Source of the DNA: SAR202 cluster bacterium
GTDB lineage: Bacteria; Chloroflexota; Dehalococcoidia; Lucifugimonadales; OSU-TB39
Direction of reading: 5' to 3'
DNA length: 64,000 nt
Assembly (NCBI GenBank): GCA_009392195.1
Contig: VFGY01000037.1
Span: 1-64,000, forward strand
In this document: in pieces, positions 1 through 64,000 of the stretch
Numbering within the stretch: the stretch's first letter is position 1
How the letters are laid out: each line of letters opens with the position of its first letter
Made by a program: the position numbers and the translations under genes
Notes under the pieces: generated by a model
Seen by the model: the letters and a program-made list of their open reading frames with translations, nothing else
What the model was told of the DNA's origin: nothing
Database searches by the model: none

Positions 1-1
1 A

Positions 2-78
2 GGGCGGTTAGCTCAGTGGTTTAGAGCGCTGCGTTGACATCGCAGAGGTCACAAGTTCGACCCTTGTACCGCCCACCA
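2..78 (+). tRNA. tRNA-Val (GAC)
   Basis: Full cloverleaf. The 7-bp acceptor stem pairs 2-8 with 68-74, the D-arm reads GCTCAGTGG, the T-arm contains GTTCGAC, and the anticodon loop TTGACAT is closed by a CTGCG/CGCAG stem. Anticodon GAC reads valine GUC codons. The 3' CCA is encoded at 76-78. Base 1 precedes the mature end, so the whole gene lies inside the window. Confidence 0.96.
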
Positions 79-100
79 TTGATTTATAGATATAAATCAA
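79..100. repeat. perfect inverted repeat just after tRNA-Val
   Basis: Ten bases (TTGATTTATA) are repeated exactly in inverted orientation around a GA spacer, directly after the tRNA CCA. The stem is AT-only apart from one G:C pair, and no long T-run follows. It may aid 3' processing or act as a weak terminator; the sequence alone does not decide. Confidence 0.5.
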
Positions 101-304
101 GGTGTTTGGTGGTACTTTCATTATCATTCAAGCATTGGTGGAATGTGGTTTTTTAAGATTTTTTTTAAGATTATAGTTTGTTTCATCGTGAACTGCGTAA
201 ACAACAGTAACTCTAAATCAGGTAACTAAAACTAGTTCTAAACAATCGTTAGGCTTTGCTGCCCAATATACCGATTTAGAGATGCATGGAGTATAGTAAA
301 TCCC

Positions 305-435
305 AACACTTATTGGATATGGAATATTATGGGATCGACTGTCGGTATGATTATTGGAGGTATAGGTATTTTATAGTAGTTATCATTGGATTTGTCCTCT
401 AGAGTATGGACTATAGTAGAGAGGAGGGAGATTAA
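305..435 (+). pseudogene. decayed copy of the MGYRG single-TM micropeptide family
   Basis: Two overlapping frames carry recognisable remnants. Frame one (305-376) encodes a hydrophobic stretch with IMGSTVGMII, resembling IMAGSTIVAII of the micropeptide at 35100-35210. Frame two (361-435) encodes FIVVIIGFVL, an in-frame TAG, then SMDYSREEGD and TAA. This parallels FVVVVIGFVFYSMGYRGQGGD of the ORF at 35292-35402. Across 63 aligned bases ending at the stop I count about 14 mismatches. The TAG replaces a tyrosine codon, and a frame change is needed to join the halves, so the copy appears inactivated. No start codon with a Shine-Dalgarno sequence was found. Confidence 0.6.
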
Positions 436-581
436 GTTTTTAGGGAATCTGTAAATTATGGGCAATAAAACTCAATTAATACTAATTTAAATTGTGAAAA
501 CTTGTTCTAGGACTCATTAACAGATTCTTTTGAATTAACTTATACTAGAGTAGCGATAATGATTTTATTAAGAGGTAAATT

Positions 582-1130
582 ATGACAGATAAAATGGTTA
601 ATGGGATATTGTTTATAATAGCTGGCCTGGGTTCAATGGTTGCTTATATTGCTCTAGGTGAAACAGGACTTTTAGATGCGGGGCATACAGAAAAATTTGC
701 AGCTTATGCATTACTTACTCTACCAATAGCGTTTATGATGATAAAGAATGTTACAAGAAATACTTACATTGACGCAGGGTTAATAATGATAGTCGTTGGT
801 TTGAGTATAGGGCTTGTTTCAGATGCTATAAATAGTGCAGAATTGGGTGGTGATTCTGACTTAATTGGAGAAGCAATTGCATGGACAGGATGGTCTATTA
901 TGTATCTTGGAATATCCATAACTGGAATAGGATATTTGCGAACCGACCTTTTCCCTAATTGGCTATCAGGTTTATTAACAGTTGCCTCCTTTGCAATGTT
1001 TGCTTTTCTTGCTTTCTCAACTACTGAGATATTAACAAACAACGGTGATAATATTGTGCCGCCTTTATGGGGGATTAATAGTCTCGTTTTGGTTGTCTTG
1101 GGAATATTCACCATGAGACGAAAAGAGTGA
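582..1130 (+). CDS. multi-pass membrane protein of unknown function
   Basis: A 182-residue protein with about six hydrophobic segments (roughly residues 5-25, 40-55, 62-82, 96-116, 124-144 and 160-178) and a positively charged end, MRRKE. The ATG has an AAGAGG ribosome-binding site seven bases upstream. I do not recognise the family. The second half (a W-x-LG-IG-L helix, a PxW turn and the MRRxE tail) loosely resembles the membrane protein at 34249-34890. Both lie downstream of copies of the same micropeptide family, here a decayed one. No catalytic or binding motif is visible. It is followed by tRNA-Asp on the same strand. Confidence 0.75.
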   Translation: MTDKMVNGILFIIAGLGSMVAYIALGETGLLDAGHTEKFAAYALLTLPIAFMMIKNVTRNTYIDAGLIMIVVGLSIGLVSDAINSAELGGDSDLIGEAIAWTGWSIMYLGISITGIGYLRTDLFPNWLSGLLTVASFAMFAFLAFSTTEILTNNGDNIVPPLWGINSLVLVVLGIFTMRRKE

Positions 1131-1269
1131 CTTATACGATTTGGTATGATTATTGTAGAATTTCAAGCTAAATATAAAGGCTAAAAAACAGTCTTTATAT
1201 TTTCTGCGATTAGTTTTACAATTATGTTGATAGAAATAGCATCTTGCATAATAAGATTGAATATTTGAA

Positions 1270-1346
1270 GGCCCCGTGGTGTAGCGGTTTAACATACTGC
1301 CCTGTCAAGGCAGAGATCGCCGGTTCAAATCCGGTCGGGGTCGCCA
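1270..1346 (+). tRNA. tRNA-Asp (GTC)
   Basis: The acceptor stem pairs 1270-1276 with 1336-1342 and contains one G:U pair. The anticodon stem CTGCC/GGCAG closes the loop CTGTCAA, giving anticodon GTC. The T-loop contains GTTCAAATC, the discriminator is G at 1343, and the CCA is encoded at 1344-1346. Confidence 0.96.
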
Positions 1347-1404
1347 CCAACTGGTCATTATCCCCTCTCCACAATCACCTATATCATTTGAAACAAGAAT
1401 TAAT

Positions 1405-2079
1405 TCAAGCATCTCCATAAACAAGTTCGTGTATATCGAATATCTTGCCAGTTATCAGATATAAAACACGTTCACTTATATTTGTAGCTCGATCTGCTAT
1501 CCGTTCAATATTATGGGACACCCATAGTAAATATGTTGCTCGTTCTATTGTTTTAGGATCAGAAATCATAAAAGTAAGCAATTCTCTATATACCTGATTA
1601 TATAATTCATCAACTTCACTATCGTCTTTGCAAACTTGAATAGCTAATTGTTCGTCTCGATTAACTAATGCATCTAAACTTCTAGACAACATTTTCGATG
1701 ATTTATCAGCCATTCTAGGAATATCAACTAATGGTTTTAACATAGGCTCTTTATCCATAGAAACACTAATTTTAGCTATTCCTTCCGCATAATCACCCAT
1801 TCTTTCTAATTCTTCAGCTATATAAAGAACAGATATTACTGTCCTTAAATCCCCAGCCATAGGGTTCTGTGTTGCAATAACACTTATACATTTTTCTTCA
1901 ATTTGATTTCTTAAGTCATCTATCAAATCATCATCATCAATAACGGTTTTCGACAACGACAAATCTCTATTCTTTAAAGCAAGAACTGAACGGTCTATAG
2001 ATTTTTCCACCATACTTCCAAGAACTAATAGTTGATCTTGAACCTCTTTTAAACTCCTATCGAAATCTGTCCTAGGCAT
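1405..2079 (-). CDS. phoU: phosphate transport regulator PhoU
   Basis: A 224-residue, entirely helical protein of the PhoU family, which links the Pst transporter to the PhoR kinase and damps the phosphate response. Two tandem PhoU repeats are visible, each with the typical metal-binding E/DxxxD pattern (near residues 80-100, AEELERMGDYAEGIAKIS, and 180-200, SHNIERIADRATNISERV). Length is normal. It is the last gene of the minus-strand pst operon, 37 bases after pstB. Confidence 0.95.
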   Translation of the reverse strand: MPRTDFDRSLKEVQDQLLVLGSMVEKSIDRSVLALKNRDLSLSKTVIDDDDLIDDLRNQIEEKCISVIATQNPMAGDLRTVISVLYIAEELERMGDYAEGIAKISVSMDKEPMLKPLVDIPRMADKSSKMLSRSLDALVNRDEQLAIQVCKDDSEVDELYNQVYRELLTFMISDPKTIERATYLLWVSHNIERIADRATNISERVLYLITGKIFDIHELVYGDA

Positions 2080-2116
2080 TTTAAACCTCCGTTATTAATT
2101 GGATTCACAATTAAAT

Positions 2117-2911
2117 TCAACTAAATCGACCTGTAATGTATCCTTCGGTTTTTTCATTTTCAGGGTCAGTAAACATTTTTTTAGTGTCGCCAAATTCTAC
2201 CAGATAACCGGCTCTATCATCACCAGTCATCAAAAACGCAGTTTCATCAGAAACTCTAGCTGCCTGCTGCATGTTATGAGTTACGATAACTATAGTAACA
2301 TCGTTTACTAATTCTCTGATAAGTTCTTCTATAGCTATAGTAGCAATTGGATCAAGGGCTGAGGCAGGTTCATCCATTAAAATAACTTCAGGTTCTACAG
2401 CTAGTGCCCGAGCAATACACAATCTTTGTTGCTGTCCACCAGATAACTCTAGCGCACTTTTTTTCAATCTATCTTTAACTTCATCCCATAAAGCAGCTTT
2501 CCTTAAAGCCTGTTCAACTGCTTCTCCTAAATCTCCATCGTAACCATTTATTTTCAAACCAAAAGCTACATTTTCATATATCGATTTAGGAAAAGGATTA
2601 GGCTTTTGAAAAACCATTCCTATCCTATATCTTATTTCAGTCGAATCAACTTTAGGTCCATAAATGTTCAAATTTTCAAATAAAACAGTCCCTTTAGCCT
2701 CAAATCCTGGAATCAAATCATTCATTCTATTAAAACATCTCAACAATGTACTTTTGCCACAACCAGAAGGACCAATAAAAGCCGTAACAATATTTCTTTT
2801 TATAGACAAATTAACTGAATTTACTGCCTTAAAGGTTCCATAATAAGCGTCAAGGTCTATTGCCTTTATAGCTATATTATTTAAGTGGTTTAAATCGTTC
2901 TGATCACTCAT
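2117..2911 (-). CDS. pstB: phosphate ABC transporter ATP-binding protein PstB
   Basis: A 264-residue ABC ATPase that powers high-affinity phosphate uptake at the inner face of the membrane. The Walker [10 protein letters not shown], a Q-loop in [10 protein letters not shown] (PstB-typical), the signature LSGGQQQR, Walker [14 protein letters not shown] and the H-loop THNM are all present. The start overlaps the last eight bases of pstA, consistent with translational coupling. Confidence 0.97.
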
Positions 2912-3788
2912 TAGACCTCCTTTGATATTTTATGCGCAGATATACTGCTATTGCGTTCATAAGAAATAATACTGCTAACAAAATAACTATACCGCCAGCT
3001 GCAATTCCCCTAAAACCTTCCTGGGGTCTTGCTACCCAATTGAATATTTGAATAGGTAATACAGTAAACCTGTCCATAGGACCTGAAGGCACGAATGTCA
3101 GATATACTAATGCACTTATGGCTATCATTGGAGCCGACTCGCCAATAGCCCTGGACATTGCTAAAATAGTACCGGTCAATATTCCAGGAAATGCCGAAGG
3201 TAATATAATATTACTAACGACTTCCCATCTAGTTGCACCCAAAGCAAAAGCAGCTTCTCTATAGGTGATGGGAATCGATTTGATAGCCTCACGAGACGTC
3301 AAAATTATAATCGGAAGAATCAGCAAAGACATCGTCAATGCCCCCGCTAACACACTTCTACCTAGTGCTAAAACTTGAACGAACAATGCAAGTCCTAATA
3401 ATCCATACACTATAGACGGTACACCAGCTAAATTCGAAATGTTAACTTCTATAAGTTTAGTAATCCAGTTTTTAGGCGCATATTCTTCCAAATACACGGC
3501 TGCCCCTATACCTATAGGTATACTAATTATTGCTGTACAAGCCATCACCCATACTGTACCCATTAATGCCGACAACAATCCTGCCTGTTCAGGATGTCTT
3601 GATGGATAATTAAAGATAAGATTCTTACTTACCCACGGTAATCCTTTAATCAACACTTCTGCAAGTAACACAATCAGTCCAATTAAGGCAATCGTTAATG
3701 CTATTATCAACGCAATATTTAGAACTGCTCCAACAGTTTTACGTTTGTTTATCCTTCTATTAAATTTTGTGCCTTTATCAAAATACAT
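2904..3788 (-). CDS. pstA: phosphate ABC transporter permease PstA
   Basis: A 294-residue inner-membrane permease with about six transmembrane segments and the BPD/EAA loop ([14 protein letters not shown], about residues 180-195) that docks onto PstB. It also has the PstA-type [15 protein letters not shown] segment. It sits four bases after pstC and overlaps pstB. It forms the channel of the Pst importer together with PstC. Confidence 0.96.
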
Positions 3789-3792
3789 ATAT

Positions 3793-4800
3793 CTAATACC
3801 TCACGCCCCATTTACTAACCACGAAACTACCAATTATATTCATTGATATAGTCAAGGCAAACAACATTAAACCAACGGCAAAGATAGTATTGAATTCTAA
3901 CGACCCATGGGGGGTTTCACCTAAACTTAGCTGTACAATAAATGCTGTCATAGTTTGTATACTTTCCATTGGATTAAATGTAAGTCTAGGAGTTGCTCCG
4001 GCAGCTATTGTGACCAACATGGTTTCGCCTATAGCTCTTGATAAAGCTAGCAAAAATGAAGCTATGACACCAGAAAGCGCAGCTGGTACCACAACCTTAA
4101 AAGCTACTTCACCTTTAGTTGCACCTAGAGCATATGCGCCTTCTCTAAGAGATCTTGGCACAGCTATCATAGCGTCTTCGCTTAAGGATGCAACAAAAGG
4201 GATTATCATTAGCCCCATCACAAGTCCCGCACTGAGAGCATTAAATATTATTAGATCTGGCAGGATTTTTTGTAATTGTGGCGTTAGAAAAGTTAAAGCA
4301 AAATAGCCATACACTACTGTCGGTATTCCCGCCAAAATCTCTATGAATGGCTTTAAAATACTTCTTATTTTATTTGGCACATATTCAGAAAGAAATATAG
4401 CAATTCCAACACCTGAAGGTATAGCTATAACGGCAGATATCAATGCAACCAGCAAGGTACCACAAACCAAAGGGAGAACCCCATAATCCCTAGGCTTCAG
4501 TATAGGCGACCATCGAGTGCCAAAAATAAAATCAATTATTGAAACAACGTTGAAAAATGGCCAAGCTTGGATTAGTAAACTAGTTACTATTCCAATTGTG
4601 GTCAAAATAGAAACAAGAGCACACAGTAAAAAGGCGTAACTTGCAATCTTAGACTTTTTGTGTCTCCAACTAGTGGACCTTCTACTTTTATCTGTACGAA
4701 TTAAATTTGATGTATTCAATTTAAACAGATTACTCTCTTTGTAAAAAATCACCAGGCAACGACTCCGTAAATTCACAAGACTGAAATCGTCGCCCAGCAC
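3793..4800 (-). CDS. pstC: phosphate ABC transporter permease PstC
   Basis: A 335-residue permease partner of PstA. The EAA loop reads REGAYALGATKGEVAFKV, and family motifs include GVGIAIFLSEYVP and SRAIGETMLV. The frame opens at a GTG at 4800, but the first 27 residues look unlike a permease N-terminus. An in-frame TTG at about 4719, preceded by AAAGAGAG, is an alternative start that puts the first helix about 20 residues in. The N-terminal boundary is therefore uncertain. Confidence 0.92.
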   Translation of the reverse strand: MLGDDFSLVNLRSRCLVIFYKESNLFKLNTSNLIRTDKSRRSTSWRHKKSKIASYAFLLCALVSILTTIGIVTSLLIQAWPFFNVVSIIDFIFGTRWSPILKPRDYGVLPLVCGTLLVALISAVIAIPSGVGIAIFLSEYVPNKIRSILKPFIEILAGIPTVVYGYFALTFLTPQLQKILPDLIIFNALSAGLVMGLMIIPFVASLSEDAMIAVPRSLREGAYALGATKGEVAFKVVVPAALSGVIASFLLALSRAIGETMLVTIAAGATPRLTFNPMESIQTMTAFIVQLSLGETPHGSLEFNTIFAVGLMLFALTISMNIIGSFVVSKWGVRY

Positions 4801-4836
4801 TCTATCCGATATTTATTTATTACACTTGTGTTTGAA

Positions 4837-5811
4837 TTACTTTATTCTATTAAAGTTTTCGGCATACACTGAAGATGATACAGATACATATCCAACTTCA
4901 TCTACTAAACTTTTTCCATTATCCATGTAGAATTTCACAAATTCTTTCACTTCTAATCTTTCAACACTCTTAGCATTAACATAAATGAACAAAGGTCGAG
5001 ATAATGGTGTATATGAACCATCTTGAATTGTAGTTCCAGTAGGTACAACACATCCATTACCATCATCTATTCCAACAACTTTCAGGTTATCTTTGTTTTC
5101 TTCATAGTATGCATAACCAAAATATCCTAATGAACCCTTATCACCTGATATACCTTGCACGAGTACATTATCATCAGCACTAGCTGTGTAATCACTTCTT
5201 GACGCCTGTGCTTCACCATTTATCTCTTCCGTAAAATAATCAAATGTTCCTGAATCTGTATCTGGTCCATAAAGTCTCATCTTTTGATCCGGAAAACTTG
5301 ACCTAATCTGATTCCAATTATTGATGGTTGAACCAGGTTCCCATACCTTCTTAAGCTCTGCCACAGTCAAACAATCAACCCAAGTGTTGCTTGGATTAAC
5401 TATAACCGATAATCCATCAGTCCCAACTTTTAATTCGTGGTAGTTAATTCCGTTACTATTTGCCGAATCAATTTCCCTTTGCCTCATTGGTCTTGAGGCA
5501 TTAGATATATCTGTCTCGCCTGCAGTAAATCTTTTGAATCCACCACCCGTACCTGATACTCCTACGTTAACCCGCACGTTTTTGTGTAACTTGCCAAAAT
5601 CCTCCGCAACTGCTTCACTCACAGGATATACAGTACTTGAACCATCTATTTCTATGGTGCCACTAAGAGTATTTCCAGACGCTGCAGATACATCAGACCC
5701 AGTATTTTCCCCAATTTGGTCAGATGAGCTACAAGCAATTATTAATAACAAACTAAGTAAAGCTACTAAAAACATACTGACTCTAGTCATTATTATCTTC
5801 GTATTAACCAA
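4837..5811 (-). CDS. pstS: phosphate-binding lipoprotein PstS
   Basis: A 324-residue periplasmic/extracytoplasmic phosphate-binding protein. A lipoprotein signal is present: a hydrophobic segment ends in LLIIAC, where the Cys would be lipidated. The start could be ATG at 5811 or an ATG eight codons further in (MTRVSMF). Binding-site motifs DGSSTVYP and GVSGTGGGFKRF are those of the PstS family. It heads the pst operon, preceded by the TTAACA repeats at 5882-5920. The low-complexity linker after the Cys is typical of lipoproteins. Confidence 0.95.
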   Translation of the reverse strand: MVNTKIIMTRVSMFLVALLSLLLIIACSSSDQIGENTGSDVSAASGNTLSGTIEIDGSSTVYPVSEAVAEDFGKLHKNVRVNVGVSGTGGGFKRFTAGETDISNASRPMRQREIDSANSNGINYHELKVGTDGLSVIVNPSNTWVDCLTVAELKKVWEPGSTINNWNQIRSSFPDQKMRLYGPDTDSGTFDYFTEEINGEAQASRSDYTASADDNVLVQGISGDKGSLGYFGYAYYEENKDNLKVVGIDDGNGCVVPTGTTIQDGSYTPLSRPLFIYVNAKSVERLEVKEFVKFYMDNGKSLVDEVGYVSVSSSVYAENFNRIK

Positions 5812-5881
5812 TGCAACTAAACTCTCTGTTAAATCTTTTTCTTTGAAACGTTTGAATGTTAACTAAAAACATCTCTCATGA

Positions 5882-5920
5882 TGTTAACCAAGGAATAATT
5901 AAATGTTAAGGAATTGTTAA
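5882..5920 (-). promoter_or_regulatory. PHO box upstream of pstS
   Basis: Reading the minus strand, TTAACA occurs at 5920-5915, 5909-5904 and 5887-5882, with a degenerate TTATTC at 5898-5893. These are four units in exact 11-base steps. Two further TTAACA copies lie out of register at 5862-5857 and 5832-5827. The pattern matches the tandem TT(A/C/T)ACA boxes known for PhoP of Bacillus and related PhoB-type regulators. A PhoB homologue is encoded at 8295-9020, so phosphate-starvation control of pstS is a reasonable inference. Confidence 0.75.
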
Positions 5921-5961
5921 AACAAGCCAAGATCAACTTCAGACAGTAAAAATTAACGCAA

Positions 5962-6840
5962 TTATCGAATTACCAGTAAGTCAAACAGCGCACCACATAC
6001 AACAAATATGGCTGAAGCGAATATAAAAAAAGTCAAATTTAATTTAGGGACAAATTTCAAAACAATTTTGATGGAAACCAAGCCTGCAATAAAAGCTGTT
6101 AAACAAGCAATTAAAATAAAAGTAGAAAGACTTACATCAGGATTAGTAAATATTGAATAAAGTGCGGCGGCTAAACTTGCCGGTATGCTCATCAAAAAAC
6201 TCATTACCACCGCTTGGTTTTTACCGACCCCTCTATACAAAAGTAAACTTATCGTAATCCCCGACCTACTCAATCCGGGTAAAACTGCTAAACTTTGAGC
6301 TCCACCTAATATTAGACTATCAATTAATACTTTTTTATATACTGAACGTCTCTCTTTAATTTCATCTGATTTAAGAGTCGATTTTTCGGAAAGGGACAAA
6401 TCGTATATTTGACTAGATTCCGAAACCAAATGTTGAAAATAACGCGATTTAAATAATGACAAAAATCCGGTAAATAACAAAAATACTCCAACAACTAACA
6501 TTCCAAGTGACCCTATCAATGGCGATACTATTTCTACAGTTTTAATTATTACTAGTCCAAACAATCCACTTACGATAAAAGATATCGCTAAAAAAACAGT
6601 TACTGAATCTAAGTTTGAGGGATTCTGTATCAAATTCCTAACCATATACAAAATCTGCTTTCGAAATACTAATATCGCTGATGGAACAGTAGCTAGATGA
6701 ACAAATAAAGCATATTTAACCCCTGTTTCAAACGATACAGATTCTAATTCATTAATTATGAGCCAAACGGCTCCTTCTGAACTAACAGGTATCCATTCCA
6801 AAACTCCTTGGGCAAGTCCAATTATCACTGCGTTCATCAT
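5962..6840 (-). CDS. uppP: undecaprenyl-diphosphate phosphatase UppP/BacA
   Basis: A 292-residue polytopic membrane phosphatase that regenerates undecaprenyl phosphate for peptidoglycan synthesis. The first signature is the variant GLAQGVLEWIPVSSEGAV (residues 8-25). The second, PGLSRSGITISLLLYRG, lies near residue 188 and carries the catalytic Ser/Arg. It stands between phoR and the pst operon on the same strand; since it releases phosphate outside the cytoplasm, location in a phosphate locus makes sense. A charged loop of about 35 residues around position 150 is an insertion. Confidence 0.92.
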   Translation of the reverse strand: MMNAVIIGLAQGVLEWIPVSSEGAVWLIINELESVSFETGVKYALFVHLATVPSAILVFRKQILYMVRNLIQNPSNLDSVTVFLAISFIVSGLFGLVIIKTVEIVSPLIGSLGMLVVGVFLLFTGFLSLFKSRYFQHLVSESSQIYDLSLSEKSTLKSDEIKERRSVYKKVLIDSLILGGAQSLAVLPGLSRSGITISLLLYRGVGKNQAVVMSFLMSIPASLAAALYSIFTNPDVSLSTFILIACLTAFIAGLVSIKIVLKFVPKLNLTFFIFASAIFVVCGALFDLLVIR

Positions 6841-6927
6841 TTATTTGCAGTCCCTATTAACACGATGTATGTATATTCGCATAATCCTTAAAAACATAGT
6901 TTACTCTAAAAAACCTTTAGCAATAGG

Positions 6928-8298
6928 CTATATTTTTTTGAATTTAACCTCAACACGAGTCCCAACTCCTAATTCACTGTTGATTGAGACTTCACCATTT
7001 AAATACCCAACAATATGCTTTACAATTGCTAGCCCTAATCCTGTTCCAATATCAGATCGAGATCTATCTACTTTATAAAATCTCTCAAAGACGTGAGGAA
7101 TGTGTTCTTTATCAATTCCCACTCCATTATCCGAAACTTCAATAGAAACCACCTCATTGTTTTCTTTACAATACACCTTTACAAAATCGCCTTTATTCGT
7201 AAATTTCAGGGAATTTTCAAGTAGATTTGTGAAAATCTGCGTTAGCATCCCAAATTCAGCTACAACCCTACTATCTTGATTTTCATATTCAAAACCTAAC
7301 GCAACTCCTCTTTCACTATATGCTTCAGAAAAAGTTTTACGCAGTTTATCAAATAACAATTCGATTTCAACAGACATTATGTTGGTTTTGACTTGGCCAC
7401 TCTCAAGTTTTGAAAGCTCAAGCAAATCATTAATGAGTTTAGTCATTCTATCCACATCTTGATTGATTCTATAAATAAATTCTTTTCTTATATCGCTATC
7501 TAAATCATCAAAATGTTCTAAACTTTCGGCGAGCCCTTTTATACCAGCTAACGGATTCCTTAATTCATGAGACACATTCGCTACAAATTCTCTCCTAGTG
7601 TTCTCTAAACGCCTGAACCTCGATATGTCGTGAAAGGTAATAAGTACTCCTTCGTGTATCAGATTATCTGTTGAAAGTAAGGGTATGACCAGCACGTAGA
7701 AAAAACCTCCGCTAGATACCTCTACCTCTCCTCCAGAAATTTCCTTTGTTTTTAAACAATGGTCGACCATTTTTTGAATTTCATGGTCTCTTACAACCTC
7801 AATGAATTTCACTCCTTCAAAAGACCTTAATTTAATTGAAAATGATGTTATTGCTGATTGATTTACTAAAGAAATCATGCCTTCTTTATCCAAAACGATA
7901 ACCCCATCAGCCATAGTATCCAAAACAGCAGATAATTTCGTTTTTTCGCTAGACAGATTTTCTACTGTACGATTTAAATGTCCTGCTACTTCATTAAATC
8001 TCCGCGATAATTTTTGGATAAACTGATCTTCGAAACTTCGTGTAATATTTTCGAATTTGGACTCCTGTAAATATAAAAACTCTACATTACTCGAAATATA
8101 TTCAATATCAATTTTTATTCGGTGGAATAAATAGTATAGATATCCGCAAATAAGTGCTGTACTGACCAAAGCACTTAAAAAAGACCAAATAATGCCATCA
8201 AAAATAATTTCGGTGAAAATTTGAGGAAGCAGTATAAATAATCCAACAAATAAACATCTCTTAAAAAATTTAATATCTGTGCTGAGGAATTTTTTCAT
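6928..8298 (-). CDS. phoR: PhoR-type sensor histidine kinase
   Basis: A 456-residue membrane kinase. Two hydrophobic segments occupy residues 13-55, followed by a linker, a PAS domain (about 122-225), the HisKA box FVANVSHELRNPLAG with the phospho-accepting His, and a HATPase domain with N box (TNLLENSLKFT), G1 (VSDNGVGID) and G2 (GTGLGLAIV). The start overlaps the phoB stop by four bases (ATGA), so they form a two-component pair. The adjacency to pst and the PAS layout support a phosphate role. Confidence 0.92.
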   Translation of the reverse strand: MKKFLSTDIKFFKRCLFVGLFILLPQIFTEIIFDGIIWSFLSALVSTALICGYLYYLFHRIKIDIEYISSNVEFLYLQESKFENITRSFEDQFIQKLSRRFNEVAGHLNRTVENLSSEKTKLSAVLDTMADGVIVLDKEGMISLVNQSAITSFSIKLRSFEGVKFIEVVRDHEIQKMVDHCLKTKEISGGEVEVSSGGFFYVLVIPLLSTDNLIHEGVLITFHDISRFRRLENTRREFVANVSHELRNPLAGIKGLAESLEHFDDLDSDIRKEFIYRINQDVDRMTKLINDLLELSKLESGQVKTNIMSVEIELLFDKLRKTFSEAYSERGVALGFEYENQDSRVVAEFGMLTQIFTNLLENSLKFTNKGDFVKVYCKENNEVVSIEVSDNGVGIDKEHIPHVFERFYKVDRSRSDIGTGLGLAIVKHIVGYLNGEVSINSELGVGTRVEVKFKKI

Positions 8299-9020
8299 CC
8301 TTCAAATCTATACCCCACACCTCGAATAGTTACTAGCCTCTTTGGATTAGCTGGATCTTCTTCCAACTTTACCCTCAACCACCTTACATGTACATCAACG
8401 CTTCTGAAATCCCCTATAAACTCTTGGCCCCAAAGTTGATCTAATATTTCGCCTCTTGTAAGGACTATTCCAGTGTTAGACATAAATAGAAATAACAGCT
8501 GAAATTCACGAGGCTTCAAATCCAATTCAAATTCACCTAAGGTAACTTGATGCCTGTGAGTATCAATAATTAAATCTCCACTTCTTAATACCCGGTTACG
8601 ATCACCACCATTTTTACGATAATCTGACTTAGTAGATTCTTCTTGAAAAGTAGCTCTACGTAGAATAGCTTTAACTCTAGCAGTCAATTCATGCATTCCG
8701 AACGGTTTAACTAAATAATCATCAGCTCCAATTTCGAGTCCCACTACTCTATCAATCTCTTCTCCTTTTGCTGTTAACATTAAGACAGGAACATTGCTGT
8801 AACTTCTAATTATCTTACATATCTCTAATCCATCTAACTTAGGTAGCATCAAGTCTAAAATCAAAAGATCTATTTTCTGTTCATTAAAGACAGCAAGTCC
8901 CTGTTCACCGTCATTTGCAACATAAACTAAGTATCCAGATCTCTTCAGATTGAATTCGATTGCTTTTAGTATATTGGTTTCGTCTTCAATAATTAAAACC
9001 GACTTCTTTGATGAACCCAT
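8295..9020 (-). CDS. phoB: PhoB/PhoP-type response regulator
   Basis: A 241-residue OmpR-family regulator. The receiver domain (1-120) has the acidic pocket EDE, phospho-Asp in LLILDLMLP, and the conserved Lys in LVKPFG. The C-terminal winged helix (about 145-240) has the recognition-helix region RSVDVHVRWLR and the terminal GVGYRFEG. It is encoded with its kinase phoR and is the likely regulator of the TTAACA box before pstS. Confidence 0.94.
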   Translation of the reverse strand: MGSSKKSVLIIEDETNILKAIEFNLKRSGYLVYVANDGEQGLAVFNEQKIDLLILDLMLPKLDGLEICKIIRSYSNVPVLMLTAKGEEIDRVVGLEIGADDYLVKPFGMHELTARVKAILRRATFQEESTKSDYRKNGGDRNRVLRSGDLIIDTHRHQVTLGEFELDLKPREFQLLFLFMSNTGIVLTRGEILDQLWGQEFIGDFRSVDVHVRWLRVKLEEDPANPKRLVTIRGVGYRFEG

Positions 9021-9173
9021 ATAAATTATTTCTCTCGAAGTTAATTTTGTTTTTCCAATTTAATAGTCGCTCATTACACTCGATTAGTCAAAAGTCCATA
9101 ACCGTATGAATTATTTTCTTTTTTTACACTCACTAAAAAAAATCGTTTCACATGAATCAAGCCAACGAACAAG

Positions 9174-9202
9174 TTGACAATGCAATAGAAAATAGATATA
9201 TT
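9174..9202 (+). promoter_or_regulatory. sigma-70-type promoter of the ribosomal cluster
   Basis: TTGACA at 9174-9179 and TATATT at 9197-9202 are separated by exactly 17 bases, close to the housekeeping consensus. Transcription would start near 9209, giving a leader of about 100 bases before rpsL. Phase and strand fit the rpsL-rpsI cluster, and no other equally good promoter was seen in the cluster's upstream region. Confidence 0.78.
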
Positions 9203-9226
9203 TTAGGTTTGTTGATTTTCTATATG

Positions 9227-9242
9227 CTTATATTAATATAAG
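9227..9242. repeat. perfect 16-base palindrome in the rpsL leader
   Basis: CTTATATTAATATAAG is identical to its own reverse complement. It lies about 20 bases after the predicted transcription start and 67 bases before the rpsL ATG. It has no loop, so it is a poor RNA hairpin and a better candidate for a dimeric DNA-binding protein site, though an AT-rich palindrome can arise by chance. Confidence 0.45.
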
Positions 9243-9308
9243 TAGTTAATAGAAATTCATGTCGCTTCATGGCGCAAAATAAATAATGGAAATAGGAAGC
9301 AGTAAAGC

Positions 9309-9719
9309 ATGCCAACAGTAAATCAATTGGTAAGAAAAGGTCGTAGTTCTAAAAAGACTAAAGACAAATCTCCGGCCTTAAACTTTAATTACAACTCACT
9401 GAAAAACAGAGGGGTTGAAACTGAAGGTGCCCCACAAAAGAGAGGAGTTTGTATACAAGTTCGTACCCAAACCCCAAAAAAACCTAACTCGGCCCTTCGA
9501 AAAGTGGCAAGAGTCCGATTAACAAATGGCATGGAAGTTACCGCCTATATACCTGGTGAAGGACATAATCTACAAGAACATTCAGTTGTACTCATAAGAG
9601 GAGGAAGGGTTAAAGACCTCCCAGGAGTACGATATCACGTTATTCGTGGACCCCTTGATTCCGACGGAGTCGAAGACCGAAAACGTGGTCGCAGTAAATA
9701 CGGAAGTAAAAAAGGTTAA
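9309..9719 (+). CDS. rpsL: 30S ribosomal protein uS12
   Basis: A 136-residue protein of the decoding centre. The [12 protein letters not shown] loop is intact with the Lys at the classical streptomycin-resistance site, and GEGHNLQEH and [12 protein letters not shown] are conserved. The AGGAAG ribosome-binding site lies at 9295-9300. It is the first gene of the str-type operon, here next to the divergent phoB instead of the more usual rpoBC. Confidence 0.98.
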
Positions 9720-9735
9720 ATAATAGGTTGATAAG

Positions 9736-10206
9736 ATGGCACGGCGCAGAAGACCACCAAGAAGAGAAGTAACACCAGACCCCAAATATTCTAATGAAAA
9801 CCTAACTCGGTTTATAAACAAACTGATGTTAAACGGTAAAAAAACGTTGGCATATAAAATTGTGTACGACGCATTAGATAAAATTGAAACCGACACAAAA
9901 CAAATAGGTATTGACGTTTTTAAACAAGCAATCACCAACGCTTCCCCAGACGTAGAAGTGCGTTCAAGAAGGGTTGGGGGAGCGACATATCAGGTACCAC
10001 GAGAGGTTAGGCCCGCTAGGAGACTAGCTTTGGCTATTAGATGGATAATTAATGCTGCAAGGGAAAGAAGTGGCAGTCCAATGTTTGAAAGGATAGCTCA
10101 AGAGTTAATAGAAGCATCTAAATCTCAAGGTACTGCTGTAAAAAAGAAAGAAGACCTCCATCGTATGGCCGAAGCAAACAGGGCATTCGTCCACTTTAGA
10201 TGGTAA
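9736..10206 (+). CDS. rpsG: 30S ribosomal protein uS7
   Basis: A 156-residue primary 16S rRNA-binding protein of the 30S head. The arginine-rich start MARRRRPPRREV and the VGGATYQVPREVRPARR and HRMAEANRAFVHFRW segments are diagnostic. It follows rpsL by 16 bases and precedes fusA, the standard str order. Confidence 0.98.
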   Translation: MARRRRPPRREVTPDPKYSNENLTRFINKLMLNGKKTLAYKIVYDALDKIETDTKQIGIDVFKQAITNASPDVEVRSRRVGGATYQVPREVRPARRLALAIRWIINAARERSGSPMFERIAQELIEASKSQGTAVKKKEDLHRMAEANRAFVHFRW

Positions 10207-10233
10207 TGAAATAAGCGATAAAATACAAACACC

Positions 10234-12285
10234 ATGGAAACATTGCAAAAAACAAGTAAGATTAGGAATATTGGCTTCATTGCCCATATAGATGCTGGAA
10301 AAACAACAGTGTCAGAAAGAGTCCTGTATTACGCTGGACGTATCCATAAAGTTGGAGAAGTGCATGAAGGTACGGCCACTATGGATTGGATGGCTCAAGA
10401 AAGGGAAAGAGGTATCACTATAACCTCTGCTTCGACGACGTGCTCATGGAATGACCACACAATTAATGTAATAGATACCCCTGGCCATGTAGATTTTACT
10501 GCCGAGGTCGAAAGAAGCCTTAGAATACTAGACGGCGGCGTAGTAATTTTCGACGCTGTAGCTGGGGTTGAACCACAATCAGAAACCGTATGGAGACAAG
10601 CAGATAAATATAATGTGCCTAGATTATGCTTCGTTAACAAAATGGATCGAGTAGGTGCAGGCTTCACTAAAACAATCGAAAGTATAAAAGAAAGATTGGG
10701 AGGTAATCCCGTACCGATTCAATTACCCATCGGTGCTGAAGATCAATTCACCGGATATATAGATTTAGTTACGGCGCAAGCGTTTGAGTATAAAGATGAA
10801 TTAGGCAACAGCATTGAACCTTGCGAAACACCAGATGATTTAAAAGAAAATGTTGATCAAAATCGCAATCTTCTTATTGAACAAGTAGCAGAATTTGATG
10901 ATGTCTTACTAGAAAAATATATCGAAGGTGATTCGATATCCGAGTTGGAAATCATGTCAGCTCTACGTAAAGCGACAATAGACGCTAAAATTGTCCCTGT
11001 GCTGTGTGGTAGCGCATTAAAAAACAAAGGCGTACAACCACTATTGAATGCGATAGTTGAATACCTACCATCACCAATGGATATTGATGCTACTCAGGGC
11101 ATAGATGCCAAAACACAAGAAGAAGTACGCGTAACGTATGAAGATAACAACTTTTCAGCGCTTGTTTTCAAGGCTGTTGCAGATCCCTTCATAGGTAGGC
11201 TAGTATATTTCCGTGTCTATTCAGGAGAATTGAAAACAGGGGACTCAATATACAATTCCACTACTGGCAAAAAGGAACGCGTAGGTAGAATTGTAAGGAT
11301 GCACGCCCAAACACGGGAAGATCTGAATTCCGTGAAAAGCGGAGACATCGCTGCTTTAGTTGGGGCCAAAAACGCCACGACTGGCGATACTCTTTCTTCA
11401 CCAGATTCGCCAATAATATTGGAAAATATCAACTTCCCAGACCCTGTCATGTCCATATCTATCGAGCCAAAAACAAAAATCGACCAGGAAAAACTTACGG
11501 ATGCACTAATAAAGCTTGCCGATGAAGATCCTACGTTAAAAATAAAATTCGATAGTGAGGTAAACCAAACTCTGATTTCAGGGATGGGTGAATTACATCT
11601 TGAAATTATTGTAGACAGGATGAAAAGAGAATACAAAGTTGAAGCAAATATTGGAAAACCTAAGGTTGCTTACAGAGAAACAATAACTCGTAAAATAGAA
11701 GATGAAGGTAAATTCATAAGACAAAGTGGAGGCCATGGTCAATATGGTCATGTAGTTCTTCAAGCTGAGCCACTTCCAAAAGGTAGTGGAGTAGAGTTTG
11801 ATGACCTTATAACAGGTGGCGCAATTCCTCGTGAATTTATACCTGCAGTTGAAAAAGGGATTCATGACGCCTTATCAAGTGGACCAATTTCAGGCTATCC
11901 TGTCGTAGATATAAAATTCTCACTAATTGACGGTAGCTACCATGACGTAGATTCCTCCGAGATGGCGTTTAGAATAGCAGGATCAATGGCAACGAAATCA
12001 ATTCTGGAAAAAGCAAAACCCAATTTGCTCGAACCCATAATGAACCTTGAAATAACTACCCCATCTCAATTCTTAGGTGATGTGATTGGTGATTTAGGTA
12101 AAAGAAGAGCTAACATAAGTAATATCGGTGGCACCGAAGAAATCCAAACAGTCAAAGCCAAAATACCTTTGGGTGAAACCTTCGGATACGCAGGTTCAAT
12201 AAGGTCTCTGACTCAGGGAAGAGCTGGCTATTCGATGGAATTTGATAGTTACGAAAAAACAACTAATGATGCGTTGGCAGCATAG
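10234..12285 (+). CDS. fusA: translation elongation factor G
   Basis: A 683-residue translocase GTPase. G1 AHIDAGKT, switch [10 protein letters not shown]3 DTPGHVDF and G4 NKMD are intact, followed by domains II-V; domain IV carries GGHGQYGHV. It is slightly shorter than the E. coli protein (704) without loss of a domain. It follows rpsG by 27 bases. The usual tuf gene does not follow; rpsJ does. Confidence 0.98.
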
Positions 12286-12319
12286 TTAATATTAAGTTGG
12301 AATAAGAGATAAATAAAAA

Positions 12320-12631
12320 ATGGTAAACAGACAAAAAATAAGAATTATTCTTAAAGCCTACGACCACAAGGTTCTTGATTTCTCTGCTGAAGATATTGTT
12401 GAGGCTGCGGAAAGAACAGGAGCTCAAGTAGCTGGCCCTATACCACTACCTACTAAAATAAAGAAGTTCTGCGTAATCAAAGGCCCTCATGTTCATAAGG
12501 ATGGACGCGAGCATTTTGAAATACGGACTCACAACAGGTTGATTGATATATTACAACCTACATCTAAAACAATAGATTCCCTTACTAAATTAACTGTCCC
12601 TTCAGGGGTGGATATATCTATTAAGCTTTAA
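12320..12631 (+). CDS. rpsJ: 30S ribosomal protein uS10
   Basis: A 103-residue protein of the 30S head, also NusE in antitermination complexes. Motifs [21 protein letters not shown] and the loop [17 protein letters not shown] are conserved. It begins the S10-type gene set 34 bases after fusA with no visible terminator or new promoter, so read-through from the str genes is likely. Confidence 0.97.
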
Positions 12632-12648
12632 ATTAAAGAAGTTATATT

Positions 12649-13275
12649 ATGACACTAAATGCTCTTTTAGGAAAAAAAATAGGAACAACACGACACTTCC
12701 ATGAAGATGGTAGGGCTGACTGTGTGACCGCAATAGAACTTGGTCCTTGTGCAATAACTCAAATCAAAGGTCAGGAATCAGAAGGCTATAACTCTGTCCA
12801 GATAGGATATGGGTCAGCCAAAAACTTAAATAAAGCTCAAAATGGACACCTAAAGAAATCAGAGAAAACCTTTAAGTTTCTTAAAGAAATCAGGGATATT
12901 GAAACGTCTGAATTAGAAGTCGGCCAGCAATTTGACCTTTCAATTTTTGAGGTTGGATCTAAGCTAGACATTACTGGTGTAACAAAAGGAAGAGGATTTG
13001 CAGGTGGTGTTAAAAGGCACGGATTTAAAGGCGGACCAAAAACTCATGGCCAATCAGATAGACATAGAGCTCCAGGATCTATTGGAGCAGGCTCAACCCC
13101 AGGAAGAGTGCTCAAAGGTATGAAGATGGCAGGGCACATGGGTAGTATTAAAGTAACAATCAAAAACTTGGAAATACTTTCCCTGGACCAAGAAAATAAC
13201 GTATTGATGGTAAAAGGAGCCGTACCTGGTTCAACGGGTACTCTCTTATACGCAAAAAAAAGCAAAAAACAATAA
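12649..13275 (+). CDS. rplC: 50S ribosomal protein uL3
   Basis: A 208-residue early-assembly 23S rRNA-binding protein. It shows LGKKIGTTRHF at the N-terminus and the central extension KGRGFAGGVKRHGFKGGPKTHG that reaches the peptidyl-transferase centre, followed by GSIGAGSTPGRVLKGMKMAGHMG. Second gene of the S10 group. Confidence 0.97.
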   Translation: MTLNALLGKKIGTTRHFHEDGRADCVTAIELGPCAITQIKGQESEGYNSVQIGYGSAKNLNKAQNGHLKKSEKTFKFLKEIRDIETSELEVGQQFDLSIFEVGSKLDITGVTKGRGFAGGVKRHGFKGGPKTHGQSDRHRAPGSIGAGSTPGRVLKGMKMAGHMGSIKVTIKNLEILSLDQENNVLMVKGAVPGSTGTLLYAKKSKKQ

Positions 13276-13280
13276 AAAGC

Positions 13281-13925
13281 ATGAAATTAATAACGAAAAA
13301 TACACAAGGCCAATTGGTTAAATCAATTGACGCAAGCAATAAAATATTTGGCGCTAAATGGAACCCTACTCTAGTACATCAGGTTATGGTAGGTCAGTTG
13401 GCAAATAAAAGGCAAGGTACCGCAAGTACTAAAACTAGAGCAGAAGTAGCTGGTGGAGGTGCTAAACCTTTCAGGCAAAAAGGTACAGGAAGAGCCAGAG
13501 CGGGTTCTAGCAGGTCGCCAATATGGCGGGGTGGCGGAGTAACGTTTGGTCCAAAACCAAGAAGTTATAGGAAAAACACACCACATAAAATGAAGGTTAA
13601 TTCCCTAATTAGTGCTTTGTCTCAAAAAGTCAGAGACAAAGAGTTGTTAGTGATAGAAATACCTGAAGGACTAGATAAAACTGGTCCGATATCAAAATAC
13701 ATAGAGTCTATGGGAGTTACTAGGCCAACACTATTGGTACTAGATGGATGCAATGAAACAGTACTGCGTTCAATGCGGAACATACCTAGAGTAAATCTTA
13801 TACCATCAAATTTACTTAATACATTGGAAGTCATAAGACATTCAAGTATTTTGATGACAGTCCAATCAGTCCGAAATATAGAATCAATTTGGGACAAAAA
13901 TGAAAATACCGAAGAAGCACAATAA
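13281..13925 (+). CDS. rplD: 50S ribosomal protein uL4
   Basis: A 214-residue exit-tunnel protein. The tunnel loop GGGAKPFRQKGTGRARAG is intact, followed by SRSPIWRGGGVTFGPKPR. The gene lies five bases after rplC and two before rplW. In enterobacteria L4 autoregulates the S10 operon; no equivalent leader was recognised here. Confidence 0.97.
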   Translation: MKLITKNTQGQLVKSIDASNKIFGAKWNPTLVHQVMVGQLANKRQGTASTKTRAEVAGGGAKPFRQKGTGRARAGSSRSPIWRGGGVTFGPKPRSYRKNTPHKMKVNSLISALSQKVRDKELLVIEIPEGLDKTGPISKYIESMGVTRPTLLVLDGCNETVLRSMRNIPRVNLIPSNLLNTLEVIRHSSILMTVQSVRNIESIWDKNENTEEAQ

Positions 13926-13927
13926 CC

Positions 13928-14212
13928 ATGAAAAATGTTTTAGTATTAAAAAAACCGGTGGTCACTGAAAAAAGTACCGTAATGAATCAGGCATCCAGAT
14001 ATGTTTTTGAAGTAGATACGCGAGCTAATAAAATGGATGTTAAGAATGCGGTGCAATCAGCTTTCAACGTTACTGTTTTGAAAGTAAATATAATGAATAT
14101 AAAAGGTAAGAAAAAAAGATTCGGCCCCAAAATCTCCAAATTGCCAGATAGAAAAAAAGCAATTGTCACTCTATCACAAGGCGATTCAATAACAATATTC
14201 GAGGGCGTTTAA
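13928..14212 (+). CDS. rplW: 50S ribosomal protein uL23
   Basis: A 94-residue protein at the tunnel exit, a docking site for trigger factor and SRP. It begins LVLKKPVVTEKS, with YVFEVDTRANKMDVKNAV following. Its stop is directly adjacent to the rplB ATG, with no spacer. Confidence 0.96.
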   Translation: MKNVLVLKKPVVTEKSTVMNQASRYVFEVDTRANKMDVKNAVQSAFNVTVLKVNIMNIKGKKKRFGPKISKLPDRKKAIVTLSQGDSITIFEGV

Positions 14213-15043
14213 ATGCCATTAAAATCACATAAACCAACAACAAAATCTTTGAGAGGAACTATACTATTAGATTCCCAAGACGTCACGGCTCAAAAACCAA
14301 AGAAATCTCTAGTCCTACCTTTGAAAAAAAGGGCTGGCAGATCAAGAGCAGGCACAATAACGGTACGGCATAGAGGTGGAGGCCACAAAAGAAGATTGAG
14401 AATAATAGATTTCAAACGGAATAAATTTGGAGTCCCAGGTGAAGTCACGTCAATAGAATACGACCCCAATAGATCATCAAGAATTGCTTTGATTAAATAT
14501 AAGGATGGAGATTGGCGATATATTTTAGCCCCATTAGGATTAACGGTGGGTGACGTTATAAGTTCAGGTGAAAATGCTTCTATAGCTGTTGGTAATTCGT
14601 TACCACTTAAATCAATCCCTACTGGAACTCAAGTCCATAACATCGAATTGAGTGTTGGTAGAGGCGGACAAATCGTAAGAAGTGCAGGAGGTTCTGCTCA
14701 AGTATTAGCAAAAGAAGATAAATATACACTAATACGACTGCCTTCAGGAGAAATAAGACAAATTTTGAGTACTTGCATGGCCACTGTGGGTCAGTTAAGT
14801 GCTATTGACCATAAAAATATAAAACTTGGTAAAGCAGGAAGAAAGCGGAGACTAGGATGGAGACCTCAAGTGAGAGGAGTTGCAATGGCACCTGATTCAC
14901 ACCCTCATGGTGGTGGAGAAGGTAAATCTCCCGTAGGAATGCCTGGTCCTAAAACACCTTGGGGTAAACCAGCCCTCGGATTTAGAACCAGAAAAAATAA
15001 AAGAACAGACAAATTCATTTCTCAAAGAAGGTATGGACGTTAA
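14213..15043 (+). CDS. rplB: 50S ribosomal protein uL2
   Basis: A 276-residue protein needed for subunit joining and peptidyl transfer. [19 protein letters not shown], the [12 protein letters not shown]-like segment ([13 protein letters not shown]) and the C-terminal [18 protein letters not shown] containing the key His are present. Length matches the family. Confidence 0.98.
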
Positions 15044-15046
15044 ATT

Positions 15047-15331
15047 ATGTCAAGATCAATAAAAAAAGGTCCTTTCGTTGACCCTAAACTCGCAAAAAAA
15101 ATAGAAACCGCTGTAAATACTGATAATAATAGTCCAATTCGCACATGGTCTAGAGCCTCAATAATAATGCCAAACATGATTGGATTAACAATAGAAGTGC
15201 ACAATGGCAGAAGACATATTCCAATTTTCATAACAGAAAATATGGTAGGTCATAAACTAGGTGAGTTTGCTCCTACTCGAATCTTCAGGGGTCATTCCAC
15301 TAAATCAGAACAAACATCAACCATAGGATAA
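15047..15331 (+). CDS. rpsS: 30S ribosomal protein uS19
   Basis: A 94-residue protein of the 30S head. [14 protein letters not shown] at the start, [16 protein letters not shown] in the middle and [16 protein letters not shown] at the end identify it. Three bases follow rplB and six precede rplV. Confidence 0.97.
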
Positions 15332-15336
15332 AAAGA

Positions 15337-15678
15337 ATGCCTGCAGTAGCAAAAATTAAAAATACAGGAGTATCTGTTAGGAAAGTAAAACCGTTAATCG
15401 ATTTGATAAGGGGTAAAACGGTTACTGAAGCAGTTGGGATATTGAGTTTTATGCCATCACCAACTGCATTTCAACTACTAAAATTATTGAAATCAGCTAA
15501 TGCCAATGCTGAAAATGAAATATTGTCAGGTTCTAATGAATCACTAATAATAACATCAATTTTTGCAAATGAAGGTCCTCGCACAAAACGATTTCGACCA
15601 AGAGCTCGAGGGAGAGTATCTAGGATTTCTAGACGAAATAGCCACGTGACAGTAGTACTGGATGATAAGGAGAATTAA
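15337..15678 (+). CDS. rplV: 50S ribosomal protein uL22
   Basis: A 113-residue tunnel protein. VRKVKPLIDLIRGKTVTEA and the beta-hairpin region GPRTKRFRPRARGRVSRISR, which lines the exit tunnel, are intact. An AAGGAG inside its last codons serves the next gene, rpsC. Confidence 0.97.
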   Translation: MPAVAKIKNTGVSVRKVKPLIDLIRGKTVTEAVGILSFMPSPTAFQLLKLLKSANANAENEILSGSNESLIITSIFANEGPRTKRFRPRARGRVSRISRRNSHVTVVLDDKEN

Positions 15679-16425
15679 TTGGGAAATAAAACACATCCCG
15701 TAGGATTCAGATTAGGAATAGTTAAAGATTGGCAATCCAAATGGATTACTTCAAGGCCTGGCGACTACAAAAAATTAGTAGCAGAAGACCTCGATATGCG
15801 TAAAGCAATCTTGTCTACTTATCCTGATGCTGCTATCTCAGATGTTTTTATCGAAAGAGGCTCTTCTGAAATCAATGTAACGATTAATACAGCTCGTCCC
15901 GGAATAATAATAGGACGTGGTGGGCAAAAAATCGATGAAATGAGAAAAATACTTGAAAAAATAGTGGATCAGAAAATTAAAGTAAATGTCAAAGAAATAA
16001 GGCAGCCCGAACTAAATTCAACTCTAGTAGCTCAAAGCATTGCGGAACAATTAGTTAGAAGGGTGGCTTTTAGAAGAGCCATACGCCAAGCTACCTTGAG
16101 AACCATGCAAGCTGGAGCCCAAGGTATTAAAATTCTTTGCTCTGGCAGGTTAGGAGGAGCAGAAATCGCGCGAAGTGAAAAGGCTATGGAGGGAAGAGTC
16201 CCGTTACATACCCTAAGAGCAGATATTGACTTTAGTGTAGCAGAAGCTGATACAGATTTTGGCAAAATCGGAGTCAAAGTTTGGATATATAAAGGTGAAA
16301 TTTTACCAAGCCCAACAGTCACTAAGTTAGAAGAAGAAGAGATTAAGCCAATAGAAATAACCGTGAAGCCTGAAGAGGCACCAGAAGCAACTATGGAGAA
16401 TTCAACAGATGTTACAACCGAGTAG
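15679..16425 (+). CDS. rpsC: 30S ribosomal protein uS3
   Basis: A 248-residue protein at the mRNA entry site, starting at TTG directly after the rplV stop, with AAGGAG nine bases upstream; translation [12 protein letters not shown] confirms the start. The type II KH domain carries [15 protein letters not shown]. The last 30 or so residues form an acidic tail ([10 protein letters not shown]...) beyond the conserved core. It overlaps rplP by 17 bases. Confidence 0.97.
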
Positions 16426-16831
16426 AACTAAACACAGGTTTAAACATAGAGGCAACATGAAGGGAATAAGCACCTCCGGGAGCACTTTAGCTTTTGGGCA
16501 ATATGGTTTAAAAGCAATGGAGCCATCATGGATAAGTGCAAGGCAAATTGAAGCAGCTAGGCGAGTGATGACTAGATATGCGAGGAGAGGCGGGAGAATT
16601 TGGATTCGCATTTATCCAGATAAACCAATTACCGCTAGAGCAGCAGAAACTAGAATGGGTAAAGGTAAAGGCAATATAGAAGGATGGGTAGCAGTAGTAA
16701 AACCAGGTAGGATTATGTTCGAGGTAGGCGGCATTCCTGAAAATGAAGTAAAGGAAGCTTTAACCTTAGCTTCTGCAAAATTACCAATTAAAACAAAAAT
16801 AGTTTACGCAGATAAGTTCAAGGTAACTTAA
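16409..16831 (+). CDS. rplP: 50S ribosomal protein uL16
   Basis: A 140-residue protein near the A site. It starts [15 protein letters not shown], matching the family start, although this places the ATG 17 bases inside rpsC in another frame. [27 protein letters not shown] is the conserved centre. The overlap implies coupling to rpsC translation. Confidence 0.97.
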
Positions 16832-16848
16832 GGGATATTCAATTAATT

Positions 16849-17049
16849 ATGCAAATAGATGAAATCAGAAAGTTAACAGACGAAGAATTGCAAAAAAGCT
16901 TAGAAGATTCGCAGAGATCATTAATGAATTTGAAATTCAGGAAAGCCACCATGCAATTAACTAACGTCGTCGAAATCAAATCTGTTAGAAAAGATATAGC
17001 AAAAATACAAACGATAATTAGGCAACGCCAGATTCTTGGGTCAAAATAA
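16849..17049 (+). CDS. rpmC: 50S ribosomal protein uL29
   Basis: A 66-residue helical hairpin protein at the tunnel exit. The pattern [18 protein letters not shown] and [13 protein letters not shown] is typical, as is the C-terminal [12 protein letters not shown] helix. The stop shares one base with the rpsQ ATG. Confidence 0.95.
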
Positions 17050-17315
17050 TGGAACAAAATAATAGAAAAATTAGGACAGGCAAAGTTGTATCCAACAGTA
17101 TGGATAAGACAGCAGTAGTGATTGTCGAGTGGTCAAGCAGACACCGATTATATAAAAAGTCAGTTAGGCGTACTAGCAAATATTATGCCCATGACGAAAA
17201 CAATATCTGCCAAATAGGTGCCAGCGTTAAAATAATGGAAACACGACCTACATCTAAAACTAAAAGATGGCGAGTAGTAGAAATCATTGATGATAAAACG
17301 GCTACAAGCGCATAA
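17049..17315 (+). CDS. rpsQ: 30S ribosomal protein uS17
   Basis: An 88-residue OB-fold protein. [19 protein letters not shown] and the HPLYKK-equivalent [19 protein letters not shown] with [21 protein letters not shown] identify it. The start overlaps the rpmC stop by one base (TAATG). Confidence 0.97.
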
Positions 17316-17331
17316 GTAACAGGGGAAAAAT

Positions 17332-17700
17332 TTGATTCAGCAATATACAAGATTAAAAATCGCTGACAATTCAGGAGCAAAGACCATAAGCTGCATAGGG
17401 GTGCCGGGCGGTAGTGGAAGGAAATATGCAAGTTTAGGAGACGTAATTGTTGCTTCAGTTAAAGAAGCAGCTCCAGCATCTAATGTGAAAAAAGGGGAAG
17501 TTGTCAAAGCTGTTGTTATAAGAGTATCTAAATCTTATAGCCGACCCGATGGATCACATATAAGGTTCGATGACAATGCTGCAGTTTTAATCGGAGATGA
17601 TCAAGCTCCTAGAGGAACACGGATATTTGGTCCTGTTGCCAGAGAATTAAGAGATAAAAATTTCATGCGGATAATTTCTTTAGCCCCAGAGGTTCTTTGA
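17332..17700 (+). CDS. rplN: 50S ribosomal protein uL14
   Basis: A 122-residue subunit-interface protein starting at TTG with AGGGGAA upstream. [17 protein letters not shown] is the exact family start, and [11 protein letters not shown] and [13 protein letters not shown] are conserved. One base separates it from rplX. Confidence 0.97.
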
Positions 17701-17701
17701 T

Positions 17702-18013
17702 ATGAAAATAAGAGTAAATGACACAGTATTGATAACCAAAGGGAGAGACAGGGGTAAAACCGCCAAAGTTCAGAAAACCTTACCCAAAACTAATCAAGTT
17801 TTGATTGAAGGCATAAATTCTGTTTTCAAACATGCTAAAGCGTCTGCTACGGTAAGGCAAGCAGGAATAATACAAAAAGAAATGCCAATCAATGCATCTA
17901 ACACACTCCTTATTTGTACTCACTGCTCAACCCCAACCAAAGTCAAATTTAAAATCCTCGCTGATGGAAATAAAGCTAGGATTTGTTCAGATTGCAAGGA
18001 AGTAATAGAGTGA
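17702..18013 (+). CDS. rplX: 50S ribosomal protein uL24
   Basis: A 103-residue KOW-domain protein. [22 protein letters not shown] is the KOW region. The C-terminal half carries two Cys pairs, CTHC and CSDC, forming a probable zinc ribbon, as in many bacterial L24 proteins. Its stop overlaps the rplE GTG by four bases (GTGA). Confidence 0.96.
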
Positions 18014-18879
18014 CAACCGAAAATAAAAACACAGATAACAAAGAAGATACCGAAAGTAAGTCGACTAAAAAGTCTAAATCGGCTTCCACATCGAAGGTAA
18101 CTCGCAGTTCATCTAAAGATAAGACTCCATCCAAAGCTACAAAGTCAACTGCAGCTTCTAAGGCCGGTGCTAAAGCTACAAAGTCAACTGCAGCTTCTAA
18201 GGCCGGTGCTAAAGCTACAAAGTCAACTGCAGCTTCTAAGGCCGATGCTAAAACTACGAATCCAACTGCAGATTCTAAAACTACAAAAACAAAAAACAAA
18301 GTAATATCTAAAGAACCTACTGCTATTGAGAAACATTTCCGTACAAACGTTTCTCCTGCATTGATTGAAGAATTTAAATATTCAAGTAATATGCAGGTTC
18401 CTAGAATTGAGAAAATCGTTTTGAATATAGGACTTGGTGAAGCGTTAATTAATTCTAGAGCACTAGAAAATGCCGTAAGAGACTTAAGTTTAATATCTGG
18501 TCAAAAACCAGTTCCCACTAAAGCAAAAAAATCAATAGCAACCTATAAATTAAGGGAAGGGCAAATTATAGGAGTTATGGTAACTTTGCGTAAAAGACGA
18601 ATGTACGAGTTTTTAGAAAGATTAATCATCTCTGCTCTACCACGTATCAGAGATTTCCATGGTATACCGGCTGGTTCTTTTGACGGAAGAGGTAATTACT
18701 CTCTAGGAGTTAGGGAACAAATAATTTTCCCTGAAATTGAATATGGTTCAGTCGATAAAATGAGAGGCCTACAAATCTCGATTGTTACTTCATCTAATAC
18801 AAACGAGGAAAGTAAACGCCTATTGGAATTATTAGGTATGCCATTTGAAAGGCAAGATGACTCAAGAAAAATTGCGTGA
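18010..18879 (+). CDS. rplE: 50S ribosomal protein uL5 with long Lys/Ala/Ser/Thr-rich N-terminal repeat extension
   Basis: A 289-residue protein when started at the GTG at 18010, which overlaps the rplX stop (GTGA) and follows AAGGAAG by eight bases; an earlier ATG at 17983 would lie deeper inside rplX. The last 180 residues are a normal L5 ([54 protein letters not shown]). The first 105 or so are an added low-complexity basic domain with 13-residue repeats [13 protein letters not shown], like histone H1 or AlgP-type tails. L5 binds 5S rRNA; what the extension does is unknown. Confidence 0.94.
18133..18249 (+). repeat. 39-base tandem repeat inside rplE
   Basis: Three consecutive 39-base units at 18133-18171, 18172-18210 and 18211-18249 encode [13 protein letters not shown], the third with Asp for Gly. 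Units one and two are identical base for base, and a fourth degenerate unit follows. Perfect identity in units one and two suggests a recent slippage or unequal-crossover duplication, so copy number may vary between strains. Confidence 0.92.
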
Positions 18880-18919
18880 AAAACTAGTCTAATATTAAAT
18901 TAATTTAAAGGAATTTTAT

Positions 18920-19105
18920 TTGGCAAAAGAATCTAAAATAGCTAGATGGCGGAAACCACAAAAATATGCAGTTAGGCAAACTAACCGGTGTTATTCTTGT
19001 GGAAGACCTAGAGCATATATAAGACATTTCGGTCTTTGCAGAATATGTTTCAGAGAAATGGCATTAAAGGGATTATTACCAGGCGTCAAAAAAGCAAGCT
19101 GGTAG
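18920..19105 (+). CDS. rpsN: 30S ribosomal protein uS14, type Z
   Basis: A 61-residue zinc form of S14 starting at TTG with AAGGAA upstream. The Cys pairs CYSCGRPR and CRICFREMA bind zinc, and the end [13 protein letters not shown] is diagnostic. The short zinc form is used by Gram-positives, Chloroflexota and others rather than by enteric bacteria. Confidence 0.97.
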
Positions 19106-19121
19106 TTGTAAGGGAGATCAT

Positions 19122-19520
19122 ATGACCGTAACAGACTCTATAAGCGACATGTTAACTCGTATCAGAAACGCGATTGCTGTGCATCACGACACGGTAGATA
19201 TGCCTTATTCACAGGCTAAAGATTCGATTGCTAAAATTTTGAAACAAACAGGCTTTGTCGCTGATTGTAATACATACGAAAACAATGGGAAATCATATTT
19301 GAAAATTAAGTTAAGTTATAGAGAACAAGGCGAATCCGCTATCTCTGGATTAAAAAGGATGAGTAAGCCAAGCTTGAGAGTATATTTCAAAAAAGGAGAG
19401 ATTCCTAGATTTCAAGGAGGGCTAGCAATGTCTATTGTTTCAACTTCTAAAGGGATTATGACTGGCAAACAAGCTTGGAAACAAAACGTAGGTGGCGAAT
19501 TGCTATGCTATATTTGGTGA
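19122..19520 (+). CDS. rpsH: 30S ribosomal protein uS8
   Basis: A 132-residue central-domain assembly protein. DSISDMLTRIRNA at the start and the C-terminal VSTSKGIMTGKQA with GGELLCYIW are conserved. The ribosome-binding site GGGAGA precedes the ATG. In enterobacteria S8 represses the spc operon; no target mimic was identified here. Confidence 0.97.
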   Translation: MTVTDSISDMLTRIRNAIAVHHDTVDMPYSQAKDSIAKILKQTGFVADCNTYENNGKSYLKIKLSYREQGESAISGLKRMSKPSLRVYFKKGEIPRFQGGLAMSIVSTSKGIMTGKQAWKQNVGGELLCYIW

Positions 19521-19529
19521 GGTGTCTTG

Positions 19530-20072
19530 ATGTCAAGAATTGGTAATAAAACTATAAACATTCCAGACGGGGTTACAGTAGGTATAAATAACTCCCAGGT
19601 AAATATAAAAGGTCCTAAAGGAACCCTAGAGTTAACTATTCCTCAACCTATAACAGCGGTTGTTGATGGTAACAATGTAAATGTAGAGAGACCCAACTCC
19701 GATAAACCGATAAAAGCATTACACGGACTTTCTAGGTCTTTGATTGCTAATTGTGTATTAGGAGTAAGTGAAGGATTTCAAAAATCGCTTGAAATTGTAG
19801 GTGTTGGTTACCGAGCAGAACAAAAAGGCAAAGATGTTATTCTTAGTGTTATGTTAAGCCATACAGTAACAATAACCCCGCCTGATGGGATAGAAATACA
19901 AGTTCAAGATAACCTAATCCATGTAAAAGGTATAGATAAGCAAAAGGTTGGACAACTAGCTGCAGAAATAAGGTCCGTAAGACCACCTAACGCATATACC
20001 GGTAAAGGAATACGCTATCAAGGTGAACAAGTTCGAATTAAACCTGGTAAGAGTGCAAGAAGGACGGCTTAA
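19530..20072 (+). CDS. rplF: 50S ribosomal protein uL6
   Basis: A 180-residue protein near the sarcin-ricin loop. The start is taken at ATG 19530 (MSRIGNKTI), five bases after GAGGTG; a TTG one codon earlier is too close to the ribosome-binding site. Two related L6 domains are visible, ending in GKGIRYQGEQVRIKPGKS. Confidence 0.96.
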   Translation: MSRIGNKTINIPDGVTVGINNSQVNIKGPKGTLELTIPQPITAVVDGNNVNVERPNSDKPIKALHGLSRSLIANCVLGVSEGFQKSLEIVGVGYRAEQKGKDVILSVMLSHTVTITPPDGIEIQVQDNLIHVKGIDKQKVGQLAAEIRSVRPPNAYTGKGIRYQGEQVRIKPGKSARRTA

Positions 20073-20078
20073 TTTTCA

Positions 20079-20441
20079 ATGAACCATTCAGCAAATAAAA
20101 GAAAACAATTAGCATCAAGACATATGCGAGTCAGGAAAAAAGTTTCCGGATCTAAAAACAGGCCTCGTTTGGCCGTTTTTAGAAGTTCGAAGCATATTTA
20201 TGCGCAAATCATAGATGACACTGCCTCAAGCACCATTGCTAGCGCTTCTAGCTTGGATGCCGATGGTAAATCTAATGGCGAAACTAAAATTGAATCTGCA
20301 AGAATAATAGGTGATTTAATCGCTAATCGAGCTATATCTAAAGGAATCAAATCCGTGGTTTTTGATAGAGGTGGATTTAAATATCATGGCAGAGTTAAAT
20401 CTCTAGCAGATGCGGCAAGAAAAGGGGGGCTAAAGTTCTAA
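20079..20441 (+). CDS. rplR: 50S ribosomal protein uL18
   Basis: A 120-residue 5S rRNA-binding protein. [20 protein letters not shown] and the C-terminal [22 protein letters not shown] are characteristic. Its stop directly abuts the rpsE ATG. Confidence 0.97.
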
Positions 20442-20981
20442 ATGACAACTGTAAATGTAGATAAAAACGTTCGTGTAAATGAAGAACCAACAGAAGAAAT
20501 ACCCCTAAGCGAAAGAGTAGTTAAAATTTCAAGGGTTGCAAAAGTAGTTAAAGGTGGTCGAAACCTTAGATTCAGTGCTGTAGTTGTAGTCGGTGATGGT
20601 CTTGGGAAAGTCGGTATAGGGAGTGGAAAGTCTGAATCAGTACCAGATGCAGTTAAAAAAGCGTCTACACAAGCACAACAAAGCATGGTATCAATAAATC
20701 TACAAAATGACACCATACCGCATGTTGTGAAAACTAAATTCTGTGCATCAGAAGTATTATTAATTCCTGCATCTCCAGGAACAGGGGTTATAGCAGGAGG
20801 AGCGGTAAGAGCAGTTGTTGAAGTGGCTGGAATAAAAGACATCTTAACTAAGGTTAGACGTAGTTCAAACCCTGTAAACGCTGCAAAAGCTGCACTTAAA
20901 GGTCTCCTAATGCTTAAAAACAGAGAAGTTGAAGCAGAACAACGCAGGTCATTAATAACTGATCCTAAAAACCAGACGTAA
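20442..20981 (+). CDS. rpsE: 30S ribosomal protein uS5
   Basis: A 179-residue protein at the mRNA entry tunnel with helicase activity in the ribosome. The dsRNA-binding-like domain has VVKGGRNLRFSAVVVVGDG and GKVGIGSGKSESVPDAV, and the C-terminal domain has GTGVIAGGAVRAVVEVAG. The usual N-terminal region is short. Confidence 0.97.
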   Translation: MTTVNVDKNVRVNEEPTEEIPLSERVVKISRVAKVVKGGRNLRFSAVVVVGDGLGKVGIGSGKSESVPDAVKKASTQAQQSMVSINLQNDTIPHVVKTKFCASEVLLIPASPGTGVIAGGAVRAVVEVAGIKDILTKVRRSSNPVNAAKAALKGLLMLKNREVEAEQRRSLITDPKNQT

Positions 20982-21011
20982 TTTTTCATTTACGACTTTA
21001 TGGGGAAAAAT

Positions 21012-21188
21012 ATGGAAAAGCAAATCTCAATTACATGGATTAAAAGCACTATTGGTTACCCGCAGGGACAACGTAAAACAATAAAAAGTTTGGGATTCAA
21101 ACGCCTGAACCAAACAATCACTCATACAGACACACCGTCAATACGAGGAATGATTTTCAAAGTTAATCACCTTTTGAAAATAAATTAA
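21012..21188 (+). CDS. rpmD: 50S ribosomal protein uL30
   Basis: A 58-residue protein with the ferredoxin-like L30 fold: ISITWIKSTIGYPQGQRKTIKSLG and HTDTPSIRGMIFKVNHL. The start is placed at ATG 21012 because GGGGAA lies six bases upstream of it. The ATG at 21000 has no ribosome-binding site and would add four unusual residues. Confidence 0.93.
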   Translation: MEKQISITWIKSTIGYPQGQRKTIKSLGFKRLNQTITHTDTPSIRGMIFKVNHLLKIN

Positions 21189-21212
21189 TACTAACTCTTT
21201 AGGAGTAATGCA

Positions 21213-21653
21213 ATGAAACAACACGAGGTTATATCAAAAACCTCAACTAAATCGCGAAAACGAAGAGGTAGAGGCTATGGAAGTGGCTTAGGAACTTATT
21301 CCGGTAAAGGATTAAAAGGACAGAACAGCCGTAGCGGAGGAGGAGTGTCTATATATTTCCAAGGAGGACAACTTCCTCTCACTAAATCTTTACCAAAATT
21401 ACGCGGATTTAATAACAAATTCCGAATCAACTATACAACCCTCAACCTTGACTCTTTATCACATTTGCCATCAGATGTTGCAATAGACCCGCAATATCTA
21501 ATTACTCATGGGTTAATCTCCAACGCTAAAAACCCAATAAAAATTTTAGGTGATGGAGAAATTGATCATCCAATAAATATAAAAGCTCACAAGTTTTCAG
21601 CATCTGCCAAGTCTAAAATCACGTCGGCAGGCGGTACCGTAGAGGAAATTTAA
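21213..21653 (+). CDS. rplO: 50S ribosomal protein uL15
   Basis: A 146-residue assembly protein. The Gly/Arg-rich N-terminal arm RKRRGRGYGSGLGTYSGKG and GQNSRSGGG lead into a compact domain ending with HKFSASAKSKITSAGGTVE. The TTAGGAG ribosome-binding site is strong. It precedes secY by two bases. Confidence 0.96.
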   Translation: MKQHEVISKTSTKSRKRRGRGYGSGLGTYSGKGLKGQNSRSGGGVSIYFQGGQLPLTKSLPKLRGFNNKFRINYTTLNLDSLSHLPSDVAIDPQYLITHGLISNAKNPIKILGDGEIDHPINIKAHKFSASAKSKITSAGGTVEEI

Positions 21654-21655
21654 GA

Positions 21656-23017
21656 TTGAGAGAAAGTCGAACAACTCAAAGTAGCCTACAAAGGCCTCAA
21701 TTGATTCAATCAATGATTGATGCAATGCGTGTTCCAGATCTTAGAAGTAAGATTATATTTACACTTGCCATGTTATTGGTATATAGATTTATCGCGCATG
21801 TTGCAGTCCCGGGAGTAGATAGCCAAGCGCTATCGCAGGCTTTCGAACAACAAGCTTTGTTAGGCTTTCTAGACTTGTTCAGTGGTGGAGCTTTATCAGA
21901 TTTCAGTGTAGCAGCTTTAGGTGTTTATCCGTACATTACCTCATCAATTATTATGCAAATACTTGTACCAATCATTCCTCAATTAAAATCACTTTCACAA
22001 GAAGGTGATTATGGAAGGCAGAGAATCAATCAAATAACTCATTGGATAACAGTTCCAATTGCTTTCTTCCAATCATGGGGAACGGTTACATTTTTAAGTC
22101 AATCAGCAGTCCTGCCAAACACCCAATTTGGCCTCAACTTACCATCAATAACAATATTGCTTTCAATGGTAGCAGGGACGATGTTCCTAGTTTGGCTCGG
22201 AGAATTAATCACTCAAAGGGGTTTAGGAAATGGCATATCATTAATTATATTTGGTGGTATAGTAGCTAATTTCCCTAAAATGATAGGCAGTGGCTTCCTA
22301 CAACGAGAAAACACCGCCGGATTAATCTTACTCTCAATAATTGGATTTGCTTTGATATACGTAATAGTTTTATTCACAGAAGCACAGAGAAGAGTTCCCG
22401 TTCAATATGGGAAAAGTGTGTTCCGTGGAGGCAAAATGCAAAAACAATCAGGATCAAGTTTCCTGCCTTTAAGAGTTAATTCGGCAGGAATGATTCCTAT
22501 AATATTCGCATCATCTATAATAATATTGCCGGCAACAATGGCTAGTTACTTTAGGGACCCAATGAGTGAATCCTTTATAGCTAAATCAGCACGTTTCCTA
22601 TCAAATGCATTGTCACCCAGTAATGGATTTGGAGGAAGTTTTCCTGAAGAATTTCCTTGGTATTGGATTGCACTATTCTTTTTGGTACTGTTATTTACAT
22701 TCTTTTACACAATCATTACCTTCCAACAACAAAACCTAGCAGAAAACCTACAACGTAACAGTGGTTTCATACCGGGTATAAGACCTGGCAGGCCTACTCA
22801 AGAATATTTAACTAAAGTAGTAACGAGAATAACGTTGGGTGGAGGCATTTTCTTAGGCATAGTAGCAGTTTTGCCATTTTTCGTAACAATAATTACAGAT
22901 GTAAGGGCATTAACTCTTAGTTCAGTAAGCTTATTGATAATGGTTGGAGTAGTTCTTGATAGCATGCGGCAACTCGAAGCACAGTTGCTTATGCGTAATT
23001 ATGAAGGGTTTTTGTAA
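21656..23017 (+). CDS. secY: preprotein translocase subunit SecY
   Basis: A 453-residue ten-helix channel protein of the Sec translocon, starting at TTG. Recognisable parts are the plug region DLFSGGALSDFSVAALGVYPYI, YITSSIIMQ, the ribosome/SecA loop EAQRRVPVQYGK, and the C-terminal loop FIPGIRPGRPTQEYL. It lies in its normal place after rplO. Confidence 0.97.
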   Translation: MRESRTTQSSLQRPQLIQSMIDAMRVPDLRSKIIFTLAMLLVYRFIAHVAVPGVDSQALSQAFEQQALLGFLDLFSGGALSDFSVAALGVYPYITSSIIMQILVPIIPQLKSLSQEGDYGRQRINQITHWITVPIAFFQSWGTVTFLSQSAVLPNTQFGLNLPSITILLSMVAGTMFLVWLGELITQRGLGNGISLIIFGGIVANFPKMIGSGFLQRENTAGLILLSIIGFALIYVIVLFTEAQRRVPVQYGKSVFRGGKMQKQSGSSFLPLRVNSAGMIPIIFASSIIILPATMASYFRDPMSESFIAKSARFLSNALSPSNGFGGSFPEEFPWYWIALFFLVLLFTFFYTIITFQQQNLAENLQRNSGFIPGIRPGRPTQEYLTKVVTRITLGGGIFLGIVAVLPFFVTIITDVRALTLSSVSLLIMVGVVLDSMRQLEAQLLMRNYEGFL

Positions 23018-23060
23018 GTTTACAATTATTTAATAGTTAACAATAAAACGGAGTATTTAT

Positions 23061-23708
23061 TTGAAAATAATTTTGATGGGACCTCCAGGAGCTGGAAAAG
23101 GAACCCAAGGTAACTGGATAAGTAATTATCTAAATATACCAAAAGTGTCTTCTGGTGATTTATTTAGAGAACATCAGAACAACCACACTGAACTAGGAAA
23201 ATTAGCATCATCTTATATGCAAAAAGGAAAGTTGGTTCCAGACAAAATAACGGTGGCGATGGTTATGGAATGGATAGAAAATAACAAACATGCTAAAGGT
23301 TTCGTTTTAGACGGATACCCAAGAACTTTAACACAAGCAGAAGCCCTAGATCTTTCATTGACGAATAATGGACTAGGAAACTTGGATAAAGCAATTAACG
23401 TAGACGTACCAACAGATGTGTTAATATCTAGACTTTCAGGAAGATTAGTTTGCTCTAATTGCTCCCAAATATACAATATCAAATATGCTCCGCCACAAAA
23501 TGATAACGTTTGTGATACTTGTAAAGAACAACTGTACTTAAGAGATGATGATAAAAAAGAAGCTATACAAAAACGAATCGAAGTCTATTTTGAATCAACT
23601 ATTCCATTAATATCATACTATGAAGCAACAAATATCCTTGTACAAATAGATGGTAGTAATTCTATTGATGTTGTGACAAATCAATTAAAAAATATTCTAT
23701 CAAATTAA
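23061..23708 (+). CDS. adk: adenylate kinase, zinc-lid type
   Basis: A 215-residue enzyme that interconverts AMP, ADP and ATP. The P-loop is GPPGAGKGTQ, the NMP-binding motif is SSGDLFRE, and the LID carries two Cys pairs (CSNC and CDTC), a zinc-binding lid found in many Gram-positive-like lineages. It starts at TTG with GGAG upstream. It sits between secY and map as in many spc operons. Confidence 0.96.
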   Translation: MKIILMGPPGAGKGTQGNWISNYLNIPKVSSGDLFREHQNNHTELGKLASSYMQKGKLVPDKITVAMVMEWIENNKHAKGFVLDGYPRTLTQAEALDLSLTNNGLGNLDKAINVDVPTDVLISRLSGRLVCSNCSQIYNIKYAPPQNDNVCDTCKEQLYLRDDDKKEAIQKRIEVYFESTIPLISYYEATNILVQIDGSNSIDVVTNQLKNILSN

Positions 23709-23744
23709 GCTAAGTTACTAATAACGAGTTCAAAGAGGTTCCAA

Positions 23745-24548
23745 TTGTCAACCGAAATCCATAAAGGGATTACAATTAAATCAGAAAATGAGATAGGTCA
23801 GATGAGCCAAGCAGGCAAAATCGTGGCAATGACTCAAGTCGTTTTAGCAAATGCATTGCGTATTGGGATATCAACTCTCGAATTAGATAAAATTGCTGAA
23901 AAAGAAATTAGAAATCATGGGGCTATACCTTCCTTTAAGGGATATATGGGTTTCCCTTCATCAATTTGCACATCGATTAACAATGAAATAGTCCACGGTA
24001 TTCCATCAAAAAGGAAAATCCAAAATGGAGATGTTTTGAGTATAGATGTGGGAGCAATATACAACGGGTATCATAGTGATAGTGCTTTTACTATCGGTAT
24101 AGGAGATATAACTGATAAAACAAAAAAGTTAATTTCTGACACAAAAAATGCTTTAAAGATTGGAATTAATGCCGCAAAAAATTCAGCACGAGTAGGAGAT
24201 ATAGGTTCTTCGATACAAAAGTATGGGGATAAACTGAACTATGGAATTGTAAAACAGTATGTAGGTCATGGCATAGGCAGAAACTTGCATGAAGAACCTC
24301 AAGTTCCTAATTACGGCAGTGAAGGGAAAGGGGTAGAACTTAAAAGTGGCATGGCCATTGCAATAGAACCCATGTTTAATCTAGGGTCTTGGGAAACCAA
24401 AGTTCTTGACGATGAATGGACAGTCGTAACATCTGATGGAAGCATTTCTGCACACTTTGAAGACACAATAATAATTACTAATGATGGATCTCGAGTATTA
24501 AGCGAAATACCAGAAAAGAAAAATATTCCAATTCAAAAAATTAATTAA
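23745..24548 (+). CDS. map: methionine aminopeptidase type I
   Basis: A 267-residue dinuclear metallopeptidase that removes initiator methionine. The metal ligands lie in [43 protein letters not shown] and the C-terminal ISAHFEDTI segments. It starts at TTG with AGAGG upstream. It is two bases before infA. Confidence 0.96.
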
Positions 24549-24550
24549 AT

Positions 24551-24769
24551 ATGGCAAAAAAAGAAACAATTGAAGTAGAAGGCAAGGTTTTGGATTCTTT
24601 ACCTAATGCTACCTTTAAGGTCGAATTAGCAAACGGACATGAAGTTCTAGCATATCTGTCAGGGAAAATTAGAATGAACTATATAAGGGTATTGCCTGGA
24701 GATAGGGTGTTAGTTGAGCTATCTCCTTATGACCTTACTAAAGGAAGAATAACTTATAGGTTTAGATAG
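24551..24769 (+). CDS. infA: translation initiation factor IF-1
   Basis: A 72-residue OB-fold factor that occupies the ribosomal A site during initiation. [52 protein letters not shown] matches the family over its full length. It is placed between map and rpmJ. Confidence 0.97.
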
Positions 24770-24800
24770 CCTTATAACGTATCACAAATGGAGGAATAAA

Positions 24801-24914
24801 ATGAAAGTATCTGCATCTGTTAAACCTCGATGTGCAAAGTGTCAGGTTATTAGAAGACATGGGAAAGTAATGGTTATATGTAAAAACACGAAATGTAAAC
24901 AACGCCAGGGATAA
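24801..24914 (+). CDS. rpmJ: 50S ribosomal protein bL36
   Basis: A 37-residue zinc-ribbon protein, short enough to be missed by length cut-offs. [26 protein letters not shown] and the end KQRQG are unmistakable. GGAGG lies eight bases before the ATG. The fourth zinc ligand, usually His in the CxNPKHKQ segment, is Cys here (CKNTKCKQ), giving a four-Cys site. Confidence 0.96.
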
Positions 24915-24941
24915 TTAGTAGATAGTTAAAAGGGGATTTTT

Positions 24942-25319
24942 ATGGCAATAGTAGCTGGAGTAAATATACCGGATAATAAACGAGTCGAAATTGCATTAAC
25001 ATCGATTTATGGTATTGGCCCAAAACAGGCTAAAGATGTGATAGATGAAGTTGGAATATTAAATAATCCAAGAGTAAAAGACCTGAGCGAATCTGAATTA
25101 AATTCAATCCGTAATATAATCGATAAAGATAGAATAATTGAAGGTGACCTCAGACGCGAAGTCAATTCGAACATAAGAAGATTAATAGATATAGGTACAT
25201 TCAAAGGAACTCGACATCGCAAAAATTTGCCAGTGAGAGGTCAACGAACAAGAACAAATGCACGTGCTAAAAGAGGTAGATCTACCCCTATAGCTGGAAG
25301 AAAGACAGTTTCAAAATAG
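24942..25319 (+). CDS. rpsM: 30S ribosomal protein uS13
   Basis: A 125-residue head protein that contacts the 50S subunit and P-site tRNA. It begins AGVNIPDNKRVEIALTSIYGIG and ends with GTFKGTRHRKNLPVRGQRTRTNARAKRG. It starts the alpha-type gene set; AGGGGA precedes the ATG. Confidence 0.97.
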   Translation: MAIVAGVNIPDNKRVEIALTSIYGIGPKQAKDVIDEVGILNNPRVKDLSESELNSIRNIIDKDRIIEGDLRREVNSNIRRLIDIGTFKGTRHRKNLPVRGQRTRTNARAKRGRSTPIAGRKTVSK

Positions 25320-25346
25320 TAATTTATCAATATTTGGAGTAGCAAA

Positions 25347-25733
25347 ATGCCACCAAAAACTAGAACTAGAAAAAGAGTAAAAAAATCCATACCAAACGGA
25401 AAAGTATATATACAATCTACATTTAACAACACATTGATCACCATAACTGACAATCGTGGTAATGTAATCGCATGGAGTAGTGCAGGTACTTCAGGATTTA
25501 CAGGATCAAGAAAATCTACGGCATTTGCTGCTCAAAGAGCTGCAGAAAACGTAGCACAGAAAGGTAAAAATAATGGGCTTAAGCAGGTAGAAGTGTACGT
25601 TAGGGGGCCTGGTGCTGGAAGGGAAGCTGCTATTAGATCATTGCAAGGAGCAGGCATATTAGTAACAAGCATAAGAGATGTAACTCCTATTCCGCATAAT
25701 GGATGTAGGCCTCCGAAACGAAGAAGAGTGTAA
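25347..25733 (+). CDS. rpsK: 30S ribosomal protein uS11
   Basis: A 128-residue platform protein. [37 protein letters not shown] and the terminal [16 protein letters not shown] are conserved. The next gene starts only three bases after its stop, yet is not ribosomal. Confidence 0.97.
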
Positions 25734-25736
25734 ATA

Positions 25737-26651
25737 TTGGACAAATCACCAAACAACTTATCAAATGTATTTGAACCAAACGGGATTAAGTGGATATTGA
25801 ATGAAGCTTTTTCTATATCTATAGCCCGTTTTAAATTTTTTGTTGCTCTTGTAGCAATAATTCAAGGTCCTGCCATAATCCTATCTTTATATTTTTCTGG
25901 GTTAACAGAGCAGGAAAACAGGTATGACATTATTTTGCAAATAATCAGCTATTTGACAGCTTTCCTAGCTATGACTTTTAGTTCCGCTCTGATAATCGCA
26001 GCTATAGGGCAACATTATGCACATAATAAAGTTACTTTAAGTTTTTGCTTCAAAAGAACATGGTGGAGAGTCCTATCCATTAGTTTTTGGGCCATTTTAT
26101 TAACTACCCCATTATTTGCTATCACTTATCTAGCAAACAATGCATTTGACACTCAACCAAATACTTTATCAATGTTAGCTGTGGTAATTGTCATGTTAAT
26201 ATTTATACCTTTTCTAATTTACACGTCATTCTATACTCAAACTGTGATTATAGAAGGTTTTGATTTGTTAAATGGGATAAAAAGGAGTGCTACTCTAATA
26301 CATCGTAAATTACTTAAAGTTTTTACAGCGATTATTCTCATAGGGTTACTTGCTATTGGGCTATCTGTTATCGTAAATATTCCATTCGCATTATTAGAGT
26401 TATCTGAATTAGATAATAGCTTAAATGTTGGAAATGCCAATTCATCTATCCTTTTTTATCTAATCTTGTTTTTGAGAAATTTTGTTGATTCGATAATAGT
26501 TTTCCCAATACTCATAACCGCAGGCACACTATTATACTTCGACATAAGATCTGACAAAGAAAACTACAACATTAATAATTTATTAGCTGATATAAATTTT
26601 TCAAACCACAGTAGGTCAAAACTACACAAAGAATACACAATAAATAACTAA
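25737..26651 (+). CDS. multi-pass membrane protein inserted in the alpha operon, function unknown
   Basis: A 304-residue protein with about six hydrophobic helices (near residues 28-50, 62-85, 108-130, 142-165, 195-222 and 238-262), starting at TTG three bases after rpsK and ending 11 bases before rpsD. The region LLNGIKRSATLIHRKLLKVF followed by a hydrophobic helix resembles the repeat seen in the membrane domain of glycerophosphodiester phosphodiesterase-like proteins (alternating amphipathic R-S-x-x-L elements and helices), but that assignment is tentative. No catalytic residues are visible. Its position and spacing imply co-transcription with ribosomal genes and rpoA. Confidence 0.8.
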   Translation: MDKSPNNLSNVFEPNGIKWILNEAFSISIARFKFFVALVAIIQGPAIILSLYFSGLTEQENRYDIILQIISYLTAFLAMTFSSALIIAAIGQHYAHNKVTLSFCFKRTWWRVLSISFWAILLTTPLFAITYLANNAFDTQPNTLSMLAVVIVMLIFIPFLIYTSFYTQTVIIEGFDLLNGIKRSATLIHRKLLKVFTAIILIGLLAIGLSVIVNIPFALLELSELDNSLNVGNANSSILFYLILFLRNFVDSIIVFPILITAGTLLYFDIRSDKENYNINNLLADINFSNHSRSKLHKEYTINN

Positions 26652-26662
26652 GGTAAAATATT

Positions 26663-27256
26663 ATGGCAAGATATACAGGACCAATACAAAAAAAACTCAG
26701 GTCACTTGGGCTAGATAAATACGGGGTTTACGGTGAAAAAAAGAAGGTGAATCCTGTTGGAGGTCGGCGCAGAAGAATATCTGGGTATGGTCTACAATTG
26801 AAAGAAAAACAAAAAGCTAAATTTCTTTATGGAATACTCGAAAAACAATTTAGCAATTATTATAAAAAAGCATCCCTAATAGAAGGATCTACTGGTGATA
26901 ACCTTATGGTGCTTTTAGAAAAACGACTTGATAACGTATTATACCGTTCAGGATTGTTCACAACACGAAATCAATCAAGACAAGCTGTCAATCACGGACA
27001 TTTCACGGTAAATTCCAAGAAAGTAAACATACCTTCATTCCAGGTAAGCATAGGCGATGAAATTGCTTGGACATCAAAAGGTTTAAAAACGAAACTATTC
27101 GAATCATCTGTAGAGTTATCTAAAGAAATAGCTCCGCCTCATTGGCTACAATTAGATAAAAACACCTCTACTACCACGGTAATAAAAGATCCATCTCCTG
27201 AAGATGGCGAAATCGTTATAGACGTGAGACAAATAGTAGAGTTTTATTCGAGATAA
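26663..27256 (+). CDS. rpsD: 30S ribosomal protein uS4
   Basis: A 197-residue primary 16S rRNA-binding protein. It begins MARYTGP, without the Cys-rich motif of some S4 forms. YGLQLKEKQKAKFLYGILEKQF and the S4 RNA-binding domain LEKRLDNVLYRSGLFTTRNQSRQAVNHGHFTVN are intact. Confidence 0.97.
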   Translation: MARYTGPIQKKLRSLGLDKYGVYGEKKKVNPVGGRRRRISGYGLQLKEKQKAKFLYGILEKQFSNYYKKASLIEGSTGDNLMVLLEKRLDNVLYRSGLFTTRNQSRQAVNHGHFTVNSKKVNIPSFQVSIGDEIAWTSKGLKTKLFESSVELSKEIAPPHWLQLDKNTSTTTVIKDPSPEDGEIVIDVRQIVEFYSR

Positions 27257-27302
27257 ATTTTTAATAAATTCCACAAAATGCCCTTTTACAGGAGAAAAAT
27301 TA

Positions 27303-28313
27303 ATGTTCAACTACCAACCATTTGATTCTCAAGAAGAAGCCTTCCAAGAAATAACAACATTGCCCGACCCTACTATTAAAAAAATAGAGGAAACGGAAAC
27401 TTATGGTAAATATTCTGTAGAACCTTTTGCAAAAGGTTTTGGAATTACTTTGGCCAACCCATTAAGAAGAGTATTGTACAGTTCCCTACAAGGTAGTGCG
27501 ATAACGTGGGTGAAAATAGACCAGATATTACACGAGTATACAACTATCCCTGAAGTAAAGGAGGAAGTCCACGAAATATTACTTAATGTTCAAGGAATTC
27601 GACTCCGTACAGAAACTGAAAGACCAGGAAAACTTCGACTGGATGTAACAGGGGAAGGAACTGTTTGTGCTGGAGATATAATGGCTTCAGCTGATTATGA
27701 AATAGTAAATCCAGAACATCATTTAGCAACTCTTAACTCAGCCAAAGCAAAATTATCAATGGAATTTAACGTAGAAAGAGGAGCAGGATATTCCGAAAAA
27801 TCTCAACGTGATGGATTACCCATCGGAGTCCTTCCGGTAGACGCAGTTTATACACCAATTAAAAAAGTGAATTACACAATAGATACGATACGTGTCGGAA
27901 CTCAAACTGACTGTGAAAAAATAACTATAGAAGTATGGACAGATGGTTCAATATCTGCAATTAATGCAATAGAAACCGCTGCGTCCACACTAGTCAACCA
28001 TTTTTTCATCTTTGCAAATGCAAGTAAATCAAACGAGTCTAATGGGGATTCCCAAGAATCTAACCTGTCAATATCTCCAGAGCAATTCAATATTTCAGTT
28101 GAAGATCTTTCTTTATCAGCAAGAACATTGAATTGTCTTAAGCGAACTGGCATCAATAAGATTGGAGACGTCATAGAATATTCTGAAGAAGATTTACTTA
28201 AAATCAGAAATTTCGGACTAAAGTCATTTAATGAACTATATGACAGGTTGCAAGAACTTAATTTAGTACCTGAAAAATGGAATAAAGAAGCTGTTAATCA
28301 AACGGAGGATTAA
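27303..28313 (+). CDS. rpoA: RNA polymerase alpha subunit
   Basis: A 336-residue subunit. The N-terminal dimerisation domain (about residues 20-240) contains GFGITLANPLRRVLYSSLQG and GLPIGVLPVDAVYTPIKKVN. The C-terminal helix-hairpin-helix domain (about 265-325) carries LSARTLNCLKRTGINKIGDV and contacts UP elements and activators. Normal position between rpsD and rplQ. Confidence 0.97.
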   Translation: MFNYQPFDSQEEAFQEITTLPDPTIKKIEETETYGKYSVEPFAKGFGITLANPLRRVLYSSLQGSAITWVKIDQILHEYTTIPEVKEEVHEILLNVQGIRLRTETERPGKLRLDVTGEGTVCAGDIMASADYEIVNPEHHLATLNSAKAKLSMEFNVERGAGYSEKSQRDGLPIGVLPVDAVYTPIKKVNYTIDTIRVGTQTDCEKITIEVWTDGSISAINAIETAASTLVNHFFIFANASKSNESNGDSQESNLSISPEQFNISVEDLSLSARTLNCLKRTGINKIGDVIEYSEEDLLKIRNFGLKSFNELYDRLQELNLVPEKWNKEAVNQTED

Positions 28314-28346
28314 CAACTTTCCCAAACGATATAAAAGGATTGAATA

Positions 28347-28700
28347 ATGAGACATAAACTAGCAAAGGGTAAGCTTTCCCGACCAACACAACATAGGCTA
28401 CTAATGTTAAAAGGTGCAACAATGGACCTATTAAAATATGAGTCAATTGAAACAACCGAATCAAAAGCAAGAGAAATAAAAAAAATGGCTGAAAAAGCTA
28501 TTACAACAGCAAAAAAACCTGGGTTGAACAGTAAACGTTTAGCCGGCAAGATAATTTCAGATAAATCAATTTTGGACAAGCTCTTCACAGAAATTGCTCC
28601 AAGATATGAATCTAGGCCTGGAGGGTATACAAGAATAACAAAATCAGCAAAAAGAAAAGGAGATGGAGCATCCCTAGCGATTATAGAATTAGTTTCTTAA
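28347..28700 (+). CDS. rplQ: 50S ribosomal protein bL17
   Basis: A 117-residue tunnel-exit protein. MRHKLAKGKLSRPTQHRLLML and the C-terminal YTRITKSAKRKGDGASLAIIELV identify it. AAAGGA precedes the ATG. It closes the classical alpha operon; truA follows after seven bases. Confidence 0.97.
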   Translation: MRHKLAKGKLSRPTQHRLLMLKGATMDLLKYESIETTESKAREIKKMAEKAITTAKKPGLNSKRLAGKIISDKSILDKLFTEIAPRYESRPGGYTRITKSAKRKGDGASLAIIELVS

Positions 28701-28707
28701 TAGTAAC

Positions 28708-29481
28708 ATGAAAAAAATAGCGCTCATCGTAGAATATGACGGTAAACACTACAAAGGTTTTCAAAGCCAACCAAATGCTCCCACAATACAAAACACAATA
28801 GAAAATGCACTTAGTATGTTAACTAAAGAAAATATTGCAATCAGTGCGGCGGGGCGAACCGACGCAGGAGTTCATGCTAAGTCACAAGTAATATCGTTTA
28901 ATACCATGACACAAAATTCAATTCAAACATATATAAACGGAACAAATCATTTTTTACCGGATGACATCTCTATAAAAAACGGATGCGAGGTAGATATGGA
29001 TTTTGACCCAAGAAGAATGGCAATTAGCCGAAAATATGAATATTCTATAGACTGTGGATCTTCAAGATCGCCTTTAACTGCAAAATTCGCATACTATTTA
29101 GGAAAAGCACTTAATGTTCCAATAATGGTAAAAGGATCTAAATATTTCCTAGGGATTCATGATTTCAAAAATTTTTCTACTATCAAAAGAAATGAATCTA
29201 AAAGTACAATAAGAGAAATATACGATATTAATATTAACAAAATTGAAAAAATGGTTTACATAACAGTTGAAGGCAGTGCTTTTCTTTCTCATCAGGTAAG
29301 AAGAATGTGTGGTGCTTTAGTCGCAGTGGGAACAGAAATTATTAAACCAAATATAATTAAAGATTTGTTAGAAAATAAAATAGTTGACGTAACACCACAA
29401 ACATTGCCTGCACACGGATTATGTTTAGTCGGTGTAAATTATAAATACTTTAATTTGGACGGTGATCAAAATGAAGAATGA
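28708..29481 (+). CDS. truA: tRNA pseudouridine(38-40) synthase TruA
   Basis: A 257-residue enzyme that makes pseudouridine in the anticodon stem-loop. The catalytic Asp is in AAGRTDAGVHA (residues 48-58), with YDGKHYKGFQSQPNAPTIQ at the start and FLSHQVRRMCGALVAVG near residue 190. The family context rplQ-truA-rplM-rpsI is common. Its end overlaps rplM. Confidence 0.96.
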   Translation: MKKIALIVEYDGKHYKGFQSQPNAPTIQNTIENALSMLTKENIAISAAGRTDAGVHAKSQVISFNTMTQNSIQTYINGTNHFLPDDISIKNGCEVDMDFDPRRMAISRKYEYSIDCGSSRSPLTAKFAYYLGKALNVPIMVKGSKYFLGIHDFKNFSTIKRNESKSTIREIYDININKIEKMVYITVEGSAFLSHQVRRMCGALVAVGTEIIKPNIIKDLLENKIVDVTPQTLPAHGLCLVGVNYKYFNLDGDQNEE

Positions 29482-29896
29482 TTCTTCCACAATAACAAAA
29501 ACGACGAGCGAACCCAATTGGGTATTAATTGATGCTAAAGAAGAAACTTTAGGGAGATTGTGTTCCAAAATCTCAAACATCTTACAAGGCAAAAATAAAG
29601 TTGATTATGCAAAACATATCAATAACGGAGATTTTGTAATTGTCATTAACACTGATAAAATCAACGTTACTGGGAAAAAATTAACTGACAAAAAATATTA
29701 CCATTACAGCGGATATCATGGTGGAATGAAAGAACAATCTTTCGAAGATTTGTTAGAAATAGATTCTACTAAAATAATAAAAAATGCTGTTTCTGGTATG
29801 CTACCTAAAAATTCTCTTCGCAAAAAATTGCTTGCCAGACTAAAAATTTATAGTGGGCCAGATCATCCACATTCAGCTCAAATCAACACAAAATAA
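29471..29896 (+). CDS. rplM: 50S ribosomal protein uL13
   Basis: A 141-residue early-assembly protein. WVLIDAKEETLGRLCSKIS, the H-Y-H-Y-S-G-Y-H-G-G-M segment (YYHYSGYHGGMKEQS), AVSGMLPKNSLRKKLLARLKIY and HPHSAQ are conserved. The ATG at 29471 lies within the end of truA; a GTG three codons earlier is possible. Coupling to truA is likely. Confidence 0.96.
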   Translation: MKNDSSTITKTTSEPNWVLIDAKEETLGRLCSKISNILQGKNKVDYAKHINNGDFVIVINTDKINVTGKKLTDKKYYHYSGYHGGMKEQSFEDLLEIDSTKIIKNAVSGMLPKNSLRKKLLARLKIYSGPDHPHSAQINTK

Positions 29897-29915
29897 TACA
29901 TGACAGGAGTTATTC

Positions 29916-30311
29916 TTGACTACTCAACAATATTACTATGGTACCGGCAGAAGAAAAACATCAGTAGCCAGAGTTCGTATATATAAAGAAAAGGGTCCGA
30001 TAATAATTAATGGTAAACCGCTAGAAGAATTAATGGGATATGAAACATGGCGTCAAATCGTAACCGAACCTCTAAAAATAACATCAAACAACAACAATTA
30101 TCGTGTTAGTGTAAAGGTCGCTGGTGGAGGAATAGTAAGTCAAGCTGGAGCAATTAGTCATGGTATCTCTAGAGCTTTATTAGAAGCAGAACCAGAGTTA
30201 CGTAAAACACTAAAGCAAAATGGCTTGTTAACTCGCGATTCAAGAGAAAAAGAACGTAAAAAACCTGGCCTAGTAAGAGCTAGAAAAGCAAAACAATACT
30301 CAAAACGATAA
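29916..30311 (+). CDS. rpsI: 30S ribosomal protein uS9
   Basis: A 131-residue head protein whose tail reaches P-site t[24 protein letters not shown] opens it and [20 protein letters not shown] closes it, with the terminal Lys-Arg intact. The start is TTG after CAGGAG. It is the last gene of the cluster; the next gene is convergent. Confidence 0.97.
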
Positions 30312-30323
30312 TCTTTAGAATAT

Positions 30324-30680
30324 CTAACTCTTTTGTATTAATTGCAAGATGTTGTTATCAACATCTTGGAATGTTGCCACAAATCCACCCCAATGCTCTT
30401 TCTCTGGAAGCCGCAAAAACTTAATGCCATATCTGGATAACCTTTGGTACTCATATTCAATATCATCAACTTCCAAATGCAACATATTCCTATAAGGATC
30501 AAAAGACTTACCTTGAATTTTTGAATGTTTACCGATCCCAAGTTTAGTATTACCAAGTCTAAATGATACAAAATCCTCATGTTTGCTTTTGGGTTTATAT
30601 TTAAACAAATAGCTGTAAAAACTAACCATAGCCTCAAAATTGTCGGTCCATATAACAGCACCTACAATATCACCTATCAT
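30324..30680 (-). CDS. VOC-superfamily (glyoxalase/bleomycin-resistance fold) protein
   Basis: A 118-residue single VOC module: beta-alpha-beta units beginning GAVIWTDNFEAMVSFYSYLF, then HLEVDDIEYEYQRLSRYGIKFL, and ending WGGFVATFQDVDNNILQLIQ, where the Glu that binds metal in glyoxalase I is replaced by Gln. The substrate cannot be deduced. It converges on rpsI with 12 bases between stops and is divergent from the leader region at 30763. Confidence 0.88.
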   Translation of the reverse strand: MIGDIVGAVIWTDNFEAMVSFYSYLFKYKPKSKHEDFVSFRLGNTKLGIGKHSKIQGKSFDPYRNMLHLEVDDIEYEYQRLSRYGIKFLRLPEKEHWGGFVATFQDVDNNILQLIQKS

Positions 30681-30739
30681 ACCTGAACTCCCTTTATATC
30701 CATGAACAATATCTCGGAAGTCTATTTATCCGAGTACAC

Positions 30740-30768
30740 TTTCATAAGTTAATATTTAGTTCTATAAT
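30740..30768 (+). promoter_or_regulatory. probable promoter of the leader transcript
   Basis: A perfect -10 TATAAT stands at 30763-30768. The -35 region at 30740-30745 reads TTTCAT, a weak match, with 17 bases between. The element points toward two small ORFs and a strong terminator, so a transcript of about 165 bases starting near 30775 is predicted. Confidence 0.55.
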
Positions 30769-30797
30769 ACGTAATTATAAAGGGAAGGGGTTGTGTG

Positions 30798-30851
30798 ATG
30801 ACAGCTCAATTAAAATATATGGTCCCTTTAATAAAGGAGGTGCGTTTTTGA
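30798..30851 (+). CDS. candidate 17-residue leader peptide
   Basis: ATG at 30798 follows GGGAAGGGG by seven bases and opens a short frame, MTAQLKYMVPLIKEVRF, ending in TGA at 30849-30851. That stop overlaps the TTG of the next small frame (TTGA). It lies between a TATAAT and a terminator ahead of ABC-transporter ATPase genes. Size and context suggest a leader peptide; there is no homology evidence. Confidence 0.4.
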   Translation: MTAQLKYMVPLIKEVRF

Positions 30852-30880
30852 AACATAGTAGTACGAGGTGTATCTTCTAG
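30848..30880 (+). CDS. candidate 10-residue leader peptide
   Basis: TTG at 30848 is preceded by a perfect AAGGAGG at 30834-30840 with seven bases of spacing, among the best ribosome-binding sites in the window. It encodes only MKHSSTRCIF before TAG. The start overlaps the previous stop. A ribosome here would cover the first of two AGGTGT copies that can both pair with ACACCT at 30892-30897. Confidence 0.45.
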   Translation: MKHSSTRCIF

Positions 30881-30897
30881 GTGTTCAAGAGACACCT
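30866..30897 (+). promoter_or_regulatory. mutually exclusive hairpins in the leader
   Basis: AGGTGT occurs at 30866-30871 and again at 30879-30884, and ACACCT occurs once at 30892-30897. Only one copy can pair at a time: the second gives a tight hairpin with a seven-base loop, the first a longer loop. Such alternatives are the hallmark of attenuators, but no experiment supports a switch here. Confidence 0.4.
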
Positions 30898-30902
30898 TAT
30901 AT

Positions 30903-30941
30903 AAAAAGGATCTCCAGACTTGTACTGGAGGTCCTTTTTTT
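30903..30941 (+). terminator. strong intrinsic terminator
   Basis: A 15-pair stem (30903-30917 with 30925-30939, one T.G wobble) with a seven-base loop runs into seven Ts at 30935-30941. It is the best terminator-like structure in the window. It stands 28 bases before the ATG of the first ABC ATPase, so it either ends a small RNA or attenuates the downstream genes. Confidence 0.85.
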
Positions 30942-30969
30942 AAACCTAATTTTAGAAAAACAATAAGAT

Positions 30970-31956
30970 ATGAACGAATTAAAATCCCCTTTGCTCAAAA
31001 TTGAAAATCTACAAACTCAATTTAAAACCTCTGAAGGAATAATTAAAGCCGCTAATAATGTAAGTTTTGAAATATATCCTGGTGAGGTTATTGGAATAGT
31101 TGGGGAAAGTGGCTGCGGGAAAAGTGTGACCGCATTATCAATAATGCAACTTATACCTAAACCACATGGAGAAATAAAGGATGGTCAAATCTTATATAAA
31201 AATAAAGATATTCTTAACCTAAATGAAAAAGAAATGCAAAAAATTCGTGGCAATGAGATTTCAATTATATTTCAAGAACCAATGACCTCATTAAATCCAG
31301 TATTAACTATAGAAAAACAATTAACAGAACAAATGTTACTCCATTTAGGATTAAAATATAAAGAAGCTCGCTTAAAAGCTATAGAATTACTCGAACTCGT
31401 GGGCATGCCTGACCCAAAATCTATCTTAAAAAAATATCCTCACAATCTGAGTGGAGGTATGAGACAAAGAATCATGATAGCAATTGCTATCAGTTGTAAT
31501 CCAAAATTGATCATTGCAGACGAACCTACAACATCTCTAGATGTCACAATACAAGCACAGATTCTTGAAACTTTAAAGTCAATTTGCGAAACATCTGATA
31601 CTGCTTTGGTTTTAATAACACATAACCTAGGTATTATAGCTAGGTATGCTAAAAGAGTAATTGTAATGTATGCCGGTAAGATAGTAGAAGAAGGTAATGC
31701 GGTTGATTTGTATAATTCTCCAAAACACCCCTACACTCTAGGCTTGCTTAGGTCCGTTCCTAAATTAAACAGTTCCCCCGACGCAAACCTTGAAGCAATA
31801 CCAGGAAATCCACCCGATTTAAACAATCTTCCGAATGGTTGTAGTTTCCAACCAAGATGTTACTTAATTAATGAAAAATGTAATGTAGAACCAACAATAA
31901 CACCTGTATCCGATCAACACCGAACTGCATGTTGGAATTACACCGAACTAAATTAA
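30970..31956 (+). CDS. oligopeptide/dipeptide-type ABC transporter ATP-binding protein (OppD/DppD-like)
   Basis: A 328-residue ABC ATPase. Walker A GESGCGKS, Q-loop FQEPMTSLNP, signature LSGGMRQR, Walker B LIIADEPTTSLDVT and switch His in THNLG are intact. The C-terminal oligopeptide-transporter extension has a Cys-containing segment (CSFQPRCYLINEKC) that in family members binds an iron-sulphur cluster. It pairs with the ATPase at 31987. No permease or binding-protein gene adjoins. No clear Shine-Dalgarno precedes the ATG. Confidence 0.93.
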   Translation: MNELKSPLLKIENLQTQFKTSEGIIKAANNVSFEIYPGEVIGIVGESGCGKSVTALSIMQLIPKPHGEIKDGQILYKNKDILNLNEKEMQKIRGNEISIIFQEPMTSLNPVLTIEKQLTEQMLLHLGLKYKEARLKAIELLELVGMPDPKSILKKYPHNLSGGMRQRIMIAIAISCNPKLIIADEPTTSLDVTIQAQILETLKSICETSDTALVLITHNLGIIARYAKRVIVMYAGKIVEEGNAVDLYNSPKHPYTLGLLRSVPKLNSSPDANLEAIPGNPPDLNNLPNGCSFQPRCYLINEKCNVEPTITPVSDQHRTACWNYTELN

Positions 31957-31986
31957 TACTGAATGTATCGCCGTTAAAAACAAACC

Positions 31987-32967
31987 ATGTCTAAGTCTTT
32001 GATACAAATAAATAATGTGAAAATGCATTATAAGAGCTCCGGACTTTCACTATTCAGAAAAAGTCAACAAACCGTAAAGGCACTAGATGGAGTAACACTG
32101 TCCATTAACGAAAAAGAGACTTTAGGATTAGTAGGTGAGAGTGGAAGTGGTAAAACTACACTGGGAAGGTGTGTTTTAAATTTGATCAAACCAACTGAAG
32201 GGTATGTTTCATTTAATGGGTTAATTCTTAATGAACTTAATTCAAAACAAATGCGATCTATACGCAAACAAATACAAATCGTCTTTCAAGACCCTTACGC
32301 ATCTTTGAATCCAAGAATGACTTGCGGGGATATAATAGCTGAACCAATAATCATACATGGATTAATACCAAATAAAACTGAAAGAGAACATAAAATCAAA
32401 TCTCTTTTGGAAACTGTTGGACTAAACCCCAATATTATCAACAGATACCCCAACGAATTTAGTGGAGGTCAAAGACAAAGGATTGCTATAGCTAGAGCTT
32501 TGGCTATTAATCCAAAATTTATCGTTTTAGATGAACCAATCTCTTCTCTAGACGTATCAATACAAGCTCAAATAATCAATTTACTGAAAAAATTACAACG
32601 TCAATTCAACCTTACGTACTTATTTATTGCGCACGATTTATCAGTAGTAAGTAATATAAGCAACAGAGTTGCAGTTATGTATTTAGGCCACATCGTAGAA
32701 ATAGCAGATACTGCAGACTTATACAAAAACCCAAAACATCCTTACACGAAAGCACTTATATCAGCTATACCAATTCCAGACCCCACTTTAGAATCACAAC
32801 GTAAACGCTTGATTTTAAAAGGAGAAGTACCAAGCCCAATTAATCCACCTAGCGGCTGTGTTTTTAGGACTAGGTGTCCAATCGCAGATGAAAAATGTTC
32901 CACAACAAACCCAACCCTCAAAAAAATTTCTGAGACCCAGCACGTTTCCTGCTTAAAAATTAGCTAG
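31987..32967 (+). CDS. oligopeptide/dipeptide-type ABC transporter ATP-binding protein (OppF/DppF-like)
   Basis: A 326-residue partner ATPase: Walker A GESGSGKTT, Q-loop FQDPYASLNPRM, signature FSGGQRQR, Walker B FIVLDEPISSLDVS, H-loop AHDLS. The C-terminal segment CVFRTRCPIADEKC is the oligopeptide-family Cys motif. Together with the preceding gene it would form the heterodimeric motor of a peptide or nickel-type importer whose membrane subunits must lie elsewhere. Confidence 0.93.
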   Translation: MSKSLIQINNVKMHYKSSGLSLFRKSQQTVKALDGVTLSINEKETLGLVGESGSGKTTLGRCVLNLIKPTEGYVSFNGLILNELNSKQMRSIRKQIQIVFQDPYASLNPRMTCGDIIAEPIIIHGLIPNKTEREHKIKSLLETVGLNPNIINRYPNEFSGGQRQRIAIARALAINPKFIVLDEPISSLDVSIQAQIINLLKKLQRQFNLTYLFIAHDLSVVSNISNRVAVMYLGHIVEIADTADLYKNPKHPYTKALISAIPIPDPTLESQRKRLILKGEVPSPINPPSGCVFRTRCPIADEKCSTTNPTLKKISETQHVSCLKIS

Positions 32968-32973
32968 TTTTCA

Positions 32974-33870
32974 TCAATAAGCTAATCTACCCGGAATTTT
33001 AACCCTTATTTTATATAAAGAACTTGATGCTGTAATAAACAGACTTTTCATATCAGATTCACCCCAAGTAAAATTGGCTGCAGCTTCAGGAATACCAATA
33101 ACACCAAGCGATGTTCCATTAGAATCCAAAATGTGAATTCCACCTGGACCACAACAATACATATTACCATCCATATCAATTTTCATACCGTCTGGTACAC
33201 CTTCGCCATCCGACTCTAATATCGCCCAAACTGCTCCTCCACTTAATGTCCCATCTGAATTCACATCGAATACTCTTATATGGCTTTTCATACTATCATT
33301 AACAAAAAGCTTGGACTCATCATCAGAGAAACATAATCCGTTTGGTTGATCAAAGTCTTCGACTAAAAGAGTCAAATTGCCCGAATCATCAATCATATAT
33401 ACTCCACGGACTTCCATCTCACATTCTCTCAAAACACCGTAATATTCCATCCTTCCAAATGTCGGGTCGGTAAAATATATTGCCCCTTTCTTACTTACTA
33501 TAATGTCATTTGGGCTATTTAATTCTTTGCCTTCATAATGGGAAGCTAAAACTGTTATTTCACCATTATTTTCAGTACGCGTCACTCTACTTGTAGCATG
33601 TTCACAAGTTACTAACCTTCCTGAACTATCATAAGCGTTACCGTTAGCCATATTACTTGGATCCCTGTAAGATTCAACTCCACCTGCTTCTGTCCATTTT
33701 CTCATCTTGTTGCCAGGCATATCACTGAATATCAAACTTTGATTATTGTGATCCCATACAGGTCCTTCAGTAAATTCAAAACCAGAGCCCACAACTGCTA
33801 ATTCAGAATCCGGATTAAGAATTGATAAAATGCGATCATCTCTCTTGTCTAATGAATCTGATAATTTCAA
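32974..33870 (-). CDS. SMP-30/gluconolactonase/LRE family protein
   Basis: A 298-residue six-bladed beta-propeller. Family hallmarks are FTEGPVWD (metal-ligand Glu), NGNAYDSSGRLVTCEH, LNSPNDIIVSKKGAIYFTDP, QPNGLCFSDDESKLFVND and VPDGMKIDMDGNMYCCG. The Asn and Asp ligands of the divalent metal are present. Homologues hydrolyse lactones of sugar acids; the substrate here is unknown. It starts at TTG with AGGAGG upstream. It converges on the ABC ATPase gene with seven bases between stops. Confidence 0.92.
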   Translation of the reverse strand: MKLSDSLDKRDDRILSILNPDSELAVVGSGFEFTEGPVWDHNNQSLIFSDMPGNKMRKWTEAGGVESYRDPSNMANGNAYDSSGRLVTCEHATSRVTRTENNGEITVLASHYEGKELNSPNDIIVSKKGAIYFTDPTFGRMEYYGVLRECEMEVRGVYMIDDSGNLTLLVEDFDQPNGLCFSDDESKLFVNDSMKSHIRVFDVNSDGTLSGGAVWAILESDGEGVPDGMKIDMDGNMYCCGPGGIHILDSNGTSLGVIGIPEAAANFTWGESDMKSLFITASSSLYKIRVKIPGRLAY

Positions 33871-33951
33871 AATAATTCCTCCTATCTATATTTAAATTGA
33901 AGTGCCCACTTTATTATTACACCAAAACAATAAATTTAGCATTAACAATCG

Positions 33952-34027
33952 TGGTGGAGCTGATGGGAGTCGAACCCACGACCTTCTGAATGCCATTCAG
34001 ACGCTCTCCCAACTGAGCTACAGCCCC
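33952..34027 (-). tRNA. tRNA-Ala (GGC)
   Basis: On the minus strand the acceptor stem GGGGCTG/CAGCTCC encloses a standard cloverleaf. The anticodon loop ATGGCAT is closed by TCTGA/TCAGA, giving GGC, and the T-loop is GTTCGACTC. The CCA is encoded at 33954-33952. Confidence 0.96.
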
Positions 34028-34174
34028 ATTTCGTATCTAATACAAGCTAGAATTATAACAAATAAATAACCTAAAAGTGCAGAATACATAGTTGGATACT
34101 TAGTTTTGTCTTTAAAAGTTCCAATTATCCTCTTCTTTAAGGTCTATTCTAACTTCGTAATTTACATACACATT

Positions 34175-34210
34175 AAAATAGCCCCTGAAGTTTAGTTCAG
34201 AGGCTATTTT
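34175..34210. terminator. intrinsic terminator, possibly bidirectional
   Basis: AAAATAGCC-CCTGAA pairs with TTCAG-AGGCTATTTT around a short loop, giving an A/T-flanked stem with T-runs on both strands. It lies directly downstream of the minus-strand membrane-protein gene at 34249 and upstream of tRNA-Ala. Confidence 0.75.
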
Positions 34211-34248
34211 ATCCTTATGACATTACGGCAAAAACGTTAGACTCTTTA

Positions 34249-34890
34249 TTACTCCTGTGCTCTTCTCATGAACAAAACCACACCCGAAGCTACCGCTGCT
34301 ACAAGAGTAAGCATCCAAATAATGAATCCTGCATCTCCGAGAATCAAGACCCCAGGTATACCAACTACCCCAGTAACCAGCATAAGCCCACCTATCCAGA
34401 TAGGCAGAAACCCTTTTTCCATAACTAGTCCTATTCCCAGAAGGACAACCCCAAGAGCCCAGAACACTGGCATACCTGAGAATATACCGTCAGCAGTCAT
34501 GTCAATTGTAATAGCCGTTTCTATAATTCCTTCATCAAACAAATCCATAGCCGCCAAAGACATTCCCATACCGATAATCGGGACTGCTATTAGGACTGTG
34601 AAAATAGACGAAGATAAACTCCCGAAAGCGGCACCACTTCCCTGTAAAGACCTTCCTAAAAACGCAATCCCCAACATAGTTCCCACGAGGAAAAAAGTTC
34701 CTGGTATATTTATTAGATAGGCAAGGGCTTTTTCTCCCGAGCTAAGCTGCAGCCAAGCCAAAGCTGCCTCTCTGCCCTCTAGATTAGAATCAATTTCCCC
34801 AAGTAGAACTGGTTCAAGTATCATCCATACAAGAAGCATCAATACTGGACAAATCATGAGTATTAGTGAGTAAAACATACGAGTATTCAT
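34249..34890 (-). CDS. multi-pass membrane protein of unknown function, GC-richer than neighbours
   Basis: A 213-residue protein with about six helices (near residues 5-27, 55-80, 90-112, 140-158, 163-185 and 188-207) and a basic tail MRRAQE. GAGGTG precedes the ATG. One 60-base line inside it has 30 G/C bases against about 20 in nearby genes, suggesting acquisition from a different background or unusual constraint. Its last three helices loosely resemble those of the protein at 582-1130. It lies 130 bases downstream of the four micropeptide ORFs on the same strand. Function not recognised. Confidence 0.8.
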   Translation of the reverse strand: MNTRMFYSLILMICPVLMLLVWMILEPVLLGEIDSNLEGREAALAWLQLSSGEKALAYLINIPGTFFLVGTMLGIAFLGRSLQGSGAAFGSLSSSIFTVLIAVPIIGMGMSLAAMDLFDEGIIETAITIDMTADGIFSGMPVFWALGVVLLGIGLVMEKGFLPIWIGGLMLVTGVVGIPGVLILGDAGFIIWMLTLVAAVASGVVLFMRRAQE

Positions 34891-35019
34891 ATTTTCACAC
34901 CTCAGTTGTTTGTATTTGCCATAGAACTCATTCTAAGACGGTTTATTATAGCATAGGCTCAGTACACGAATACGCTATTTGCAGTTGGCAAAGACAATTT
35001 ACTTGAGAATAGAGTGGTT

Positions 35020-35106
35020 CTATGTATTCCCCCAAATCATAAGTCCGACACCAGCAAGAACAATAAAAAAAAGAAGTTGGATTGCTCTATGGAATTCCAT
35101 TAACAT
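35020..35106 (-). CDS. micro-ORF D: 28-residue single-TM peptide
   Basis: Encodes MLMEFHRAIQ, a hydrophobic segment LLFFIVLAGVGLMIW, and GNT. The start is ATG 35106 or the in-frame ATG 35100; AAGGATAGG upstream favours one of these. The start overlaps the last codons of micro-ORF C. It could be the last small member of a polycistronic unit that continues to the membrane protein at 34890. Too short for homology by eye. Confidence 0.45.
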   Translation of the reverse strand: MLMEFHRAIQLLFFIVLAGVGLMIWGNT

Positions 35107-35210
35107 CCTATCCTTCCCCTATAACCCATTTTGTAAAGGACAACCCAAATGATGGCTACTATTGTACTTCCAGCCATAATCCATATAGTAAGAACTATGT
35201 CGCCTTTCAC
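35100..35210 (-). CDS. micro-ORF C: 36-residue single-TM peptide with MGYRG tail
   Basis: Starting at GTG 35210 (or the TTG one codon earlier) it encodes MKGDIVLTIWIM, a helix AGSTIVAIIWVVLY, and the tail KMGYRGRIGC. The tail and the preceding V-x-Y-x motif match micro-ORF A. No strong Shine-Dalgarno is present, but the start lies right after the stop of micro-ORF B, in the same frame, so termination-reinitiation is plausible. A decayed relative is at 305-435. Function unknown. Confidence 0.55.
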   Translation of the reverse strand: MKGDIVLTIWIMAGSTIVAIIWVVLYKMGYRGRIGC

Positions 35211-35213
35211 CAA

Positions 35214-35288
35214 TCATTGAACATATCTATAAGAAACATATATTCCTACTATAGTTAATATCGCAAAAAGTCCAAATACACCTTTCAT
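35214..35288 (-). CDS. micro-ORF B: 24-residue single-TM peptide
   Basis: ATG at 35288 is preceded on the minus strand by GGGGGAGA about seven bases upstream, a strong ribosome-binding site that overlaps the end of micro-ORF A. It encodes MKGVFGLFAILTIVGIYVSY then RYVQ. The shape (short N-terminus, one helix, basic end) resembles the small accessory subunits known in membrane complexes, but no family is recognised. Confidence 0.5.
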   Translation of the reverse strand: MKGVFGLFAILTIVGIYVSYRYVQ

Positions 35289-35291
35289 TAT

Positions 35292-35402
35292 TTAATCTCC
35301 CCCTTGCCCTCTATAACCCATAGAGTAGAAGACAAATCCAATGACAACTACTACAAAAAAACCAAAAATCCCAACGGCAGTCCATACATCAATTTCTATA
35401 AT
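35292..35402 (-). CDS. micro-ORF A: about 36-residue single-TM peptide with MGYRG tail, non-canonical start
   Basis: The frame reads IIEIDVWTAVGIFG, a helix FFVVVVIGFVFY, and SMGYRGQGGD. There is no ATG, GTG or TTG at the right place. An AAGGA at about 35411-35415 sits eight bases before ATT at 35402, so ATT (the infC-type start) is the best candidate. Homology to micro-ORF C 192 bases away, and to the decayed copy at 361-435, supports its being a real coding unit. Confidence 0.5.
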   Translation of the reverse strand: MIEIDVWTAVGIFGFFVVVVIGFVFYSMGYRGQGGD

Positions 35403-35675
35403 AGTTCAGTTCCTTAGATTATCTTAGGTATTAGTTTTCTAAAAACGTCAGGGTTGATTTTAAAGTGTTAGGTTGGCTAGTAGCAAACTTTATAGCTTTA
35501 GGAATTAGTGAAATTCACACTTCTGTTTCATTTATTTAGGAGTTATAGTTGTCACATTACCTTTAATTAGCGTTATTGTTTCGATTACATTGGAATCCAA
35601 ATATTGGATACCGAAAAGTAAAAATAATGAATAATATAATCGTTAATTTTTGAGCGAATATACCAGAACTAACAT
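35403..35675. other. 273-base gap upstream of the micro-ORFs
   Basis: No clear gene. On the plus strand, after AGGAG at 35538-35542, a frame from 35545 to 35634 encodes a hydrophobic stretch VVTLPLISVIVSITL and a charged end, but lacks a usable start codon, so I do not call it. The promoter of the micro-ORFs should lie here on the minus strand; none with both boxes was recognised. Confidence 0.4.
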
Positions 35676-36227
35676 TTATTGGCAATCAACAATATTTTCC
35701 TTAGGGAAATTTAAAAAATCAACAAGTGAACCGATTTTAATATTATTCAAATCGGCCTCCCCCGCATTAATTTCCAACGTGTATGTTGCAGGAGATTTAG
35801 ATGAATATAATACTAAGTTTTCAGAAGAATTAGGGTTTTCAGGATTTTTAGCATCGTATGTTATATCAACGACTTTGCACGAATTAGAAATCCATATCAG
35901 ATCTAGCGGGAATTTCATCCCATACATCCAAAATTGAGTCGCTGAATCTTGGCTAAATATAAACAACATACCAGTATTTTCTTCCAAAATATCTCTACCT
36001 GACAAACCAAGGGCTCTTTCTGAAGGATTTATAGCTAATTCAACTTCGAAAATAGCGCCTCCAATTTTTACTTTTGGTATTTGATTAGTAACCGTCGTTA
36101 ATTCATGTTTTTGCCTAGTTTCATCACTTTGATCCATATTAGATTCACATCCAATCAACACCACTGCCGGGAATAATACACTAATAAAAATTAGATGTAG
36201 TAAATCAATAAATTTGTCAAAAATCAT
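35676..36227 (-). CDS. DUF192-family lipoprotein
   Basis: A 183-residue protein with an N-terminal signal ending in the lipobox VVLIGC and a DUF192 domain from about residue 55: VELAINPSERALGLSGRDIL, then GMLFIF and FWMYGMKFPLDLIWI, then YTLEINAGEADLNNIKIGSLVDF. DUF192 proteins are small secreted beta-barrels of unknown biochemistry. The start is placed at ATG 36227 after GGGTGG; a GTG three codons earlier is possible. It is divergent from thrB. Confidence 0.88.
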   Translation of the reverse strand: MIFDKFIDLLHLIFISVLFPAVVLIGCESNMDQSDETRQKHELTTVTNQIPKVKIGGAIFEVELAINPSERALGLSGRDILEENTGMLFIFSQDSATQFWMYGMKFPLDLIWISNSCKVVDITYDAKNPENPNSSENLVLYSSKSPATYTLEINAGEADLNNIKIGSLVDFLNFPKENIVDCQ

Positions 36228-36364
36228 GTCTACCACCCAAACCTGAATAAAAACTAATATTAACGTTATAGTAGTTAATTATGAGCGTCGGTTAATCAGA
36301 TTAAAAACGCTACTATCATGATATTATATTATTGTTCACTTTTTCCCTTAATAAAGAGGAGCTA

Positions 36365-37270
36365 ATGTCTGATTTCAAAGTCAAAGTGCCAGCCACTATT
36401 GCTAATCTAGGACCAGGGTTTGATTCTTTAGCTATGGCTATAGATATTTGGAATTCTGTAATTGTAAAACTTGGTCAACAAAAAATTGTTGTTGATGGCT
36501 TTGGCCAAAATTCACTACCCAAAGATCAAACTAATCTGGTTTACGTATCAATTTGTAAAGTTTTTCAACAATTACAACGTACCGTTCCGAGTTTAACTAT
36601 TGAGTGCTATAACAATATCCCTATAAAAAAAGGGTTAGGTAGTAGCGCAGCCTCTATAATAGCAGGATTATTGTTAGGAAATGCTTTGTGCAATAATCAA
36701 CTCAGTGATATAGAGATTCTTCAACTAGCAAATGAAATTGAAGGACATTCTGATAATGTAGCCGCATGCCTATTCGGTGGTTGCCAAATAGTTGTGAATA
36801 ATAACAATAGCGTTATATCTAATTCTAAAATCAATGTATCTGAAGATTTGGATTTGATAATATTTGTTCCAGATAAAACTACTTCCACTGATGATTCAAG
36901 AACAATTGTGCCCCAAAATATTAGCTTGGGAGACGCCGTATTTAACATTGGAAGAACTGCTCTTTTAGTTAACTTACTAAATAACAACATAAACGAAAAT
37001 CTCAAATTAGCTACTGAAGATAAACTTCACCAACCACACAGAATAAAATTAATACCTGGTCTAAATGAAATCATCGATTCAAGTATTAAATCTGGTTCAT
37101 TAGGTTCATTTCTATGTGGAAGTGGACCATCTATTGTGGCAATAACTAAATCAAATGTGGATGAGATTTCGAAAAATATCACAAAGACAGCATCTAATGT
37201 TAATATCCAAGGTCAAATCATTCTCTCTAAACCAACTACCACAGGTGCATATTTACCAAATAACACCTAA
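36365..37270 (+). CDS. thrB: homoserine kinase
   Basis: A 301-residue GHMP kinase that phosphorylates homoserine in threonine synthesis. VKVPATIANLGPGFDSL at the start, the ATP loop PIKKGLGSSAASIIAGL, and GSLGSFLCGSGPSIVAI near the end are the three GHMP motifs. ATG 36365 follows AGAGGAG closely; the longer frame from 36332 adds residues without a ribosome-binding site. It is 40 bases before lysC. Confidence 0.95.
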   Translation: MSDFKVKVPATIANLGPGFDSLAMAIDIWNSVIVKLGQQKIVVDGFGQNSLPKDQTNLVYVSICKVFQQLQRTVPSLTIECYNNIPIKKGLGSSAASIIAGLLLGNALCNNQLSDIEILQLANEIEGHSDNVAACLFGGCQIVVNNNNSVISNSKINVSEDLDLIIFVPDKTTSTDDSRTIVPQNISLGDAVFNIGRTALLVNLLNNNINENLKLATEDKLHQPHRIKLIPGLNEIIDSSIKSGSLGSFLCGSGPSIVAITKSNVDEISKNITKTASNVNIQGQIILSKPTTTGAYLPNNT

Positions 37271-37310
37271 AATATTTAACTAAGCGATATTTAGGGAAAT
37301 ATATAAAAAA

Positions 37311-38540
37311 ATGAATTTAGTAGTACAAAAATATGGCGGTAGTTCTTTGGCAAGTGCTGAAGCAATAAAAAATATTGCAAAAAAAATTAAATTCAAGATA
37401 GACAAAGGTGAAAAAATAGTTTGTGTAGTTTCCGCAATGGGAGAAACCACAGATAACTTGATAAACCTAGCGTTAAACATAACAGATAATCCTGACTCAA
37501 GAGAACTTGACCTGCTATTATCGACAGGCGAATTAGTAAGCAGTACGTTGCTAACAATTGCATTGAGATCAATGGATATAAAAGCTATAAGCCTCACTGG
37601 TACCCAAGCAGGCATATTTACAAATAAAAGTCACGGCAATGCAAAAATATTATCAATTGACTCCAGTCGTATTTGGGATGAATTAAATCGCAATAAAGTT
37701 GTAGTAATTGCTGGATTTCAAGGCTTCAATGATTCTATGGATATTACTACACTTGGAAGAGGCGGCTCAGACACAACAGCTGTTGCTATTGCTGCAGAAC
37801 TAAATGCAGATATATGCGAAATATATACTGATGTTGACGGTATTTTTACAGCAAACCCAAAATATGTTCCAAACGCAACCAAATTGGACTCGGTAGAATA
37901 CGAAGAAATGCTTGAACTTGCTAGTTTAGGTGCCAAAATGCACCCAAGGTCCATCGAACTTGGGTTAGTATATAAAATGCCTATTTTAGTAGCATCAAGC
38001 GTAAATGATGTGCCTGGTACCATGATCACGCAAGGAGACAATAAATTGAGCAACAAAACTGTAGGTGAGGTAAGAAACAGAGTAAGAGGCATCGCTACAG
38101 ATGAAAATATATCAAGAATAACTATACATGGATTGAATAATATACCCGGCACAGCCACAAAAATATTTGAACCTTTGTCACTAGCTGATATCAGTGTCGA
38201 TGTTATAGTGCAAAATAGTGGTAATGATGGCCAAACTAATATTTCTTTTACTATTAAAGATAGTGAATTAACTAAAACTAAAACAATAATGGAAAAAATC
38301 TGCTCGCATATAGATAATGCTTCTTTCACCTACGACACAGGTTTATCTAAAATAAGTATTGTTGGTACAGGAATGCAGGATGCTCCAGGATACGCTACTC
38401 AAATGTTTAAATCTTTATCTGATGCAAATATAAATATTGAGATGATTACGACATCAGAAATTAGAATAACTTGTATTATCAAACAAGAAAACACTGGAGA
38501 AGCTGCAAGAATTCTACATTCAAGCTTTGATTTAGATTAA
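37311..38540 (+). CDS. lysC: aspartate kinase with two ACT domains
   Basis: A 409-residue enzyme opening the aspartate pathway to Lys, Thr and Met. VQKYGGSSLASAEAIKNIA is the kinase start, FQGFNDSMDITTLGRGGSDTTAVA the nucleotide/aspartate region, and CEIYTDVDGIFTANP follows. Two ACT domains lie from about residue 265 onward, including ISIVGTGMQDAPGYATQMF, so feedback inhibition by lysine and/or threonine is expected. It forms an operon with thrB. Confidence 0.95.
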   Translation: MNLVVQKYGGSSLASAEAIKNIAKKIKFKIDKGEKIVCVVSAMGETTDNLINLALNITDNPDSRELDLLLSTGELVSSTLLTIALRSMDIKAISLTGTQAGIFTNKSHGNAKILSIDSSRIWDELNRNKVVVIAGFQGFNDSMDITTLGRGGSDTTAVAIAAELNADICEIYTDVDGIFTANPKYVPNATKLDSVEYEEMLELASLGAKMHPRSIELGLVYKMPILVASSVNDVPGTMITQGDNKLSNKTVGEVRNRVRGIATDENISRITIHGLNNIPGTATKIFEPLSLADISVDVIVQNSGNDGQTNISFTIKDSELTKTKTIMEKICSHIDNASFTYDTGLSKISIVGTGMQDAPGYATQMFKSLSDANINIEMITTSEIRITCIIKQENTGEAARILHSSFDLD

Positions 38541-38578
38541 ACTAATTGATTATCTGATTATTTCCACCCAAATCAAAT

Positions 38579-39316
38579 ATGGATAATATCTCAATAAATA
38601 CCACAAACATTATCCCATTTTGCTCTATCGTAATACCCTGCTATAACGAATCCCTACAAATCCTCTCGACATTAGAAACAATAAAGAAATATTTGGATTC
38701 TAAAAAGCATATATGGGAAATTATAGTTGTAGATGATGGTAGCCAAGATGATACTAAAGAAATTGTTAGATCATTCTGTCTAAAAGATCCAAGAGTACAA
38801 ATACTAACAATCCCCCACTCCGGAAAAGGATGGGCAGTAAAAACAGGGATGTCTAAAGCTAATGGAAATTTCCGTTTCATGTGTGATGCGGATTTATCTA
38901 TGCCTATTAACGAAATAGATAAGTTTTTTGAACATATGGCTAAAGGATATGACGTTGTTGTGGGTTCAAGAGAACTATCTGAATCACAAAGATTCAATGA
39001 ACCTAAAATCCGCCATGTCATGGGACGTATTTTCAATTTGTTTGCCAAGAAAGTTTCTCTAACTGATTTTTATGATACTCAATGCGGTTTTAAATGTTTC
39101 AAAAAAAATGCTGCTGAACATATTTTCTCGCGACAGACAAACAAAGGATTCGCATTCGATATAGAGATTCTTAAATTAGCCAAAAAAGCAAACTTCAACC
39201 TTATTGAAGTACCAATTGTGTGGTATCACAAAAGACCAAGCAAAGTAAAAATCCATATTGATTCTATAAAAATGATAAAGGACACATTCCTAATAGCGAT
39301 TAGGCACAATAAATAA
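38579..39316 (+). CDS. family 2 glycosyltransferase, dolichyl-phosphate glucosyltransferase-like
   Basis: A 245-residue cytoplasmic GT-A enzyme. SIVIPCYNESLQI and VVDDGSQDDTKEI form the nucleotide-sugar site, and CDADLSMP is the DxD metal motif. DTQCGFKCFKK and FAFDIEILKLAKK match the ALG5/DPG-synthase-like subgroup, which loads a sugar onto a polyprenyl phosphate. The next gene encodes a related enzyme. Confidence 0.88.
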   Translation: MDNISINTTNIIPFCSIVIPCYNESLQILSTLETIKKYLDSKKHIWEIIVVDDGSQDDTKEIVRSFCLKDPRVQILTIPHSGKGWAVKTGMSKANGNFRFMCDADLSMPINEIDKFFEHMAKGYDVVVGSRELSESQRFNEPKIRHVMGRIFNLFAKKVSLTDFYDTQCGFKCFKKNAAEHIFSRQTNKGFAFDIEILKLAKKANFNLIEVPIVWYHKRPSKVKIHIDSIKMIKDTFLIAIRHNK

Positions 39317-39321
39317 TATAA

Positions 39322-40044
39322 GTGACCAATAAAACAACATCCAAAATATCAGTAATTATTCCGACCTACAACGAAGCAGGTAATCTACCTGTTTTGATAA
39401 AAAACATCTTTGACCAGTCCATACAAAATTTACATCTACTTATAATAGATGATTCATCTCCAGATGGGACTGCAATAATAGCAAATCAACTAGCCAAAGA
39501 ATATCCTGGCAAAATTGAACTTATCCAACGAGAGGCAAAACTAGGCCTTGGCAGTGCTTACAAAATAGGATATCAAAAAGCTATCGCATCGGACGTCGAT
39601 ATTGTTGTTCAAATGGATGCAGACCTCTCTCATTCGCCACAGTACATACCTGAGTTTTTAAAACAACTTGATAATGCAGACATAGTTATTGGTTCACGTT
39701 ACATTGAAGGCGGTAAAGTGGACAGAGATTGGAATCTTTTAAGAAAAATGATTAGTAAATTAGGCGTAATATCCATAAGAATAGTTACAGGGCTAAAAAT
39801 AAAAGACGTAACGTCTGGATTTAAAGCATACAAAATAGAAGTTTTAAAAGCCTTAAACTTAGAAGGTCTTAAATGTGACGGCTTTGGATTCCAAGCTGAA
39901 ATGATTCATTCATGTGCCCAAAGTGGGTATTTGATAAAAGAACATCCAATCTATTTTCGCGATAGAACCAAAGGAAAATCCAAAATGTCTATCCAAATCA
40001 TACTAGAAGCGATTAAATATTTGACTCTAATTCGTTTCAAATAA
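39322..40044 (+). CDS. family 2 glycosyltransferase, polyprenyl-phosphate mannosyltransferase (DPM1)-like
   Basis: A 240-residue GT-A enzyme starting at GTG five bases after the previous gene. SVIIPTYNEAGNLPVLI, IDDSSPDGTA, QMDADLSHSP (DxD) and VTSGFKAYK are the DPM1 signatures. DPM1-type enzymes transfer mannose from GDP-mannose to a polyprenyl phosphate for cell-envelope glycosylation; there is no C-terminal membrane domain here. Confidence 0.9.
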   Translation: MTNKTTSKISVIIPTYNEAGNLPVLIKNIFDQSIQNLHLLIIDDSSPDGTAIIANQLAKEYPGKIELIQREAKLGLGSAYKIGYQKAIASDVDIVVQMDADLSHSPQYIPEFLKQLDNADIVIGSRYIEGGKVDRDWNLLRKMISKLGVISIRIVTGLKIKDVTSGFKAYKIEVLKALNLEGLKCDGFGFQAEMIHSCAQSGYLIKEHPIYFRDRTKGKSKMSIQIILEAIKYLTLIRFK

Positions 40045-40147
40045 TTACAGGTCAAAAAAAATATTGCAAAAAAGATATTGATTTAATTACTTATTGGGAT
40101 ATAAAATCACCGCGCAAATATAAATATAATCATAGCGGACAATATCA

Positions 40148-40963
40148 ATGGAAAGTTCTAGTTTTTTAAACGCTGATTTACTAAATAATTTATCTCAACA
40201 AGCTATACAGGCGGCAATTAAAGGACAATGGCAAAACGCAGTTGATATCAATTCAGAGATCTTAGATAAATCTCCAAAAGATACAGAGGCTTTAAATAGA
40301 CTAGGTAAAGCTTATATGGAATTAGGTTTAATAGTTAAATCAATTAAAACATTTAAGACATGTCAGAAAATCTCTCCAAATAATCCAATTGCAATCAAAA
40401 ATTTACAGCGGCTTCAGAGTATACAGGCATCCGATAAAAGTATATCAAAACATCGACTATCTACTCCCGATGACTTTATAGAAGACAGCAAAACAGTCAG
40501 TACTAGCTTGATAAATTTAACTTCTGCTAACAATATTTTAAAATTAAGCCCTGGGCACAAATGTACTCTTGAAATAGTAAATAATACTGTAAATATTCTA
40601 GATTCCAATAGGATTAGAGTTGGACAAATTGAACCACGACTAGGATCCAGAATAATACGGTTAATAGATTCGGGGAATAAATACATTGCAACCGTTAAAA
40701 GTTCTGATTCAAAAAAGATTACAATTCTTATTCGAGAATCTTTTACTAAATCGCTAAATAAATCTATTTCATCATTTCAGAACAAAAATATAAGTAAGTT
40801 TCCTAATTCAAATAATCTAGAAGATAATATTGATTTAGAATATGAATCTCCACTACCAATAAGTACTTGGAGTGATGATGGGGATGATGATTTTGTAGAA
40901 GATGATCAGTTTAGGCCTGAAATCCATAGGATAATTGATCCCGAATCAGAAAAAATATCATAA
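40148..40963 (+). CDS. TPR-containing protein of unknown function
   Basis: A 271-residue soluble protein. Two tetratricopeptide-like repeats span about residues 14-90 (KGQWQNAVDINSEILDKSPK and ALNRLGKAYMELGLIVKSIK). A beta-rich middle follows, with HKCTLEIVNNTVNILDSNR and RVGQIEPRLGSRII. It ends in an acidic tail with DDGDDDFVEDD. A TATAAT at 40125-40130 precedes it without a clear -35. No partner is obvious from the neighbours. Confidence 0.8.
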   Translation: MESSSFLNADLLNNLSQQAIQAAIKGQWQNAVDINSEILDKSPKDTEALNRLGKAYMELGLIVKSIKTFKTCQKISPNNPIAIKNLQRLQSIQASDKSISKHRLSTPDDFIEDSKTVSTSLINLTSANNILKLSPGHKCTLEIVNNTVNILDSNRIRVGQIEPRLGSRIIRLIDSGNKYIATVKSSDSKKITILIRESFTKSLNKSISSFQNKNISKFPNSNNLEDNIDLEYESPLPISTWSDDGDDDFVEDDQFRPEIHRIIDPESEKIS

Positions 40964-40991
40964 TTAATTACAAAAGTCATAAAAAATTAAA

Positions 40992-41225
40992 TCACCTTAC
41001 ATAAATACCCCATTGCTGCATTGCATCTTTTATTTCAGGTTTATTTAATTCAACCAAAGTCTTCAAAAATCCGCTTAATGAGTGGAGATGCATTTTTCCA
41101 TTTTCACATACCCAATTTGATTCAGTTGGTACAACATAAAGCATTGATTTTAAGTGATTGCAATTAATATTAATCCGCGTAGTTCCATTTATATTATCCA
41201 TTTCCTCGTCTAATTTTTTTTCCAT
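40992..41225 (-). CDS. small hypothetical protein
   Basis: A 77-residue protein, MEKKLDEEMDNINGTTRIN at the start and KPEIKDAMQQWGIYVR at the end. TTGGAG lies about 12 bases before the ATG. It faces opposite to its neighbours. Family unknown; the mix of charged and hydrophobic residues looks like a real small protein rather than a shadow frame. Confidence 0.5.
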   Translation of the reverse strand: MEKKLDEEMDNINGTTRININCNHLKSMLYVVPTESNWVCENGKMHLHSLSGFLKTLVELNKPEIKDAMQQWGIYVR

Positions 41226-41395
41226 TTCGATTTCACTCCAATATTAGTTGGCCATAATTAACGCTATTTACTAAACAATACACACTGATTTATTTTAATC
41301 CTAATAATTATCGGATATATTTATGGTAATGACAAAATATTATTTTGAGCTTAAATTATTAGAATCCAATAACTAATTTAATACTGGAGTATTTT

Positions 41396-42217
41396 TTGAC
41401 ACCAATCAACAAGATTGACAATCAATTAAAAAATTCATTTTCTTCAAATAAAATATCAATAGCAACTTTCATGACAACTGACTATCCAGATCATGACACA
41501 TTTATCAATATTAGTGTTAAGCTTTGCGAAATGGGCGTTGATATATTGGAGTTTGGCATACCATTTAGCGATCCTATCGCAGAAGGTAGGACAATACAGG
41601 AAACAACGTTTCGAGTACTTGAAACCGGTACTAATATAACTAATTGTCTTGAATCTATCTCTTTAATTCGACAAATGGGATATACAACACCCATAGTTAT
41701 AATGGGTTACTATAACCCTATATTAAAATATGGGTTGCACTCATTTACCTTAAAAGCAAAACAAGCTGGCGTTGACGGGCTTATAGTTGCTGATTTACCA
41801 GTAGAAGAATCAAACAAACTGCGTGAACTATGTAACGCAAATAATATCCATTTAATTCAAATGTTAGCACCTACTAGTACCGCTGAGCGTATTAAAAAGA
41901 CCTGTGAAATTGCCAGTGGTTTCATTTATTGCGTAAGTATAACTGGAGTAACAGGTGCTAGGAAAAGTATAGGACCTGAAATCGAAATACTTGTAAATCA
42001 AATACGAAACTATACAAATATACCAATTATGGTTGGTTTTGGAATATCAAATAGAGACCATGTGGAAACAATAGGAAAATTCGCCGACGGTGCAATAATA
42101 GGAAGTGCTTTGCTAGACACAATCGGAGAATATAAAGGCGAAAAAGCGATATCCAAAGCATATAAATTTATTGAAAATCTAATTGATATACCACATAACA
42201 GAATGGGAGCGAGGTAA
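41396..42217 (+). CDS. trpA: tryptophan synthase alpha subunit
   Basis: A 273-residue TIM barrel that cleaves indole-3-glycerol phosphate to indole. It starts at TTG after GGAG. Catalytic Glu (E. coli E49) is present in DILEFGIPFSDP, but the position of the second catalytic acid, D60, is Glu in IAEGRT, and the following Pro is Arg. GYYNPIL, VADLPVEES, GVTGA and GFGIS are conserved. The trpB partner is not in the window. aroH overlaps its end by one base. Confidence 0.94.
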   Translation: MTPINKIDNQLKNSFSSNKISIATFMTTDYPDHDTFINISVKLCEMGVDILEFGIPFSDPIAEGRTIQETTFRVLETGTNITNCLESISLIRQMGYTTPIVIMGYYNPILKYGLHSFTLKAKQAGVDGLIVADLPVEESNKLRELCNANNIHLIQMLAPTSTAERIKKTCEIASGFIYCVSITGVTGARKSIGPEIEILVNQIRNYTNIPIMVGFGISNRDHVETIGKFADGAIIGSALLDTIGEYKGEKAISKAYKFIENLIDIPHNRMGAR

Positions 42218-42576
42218 TGTCAAAAGTAAGAGGGATTAGAGGAGCTACAACAGTACATAAAAATACCAAGGATGAAGTCATTAAAGCTACTCAAGAGATG
42301 TTGTCAGATATAGTAGACAAAAATAAATTAAAAATCGACGATATTGCAGCTGCAATATTTACTACTACAGAAGACGTTGATTCTGAATTTCCAGCATACG
42401 CTGCTAGAATGATGGGATGGGAATATGTCGCTTTACTCGACAATACACAAATGAAAGTGCCTAATTCACTTAAGCTTTGTATAAGAGTTTTATTACTAGT
42501 TAACACCGATATACCAGCAAATCAAATTGAAAATGTCTATTTGCATCAAGCAGTGAATCTTAGAAAAAAAAGATAA
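42217..42576 (+). CDS. aroH: chorismate mutase, monofunctional AroH class
   Basis: A 119-residue trimeric enzyme converting chorismate to prephenate for Phe and Tyr. RGIRGATTVHKNTKDEVIKAT, IAAAIFTTTEDVDSEFPA and CIRVLLLVNTD carry the active-site Arg and Glu residues of the Bacillus AroH fold. It overlaps the trpA stop (TAATG) and precedes aroG. Confidence 0.95.
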   Translation: MSKVRGIRGATTVHKNTKDEVIKATQEMLSDIVDKNKLKIDDIAAAIFTTTEDVDSEFPAYAARMMGWEYVALLDNTQMKVPNSLKLCIRVLLLVNTDIPANQIENVYLHQAVNLRKKR

Positions 42577-42651
42577 TAGGTCTACAAACATCCAAATTAA
42601 TAACCTGATTTATCTTTGATATTTCAATAAGACTATAGTATACAAGTTGTA

Positions 42652-42670
42652 TGCTTAAATTTTTTAAGCA
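42652..42670 (+). repeat. inverted repeat before aroG
   Basis: TGCTTAAA and TTTAAGCA form an eight-pair stem with a TTT loop, between aroH and aroG. The T-run lies inside the stem, not after it, so termination would be weak. A regulatory role for the aromatic gene is possible but unproven. Confidence 0.4.
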
Positions 42671-42701
42671 CAATACAATTAATAACACCTAAAGATAAAC
42701 G

Positions 42702-43751
42702 ATGAACAAAGAACTACGTGATATAAACATAGTAAAAATACAAAATTTACCTACACCTGCAGAATATGAATCGAGTATACCAATATCAGAAACTCAGCGG
42801 TCTTTTATATTCAAAGGGAGACAATCTATTATCGACATTTTATCGGGTCAAGACGATAGATTGTTAGCAATTGTAGGACCGTGTTCAATCCATGACGTAA
42901 CCGCCGGAATCGAATATGCCAAAAAACTTAAAAAATGCTCAGAAAAAATTGCTTCAGAAATTTTGGTTCTTATGCGGGTCTATTTTGAAAAACCTCGAAC
43001 AACTATAGGTTGGAAAGGTATGATATATGATCCTCATCTTAACGGTAGCCTTGATATTCAAGAAGGCCTTAAAAGAGCACGTAGCTTTTTGAGTGATTTA
43101 TCAGACGTTGGTTTATTGTGTGCAACCGAGTTTGTTGACCCTATAACTCCACAATACATTGCAGATTTTGTATCGTGGGCAGCAATTGGCGCCCGAACGG
43201 CCGAAAGCCAAACACATAGACAAATGGCTAGCGGATTAAGTATGCCAGTAGGAATTAAAAATGGTACCGGAGGGAGCATCCAACTTGCCGCAGATGCTAT
43301 TGTCGCAGCTAATTCAAAACATGGATTTCTTGGAGTGGACGAGCATGGTAATGCATCAATAGTAATGACTAATGGAAACCCGAACTCTCATTTGGTACTT
43401 AGAGGGGGATCAAACGGTCCTAATTACGACGAAACATCCGTTGCTAATGCAATAAATATACTTAATAAATCGCATGTTTCCAATAAATTGATAATAGATT
43501 GCTCTCACGCAAATTCAAATAAAAATTTTGAACTTGAACCTTTAGTATTTCAAGATGTATTAAACCAAAGATTAACTGGCAATTCAAATATTGCAGGAAT
43601 GATGATTGAAAGTCATCTGAAACCAGGTAGCCAAACACTGAATGAAAATAAACCAAAAGATTTGGAATATGGTGTTTCTATAACTGATTCTTGTTTAGGA
43701 TGGGAACAAACTGAAGAATTGTTACTAGACGCATTTGAAAAATTAAGTTGA
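42702..43751 (+). CDS. aroG: 3-deoxy-7-phosphoheptulonate synthase, AroG/F/H class
   Basis: A 349-residue type I-alpha DAHP synthase, first step of the shikimate pathway. VGPCSIHD, VLMRVYFEKPRTTIGWKGMI, GARTAESQTHRQMASGLSMP, IIDCSHANS and MIESHLKPGSQ match the enterobacterial AroF/G/H type closely, metal ligands Cys, His, Glu and Asp included. This class includes the N-terminal strand and helix used for feedback inhibition. It lies beside chorismate mutase and trpA. Confidence 0.95.
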   Translation: MNKELRDINIVKIQNLPTPAEYESSIPISETQRSFIFKGRQSIIDILSGQDDRLLAIVGPCSIHDVTAGIEYAKKLKKCSEKIASEILVLMRVYFEKPRTTIGWKGMIYDPHLNGSLDIQEGLKRARSFLSDLSDVGLLCATEFVDPITPQYIADFVSWAAIGARTAESQTHRQMASGLSMPVGIKNGTGGSIQLAADAIVAANSKHGFLGVDEHGNASIVMTNGNPNSHLVLRGGSNGPNYDETSVANAINILNKSHVSNKLIIDCSHANSNKNFELEPLVFQDVLNQRLTGNSNIAGMMIESHLKPGSQTLNENKPKDLEYGVSITDSCLGWEQTEELLLDAFEKLS

Positions 43752-43841
43752 AATTCAGTAACATTTATATTTTTATATTCTTATTGTAAATTAGTTTGTG
43801 GTACTGTGGTAATCTAATTTAAATCAGCAAATAGATTTTTT

Positions 43842-45023
43842 ATGATTCCGTTAAACAAAAAACCCAAACAGGCGCTGATATTCGGGTCTTTAAATCATGT
43901 TTTAAGTGATTTCTTATTCGCCCTTATGGTGCCTATACTTATCCTAATTAAAGACGACCCTAACCTCCCTATGAATTACACTCAAATTGGCGTGATTAGG
44001 ATGTTACATACAGGCTCAGCAGGCTTATCTCAAATACCATTTGGATTAATTACTAATCTATTTAACGAGGGTTGGTTAATAATTGTTGGAAATGCCTGGG
44101 TCACTATCGGCTTGATAATTTTATCTTATGTGCAAACCTATCCGTCTATAGTATTTATTAGTCTAGTAGGCGGTATTGGAGGAGGGGCTCAGCACCCACT
44201 CGCAACAAACTTAGTGTCACGCTCTTATGAGAATAAAAATCAATCTACTGCAATAGGAACTGTTAATTTCGCTGGGGATATAGGTAAAATTTTAGCACCT
44301 TTATGTGGAACTTTTATCTTAGCCACTTTAGGCTGGCGTAAAGGCCTTAAAGTCACAGGCATATCAACTTTGATATTTATTTTTATTTATTCGTTAAGCG
44401 TATTAAAACATTTCAAATATTTCACATCTAAAACCACTTCAAACAAGATACCTAATATTTATAAGCCATCATTACCATTTATCGTCCTCTGTTGTGCCCT
44501 ATTTATAGATTCTGGAATAAGAACCGCAGCTATCACATTTATACCTTTCGCATTAAAATCCATAGATTTAGATACTGATAATGTTTTATTTTTGTTAACG
44601 TCGCTACTAATTGGTGGAGCTATAGGTAAAATTTTATGTGGATGGCTAAATGAACGTTACAACTTTATATCGATTGTATTATTTACAAAAGGAACAACAG
44701 CTTTAATATTCTTTATGTTTATGTTTTCCGATAAACTTCCATTACTCCCCTTGATGTTTATTTTAGGACTTGGATTAAACGGCACTTCTTCCATTTTGTA
44801 TGGACAAGTTGGCAAAACAGTATCAATTAGCTCTAGATCATCTTCCTACGCATATTTATATACCGTAGGCGAGATTGGTTCAGCAGTTTTTCCATTTTTG
44901 ATTGGAATTATTAGCGATGTTTATAGCATAACATTAACTAACTCTATATTTGGATTTTGTGCTTTAATAGTAATAGCCGTTTCGTTTTTTATAAAAGATA
45001 CTCAAATCAAAAATAAGATATAA
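43842..45023 (+). CDS. MFS transporter, fosmidomycin-resistance-protein-like
   Basis: A 393-residue, twelve-helix major facilitator protein. LNHVLSDFLFALMVPIL at the start and VGGIGGGAQHPLATNLVSRS near residue 110 resemble the FSR/Fsr branch, where helix 1 has an H-x-x-x-D and helix 4 a G-x-x-x-x-x-HP. The cargo is not predictable. No ribosome-binding site of note and no linked regulator. Confidence 0.85.
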   Translation: MIPLNKKPKQALIFGSLNHVLSDFLFALMVPILILIKDDPNLPMNYTQIGVIRMLHTGSAGLSQIPFGLITNLFNEGWLIIVGNAWVTIGLIILSYVQTYPSIVFISLVGGIGGGAQHPLATNLVSRSYENKNQSTAIGTVNFAGDIGKILAPLCGTFILATLGWRKGLKVTGISTLIFIFIYSLSVLKHFKYFTSKTTSNKIPNIYKPSLPFIVLCCALFIDSGIRTAAITFIPFALKSIDLDTDNVLFLLTSLLIGGAIGKILCGWLNERYNFISIVLFTKGTTALIFFMFMFSDKLPLLPLMFILGLGLNGTSSILYGQVGKTVSISSRSSSYAYLYTVGEIGSAVFPFLIGIISDVYSITLTNSIFGFCALIVIAVSFFIKDTQIKNKI

Positions 45024-45080
45024 TTTCAATAAAGTAATTTATTCCATATTTCCGCAACTACATCCACAATAACTTGGTTT

Positions 45081-46007
45081 ATGAATTTAATAGAAGAACT
45101 TAAAGAATATAAAGATTTGAGAAACTCTATTGTAACCATTGGGGTTTTCGATGGAGTTCACTTAGGCCACCAAAATCTGATTTCACAAGTGGTTAATGAA
45201 GCTAACATCCACAAATTGTGTCCAACAATAATAACCTTTGTTAACCACCCAGCATCTATATTGCGAAACAATTTCACAACTGAATTTATTTGTTCGTTAG
45301 AAGAAAGAATTCGATTATTGAAACTTTTATCTGTCGAACAAGTTATTCCTATTAGTTTTGATAAACAAGTGGCCAATTTATCAGCTGAACATTTTATTGG
45401 TTTTTTGCAAAAAACAATCAAAATGGAAAAAATGGTGATAGGGCCCGACTTTGCAATGGGCCGAAATAGAAGTGGCTCATCTATAACTCTACCTAAATTA
45501 GCAGATAAAATGGGTTTCCAAGTAAAGTCAATTAAATCAGTTACAGATACATCAAACGCTCATATTAGTAGCACTTCCATACGCAAACAGATAAAACAAG
45601 GCGATTTCCAGCACGTTAATTCACAATTAGGAAGAACATATTCATTGGATGGAACAGTAATACAAGGTATGAAAAGAGGAAGACAATTAGGATTTCCAAC
45701 AGCGAATTTACAACTTATGAATGCAGGTATTGTGATACCACCAGATGGGATTTATGCCACCAGAACCTTAGTTGATAATAAATCATACTTGTCAGCTACG
45801 AGTATAGGAAGTCAACCAACTTTTGCGGGTAATAAACAAACAGTAGAATCTTATATAATAGGCTTCTCTAAAGATATATATGGTAAAAGCATAAGCATAC
45901 AATTCGAAAAACGGCTTCGGGATCAAAAATATTTTGAATCTATATCGGAATTAAAAAAACAGATGTCAAAAGACATAGAAGAAACCCAAATAATTCTATC
46001 AAACTGA
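45081..46007 (+). CDS. ribF: bifunctional riboflavin kinase/FAD synthetase
   Basis: A 308-residue enzyme making FMN and FAD. The N-terminal nucleotidyltransferase shows VTIGVFDGVHLGHQNL and FVNHP with ISSTSIRKQI around residue 165. The C-terminal kinase has GTVIQGMKRGRQLGFPTANL and IGSQPTFAGNKQTVESYI. Both domains are complete. Confidence 0.96.
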   Translation: MNLIEELKEYKDLRNSIVTIGVFDGVHLGHQNLISQVVNEANIHKLCPTIITFVNHPASILRNNFTTEFICSLEERIRLLKLLSVEQVIPISFDKQVANLSAEHFIGFLQKTIKMEKMVIGPDFAMGRNRSGSSITLPKLADKMGFQVKSIKSVTDTSNAHISSTSIRKQIKQGDFQHVNSQLGRTYSLDGTVIQGMKRGRQLGFPTANLQLMNAGIVIPPDGIYATRTLVDNKSYLSATSIGSQPTFAGNKQTVESYIIGFSKDIYGKSISIQFEKRLRDQKYFESISELKKQMSKDIEETQIILSN

Positions 46008-46047
46008 AGTATAATGGTTGTTATTCAAAGCATAGGTGCATATTCGC

Positions 46048-47253
46048 TTGTCTAAATTAGATACAATTATGAATAGAGGTATAGCAGAAGTAATCGTCAA
46101 ATCTGATTTAATTACACTTTTAAAAGATAGACGACCACTTCGAATTAAAATGGGGTTTGATCCGAGTGCCCCAGATCTTCATTTAGGTCATTGCGTCGGG
46201 CTAAGAAAATTACGCCAATTACAAGAGGAAGGTCATACAGTAGTAGTGATAGTTGGAGACTGGACAGCACAAATAGGAGATCCAACTGGTCAATCTGTAA
46301 CCAGACCGATGCTTAGCCAAGAACAGGTAGATAAAAATGCAGAAACATATTTATCTCAATTATTTAAAATTGTAGATAAAAATAAAACCGAAATTAGAAA
46401 ACAAAGTGAATGGTTTAGTGATTTTTCACTTAAAGATGTAATTAAACTTACAAGTAATTTCACAGTAGCACAATTTTTGGCTAGAGATGATTTTTCTAAA
46501 CGGTACAAAGCAAATCATCCAATTGCGATTACTGAATTCATGTATCCATTATTGCAAGCTTACGATTCAGTCGCTGTTAAATCTGATGTTGAAGTTGGTG
46601 GTACAGATCAAAAATTCAATCTATTGGTTGGAAGAGATTTGCAACAAATGATGGGGCAAAAGCCTCAACAATGTATCCTTGTACCTATTCTAGTTGGTAC
46701 AGATGGAACTCATAAAATGAGTAAAAGCCTAGGTAACTACATCGGCGTGACTGATACAGCAAAAACGATGTATGCCAAAACCATGTCTCTTCCAGACAGC
46801 CAAATAATGCCATATTTTGAATGTTTAACTGATATCAATGAACAAGAGTTATCAGAATTAAATAGTGCAATGGAAAATGAATCCATTAATCCTATGGATG
46901 CCAAAAAAACATTAGCTAAGCAAATAGTCACCCAAATGTACGAAATTAACTCAGCAAATTCAGCTCAAGCTGAATTTGAAAGCGTAGTACAAAACAAGGA
47001 AATTCCCAGCGATTTAGACGAAGTTTCAATTGAAAATCTGAATACCATTAGAAATCTAAAACTTAGTAATTTCCTCGCTAATTTTAATCTAGTAAAAAGT
47101 AACAGCGAAGCGAGAAGATTAATCGATCAAAATGCAGTGAGTATTAATAATGTAATTGTTAAAGAAAATTTGAATGTCAGTGAGTTGCATTTGAATACAA
47201 CTAACTTACTTAAAATCGGTAGAAATAAATATGTGAAATTGCTAATCAATTAG
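46048..47253 (+). CDS. tyrS: tyrosyl-tRNA synthetase
   Basis: A class I synthetase of about 401 residues. The HIGH motif reads HLGH (in APDLHLGHCVGLRKL), KMSKS is exact in HKMSKSLGNYIG, and the C-terminal S4 domain (NSEARRLIDQNAVSINN) binds tRNA. The TTG at 46048 is preferred because GGTG lies nine bases upstream; the GTG at 46036 would lack a ribosome-binding site but is also in frame. Confidence 0.95.
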   Translation: MSKLDTIMNRGIAEVIVKSDLITLLKDRRPLRIKMGFDPSAPDLHLGHCVGLRKLRQLQEEGHTVVVIVGDWTAQIGDPTGQSVTRPMLSQEQVDKNAETYLSQLFKIVDKNKTEIRKQSEWFSDFSLKDVIKLTSNFTVAQFLARDDFSKRYKANHPIAITEFMYPLLQAYDSVAVKSDVEVGGTDQKFNLLVGRDLQQMMGQKPQQCILVPILVGTDGTHKMSKSLGNYIGVTDTAKTMYAKTMSLPDSQIMPYFECLTDINEQELSELNSAMENESINPMDAKKTLAKQIVTQMYEINSANSAQAEFESVVQNKEIPSDLDEVSIENLNTIRNLKLSNFLANFNLVKSNSEARRLIDQNAVSINNVIVKENLNVSELHLNTTNLLKIGRNKYVKLLIN

Positions 47254-47275
47254 CTGTTAATTAGGAGTGTCAAAA

Positions 47276-48352
47276 TTGAATTTACGAATACCCGGTCCCA
47301 TACCAGTACCAGATGATATCTTACAAATACTGTCGCGCCAGATGATTAATCACAGAGGTCCAGAATTTAAAGAGTTGCTCTATCGTGTAACTGAAAGGTT
47401 AAAAACAGTTTTCGCAACAGAAAACGATATGTTCATCTTATCTTCATCAGGAACCGGAGGAATGGAGGCTGCAATATCTAACACTTTATCAGTTGGCGAT
47501 AAAGTGATTTGTGCATCAATAGGATCATTTGGAAATCGTTTCGGTGAAATAGCTAAACGATTTGGAGCAAATGTTGAAATGGTTAATTTTGAACCTGGTA
47601 CATCTATAAATATTGAAGTTTTGGAACAGGCATTAAACGATCATAAAAATGTGAAAGCCGTTCTAGTAACACACAACGAAACAAATACTGGAGTAACAAA
47701 TAACTTGAAGCAGGTAGCTAAAATCGTAAAAAAAGATCCTAGTCGCTTATTACTAGTCGATGGAATCAGTAGTGTTTGCTCTATACCACTTCAAACAGAT
47801 GAATGGGAATGTGATGTCGTTGTAAGTGCATCTCAAAAAGGATGGATGTTACCTCCAGGACTGGCTTTTATAAGTTTTAGTCCCCTTGCTTGGAAATTCA
47901 ATTCAGTTTCTGACATGCCTCGTTTCTATTTCGATTTAATTCAATATAAATCATATTATGAAAAAGGACAGCCACCCTGGACCCCAGCTTTATCAATTAT
48001 CTTTGCACTAGATAAAGCGCTAGAACAAATAATAGATGAAGGAATGGAAAATGTGTATTCTAGACACTCATCTATTGCTAATCAGGTAAGAAATGGAATT
48101 AAAGCAATCGGACTTAGTCTATTTCCGGACATATCAGTTGCCTCAAACACGGTTACTGCTGTTAAATCTCCTGATGGACTAGACGCTGACATCCTGAGAA
48201 AGCAAGTTCAACAAGACCATGACGTAGTCCTTGCTGGAGGTTATGGACCCCAACAGGGAAAAATATTCAGAATAGGTCATTTGGGATATGTAAAGCCTAA
48301 AGAAATAGATGAAACGATTGATGCAATCAACCTTACACTCAAAAACGTCTAA
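47276..48352 (+). CDS. class V aminotransferase, serine/alanine-glyoxylate type
   Basis: A 358-residue PLP enzyme. RIPGPIPVPDDIL, MINHRGPEF, SSSGTGGMEAAISN, THNETNTGV, VDGISSVCSIP and the PLP lysine in VSASQKGWMLPPGL are the SGAT/AGAT/purine-catabolism (PucG-like) signatures. TTG 47276 is chosen because AGGAG ends eight bases before it; the GTG at 47267 overlaps that site. It converges on ftsH with a four-base overlap of stops. Confidence 0.92.
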   Translation: MNLRIPGPIPVPDDILQILSRQMINHRGPEFKELLYRVTERLKTVFATENDMFILSSSGTGGMEAAISNTLSVGDKVICASIGSFGNRFGEIAKRFGANVEMVNFEPGTSINIEVLEQALNDHKNVKAVLVTHNETNTGVTNNLKQVAKIVKKDPSRLLLVDGISSVCSIPLQTDEWECDVVVSASQKGWMLPPGLAFISFSPLAWKFNSVSDMPRFYFDLIQYKSYYEKGQPPWTPALSIIFALDKALEQIIDEGMENVYSRHSSIANQVRNGIKAIGLSLFPDISVASNTVTAVKSPDGLDADILRKQVQQDHDVVLAGGYGPQQGKIFRIGHLGYVKPKEIDETIDAINLTLKNV

Positions 48353-50160
48353 TTTGCTGCTATTAATTTATTAAAACTATCACCATCGATAGTTTCATTT
48401 TTAATTAAATATTCGGCTACTGCTCGAAGTTTTTCAATATTCGATTCAATGGTCTTTTTAGCTTTACCATGGGCTGCTTTAATCAAATTTTGAACTTCGT
48501 CATCGATTTCCTCAGCAATTTTATCACTATAATTTCTTTGTTCAGATATTTCTTTACCGAGGAAAACATGTTCTTCTCTCTTCCCAAAAGTCCGAAGACC
48601 AAGTCTTTCACTCATTCCATACTTAGTAACCATAACTCTAGCCAAATCTGTAGCTTGCTCTAAATCATTACTAGCACCTGTTGTAATCTCGCCAAAAACT
48701 GTCTCTTCAGCCACTCGTCCACCTAGTGACATTGCAAGTCGATCTTCAAATTGGTTCTTAGTCCAAAGATGTCTCTCTTCATCGGGCACCGATTTTGTAT
48801 AACCACCTGCAGAACCTCTAGCTACTATCGTAATTTTAGTAATTGGATCAGAATGAGGCAAAAGATGACCAACCAAAGCGTGGCCAGCCTCATGGTAAGC
48901 AGTAAGTTCTTTTTCTTTATCACTAATGACTCGAGATTTTCTTTCTGGTCCCATAGTTACTCTATCAATAGACTCCACAAGGTCATCTTGGTCAATCTTC
49001 AGACTATTTCTTCTGGCCGCCAAAATCGCAGATTCGTTTATAAGATTAGCCAAATCAGCTCCACTAAATCCGTGCGTGTCTTTAGCTATACTATCCAAGT
49101 TAACTGTTTCAGAAATAGGTTTGCCTTTAGCATGAACTTTCAAAATCTGAGACCTACCTTTTATATCTGGATTATCAAGCACCACTCTACGATCAAATCT
49201 TCCTGGACGCAATAAAGCAGGATCTAGTATATCGGGTCTATTTGTAGCCGCCATCACTATCACATTCACATTAGTATCAAATCCATCCATCTCAACCAAT
49301 ATCTGATTAAGGGTTTGTTCTCGCTCATCATGTCCTCCACCTAATCCTGCTCCTCTATGCCTACCAACCGCATCAATTTCGTCAACGAAAACTATACAAG
49401 GAGAATTTCTTTTGGCCTGATCAAATAAATCTCTTACTCGTGAAGCTCCAACACCAACAAACATTTCAACAAATTCACTACCACTTATAGAATAAAAAGG
49501 TACTTTTGCTTCGCCTGCAACAGCCCTTGCCAATAATGTTTTTCCTGTCCCAGGCGGACCTACCAATAATACCCCTTTGGGTATCTTGGCTCCTAAGTTT
49601 AAAAATCTTTCCGCATGCTTTAAAAAATCAACTACTTCTTCTAGTTCGATTTTTGCTTCTTCCACGCCTGCCACATCAGCAAAACTTACAGTTGATTCTG
49701 CACTCATTAACATTCTTGCTTTACTTCTACCAAAATTTAAAGTTTGCCCTGCATTACCTTGAGCTTGCCTCATCATAAACAACAAAACAGCTCCAAAAAA
49801 TATTATTGGCAAAAAATTAAGCACTATTGCAAATAAATTAGTAAAGCCACTTGAACCCTTGTATTCAACATCTATACCGCCAGTTCCTAATCCAACGCCA
49901 GAAGCATCCAGCAACAACATAAAGTCCCCAGATTCTTGTGTTCGAGACGTGAAAATATCACCTCTATTATTCGTTATTTTCAACCTTCCATTGGTACTAA
50001 TTTCGATTTTATCTATAGTACCTTTTTGCGCCTCTGCAATAACTTGAGTTACAGGAATTTCAGTTGAATTTACATTCCCAGAATAAAAAGTAAAAAATAT
50101 TGCTACAAGAGCTACAAATATTAAAACATAAGCAAAACTATTGCGTGAAAACTTCAGCAA
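48349..50160 (-). CDS. ftsH: ATP-dependent membrane zinc metalloprotease FtsH
   Basis: A 603-residue AAA+ protease for membrane-protein quality control. Two helices (about residues 10-28 and 108-130) flank an extracytoplasmic domain. The AAA module has Walker A GPPGTGKT, Walker [10 protein letters not shown], the pore motif (FVGV) and [23 protein letters not shown]. The protease has HEAGH with the third ligand in the following helix. Full family length. Confidence 0.97.
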
Positions 50161-50292
50161 ATCATTGTCTCCTAATAATTTCGAATGATTTTACATTCAT
50201 TCCTTATATCATATCATGTAGAAACAAAGACACGTAATCGTAAATGCTATAATCTTTATTTTGAAATCAAACCAATTTCCCTGGAGACTTGA

Positions 50293-52971
50293 ATGTATAC
50301 AGTAGAATATGAAAAATTTGTTTTAGAAAATGGACTGAATATAATATTGCACGAAGATAACAACCTTCCATTAACTGCAGTAAATGTATGGTATCACGTA
50401 GGGTCGAAAAACGAAGAAATTGGCAAAACCGGTTTTGCACACCTTTTTGAACATATGATGTTTGAAGGTTCAAAAAATCATAAGCATGATTATTTCGATC
50501 CTTTGCAAAAAATCGGAGCATCTATAAATGGGTCCACAACCTCAGATCGTACCAATTACTGGGAAAATATTCCTTCAAACAGTTTAGAGTTAGCTTTATG
50601 GCTTGAATCTGACAGGATGGGATTTTTACTTGAAGCTATAGACCAAAAAAGATTCGATACAGAACGTGAAATAGTAAAAAACGAACGTAGACAAAGCTAT
50701 GAAAATAGGCCTTACGGCCAAGCACAACTAGAGTTACAGCCATTAATTTTCCCTAACCCTCACCCATACTCATGGCCAGTTATTGGCTCGCAAGCTGACC
50801 TTAATGCGGCTTCTTTAGAAGATGTTAAATCATTCTACAGAACATTTTATTCGCCTTCTAACGCAAGTATAGCAATAGCAGGCAAATATGATAAAAATAA
50901 GACTCTTGATTTAATAAACACCTATTTTGGAAACCTTAAGCCAGGACAACCAATTAAGAGAATTCATAAAATTGAATCTCCACTTAAAGGTGAAGTGAAC
51001 CTGCAATTATTTGATTCTGTTCAATTACCCAAACTGTACCTTGTATGGCCAAGTCATCCAATGTTCGACAATTCTGAAGCTCCTCTAGATATCTTAGCTT
51101 CAATATTAGGAGAAGGAAAAAGTTCTAGACTACATAAATTATTGGTTAGAGATAAGCAAATAGCTAGATCGGTAAGAATATATAATTATGGGCAAGAATT
51201 GGCGGGAGAATTCTGCATTGAAATCATATCAAATAATCCTAATGATGATTTACAAGATTTACAGTCTATAACTGAAGACCAGATAAAGAAATTAACCACC
51301 ACCCCACCAAATGAACAAGAAATTGAACGTGCAAAAAATAGAGTAAAATCTGACCATATTTCTCAATTAGAACATATCGGTGGCTTCGGTGGTCGTGCTG
51401 ACCAACTTAATCATTACAACATATTTACAAATAATCCTAACACTATAAATACTGACCTCCAAAGATACATGTCTGTCGAACCCAAAGATATTCAAAAAGC
51501 AATTAAATCCACCATTGGAAATAATCGGGTTGTATTGAAAGTACTGCCAAAACCTAATTTAACTTCTAAAAATATTTCTATTGACCGAACTAAAATGCCT
51601 AAACCAGGTAATTTTTCGCGATTTACTCCAGAAATACCAGAAAGGATAAACATATCAGATAATATCGACATGCTATTTTTAAATAAACCAGGCATTCCAT
51701 TGACTTCAACAGCTATAGTCTTCAAAGGTGGTTCTAATACAGATCCTCAAACCATTCCTGGATTAAATCACATAACTTCAAGATTAATTACAGAAGGTAC
51801 GACTAATCGAAAATCAGAAGAAATACATGAACAATTAGAATTTATGGCATCAACACTTAATACCAACACCTATTATGAACATACCGTAGCTTATACCCAA
51901 TCATTGAACGAAAATTCTGTAAAGACACAAAACCTATTATCAGATATATTAACCAACGCCAATTTCCCAGATATAGAATTAGCTAGATTAAAAAAACAAG
52001 AACTCACTGACATTAAACGTATTTCAGATGATCCTGTAGCTCTCAGTCGCTTAGCATCTAGGGCAATTATATACAACCAAAATTATCCTTTAAGTCATCC
52101 CACTATGGGCACAGAATCTTCATTACAAAAAATAGATCGAGAGGCTAGTGTAGCTCAATACAATAAAACATTTTTGCCTGAAACCTCAACTATTTTAGTC
52201 GTTGCCGGAAAGTCTAAATCAGAAGTTACGTCAGAAATAAAAGAATCTTTATCTAGCTGGTTAAACAAAAAGCAGAAACCATATAATGAAGTTAAAACAC
52301 TTGGCTTAGATCCAATAGCTCAGAGTGGCCCATCCATTTATATACTAGATAAACCCAATTCACCCCAATCTGTAATTAGAGCCGGCATGTTAACAATAAA
52401 AAGAACAGACCCAGATTATTTTGCAATGACATTAATAAATTACATTTTTGGAGGGCAGCCTACATCCAGATTGTTCAAAAACCTAAGACAAGACAAAGGA
52501 TATAGTTACGGATACTATTCTACTATTGAATGGTCGGAGTCAGCATCTTTGCTATTGGCTGGGGGATCTGTTGAAACCAAAGTCACTAAAGAATCCATTG
52601 TTGAAACCTTAAAAGAATATCAAAATATATCTCACGAATCACCTATTACACCTACAGAATTAAATGTAGCTAAACAAGGAATACTAAAAGGATACGCTTC
52701 GAATTTCCAAACCCAAGACCAATATATTGACAATTTGGCTCGAATCGCATTATACGATTTACCTCTTGATTACCACAAGCACTACCTAAAAAACATCAAT
52801 GATATAAGCCTTGATCAAGTTCGAGAAGTATCTTCATCAAAAATCAATTTGGATAATTTGGCAATAATTGTAGTTGGCGATAGAAAGTTACTGCTGGACA
52901 AAATTTGTGAAATAGGCATTCCAGTACACACAATAGATGTTAGCGGCAAAATATTAAGTAAAGACCTTTAA
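50293..52971 (+). CDS. M16-family zinc peptidase with two tandem modules
   Basis: An 892-residue pitrilysin-like protein. The first module carries the inverted zinc motif HLFEH (in GKTGFAHLFEHMMFEGS) and the distal Glu region around ERRQSYENRP. The second module (from about residue 450) lacks HxxEH but retains the R/Y-type substrate cleft (FKNLRQDKGYSYGYYS). No signal peptide is obvious, so it may act in the cytoplasm or be exported non-classically. Similar proteins degrade peptides or process precursors. Confidence 0.92.
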   Translation: MYTVEYEKFVLENGLNIILHEDNNLPLTAVNVWYHVGSKNEEIGKTGFAHLFEHMMFEGSKNHKHDYFDPLQKIGASINGSTTSDRTNYWENIPSNSLELALWLESDRMGFLLEAIDQKRFDTEREIVKNERRQSYENRPYGQAQLELQPLIFPNPHPYSWPVIGSQADLNAASLEDVKSFYRTFYSPSNASIAIAGKYDKNKTLDLINTYFGNLKPGQPIKRIHKIESPLKGEVNLQLFDSVQLPKLYLVWPSHPMFDNSEAPLDILASILGEGKSSRLHKLLVRDKQIARSVRIYNYGQELAGEFCIEIISNNPNDDLQDLQSITEDQIKKLTTTPPNEQEIERAKNRVKSDHISQLEHIGGFGGRADQLNHYNIFTNNPNTINTDLQRYMSVEPKDIQKAIKSTIGNNRVVLKVLPKPNLTSKNISIDRTKMPKPGNFSRFTPEIPERINISDNIDMLFLNKPGIPLTSTAIVFKGGSNTDPQTIPGLNHITSRLITEGTTNRKSEEIHEQLEFMASTLNTNTYYEHTVAYTQSLNENSVKTQNLLSDILTNANFPDIELARLKKQELTDIKRISDDPVALSRLASRAIIYNQNYPLSHPTMGTESSLQKIDREASVAQYNKTFLPETSTILVVAGKSKSEVTSEIKESLSSWLNKKQKPYNEVKTLGLDPIAQSGPSIYILDKPNSPQSVIRAGMLTIKRTDPDYFAMTLINYIFGGQPTSRLFKNLRQDKGYSYGYYSTIEWSESASLLLAGGSVETKVTKESIVETLKEYQNISHESPITPTELNVAKQGILKGYASNFQTQDQYIDNLARIALYDLPLDYHKHYLKNINDISLDQVREVSSSKINLDNLAIIVVGDRKLLLDKICEIGIPVHTIDVSGKILSKDL

Positions 52972-52979
52972 TTCCCTAT

Positions 52980-53543
52980 TTACACCCTAGAAAGGTATTC
53001 CTTTGTTCTAGTATCAACCTTGACTGTGTCTCCTACGCCTATAAACAAAGGTACTTGAATATTTAGTCCTGTCTCCAATTTAGCATTCTTTGTTGCACCT
53101 TGAGCCGTATCTCCTTTATATCCAGGCTCACTTTCACTTACTAATAAATCAACAGTAGTGGGCAATTCTATGGATATAACATCACCTTTGTAAAAGATTA
53201 AATTGACTTTAAGCTGATCAATCAAAAATGGCATCGCAAATTCGATAAGTGTTGTAGATAACATATACTGTTCATAATTTGCTTCATCCATAAAATAAAA
53301 TTGCTCTCCATCACCATACAAAAATTGGGCCTCTCTTCTCTCTATTTCCGCAGGAGTAAATTTAACGTCAAATCCATTAAATGATTTGTCTAAAACTTTC
53401 CCGGTACGTAACGATTTGAATCTAATTCTTGCTACAGGAGCTCTTTGTTCTTTTTTAGATCTCTCATAATCTACAACAACATATGGTTCTCCATCTAATT
53501 CAATTGGTAAACCTTTTCTTAAACTCCCGTATCCTATAGTCAT
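52980..53543 (-). CDS. efp: translation elongation factor P
   Basis: A 187-residue three-domain factor that rescues ribosomes at polyproline. The C-terminal end NIQVPLFIGVGDTVKVDTRTKEYLSRV is diagnostic. The domain I loop that normally carries the modified Lys or Arg reads RSKKEQRAPVAR, without the usual PGKG; the tip residue by alignment is Gln or Glu, next to Arg. It converges on the M16 peptidase gene and precedes aroQ on the minus strand. Confidence 0.95.
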   Translation of the reverse strand: MTIGYGSLRKGLPIELDGEPYVVVDYERSKKEQRAPVARIRFKSLRTGKVLDKSFNGFDVKFTPAEIERREAQFLYGDGEQFYFMDEANYEQYMLSTTLIEFAMPFLIDQLKVNLIFYKGDVISIELPTTVDLLVSESEPGYKGDTAQGATKNAKLETGLNIQVPLFIGVGDTVKVDTRTKEYLSRV

Positions 53544-53588
53544 AATTTCTAACCTCTCAAAAATACTTATGAAATTCGGTACTTACAC

Positions 53589-54029
53589 CTAATTTTCATT
53601 ATTAGTCAAATCTTTAAAATATTTTAAAGCATAAACAAAACCATTAAAACCTAACCCTGCAATTTGTCCTTCTGATATAGGCGCTATCACAGAAATGTGT
53701 CTAAATTGTTCCCTAGCATGAATGTTCGATATGTGAACTTCTACTACCTTTAATTTAGAATCAGTCAAAGCATCTCTTAAAGCTATACTATAATGGGTCA
53801 ATGCACCTGGGTTTATTATTATCCCACTGGCAGTACTAGAATTATTTTGAATAAAATCAATCAATTCACCTTCATGATTAGATTGAAAAAACAAAACATC
53901 TAATGATAATTTTTCAGCTTCGTCTTCAATCATATTAACTAAAGCCGAATAATCTTTCGTACCGTAAACACTATCATCTCTTTTACCTAGCATATTCAGA
54001 TTTGGACCATTTATTACAAGTATTTTCAT
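53589..54029 (-). CDS. aroQ: 3-dehydroquinate dehydratase type II
   Basis: A 146-residue dodecameric shikimate-pathway enzyme. NGPNLNMLGKRD with the catalytic Arg, the Tyr in VYG, FFQSNHEGELID, INPGALTHYSIALRDAL and EVHISNIHARE (catalytic His) are all present. It lies between xerD-like and efp on the minus strand with short gaps. Confidence 0.96.
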   Translation of the reverse strand: MKILVINGPNLNMLGKRDDSVYGTKDYSALVNMIEDEAEKLSLDVLFFQSNHEGELIDFIQNNSSTASGIIINPGALTHYSIALRDALTDSKLKVVEVHISNIHAREQFRHISVIAPISEGQIAGLGFNGFVYALKYFKDLTNNEN

Positions 54030-54056
54030 TTTAGACTCCTCTTAGCACTCGTGATT

Positions 54057-54959
54057 TTACACATCGCCTTCTTGACCTAGTGGGTGTGCTGAAAGATATG
54101 ACTTACGAGCAGACGACATTGTAATATGCGTATATATTTGGGTGGTTTCCGGATTAGTATGACCAAGCAAATCTTGAACTATTCTCAAATCCGTACCTGA
54201 ATCCAGTAAATGCGTAGCAAACGAATGCCTTAAGGTGTGAGGATGTACCCCATCTAAACCTACTTTAGAAGCATAGGTTTTGATTTTAGTCTGGATACTC
54301 ACAACGCTTAGTGCTCCGCCAAGCCTGTTCAAATAAACATTGGAAGGGCTATTTTTCCTTATCAATCGTGGCCTAGCATTATTAAGGTAAATTCCCAACC
54401 AATTTGCAGCCATTGGCCCAATCAAACATATACGCTGCTTTGAACCTTTACCTCTAACTGTTATCTCCCTCGTTGTGAGATTAACGTTATTGGTTTGCAA
54501 GTCTTTAACTTCGCTTACTCTTAAACCAGCAGAGTATATTAATTCTAAAAAGCTTCTATCTCTAACTCCCAGTTTATTAGAAGTATCTGGAACTGACATT
54601 AGTAAATCTATATTTTCATATGAGAGAAATCTAGGTAAACGTTTTTGTTTTTTTATATTTCTGGCAATTGGAAGGGGATCTTCTTTCAAAAACCCGTTTA
54701 ATATAAGCCAATCGATAAAACTTCTCAGTATACTGATTTTTCTTATCACACTTGCATGTGCATACTCTCGGTCAAACAAAAAAACAAAGTAAGACCTGAA
54801 ATCTTCCTTATTCATTTTCCCAATATTCTTGTTTTCAGATTCCAGATATCGCTCAAAGGTATTTATATCATTAGCATAATTGCGAATCGTTAATTCTGCT
54901 AATTTTCCATTTTGTTTCAAATGATCAATATATTTAGATTTCAGTACAGTAAAATTCAT
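54057..54959 (-). CDS. tyrosine recombinase, XerC/XerD type
   Basis: A 300-residue site-specific recombinase, probably for chromosome dimer resolution. A SAM-like N-terminal domain (1-90) precedes the catalytic domain with Arg in SAGLRVSEV, Lys in TVRGKGSKQR, HTLRHSFATHLLDSG, and LGHTNPETTQIYTHI with the nucleophilic Tyr. It sits with housekeeping genes (topA upstream, aroQ and efp downstream), not beside phage genes, which supports the Xer assignment. Whether it is XerC or XerD is undecided. Confidence 0.92.
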   Translation of the reverse strand: MNFTVLKSKYIDHLKQNGKLAELTIRNYANDINTFERYLESENKNIGKMNKEDFRSYFVFLFDREYAHASVIRKISILRSFIDWLILNGFLKEDPLPIARNIKKQKRLPRFLSYENIDLLMSVPDTSNKLGVRDRSFLELIYSAGLRVSEVKDLQTNNVNLTTREITVRGKGSKQRICLIGPMAANWLGIYLNNARPRLIRKNSPSNVYLNRLGGALSVVSIQTKIKTYASKVGLDGVHPHTLRHSFATHLLDSGTDLRIVQDLLGHTNPETTQIYTHITMSSARKSYLSAHPLGQEGDV

Positions 54960-55218
54960 GCCACATCCTCAAAGTTCATACAAAAGGGAATGTTTAATAA
55001 AAATGTACCTCATCGCTTTTGATAAATTAAGTATATTTTGGTCAATTGTTTCGGGTTTAATTCAGCTATGCTCAAACCTATTACATGTTAGATACCAATC
55101 AAGATCTCATATCTAAATACAAACTTAAAATATTAATCTCAAATCTATATGATCAATCTAGCGTTAGAATTTGGGTGTGTAATTTGGACAAATCTCTGGT
55201 TAACGAATACCAAATTCT

Positions 55219-57636
55219 TTAGGCAACATCTGGTAACGATTTTGTATTTCTACATTTAGGAAATCCAGAACATCCTAGAAATTTCCCTCTTCTACTATCT
55301 TTAATCACCATTGGTTTACTACATTTATCACAGTTATGTTCAGATAGCTCTGGTTCAGCCTTTGGCAGTAGCTTACCGTTTTCATCTAACTGCATTATAT
55401 TTCGACATTTGGGAAACCCAGAACATCCTAGAAACTTACCCCTTTTGCTTTCCTTTACTACCATCGGCTTACTACATTTATTACAGCTATGTTCAGATAG
55501 CTCTGGTTCAGCCTTTGGCAGTAGCTTACCGTTTTCATCTAACTGCATTATATTTCGACATTTGGGAAACTCAGAACATCCTAGAAATTTCCCTCTTTTG
55601 CTTTCCTTTACTACCATCGGCTTAGTACATTTATCACAGTTATATTCAGATAATACTGGTGGAACTTTCGGCAAAGGCGTACTGCCATCTTCAGCTAATT
55701 GCATTGTGTTTTTACATTCTGGGAAGCCGGAGCACGCTAAAAATTGTCCATTACGACCATCTCTTTTCAACATGAACCTTTCACATTCAGTGCAGACAAT
55801 CTCAGTAGTTTCAAAAAACAAATTTTTGACGTCATCCGCTTCTTCTGCCTTAAGCAAATCATCTCTAAAAGGCCCATATAAAGAGCTTAAAACTGGATTA
55901 TAACCTACGCTACCTTCAACAATTTCATCAAGTTCTTTCTCAATTTTTGCGGTAAATTTAACATCCATAATATTTTTTTTGAAATGCTGATTAAGGAACA
56001 TTGTTACTACATTTCCAAGCTTTGTAGGTTCAAACCGTCCACTCACTTTGTTGGCGTACTTTCTATCTTGGATAGTTCTCACTATTGTCGCGTAAGTACT
56101 TGGTCTACCAATACCAGCCTTCTCCAAAGCCCTAATCAAAGATGCTTCGGTATATCTAGCGGGCGGTTCAGTAAATTTTTGTTGCGAAGCTACTTTATAA
56201 CAATTTATTTTTTCCGCTTCAGCAAAAACTGGTAGTAAATCGTCTTTTTTATGATCTGATTCATTATCATCAGTCGCTTCCACATATAAAATTCTAAACC
56301 CATCAAACCTCATAACAGATCCAACTGTTTGAAAACCATATTTTAATCCAGAATTGGAACCGTTTGTAGATATATCCAAAATAGTATTATCAAAAATCGC
56401 ATTTTTCATTTGACTTGCAACCATTCTTTTCCATATCAATTCGTACAAATTAAATTGATTGTTATCTAAATATGGTTTCATTGATGCAGGATCCCGATAT
56501 ATAGAAGTAGGCCTTATAGCCTCATGAGCTTCTTGAGCTCCTTTTACTGTTTTAGCATATCTTCTAGGAGAAGCAGGTAAATATTTAGATCCATATTTAC
56601 CTGATATGTATTTAGCCGTTTCATCTAATGCAATATCGGCTAAATGAGTAGAGTCGGTACGCATATATGTAATTAACCCGACTTGACCATCACTCCCAAT
56701 ATCAATCCCCTCATAAAGTTGCTGAGCAATGCTCATTGTCTGAGATGGACTTAGTCTAAGTTTCCGAGATGCATCCTGCTGAAGGGTACTTGTTATAAAT
56801 GGAGGATATGGTTTTCTGGTTTTTTCCTCAATTGTTATTTTTTCAACAACATACTCTACCTGTTCAATGTCTTTTAATATATCATCTGCACTATTTTGAT
56901 TTGGAATTAATGGTTTTTTATCTTTCCCTTCAATTGTACGAAGCTTGGCTTTAAAGTTTTCATCTTTTCTATTAGATTTTATTTTTCCAAATTCGGCTTC
57001 TATTTCCCAATATTCAACTTTTTCAAAATTTTTAATTTTTTCTTCAAGATCAACGACTAGCTTTAATGCTACTGACTGCACTCTGCCTGCAGAAATCTTG
57101 GACTTAACTTTTTTCCAAAGAATCCTACTACCTTTGTAGCCAATAATCTTGTCCAACATTCTTCTTGCCTGATACGCATCAACTAAGTTTAAATCTAGTT
57201 CACGAGTATTGGCAAAAGCTTCTTCTACGGCTGATTGGGTAATTTCATGAAAAACAACTCTTTTAGCCTTGGATTGATCTATTTTGGCCGCACTTAACAA
57301 ATGCCACGAAATTGCTTCTCCTTCTCGATCAGCATCAGTTGCTAAATAAATTACATTTGCTTTACTAGCAGATTTTTTTATATCTGCGACAATTTTTTTC
57401 TTCTTTGAATCAGCTTTTTTTGTTTTAGGGTCAATAATCGAAGTATATGTTGGATTAAAAGATAACTCGCCTTCTCCATTTTCTTCAATAATCTCGATAC
57501 CTAAACCACCAGGACCTGTGTTTGCTAAATCTCGGACATGCCCCATCGATGCTACCACCTCATATTTGGGACCCAGAAACCTTCCAACAGTTCTCGCTTT
57601 AGCAGGAGATTCTACTATAACAAGATCTTTACTCAT
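55219..57636 (-). CDS. topA: DNA topoisomerase I with four C-terminal zinc ribbons
   Basis: An 805-residue type IA topoisomerase. The TOPRIM domain (VIVESPAKA, ATDADREGEA) occupies 1-130, and the active-site Tyr lies in VGLITYMRTDS. Four Cys4 ribbons follow from about residue 612; ribbons two to four (from about 664, 715 and 766) differ by only a few residues. They bind DNA and RNA polymerase in other species. Family members have variable ribbon numbers. Confidence 0.97.
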   Translation of the reverse strand: MSKDLVIVESPAKARTVGRFLGPKYEVVASMGHVRDLANTGPGGLGIEIIEENGEGELSFNPTYTSIIDPKTKKADSKKKKIVADIKKSASKANVIYLATDADREGEAISWHLLSAAKIDQSKAKRVVFHEITQSAVEEAFANTRELDLNLVDAYQARRMLDKIIGYKGSRILWKKVKSKISAGRVQSVALKLVVDLEEKIKNFEKVEYWEIEAEFGKIKSNRKDENFKAKLRTIEGKDKKPLIPNQNSADDILKDIEQVEYVVEKITIEEKTRKPYPPFITSTLQQDASRKLRLSPSQTMSIAQQLYEGIDIGSDGQVGLITYMRTDSTHLADIALDETAKYISGKYGSKYLPASPRRYAKTVKGAQEAHEAIRPTSIYRDPASMKPYLDNNQFNLYELIWKRMVASQMKNAIFDNTILDISTNGSNSGLKYGFQTVGSVMRFDGFRILYVEATDDNESDHKKDDLLPVFAEAEKINCYKVASQQKFTEPPARYTEASLIRALEKAGIGRPSTYATIVRTIQDRKYANKVSGRFEPTKLGNVVTMFLNQHFKKNIMDVKFTAKIEKELDEIVEGSVGYNPVLSSLYGPFRDDLLKAEEADDVKNLFFETTEIVCTECERFMLKRDGRNGQFLACSGFPECKNTMQLAEDGSTPLPKVPPVLSEYNCDKCTKPMVVKESKRGKFLGCSEFPKCRNIMQLDENGKLLPKAEPELSEHSCNKCSKPMVVKESKRGKFLGCSGFPKCRNIMQLDENGKLLPKAEPELSEHNCDKCSKPMVIKDSRRGKFLGCSGFPKCRNTKSLPDVA
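55222..55644 (-). repeat. 153-base tandem repeat coding for topA zinc ribbons
   Basis: Corresponding sequences lie exactly 153 bases apart, for example the same 10-base run at 55338 and 55491. Two full units and one shorter terminal unit encode a Cys4 ribbon plus the linker LDENGKLLPKAEPELSE. Near-identity at the DNA level shows a recent duplication. Confidence 0.9.
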
Positions 57637-57734
57637 ATAATCATTACCTCTTTACCAATTTTTCTCAAATAAAATATTCGTGCAAGATTCAAATATTACC
57701 AACGGATTTTACAAAGTCAACCATTTTAACTAAA

Positions 57735-57825
57735 TGGCGGAGAGGATGGGATTCGAACCCATGGTTCCGGGTTACGGAACACGCGATTTCCAGTCGCGCC
57801 CATTCGGCCACTCTGGCACCTCTCC
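57735..57825 (-). tRNA. tRNA-Ser (GGA)
   Basis: On the minus strand the acceptor GGAGAGG/CCTCTCC encloses a class II tRNA with a long variable arm (GTTCCG...CGGAAC). The anticodon loop CTGGAAA is closed by CGCGA/TCGCG, giving GGA. The CCA is encoded at 57737-57735. Confidence 0.95.
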
Positions 57826-57902
57826 TAATATTCCCCATTCATGATATATATAAATAAATGATATTAGCAAGATAAATTAAGACATCAGATTTTAGAATTG
57901 AA

Positions 57903-57989
57903 CGGAGAGGATGGGATTCGAACCCACGATAGAATTGCTCCTATACCGGTTTTCGAGACCGGCCCATTCAACCACTCTGGCACCTCTCC
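57903..57989 (-). tRNA. tRNA-Ser (CGA)
   Basis: Same acceptor stem as the neighbouring tRNA-Ser. The anticodon loop CTCGAAA is closed by CCGGT/ACCGG, giving CGA, and the variable arm is long. The discriminator G at 57903 is followed by TT, so CCA is not encoded, unlike the other four tRNA genes in the window. Confidence 0.94.
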
Positions 57990-58198
57990 CTATAAAATAT
58001 ACTAGCCTAAAAATATCCTTTTAGTCCAAAACACTGTTGCGCTTTCATATTATATTAGCACTGCAATGAAAATTAACATTAACCACTGTTATTAATACAC
58101 TTCTGAAAACCCTGTAATGTTATAATCAGCACCTAAAGCTAATTAACGCTCATATGCTTAAGCTGTTATCACTATAAAAATTATTAACACTTAATAAA

Positions 58199-59308
58199 AT
58201 GAAAATTATTGAAATCACTACTACCGAAGTTTTTTATCCTAATATAATGGCTATTGAGGATGGCACTCTTTCATCTGAACATTCATTTTCCGGTAAAAGC
58301 CAACTTTTTGTTCATATTAAAACTAATAGTGGACTGGAAGGCTTAGGTATTGGTCAATCTTCACCAGGCGTTAGAGAAGTAATTGAAACAGACCTGAAAT
58401 CGATACTGATTAATCAAGATCCATTAGATATAGAATACCTGTGGACACAAATGTATAGAAGAGTTAGGTCCTATGGAAGGAAAGGGATAGCCATATGTGC
58501 TATATCGGCAATTGATATAGGTTTATGGGATTTAAAAGCAAAAATATTACAATTGCCATTGTATAAATTGTTAGGATCATATACCGATAAAATACCTGTA
58601 TATGGTAGTGGCGGCTGGACAAACTTAAATGAATCAGATTTAGTTAAATCCATGATTAACTACATAGATATGGGATTTACAAGAATAAAGATGAAAGTAG
58701 GAAAAAACTATGGGAAATCAGAAAGAGAAGATATTTTGCGAGTGCAAGCTGTAAGAAAAGCTGTTGGTAATGATGTTGCTTTGTACATTGATGCCAATAC
58801 TGCTTATTATGTCAAACAAGCTATATACATGGCTAAAGAATTTGAACAAATTCAGGTAGGATGGTTCGAGGAACCAACAATACCTGACGATATAACAGGG
58901 TTAGCTGAAATACGATCCAAAATCAACATACCTGTTGCCTCAGGTGAGCTGGAATATACTAAATTTGGATTCAAGCAGCTATTACAAAATAATGCTGTAG
59001 ATATTGTGCAACCAAATGTAGAAAGGGTAGGGGGAATAACTGAATGGCTAAAAGTTGCTAATTTAGCGCAAGCGTATAATGTACCCATAGCCCCTCACGC
59101 ATGTTTATTGGTACATCTACATCTTGCTTGCAACCAACCGAATGTTAAAGCCATTGAATCTGTAGATACAGAGCATGAACTAGATAAAGTACTATATACA
59201 GAAATTCCCCAAACAGAAAATGGCATAATCACCCCCTTTGCCGACAAACATGGACTTGGGTTAGAATTAAACCCTTATTCAATACAAAAGTGGAGCATCC
59301 GAAATTAA
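58199..59308 (+). CDS. enolase-superfamily enzyme, mandelate racemase/muconate lactonizing type
   Basis: A 369-residue two-domain enzyme. The barrel carries KMKVGK (catalytic K-x-K), metal ligands Asp in IDANTAY, Glu in FEEPTIPDD and Glu in ASGELEY, and His in IAPHACLLVHLHL opposite, the set of the mandelate-racemase subgroup acting on acid sugars. The substrate is not deducible. SAR202-type marine bacteria are known for many such paralogues. Confidence 0.92.
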   Translation: MKIIEITTTEVFYPNIMAIEDGTLSSEHSFSGKSQLFVHIKTNSGLEGLGIGQSSPGVREVIETDLKSILINQDPLDIEYLWTQMYRRVRSYGRKGIAICAISAIDIGLWDLKAKILQLPLYKLLGSYTDKIPVYGSGGWTNLNESDLVKSMINYIDMGFTRIKMKVGKNYGKSEREDILRVQAVRKAVGNDVALYIDANTAYYVKQAIYMAKEFEQIQVGWFEEPTIPDDITGLAEIRSKINIPVASGELEYTKFGFKQLLQNNAVDIVQPNVERVGGITEWLKVANLAQAYNVPIAPHACLLVHLHLACNQPNVKAIESVDTEHELDKVLYTEIPQTENGIITPFADKHGLGLELNPYSIQKWSIRN

Positions 59309-59345
59309 CTTATCTCAAGTTTGAGACTCAAACGAAGGATTATTT

Positions 59346-60197
59346 ATGACTGAATCTAATTCATTAGTAAGTACTGATTGGGTAGAAAATAACCTAGAAA
59401 ACGATGAGATCGTTATTATTGAGGTTAATTCACATCCAGAAAAATCTTATTTAAAAGGTCATATACCTTCTGCAATAATTTGGGATTTGCATAAAGACCT
59501 CGAAGATCAAGTAAAAAGAGATATTCCTTCTGGAACTGATATGGAAAAACTATTAGGCATTTCTGGCATAACCAACGAAACTACCATAATTCTTTATGGT
59601 GATGGAAACAATCGCTCAGCAACCTGGGCATTTTGGTTATTAAGATTATACAGACACAAGAAAATTAAATTAATTGACGGAGGCAGAATTAAATGGCTTA
59701 TTGAAGGCAAGCCAATTACCAATACAATCCCTAAACCAGAACCTACTAAATACCAAATCCAACCCCCAGACAAAGCAATTAGAGCGACCTTACCTTACAT
59801 TATAAAAAATTTAAACCGGAATGATTTAAGTATAATTGATACGAGGACAAATGAAGAATACATAGGCGAAACCGCATCTTCACCTGGTACTCCTCAAAGT
59901 GGAATTTCCAAAAACGGCAGAATACCTAATTCAGTTAATATTCAATGGACAGATTGCATCAATGGTGACGGTACCGTAAAATCACCCCAAGTTCTGTCGG
60001 AAATGTTCGCTTCAAATAACGCACTGCCCGAAAATGAAATTGTAGCTTATTGTAGATTAGGAGTCAGGGCATCTTATACATGGTTCGTTTTATCTGAAAT
60101 TTTAAATTACCAAAACGTAAAAAACTATGACGGGTCATGGACAGAATGGGGAAATTCCATTGGCGTTCCAATTGAAATAGGTAAACCAATCAAATAA
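59346..60197 (+). CDS. sulfurtransferase of the thiosulfate/3-mercaptopyruvate type
   Basis: A 283-residue protein with two rhodanese modules. The first (about 1-130) is non-catalytic (LKGHIPSAIIWD). The second carries the active Cys in VAYCRLGVRASYTWFVL, and the CRxGxR loop is like that of thiosulfate sulfurtransferases. GSWTEWGN near the end is typical. It is 38 bases after the enolase-like gene, possibly co-transcribed. Confidence 0.93.
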   Translation: MTESNSLVSTDWVENNLENDEIVIIEVNSHPEKSYLKGHIPSAIIWDLHKDLEDQVKRDIPSGTDMEKLLGISGITNETTIILYGDGNNRSATWAFWLLRLYRHKKIKLIDGGRIKWLIEGKPITNTIPKPEPTKYQIQPPDKAIRATLPYIIKNLNRNDLSIIDTRTNEEYIGETASSPGTPQSGISKNGRIPNSVNIQWTDCINGDGTVKSPQVLSEMFASNNALPENEIVAYCRLGVRASYTWFVLSEILNYQNVKNYDGSWTEWGNSIGVPIEIGKPIK

Positions 60198-60261
60198 ACA
60201 TATTTAGTGCTTTGCTATCGCAAGAACGCATCTAAAAACCACTATTATCTAATATATTAAG

Positions 60262-60909
60262 ATGACAGATTCAATACAAACCTTTTATACCAAAGATAAC
60301 TACTTGAATAGTTTATCCCAATCAGGGATAAACTATTCAATAATCGCGACAAATCTAGATATTGAAAAAATCAACACTGATAATTCCCCCCAAATATATT
60401 TAATTGACTGTGAGAATTTAGGTGATGATTACATCAACCAAGCATTAGATAAATGTAACGTGCTAAAAATACCGACTCTTTTACTTGTTACTAAACCTGA
60501 ATCCTATTTGAACGATATGAATTTTGGTGACTTTATAATTATGCCACCAACTAATTTCGAATTGTTGGCGAGAGTAAAAAAGCTTATTTCGAAATCTGAC
60601 ACTAGTGCAGACCCTAATTTAATAAACATTCGTGGGTTGTCGATAAATAAATCAACTTATGAAGTAACAGTTTATAACCAAAGGATACCTTTAAGATTTA
60701 AAGAATACGAAATGCTTTTATTAATGGCCACAAATATAGGAAAGGTTTATTCTAGAGAGGATTTACTTAGCCAAATTTGGGGGTATGACTATTTTGGTGG
60801 AATTCGTACCGTTGATGTACATATAAGACGATTGAGAAGCAAGATTGAAGATGGTGAAAATATTTTTATTGAAACCGTCTGGAATGTTGGATATAGATTT
60901 AAAAATTAA
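60262..60909 (+). CDS. atypical OmpR-family transcriptional regulator with degenerate receiver
   Basis: A 215-residue protein. The C-terminal winged helix (about 115-215) is intact: RIPLRFKEYEMLLLMATNIG, SREDLLSQIWGYDYF, RTVDVHIRRLRSKIE and VWNVGYRF. The N-terminal receiver-like domain keeps one Asp (IYLIDCEN) but lacks the paired acidic residues, and the usual Lys-Pro is replaced (IIMPPTNFELLARV), so ordinary phosphorylation is unlikely. It lies eight bases before the 2-oxoacid dehydrogenase genes and no kinase adjoins. Confidence 0.88.
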   Translation: MTDSIQTFYTKDNYLNSLSQSGINYSIIATNLDIEKINTDNSPQIYLIDCENLGDDYINQALDKCNVLKIPTLLLVTKPESYLNDMNFGDFIIMPPTNFELLARVKKLISKSDTSADPNLINIRGLSINKSTYEVTVYNQRIPLRFKEYEMLLLMATNIGKVYSREDLLSQIWGYDYFGGIRTVDVHIRRLRSKIEDGENIFIETVWNVGYRFKN

Positions 60910-60917
60910 AATTTGAA

Positions 60918-61901
60918 ATGAATATTCAAGAATCACATTTGACAAAAAATCAACATTTGCAAATCTATAAATTGATGCTTTCATGCCGTGCAATCGACAA
61001 AAGAGTATGGATGTTAAACCGTCAAGGAAAAGCCGCGATTGTTGCCTCTGCTCAAGGACATGAGTCAGCACAAATCGCAAGTACGGTTGCTCTAGAAATT
61101 GGCAAAGATGTTTTTTTCACCTACTACAGAGATTTAGGAGTATTAATTAGCCTAGGGTTGTCATTTACAGCTATACTGCAAGGATTTACAGCCAAATCAG
61201 GTGAGCCTATGAGTGGGGCGCGTCAATTCCCAACACATGGAGCAATTCCAGATAAAAAATTGATAAATCTTTCGAATGTTGTTGGAACACAAATACCACA
61301 AGCAGTAGGCGCAGCTCTATCAGCAAAAATAAAAGGTACAGATGAAGTTGTTATTGTTTATTTTGGAGATGGGGCATCTAGTGCGGGAGACTGCCATGAA
61401 GGAATGAATTTTGCTTCTATACATAAATTGCCAATCATTTTTTTCTGCGAAAATAACGGGTACGCTATTTCTGTACCACTAAATCAACAAATCGCCACAG
61501 ACAATATAGCATCCAGAGCAGAAGGTTATGGCATGCCAGGTACTACAATAGACGGAAACGATGTTAACTTAGTTTACGAAACAACTAAATTAGCGTCAAG
61601 ACGTGCAAGAAATGGAGAAGGTCCAACATTAATTGAAGCTAAAACCAATAGATTCTTACCACATACCAGTGATGATGACCATAGTCGCTACAGGAATTTA
61701 GATGAACTCTCTAATAAAGAAGACCCAATTGACATCTACAAAAAGTTTTTGCTATCAAATAACTTTCTAACAAATGATATGTTTGAAAAATTAACTAATC
61801 AAATTAATCAAGAAGTGGATTCTGCTACTGAACATGTTGAATCTCTACCTTATCCTGACCGCGATACATTTGATTCTCATATTTATAAATCCACCGAATA
61901 G
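60918..61901 (+). CDS. branched-chain 2-oxoacid (or related) dehydrogenase E1 alpha subunit
   Basis: A 327-residue thiamine-diphosphate subunit. The TPP motif GDGASSAGDCHEG continues to FFCENNGYAIS, and HTSDDDHSRY forms the phosphorylation-loop-equivalent segment of branched-chain E1 alpha. TYYRDLGVLISLG is conserved. It pairs with E1 beta and E2, which follow. A pyruvate or acetoin dehydrogenase role cannot be excluded from the sequence alone. Confidence 0.92.
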   Translation: MNIQESHLTKNQHLQIYKLMLSCRAIDKRVWMLNRQGKAAIVASAQGHESAQIASTVALEIGKDVFFTYYRDLGVLISLGLSFTAILQGFTAKSGEPMSGARQFPTHGAIPDKKLINLSNVVGTQIPQAVGAALSAKIKGTDEVVIVYFGDGASSAGDCHEGMNFASIHKLPIIFFCENNGYAISVPLNQQIATDNIASRAEGYGMPGTTIDGNDVNLVYETTKLASRRARNGEGPTLIEAKTNRFLPHTSDDDHSRYRNLDELSNKEDPIDIYKKFLLSNNFLTNDMFEKLTNQINQEVDSATEHVESLPYPDRDTFDSHIYKSTE

Positions 61902-61923
61902 CACTTAATTAGGAGACACTAAA

Positions 61924-62907
61924 ATCGCAATTGTAACTTTGCTTGAGTCAATCAGATCAGCTATGTACGAAGAACTAAACCGTGATTCCGATATAGTAAT
62001 ATTAGGTGAAGATATTGGTCGAAGAGGAGGAGTTTTCTTAGCCACTGATGGATTCATCGATGAATTCGGGCCAAATAGAGTAATCGATACTCCGTTAGCA
62101 GAATCTTCTATAGTTGGCATAGCATTAGGAGCAGCCTTAAATGGAATAAGACCTATAGCGGAAATACAGTTCGCTGACTTTATTTGGCCTGCTATTAATC
62201 AAATTGTAGGAGAAGCTTCAAAGGTTCATTATGGAACCTTTGGTCAACTTAATGCTCCAATGGTCATAAGAACACCATTCGGAGGAGGAGTGAAAGGCGG
62301 ATTATACCATTCACAAAGTATCGAGGTGATTTTTTCGCATACTCCTGGCCTCAAAGTGGTTCTTCCTTCAACCCCATATGATGCTAAAGGATTGCTAAAA
62401 AGTGCAATAAGAGACGAAAACCCAGTAATATTTTTGGAACATAAACACACCTATAGATCGGTAAAAGGCGAAGTACCAGACTCTGATTACACAATACCTA
62501 TAGGAAAAGCAGATGTTAAACTTGAAGGAAATGATTTGACCATAATTAGTTATGGACTTATGGTTCATTACTGTATACAAGTAGCGAACTCTATGAAAAA
62601 AGAAGGGGTCAACTTAGAGGTTATCGATTTGCGCAGCTTACGTCCTTTAGACATCCAAACGATTGTAGAATCAGTGCAAAAAACTGGCAAATGCTTAGTA
62701 GTACAGGAGGATACACAAGCTTACGGTATAGGAGCAGAAGTAGCATCATCCATCGCTGAGTTAGCATTTGAATATTTGGACGGTCCTGTGAAAAGGCTTT
62801 CTGGACCAGAAGTTCCTCCAATGCCATTTAGCCCAAGTCTAGAAAATGAATTTATGCTGAACGAAGAAAAAATAGAGAAATCAGTAAGGGATCTACTAGA
62901 CTATTGA
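61924..62907 (+). CDS. branched-chain 2-oxoacid (or related) dehydrogenase E1 beta subunit
   Basis: The frame is open from 61924; a TTG at 61939 gives 322 residues and the earlier start 327. AGGAG at 61911-61915 is eight bases before ATC 61924, but 23 bases before the TTG, and translation from ATC (AIVTLLESIRSAMYEEL) matches the usual E1 beta start. ATC or ATT initiation is therefore suspected. LGEDIGRRGGVFLATDGF, PLAESSIVGIALGAAL, FADFIWPAINQIV and QEDTQAYGIGAEVAS are family motifs. Confidence 0.9.
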   Translation: MAIVTLLESIRSAMYEELNRDSDIVILGEDIGRRGGVFLATDGFIDEFGPNRVIDTPLAESSIVGIALGAALNGIRPIAEIQFADFIWPAINQIVGEASKVHYGTFGQLNAPMVIRTPFGGGVKGGLYHSQSIEVIFSHTPGLKVVLPSTPYDAKGLLKSAIRDENPVIFLEHKHTYRSVKGEVPDSDYTIPIGKADVKLEGNDLTIISYGLMVHYCIQVANSMKKEGVNLEVIDLRSLRPLDIQTIVESVQKTGKCLVVQEDTQAYGIGAEVASSIAELAFEYLDGPVKRLSGPEVPPMPFSPSLENEFMLNEEKIEKSVRDLLDY

Positions 62908-62926
62908 TAGGTTATTAATAAACAGA

Positions 62927-64000
62927 ATGGATATAAAATTACCAAAAGTAGGAGAGTCAATTACTGAAGCCATTATAAACAAGTGGATGAAATCAATTGG
63001 CGATCGCGTGAAAAAATATGAACCTTTAGCTGAAATTGTTACCGATAAAGTAACCATGGAGTTCCCTTCTCCAGTTAACGGAATAATTACAGAAATATAC
63101 TTCTCTGAAGGAAGCACTGTCAAAATTGAAACTCCAATAATGCAAATACAGACTGACGAAATCCCTGCTGAAGATACCGCTTCTTCAATAAACGAAGCAA
63201 ATCTTAAAAAGTTAAGACATATAGGAGAATTTTCGAAAGAAGTTGCACCTGTAGGACCAACCGGCTCAGCAAACGTAGCACAAAATGATCCTGCTGTTAA
63301 AGAATCGCGTCAACCCAAACAAAAATATTCCCCAATTGTTACTAAATTGGCGAAGCAACATAATATAGACCTTTCCTCATTAAGTGGTAGTGGTCAAAAC
63401 GGCCGAATAACTAAGAATGACATCGAAAAAGAAATCGCAAGTTCAGCGAAACAATTTAATGACTCCTCTGAAAATCATGTTAACGGCAAACTTGTTAAAT
63501 TGACTCCAATTCGTAAAAAAATAGCGGACAATATGTTAAAAAGTTCTATAGAGATTCCAGAAGCATGGACGTTAATAGAAGTTGATGTATCTCAATTAGT
63601 TGAACTTAAAACCAATGCTGACTCAATCTCATACACTAAACTTACCTATATGCCGTTCATAATGAGCGCGATAGTAAAATCAATAAAGAAAAATCCTATA
63701 ATAAATTCCCAATGGACAAATGAAGGTATATTACTCAAAGATGAAATAAATCTAGGATTTGCAGTTGCAACTGATCTAGGACTTCACGTTCCAGTTATTA
63801 AATCAGCTGATCAATTAAACGTTATAGAGTTAGGTAAACTTGTAACAAACCTAACTAGTAAAGCAAGAAACAACCAATTGAGTTTAAGTGATGTTACTAA
63901 TGGCACATTTACAATAAACAATACAGGCGCATTAGGATCGATAATAGGGAAAGCAATAATATATCCTGGGCAAGCTGCGATTATCAATACTGAATCTATT
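62927..64000 (+). CDS. 2-oxoacid dehydrogenase E2 (dihydrolipoamide acyltransferase), cut by the window edge
   Basis: Frame from ATG 62927 open to the end, 358 codons seen, no stop. It begins MDIKLPKVGESITEAIINKW; the lipoyl domain (1-76) carries the lipoate Lys in IVTDKVTMEFPSPV. A peripheral-subunit-binding domain (about 122-160) reads SPIVTKLAKQHNIDL and GQNGRITKNDI. The catalytic domain starts near 183 (LTPIRKKIADNML); its His motif lies beyond the window. It completes an E1a-E1b-E2 operon; E3 may follow. Confidence 0.92.
   Translation, partial: MDIKLPKVGESITEAIINKWMKSIGDRVKKYEPLAEIVTDKVTMEFPSPVNGIITEIYFSEGSTVKIETPIMQIQTDEIPAEDTASSINEANLKKLRHIGEFSKEVAPVGPTGSANVAQNDPAVKESRQPKQKYSPIVTKLAKQHNIDLSSLSGSGQNGRITKNDIEKEIASSAKQFNDSSENHVNGKLVKLTPIRKKIADNMLKSSIEIPEAWTLIEVDVSQLVELKTNADSISYTKLTYMPFIMSAIVKSIKKNPIINSQWTNEGILLKDEINLGFAVATDLGLHVPVIKSADQLNVIELGKLVTNLTSKARNNQLSLSDVTNGTFTINNTGALGSIIGKAIIYPGQAAIINTESI

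What the first reader, a model, noticed from the sequence alone, without database searches (positions are those of the whole stretch)
35020..35402. Cluster of four single-TM micropeptide genes, two of them paralogous with an MGYRG tail
Between a DUF192 gene and a membrane-protein gene, the minus strand holds four consecutive short frames (36, 24, 36 and 28 residues), each a single hydrophobic helix with short ends. Frames A and C share the end Y-x-MGYRG-x-x-G and a V-rich helix, with equivalent bases 192 apart, so the region contains a tandem duplication kept in coding form. B has a strong ribosome-binding site. Such peptides are missed by standard gene calling and resemble in size the small accessory subunits of membrane complexes. 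No known family was recognised.
Basis: seen in the sequence. Interest (0 to 1): 0.72.

Follow-up and report, generated by a model that had tools for sequence, protein, structure and literature searches.

The report
Broken copies of a small membrane gene
What looked like four tiny membrane-peptide genes in a marine SAR202-type bacterium is mostly the broken remains of one rare, apparently horizontally moved small gene for a two-helix membrane protein: two of the 'peptides' are its halves cut by a stop codon, a third is a start-less fragment of another copy, and the fourth has no known relative.

Summary
The open frames are in the DNA, but they are probably not four micropeptide genes. Frames B and C share one reading frame and are separated only by a TGA at 35214-35216. 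A same-order relative (SAR202 OSU_TB57, VFHP01000025.1) has one uninterrupted 68-residue frame covering B+C, with TGG (Trp) at that codon, 64-66% identical. A third genome of another order has the same protein with a loop deletion and a TAG near its end. A resembles only the C half, has no ATG/GTG/TTG start, and its closest relative is a further copy inside this window (318-435, + strand) that is frameshifted and carries a TAG. D has no detectable relative. TGA is an ordinary stop here. Across the three genomes the gene has low synonymous divergence (dS 0.4-0.5), while control genes, one on the relative's own contig, are saturated; nonsynonymous divergence is nearly as high as synonymous. Neighbours differ everywhere. 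This fits a patchy, horizontally spread two-helix membrane gene under weak selection, surviving here as damaged tandem copies. No known family matches. The intact protein's function is unknown; a membrane-active accessory or toxin-like hairpin is my guess. Synteny gives no support to an accessory-subunit role.

The parts
35100..35288 (-). B+C: one reading frame for a two-helix membrane protein of about 62 aa, interrupted once by TGA
   Evidence: Same frame. An intact 68-aa homologue spans it in VFHP01000025.1/G053; a second homologue in G327.
35214..35288 (-). B: N-terminal half (first helix and start of the conserved loop), ATG start, GGGGGAG upstream
   Evidence: 65% identical to the N half of the G053 protein
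35214..35216 (-). In-frame TGA, where the G053 homologue has TGG (Trp)
   Evidence: TGA ends 11 of 49 genes checked in the window.
35100..35213 (-). C: C-terminal half (rest of loop, second helix, YKMGYRG tail). TTG/GTG directly after the TGA, so reinitiation is possible
   Evidence: 61% identical to the C half of the G053 protein
35292..35402 (-). A: open fragment like the C half only. No ATG/GTG/TTG start; an ATT at 35402-35400 follows a TAAGGA stretch
318..435 (+). A further, damaged copy of the A-type fragment: extra 8 nt and 1 nt relative to A, TAG at 400-402
   Evidence: E 0.0015; 79% DNA identity, E 1.4e-9; 0 of 200 shuffles
35020..35106 (-). D: 28-codon hydrophobic frame overlapping the end of C; no relatives; coding status undetermined
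   Evidence: shuffles give on average 0.15 frames this hydrophobic per cluster-sized stretch

Best explanation
The cluster is the remains of one or more copies of a small, rarely found gene for a two-helix inner-membrane protein (about 62-68 aa; helix, conserved loop SYRYVxWLVKGD, helix, basic YKMGY tail) that reached several Chloroflexota lineages by horizontal transfer. Here B+C is one copy stopped at a Trp codon (TGG to TGA), A is the 3' part of another copy, and the copy at 318-435 is further decayed. D is unassigned. Shown: common frame, the homologous intact protein, damage in several copies, anomalously low synonymous divergence, different neighbours. Inferred: horizontal transfer as the cause, loss of function here, two-helix topology. 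Guessed: the intact protein is a membrane-active hairpin of selfish or accessory type (toxin-like or regulatory) and not a subunit of a neighbouring complex. I give the decayed-gene reading about 0.65 and the toxin-like guess about 0.2.
For: B and C share a frame; G053 has one ORF across it with TGG at the stop (BLASTP 3e-19 with the stop masked; tblastn in named contig VFHP01000025.1). The conserved YRYVxWLVKGD loop spans the stop. G327 has a 7-codon loop deletion and a TAG at the MGY position. A lacks a usual start, and its nearest copy is frameshifted with a TAG. TGA is a normal stop. DNA identity 65-75%, dS 0.42-0.50, dN 0.24-0.46, against saturated dS in L13 and in threonine synthase from the same G053 contig (Fisher p from 2e-8 to 4e-5). 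dN versus dS is not significantly different in any pair (p 0.06, 0.68, 1.0). Found in only 3 genomes among the whole-genome searches of the order, class and phylum. No shared neighbours.
Against: The G053 copy is intact. Net length differences in B+C are multiples of three (window vs G053 6 and 3 nt; G053 vs G327 21 nt), and window vs G053 shows a weak excess of synonymous change (dN/dS 0.48, p 0.06), so the protein was coding for part of its history. C could be translated by reinitiation at TTG/GTG just after the TGA, and A at ATT. A single-base assembly error at the TGA cannot be excluded. Low synonymous divergence could also reflect nucleotide-level constraint, although no Rfam match or unusually stable fold was found.
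Confidence: 0.65

Rival explanations
1. Gene fission: B and C are now two functional, translationally coupled single-helix peptides that pair in the membrane, with C started at TTG/GTG right after the TGA; A is a third peptide started at ATT.
For: TGATTGGTG places TTG and GTG directly after the stop; B has a strong ribosome-binding-site-like stretch; a TAAGGA stretch lies before the ATT of A. No further damage within B+C. C-half divergence from G053 is mostly synonymous (dS 0.77, dN 0.25).
Against: The most conserved stretch spans the stop. B-half dN is about equal to dS (0.23 vs 0.20, few sites). No other genome shows the split form. A has no standard start, and its nearest copy is broken.
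Confidence: 0.17
2. The stop is an assembly or sequencing error, or is read through, and B+C is an intact two-helix gene.
For: One G-to-A difference separates TGA from TGG; the rest of the frame is intact. The assembly is in 67 contigs with 9.2% estimated contamination.
Against: No reads available. TGA is used as a stop in 11 of 49 genes. Damage in G327 and in copy 318-435 shows decay is common in this family.
Confidence: 0.1
3. A non-coding repeated DNA or RNA element; the open frames are incidental.
For: Synonymous sites unusually conserved and dN close to dS; copies dispersed.
Against: Open frame over 68 codons in G053, net indels in multiples of three, hydrophobic pattern kept, similarity confined to the frame. 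No Rfam match and no unusual fold.
Confidence: 0.06
4. Four functional micropeptides acting as accessory subunits of a membrane complex.
For: All on one strand, hydrophobic, closely spaced.
Against: B and C are halves of one protein; A has no standard start; D has no relatives; no conserved neighbours.
Confidence: 0.02

Closest known systems
Unannotated 68-aa ORF in SAR202 cluster bacterium OSU_TB57, VFHP01000025.1 (L099:5989-6195)
   Same: Homologous over B+C, 64-66% identical
   Different: Uninterrupted; Trp instead of stop; unrelated neighbours; no A-like or D-like frames found next to it
Type I toxin peptides with repeated small hydrophobic genes (Fst/Ldr superfamily, PMC7472228)
   Same: Very small hydrophobic membrane proteins
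   Different: Those are single-helix peptides of about 30-35 aa with a regulatory RNA; this is a longer two-helix frame; no antisense promoter above chance, no family match, and the review says Fst/Ldr was not broadly spread horizontally
Small oxidase subunits CydX/CydY/CydZ (PMC4325964)
   Same: Small hydrophobic proteins missed by gene callers
   Different: Those are defined by sitting in cydAB operons and by a conserved helix; no oxidase genes and no conserved neighbours here

Membership tests
Two-helix family of the G053 68-aa ORF (defined here) | Sequence homology over the full length | tested here: met
Two-helix family of the G053 68-aa ORF (defined here) | Uninterrupted reading frame | tested here: not met
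   TGA at 35214-35216; so this is a damaged or split member
Two-helix family of the G053 68-aa ORF (defined here) | Two membrane helices with a loop | tested here: inconclusive
   Hydropathy fits two helices, but AlphaFold2 with 2 sequences gave one long helix 2-53 (pLDDT 76, pTM 0.40)
CydX-type small subunits | Located in an oxidase (cydAB) operon | tested here: not met
   Neighbours are DUF192, an unassigned membrane gene and a tRNA; different in G053 and G327
Type I toxins (Fst/Ldr and others) | Match to a known toxin family | tested here: not met
   No Pfam, NCBIfam or PHROGs match of note
Type I toxins (Fst/Ldr and others) | Antisense or regulatory RNA antitoxin | tested here: inconclusive
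   Promoter-like sites not above chance, no Rfam match; expression not testable
Type I toxins (Fst/Ldr and others) | Growth arrest on overexpression | not testable with these tools
   Needs an expression test
Micropeptide gene cluster (reader) | Four independent translated frames | tested here: not met
   B and C are one interrupted frame; A has no standard start

The most novel reading that the evidence does not exclude
A two-helix membrane protein has been split in this lineage into two translationally coupled single-helix peptides that still assemble, alongside a paralogous C-half peptide: a natural gene fission of a helical hairpin at a Trp codon, in a family that moves horizontally among marine Chloroflexota.
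Probability: 0.13. Interest if true: 0.5.

Novelty: new member of a known kind. Interest (0 to 1): 0.2.

Why it matters
It corrects a plausible-looking micropeptide cluster: comparison with one relative shows that adjacent short hydrophobic frames can be halves of one interrupted gene. It also points to an uncatalogued, very patchy two-helix membrane protein whose synonymous divergence is far below that of the genomes carrying it, which would be worth following in metagenomes for its vector and function.

Tried and rejected
Weak hits of the A/C profile in other genomes (for example L027, L028, L030, L033, L034, L040, L045, L048, L049, L051) are short matches in other reading frames or inside larger unrelated frames and were treated as chance; for minus-strand places the translations were read on the wrong strand, and only L025 was re-read on the right one. 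D as the N-half of a further tandem copy, suggested by similar spacing (A to C 192 nt, B to D 182 nt), was tested and not supported: DNA at chance, protein 29 of 2000 shuffles against G053 and 479 of 2000 against B. The two unassigned membrane proteins (34249-34890 and 582-1130), each next to a copy, are not clearly related to each other. TGA recoded as Trp genome-wide was rejected. A misbinned G053 contig from a close relative of this genome was rejected, because the threonine synthase on that contig is saturated at synonymous sites. Phages, plasmids and viral contigs gave nothing, and solved structures nothing of note. The structure model was uninformative about a hairpin, so no fold search was run. 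In one search the G053/G327 rates used a mis-framed sequence; the corrected values are.

Full report
What is there. B (ATG, 24 aa), C (TTG/GTG, 36-37 aa) and D (ATG, 28 aa) are as stated. A is open for 37 codons but contains no ATG, GTG or TTG that could serve as its start upstream of the helix; an ATT at 35402-35400 has a TAAGGA stretch upstream. A and C share a repeat of 46 nt at 74% with 192-nt spacing. Hydrophobic frames this frequent are unlikely by chance: two or more in 0.6% of shuffles.

B and C are one gene. They lie in the same frame with a single TGA between them (35214-35216). A profile of A and C found a homologue in another family of the same order (G053), which on inspection is a single 68-aa ORF reading through B and C with TGG at the stop. 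The full-length alignment is 66% identical, and the conserved loop YRYVxWLVKGD spans the stop (BLASTP 3e-19 with the stop masked). The G053 contig is VFHP01000025.1, SAR202 cluster bacterium OSU_TB57. TGA ends 11 of 49 genes checked in the window, so it is a stop here.

Other copies. A third homologue in a different order of the class (G327) lacks seven codons of the loop and has a TAG at the MGY position, leaving a 56-aa frame. In the window itself, 318-435 on the + strand is a relative of A (79% DNA identity over 67 nt, E 1.4e-9; full-length alignment) with an extra 8 nt and 1 nt and an in-frame TAG at 400-402. A, and this copy, correspond only to the C half. D has no relative in 247 genomes of the order and no convincing similarity to B.

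Evolution. Between G000, G053 and G327 the gene is 65-75% identical in DNA with dS 0.42-0.50 and dN 0.24-0.46 (first computed). Control genes between the same genomes are saturated: L13 (dS 3.4 for G000/G053, 2.4 for G000/G327) and threonine synthase taken from the same G053 contig (synonymous difference 0.78). Fisher tests on synonymous differences give p from 2e-8 to 4e-5. So the gene is much younger in these genomes than the genomes' own split, which I read as horizontal transfer. Nonsynonymous change is not significantly slower than synonymous change in any pair (p 0.06, 0.68, 1.0), which I read as weak or lost constraint. The numbers of sites are small (about 40 synonymous). Net indels in multiples of three and the intact G053 frame say it was coding. 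Searches of 250 genomes of the order, 393 and 378 of the class, and 400 of the phylum (overlapping sets) found only these three; phages, plasmids and viral contigs found none.

Context. Neighbours differ in every case: DUF192 and an orphan membrane gene here; an adenylate-kinase-like gene and a 94-aa protein in G053; a small SEC-C-like frame with McrBC-like genes downstream in G327. Family names for G053 and G327 neighbours are read from sequence, not from a profile search. Nothing supports a role as a subunit of a particular complex.

Mechanism. Hydropathy suggests two helices joined by a short loop with a basic C-terminal tail. AlphaFold2 with two sequences gave one long helix of moderate confidence and does not decide. 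No Pfam, NCBIfam, PHROGs, Rfam or PDB match was found that could be taken seriously. My guess is a membrane-active accessory or toxin-like hairpin carried on mobile or flexible DNA; this is inference only.

Verdict. The frames and the A/C paralogy are real. The interpretation as four micropeptide genes is most likely wrong: B and C are halves of one interrupted gene, A is a fragment, and D is unresolved. A split but functional version is not excluded.

Noticed in passing
window 17983-18879 (+): The ribosomal protein L5 region has an N-terminal extension of about 100 residues made of Lys/Ser/Thr/Ala repeats ([12 protein letters not shown] repeated).
   Followed up: no
window 25737-26651 (+): A 304-aa multi-helix membrane protein gene sits inside the ribosomal protein operon, between the S11-like and S4-like genes.
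   Followed up: no
window 34249-34890 (-) and 582-1130 (+): Two multi-helix membrane proteins without Pfam match, each lying beside a copy of the small gene; not clearly related to each other.
   Followed up: partly
L108:6687-10500 (G327): McrB-like and McrC-like restriction genes lie about 1 kb downstream of the G327 copy, suggesting a flexible, defence-rich region (read from sequence only).
   Followed up: no
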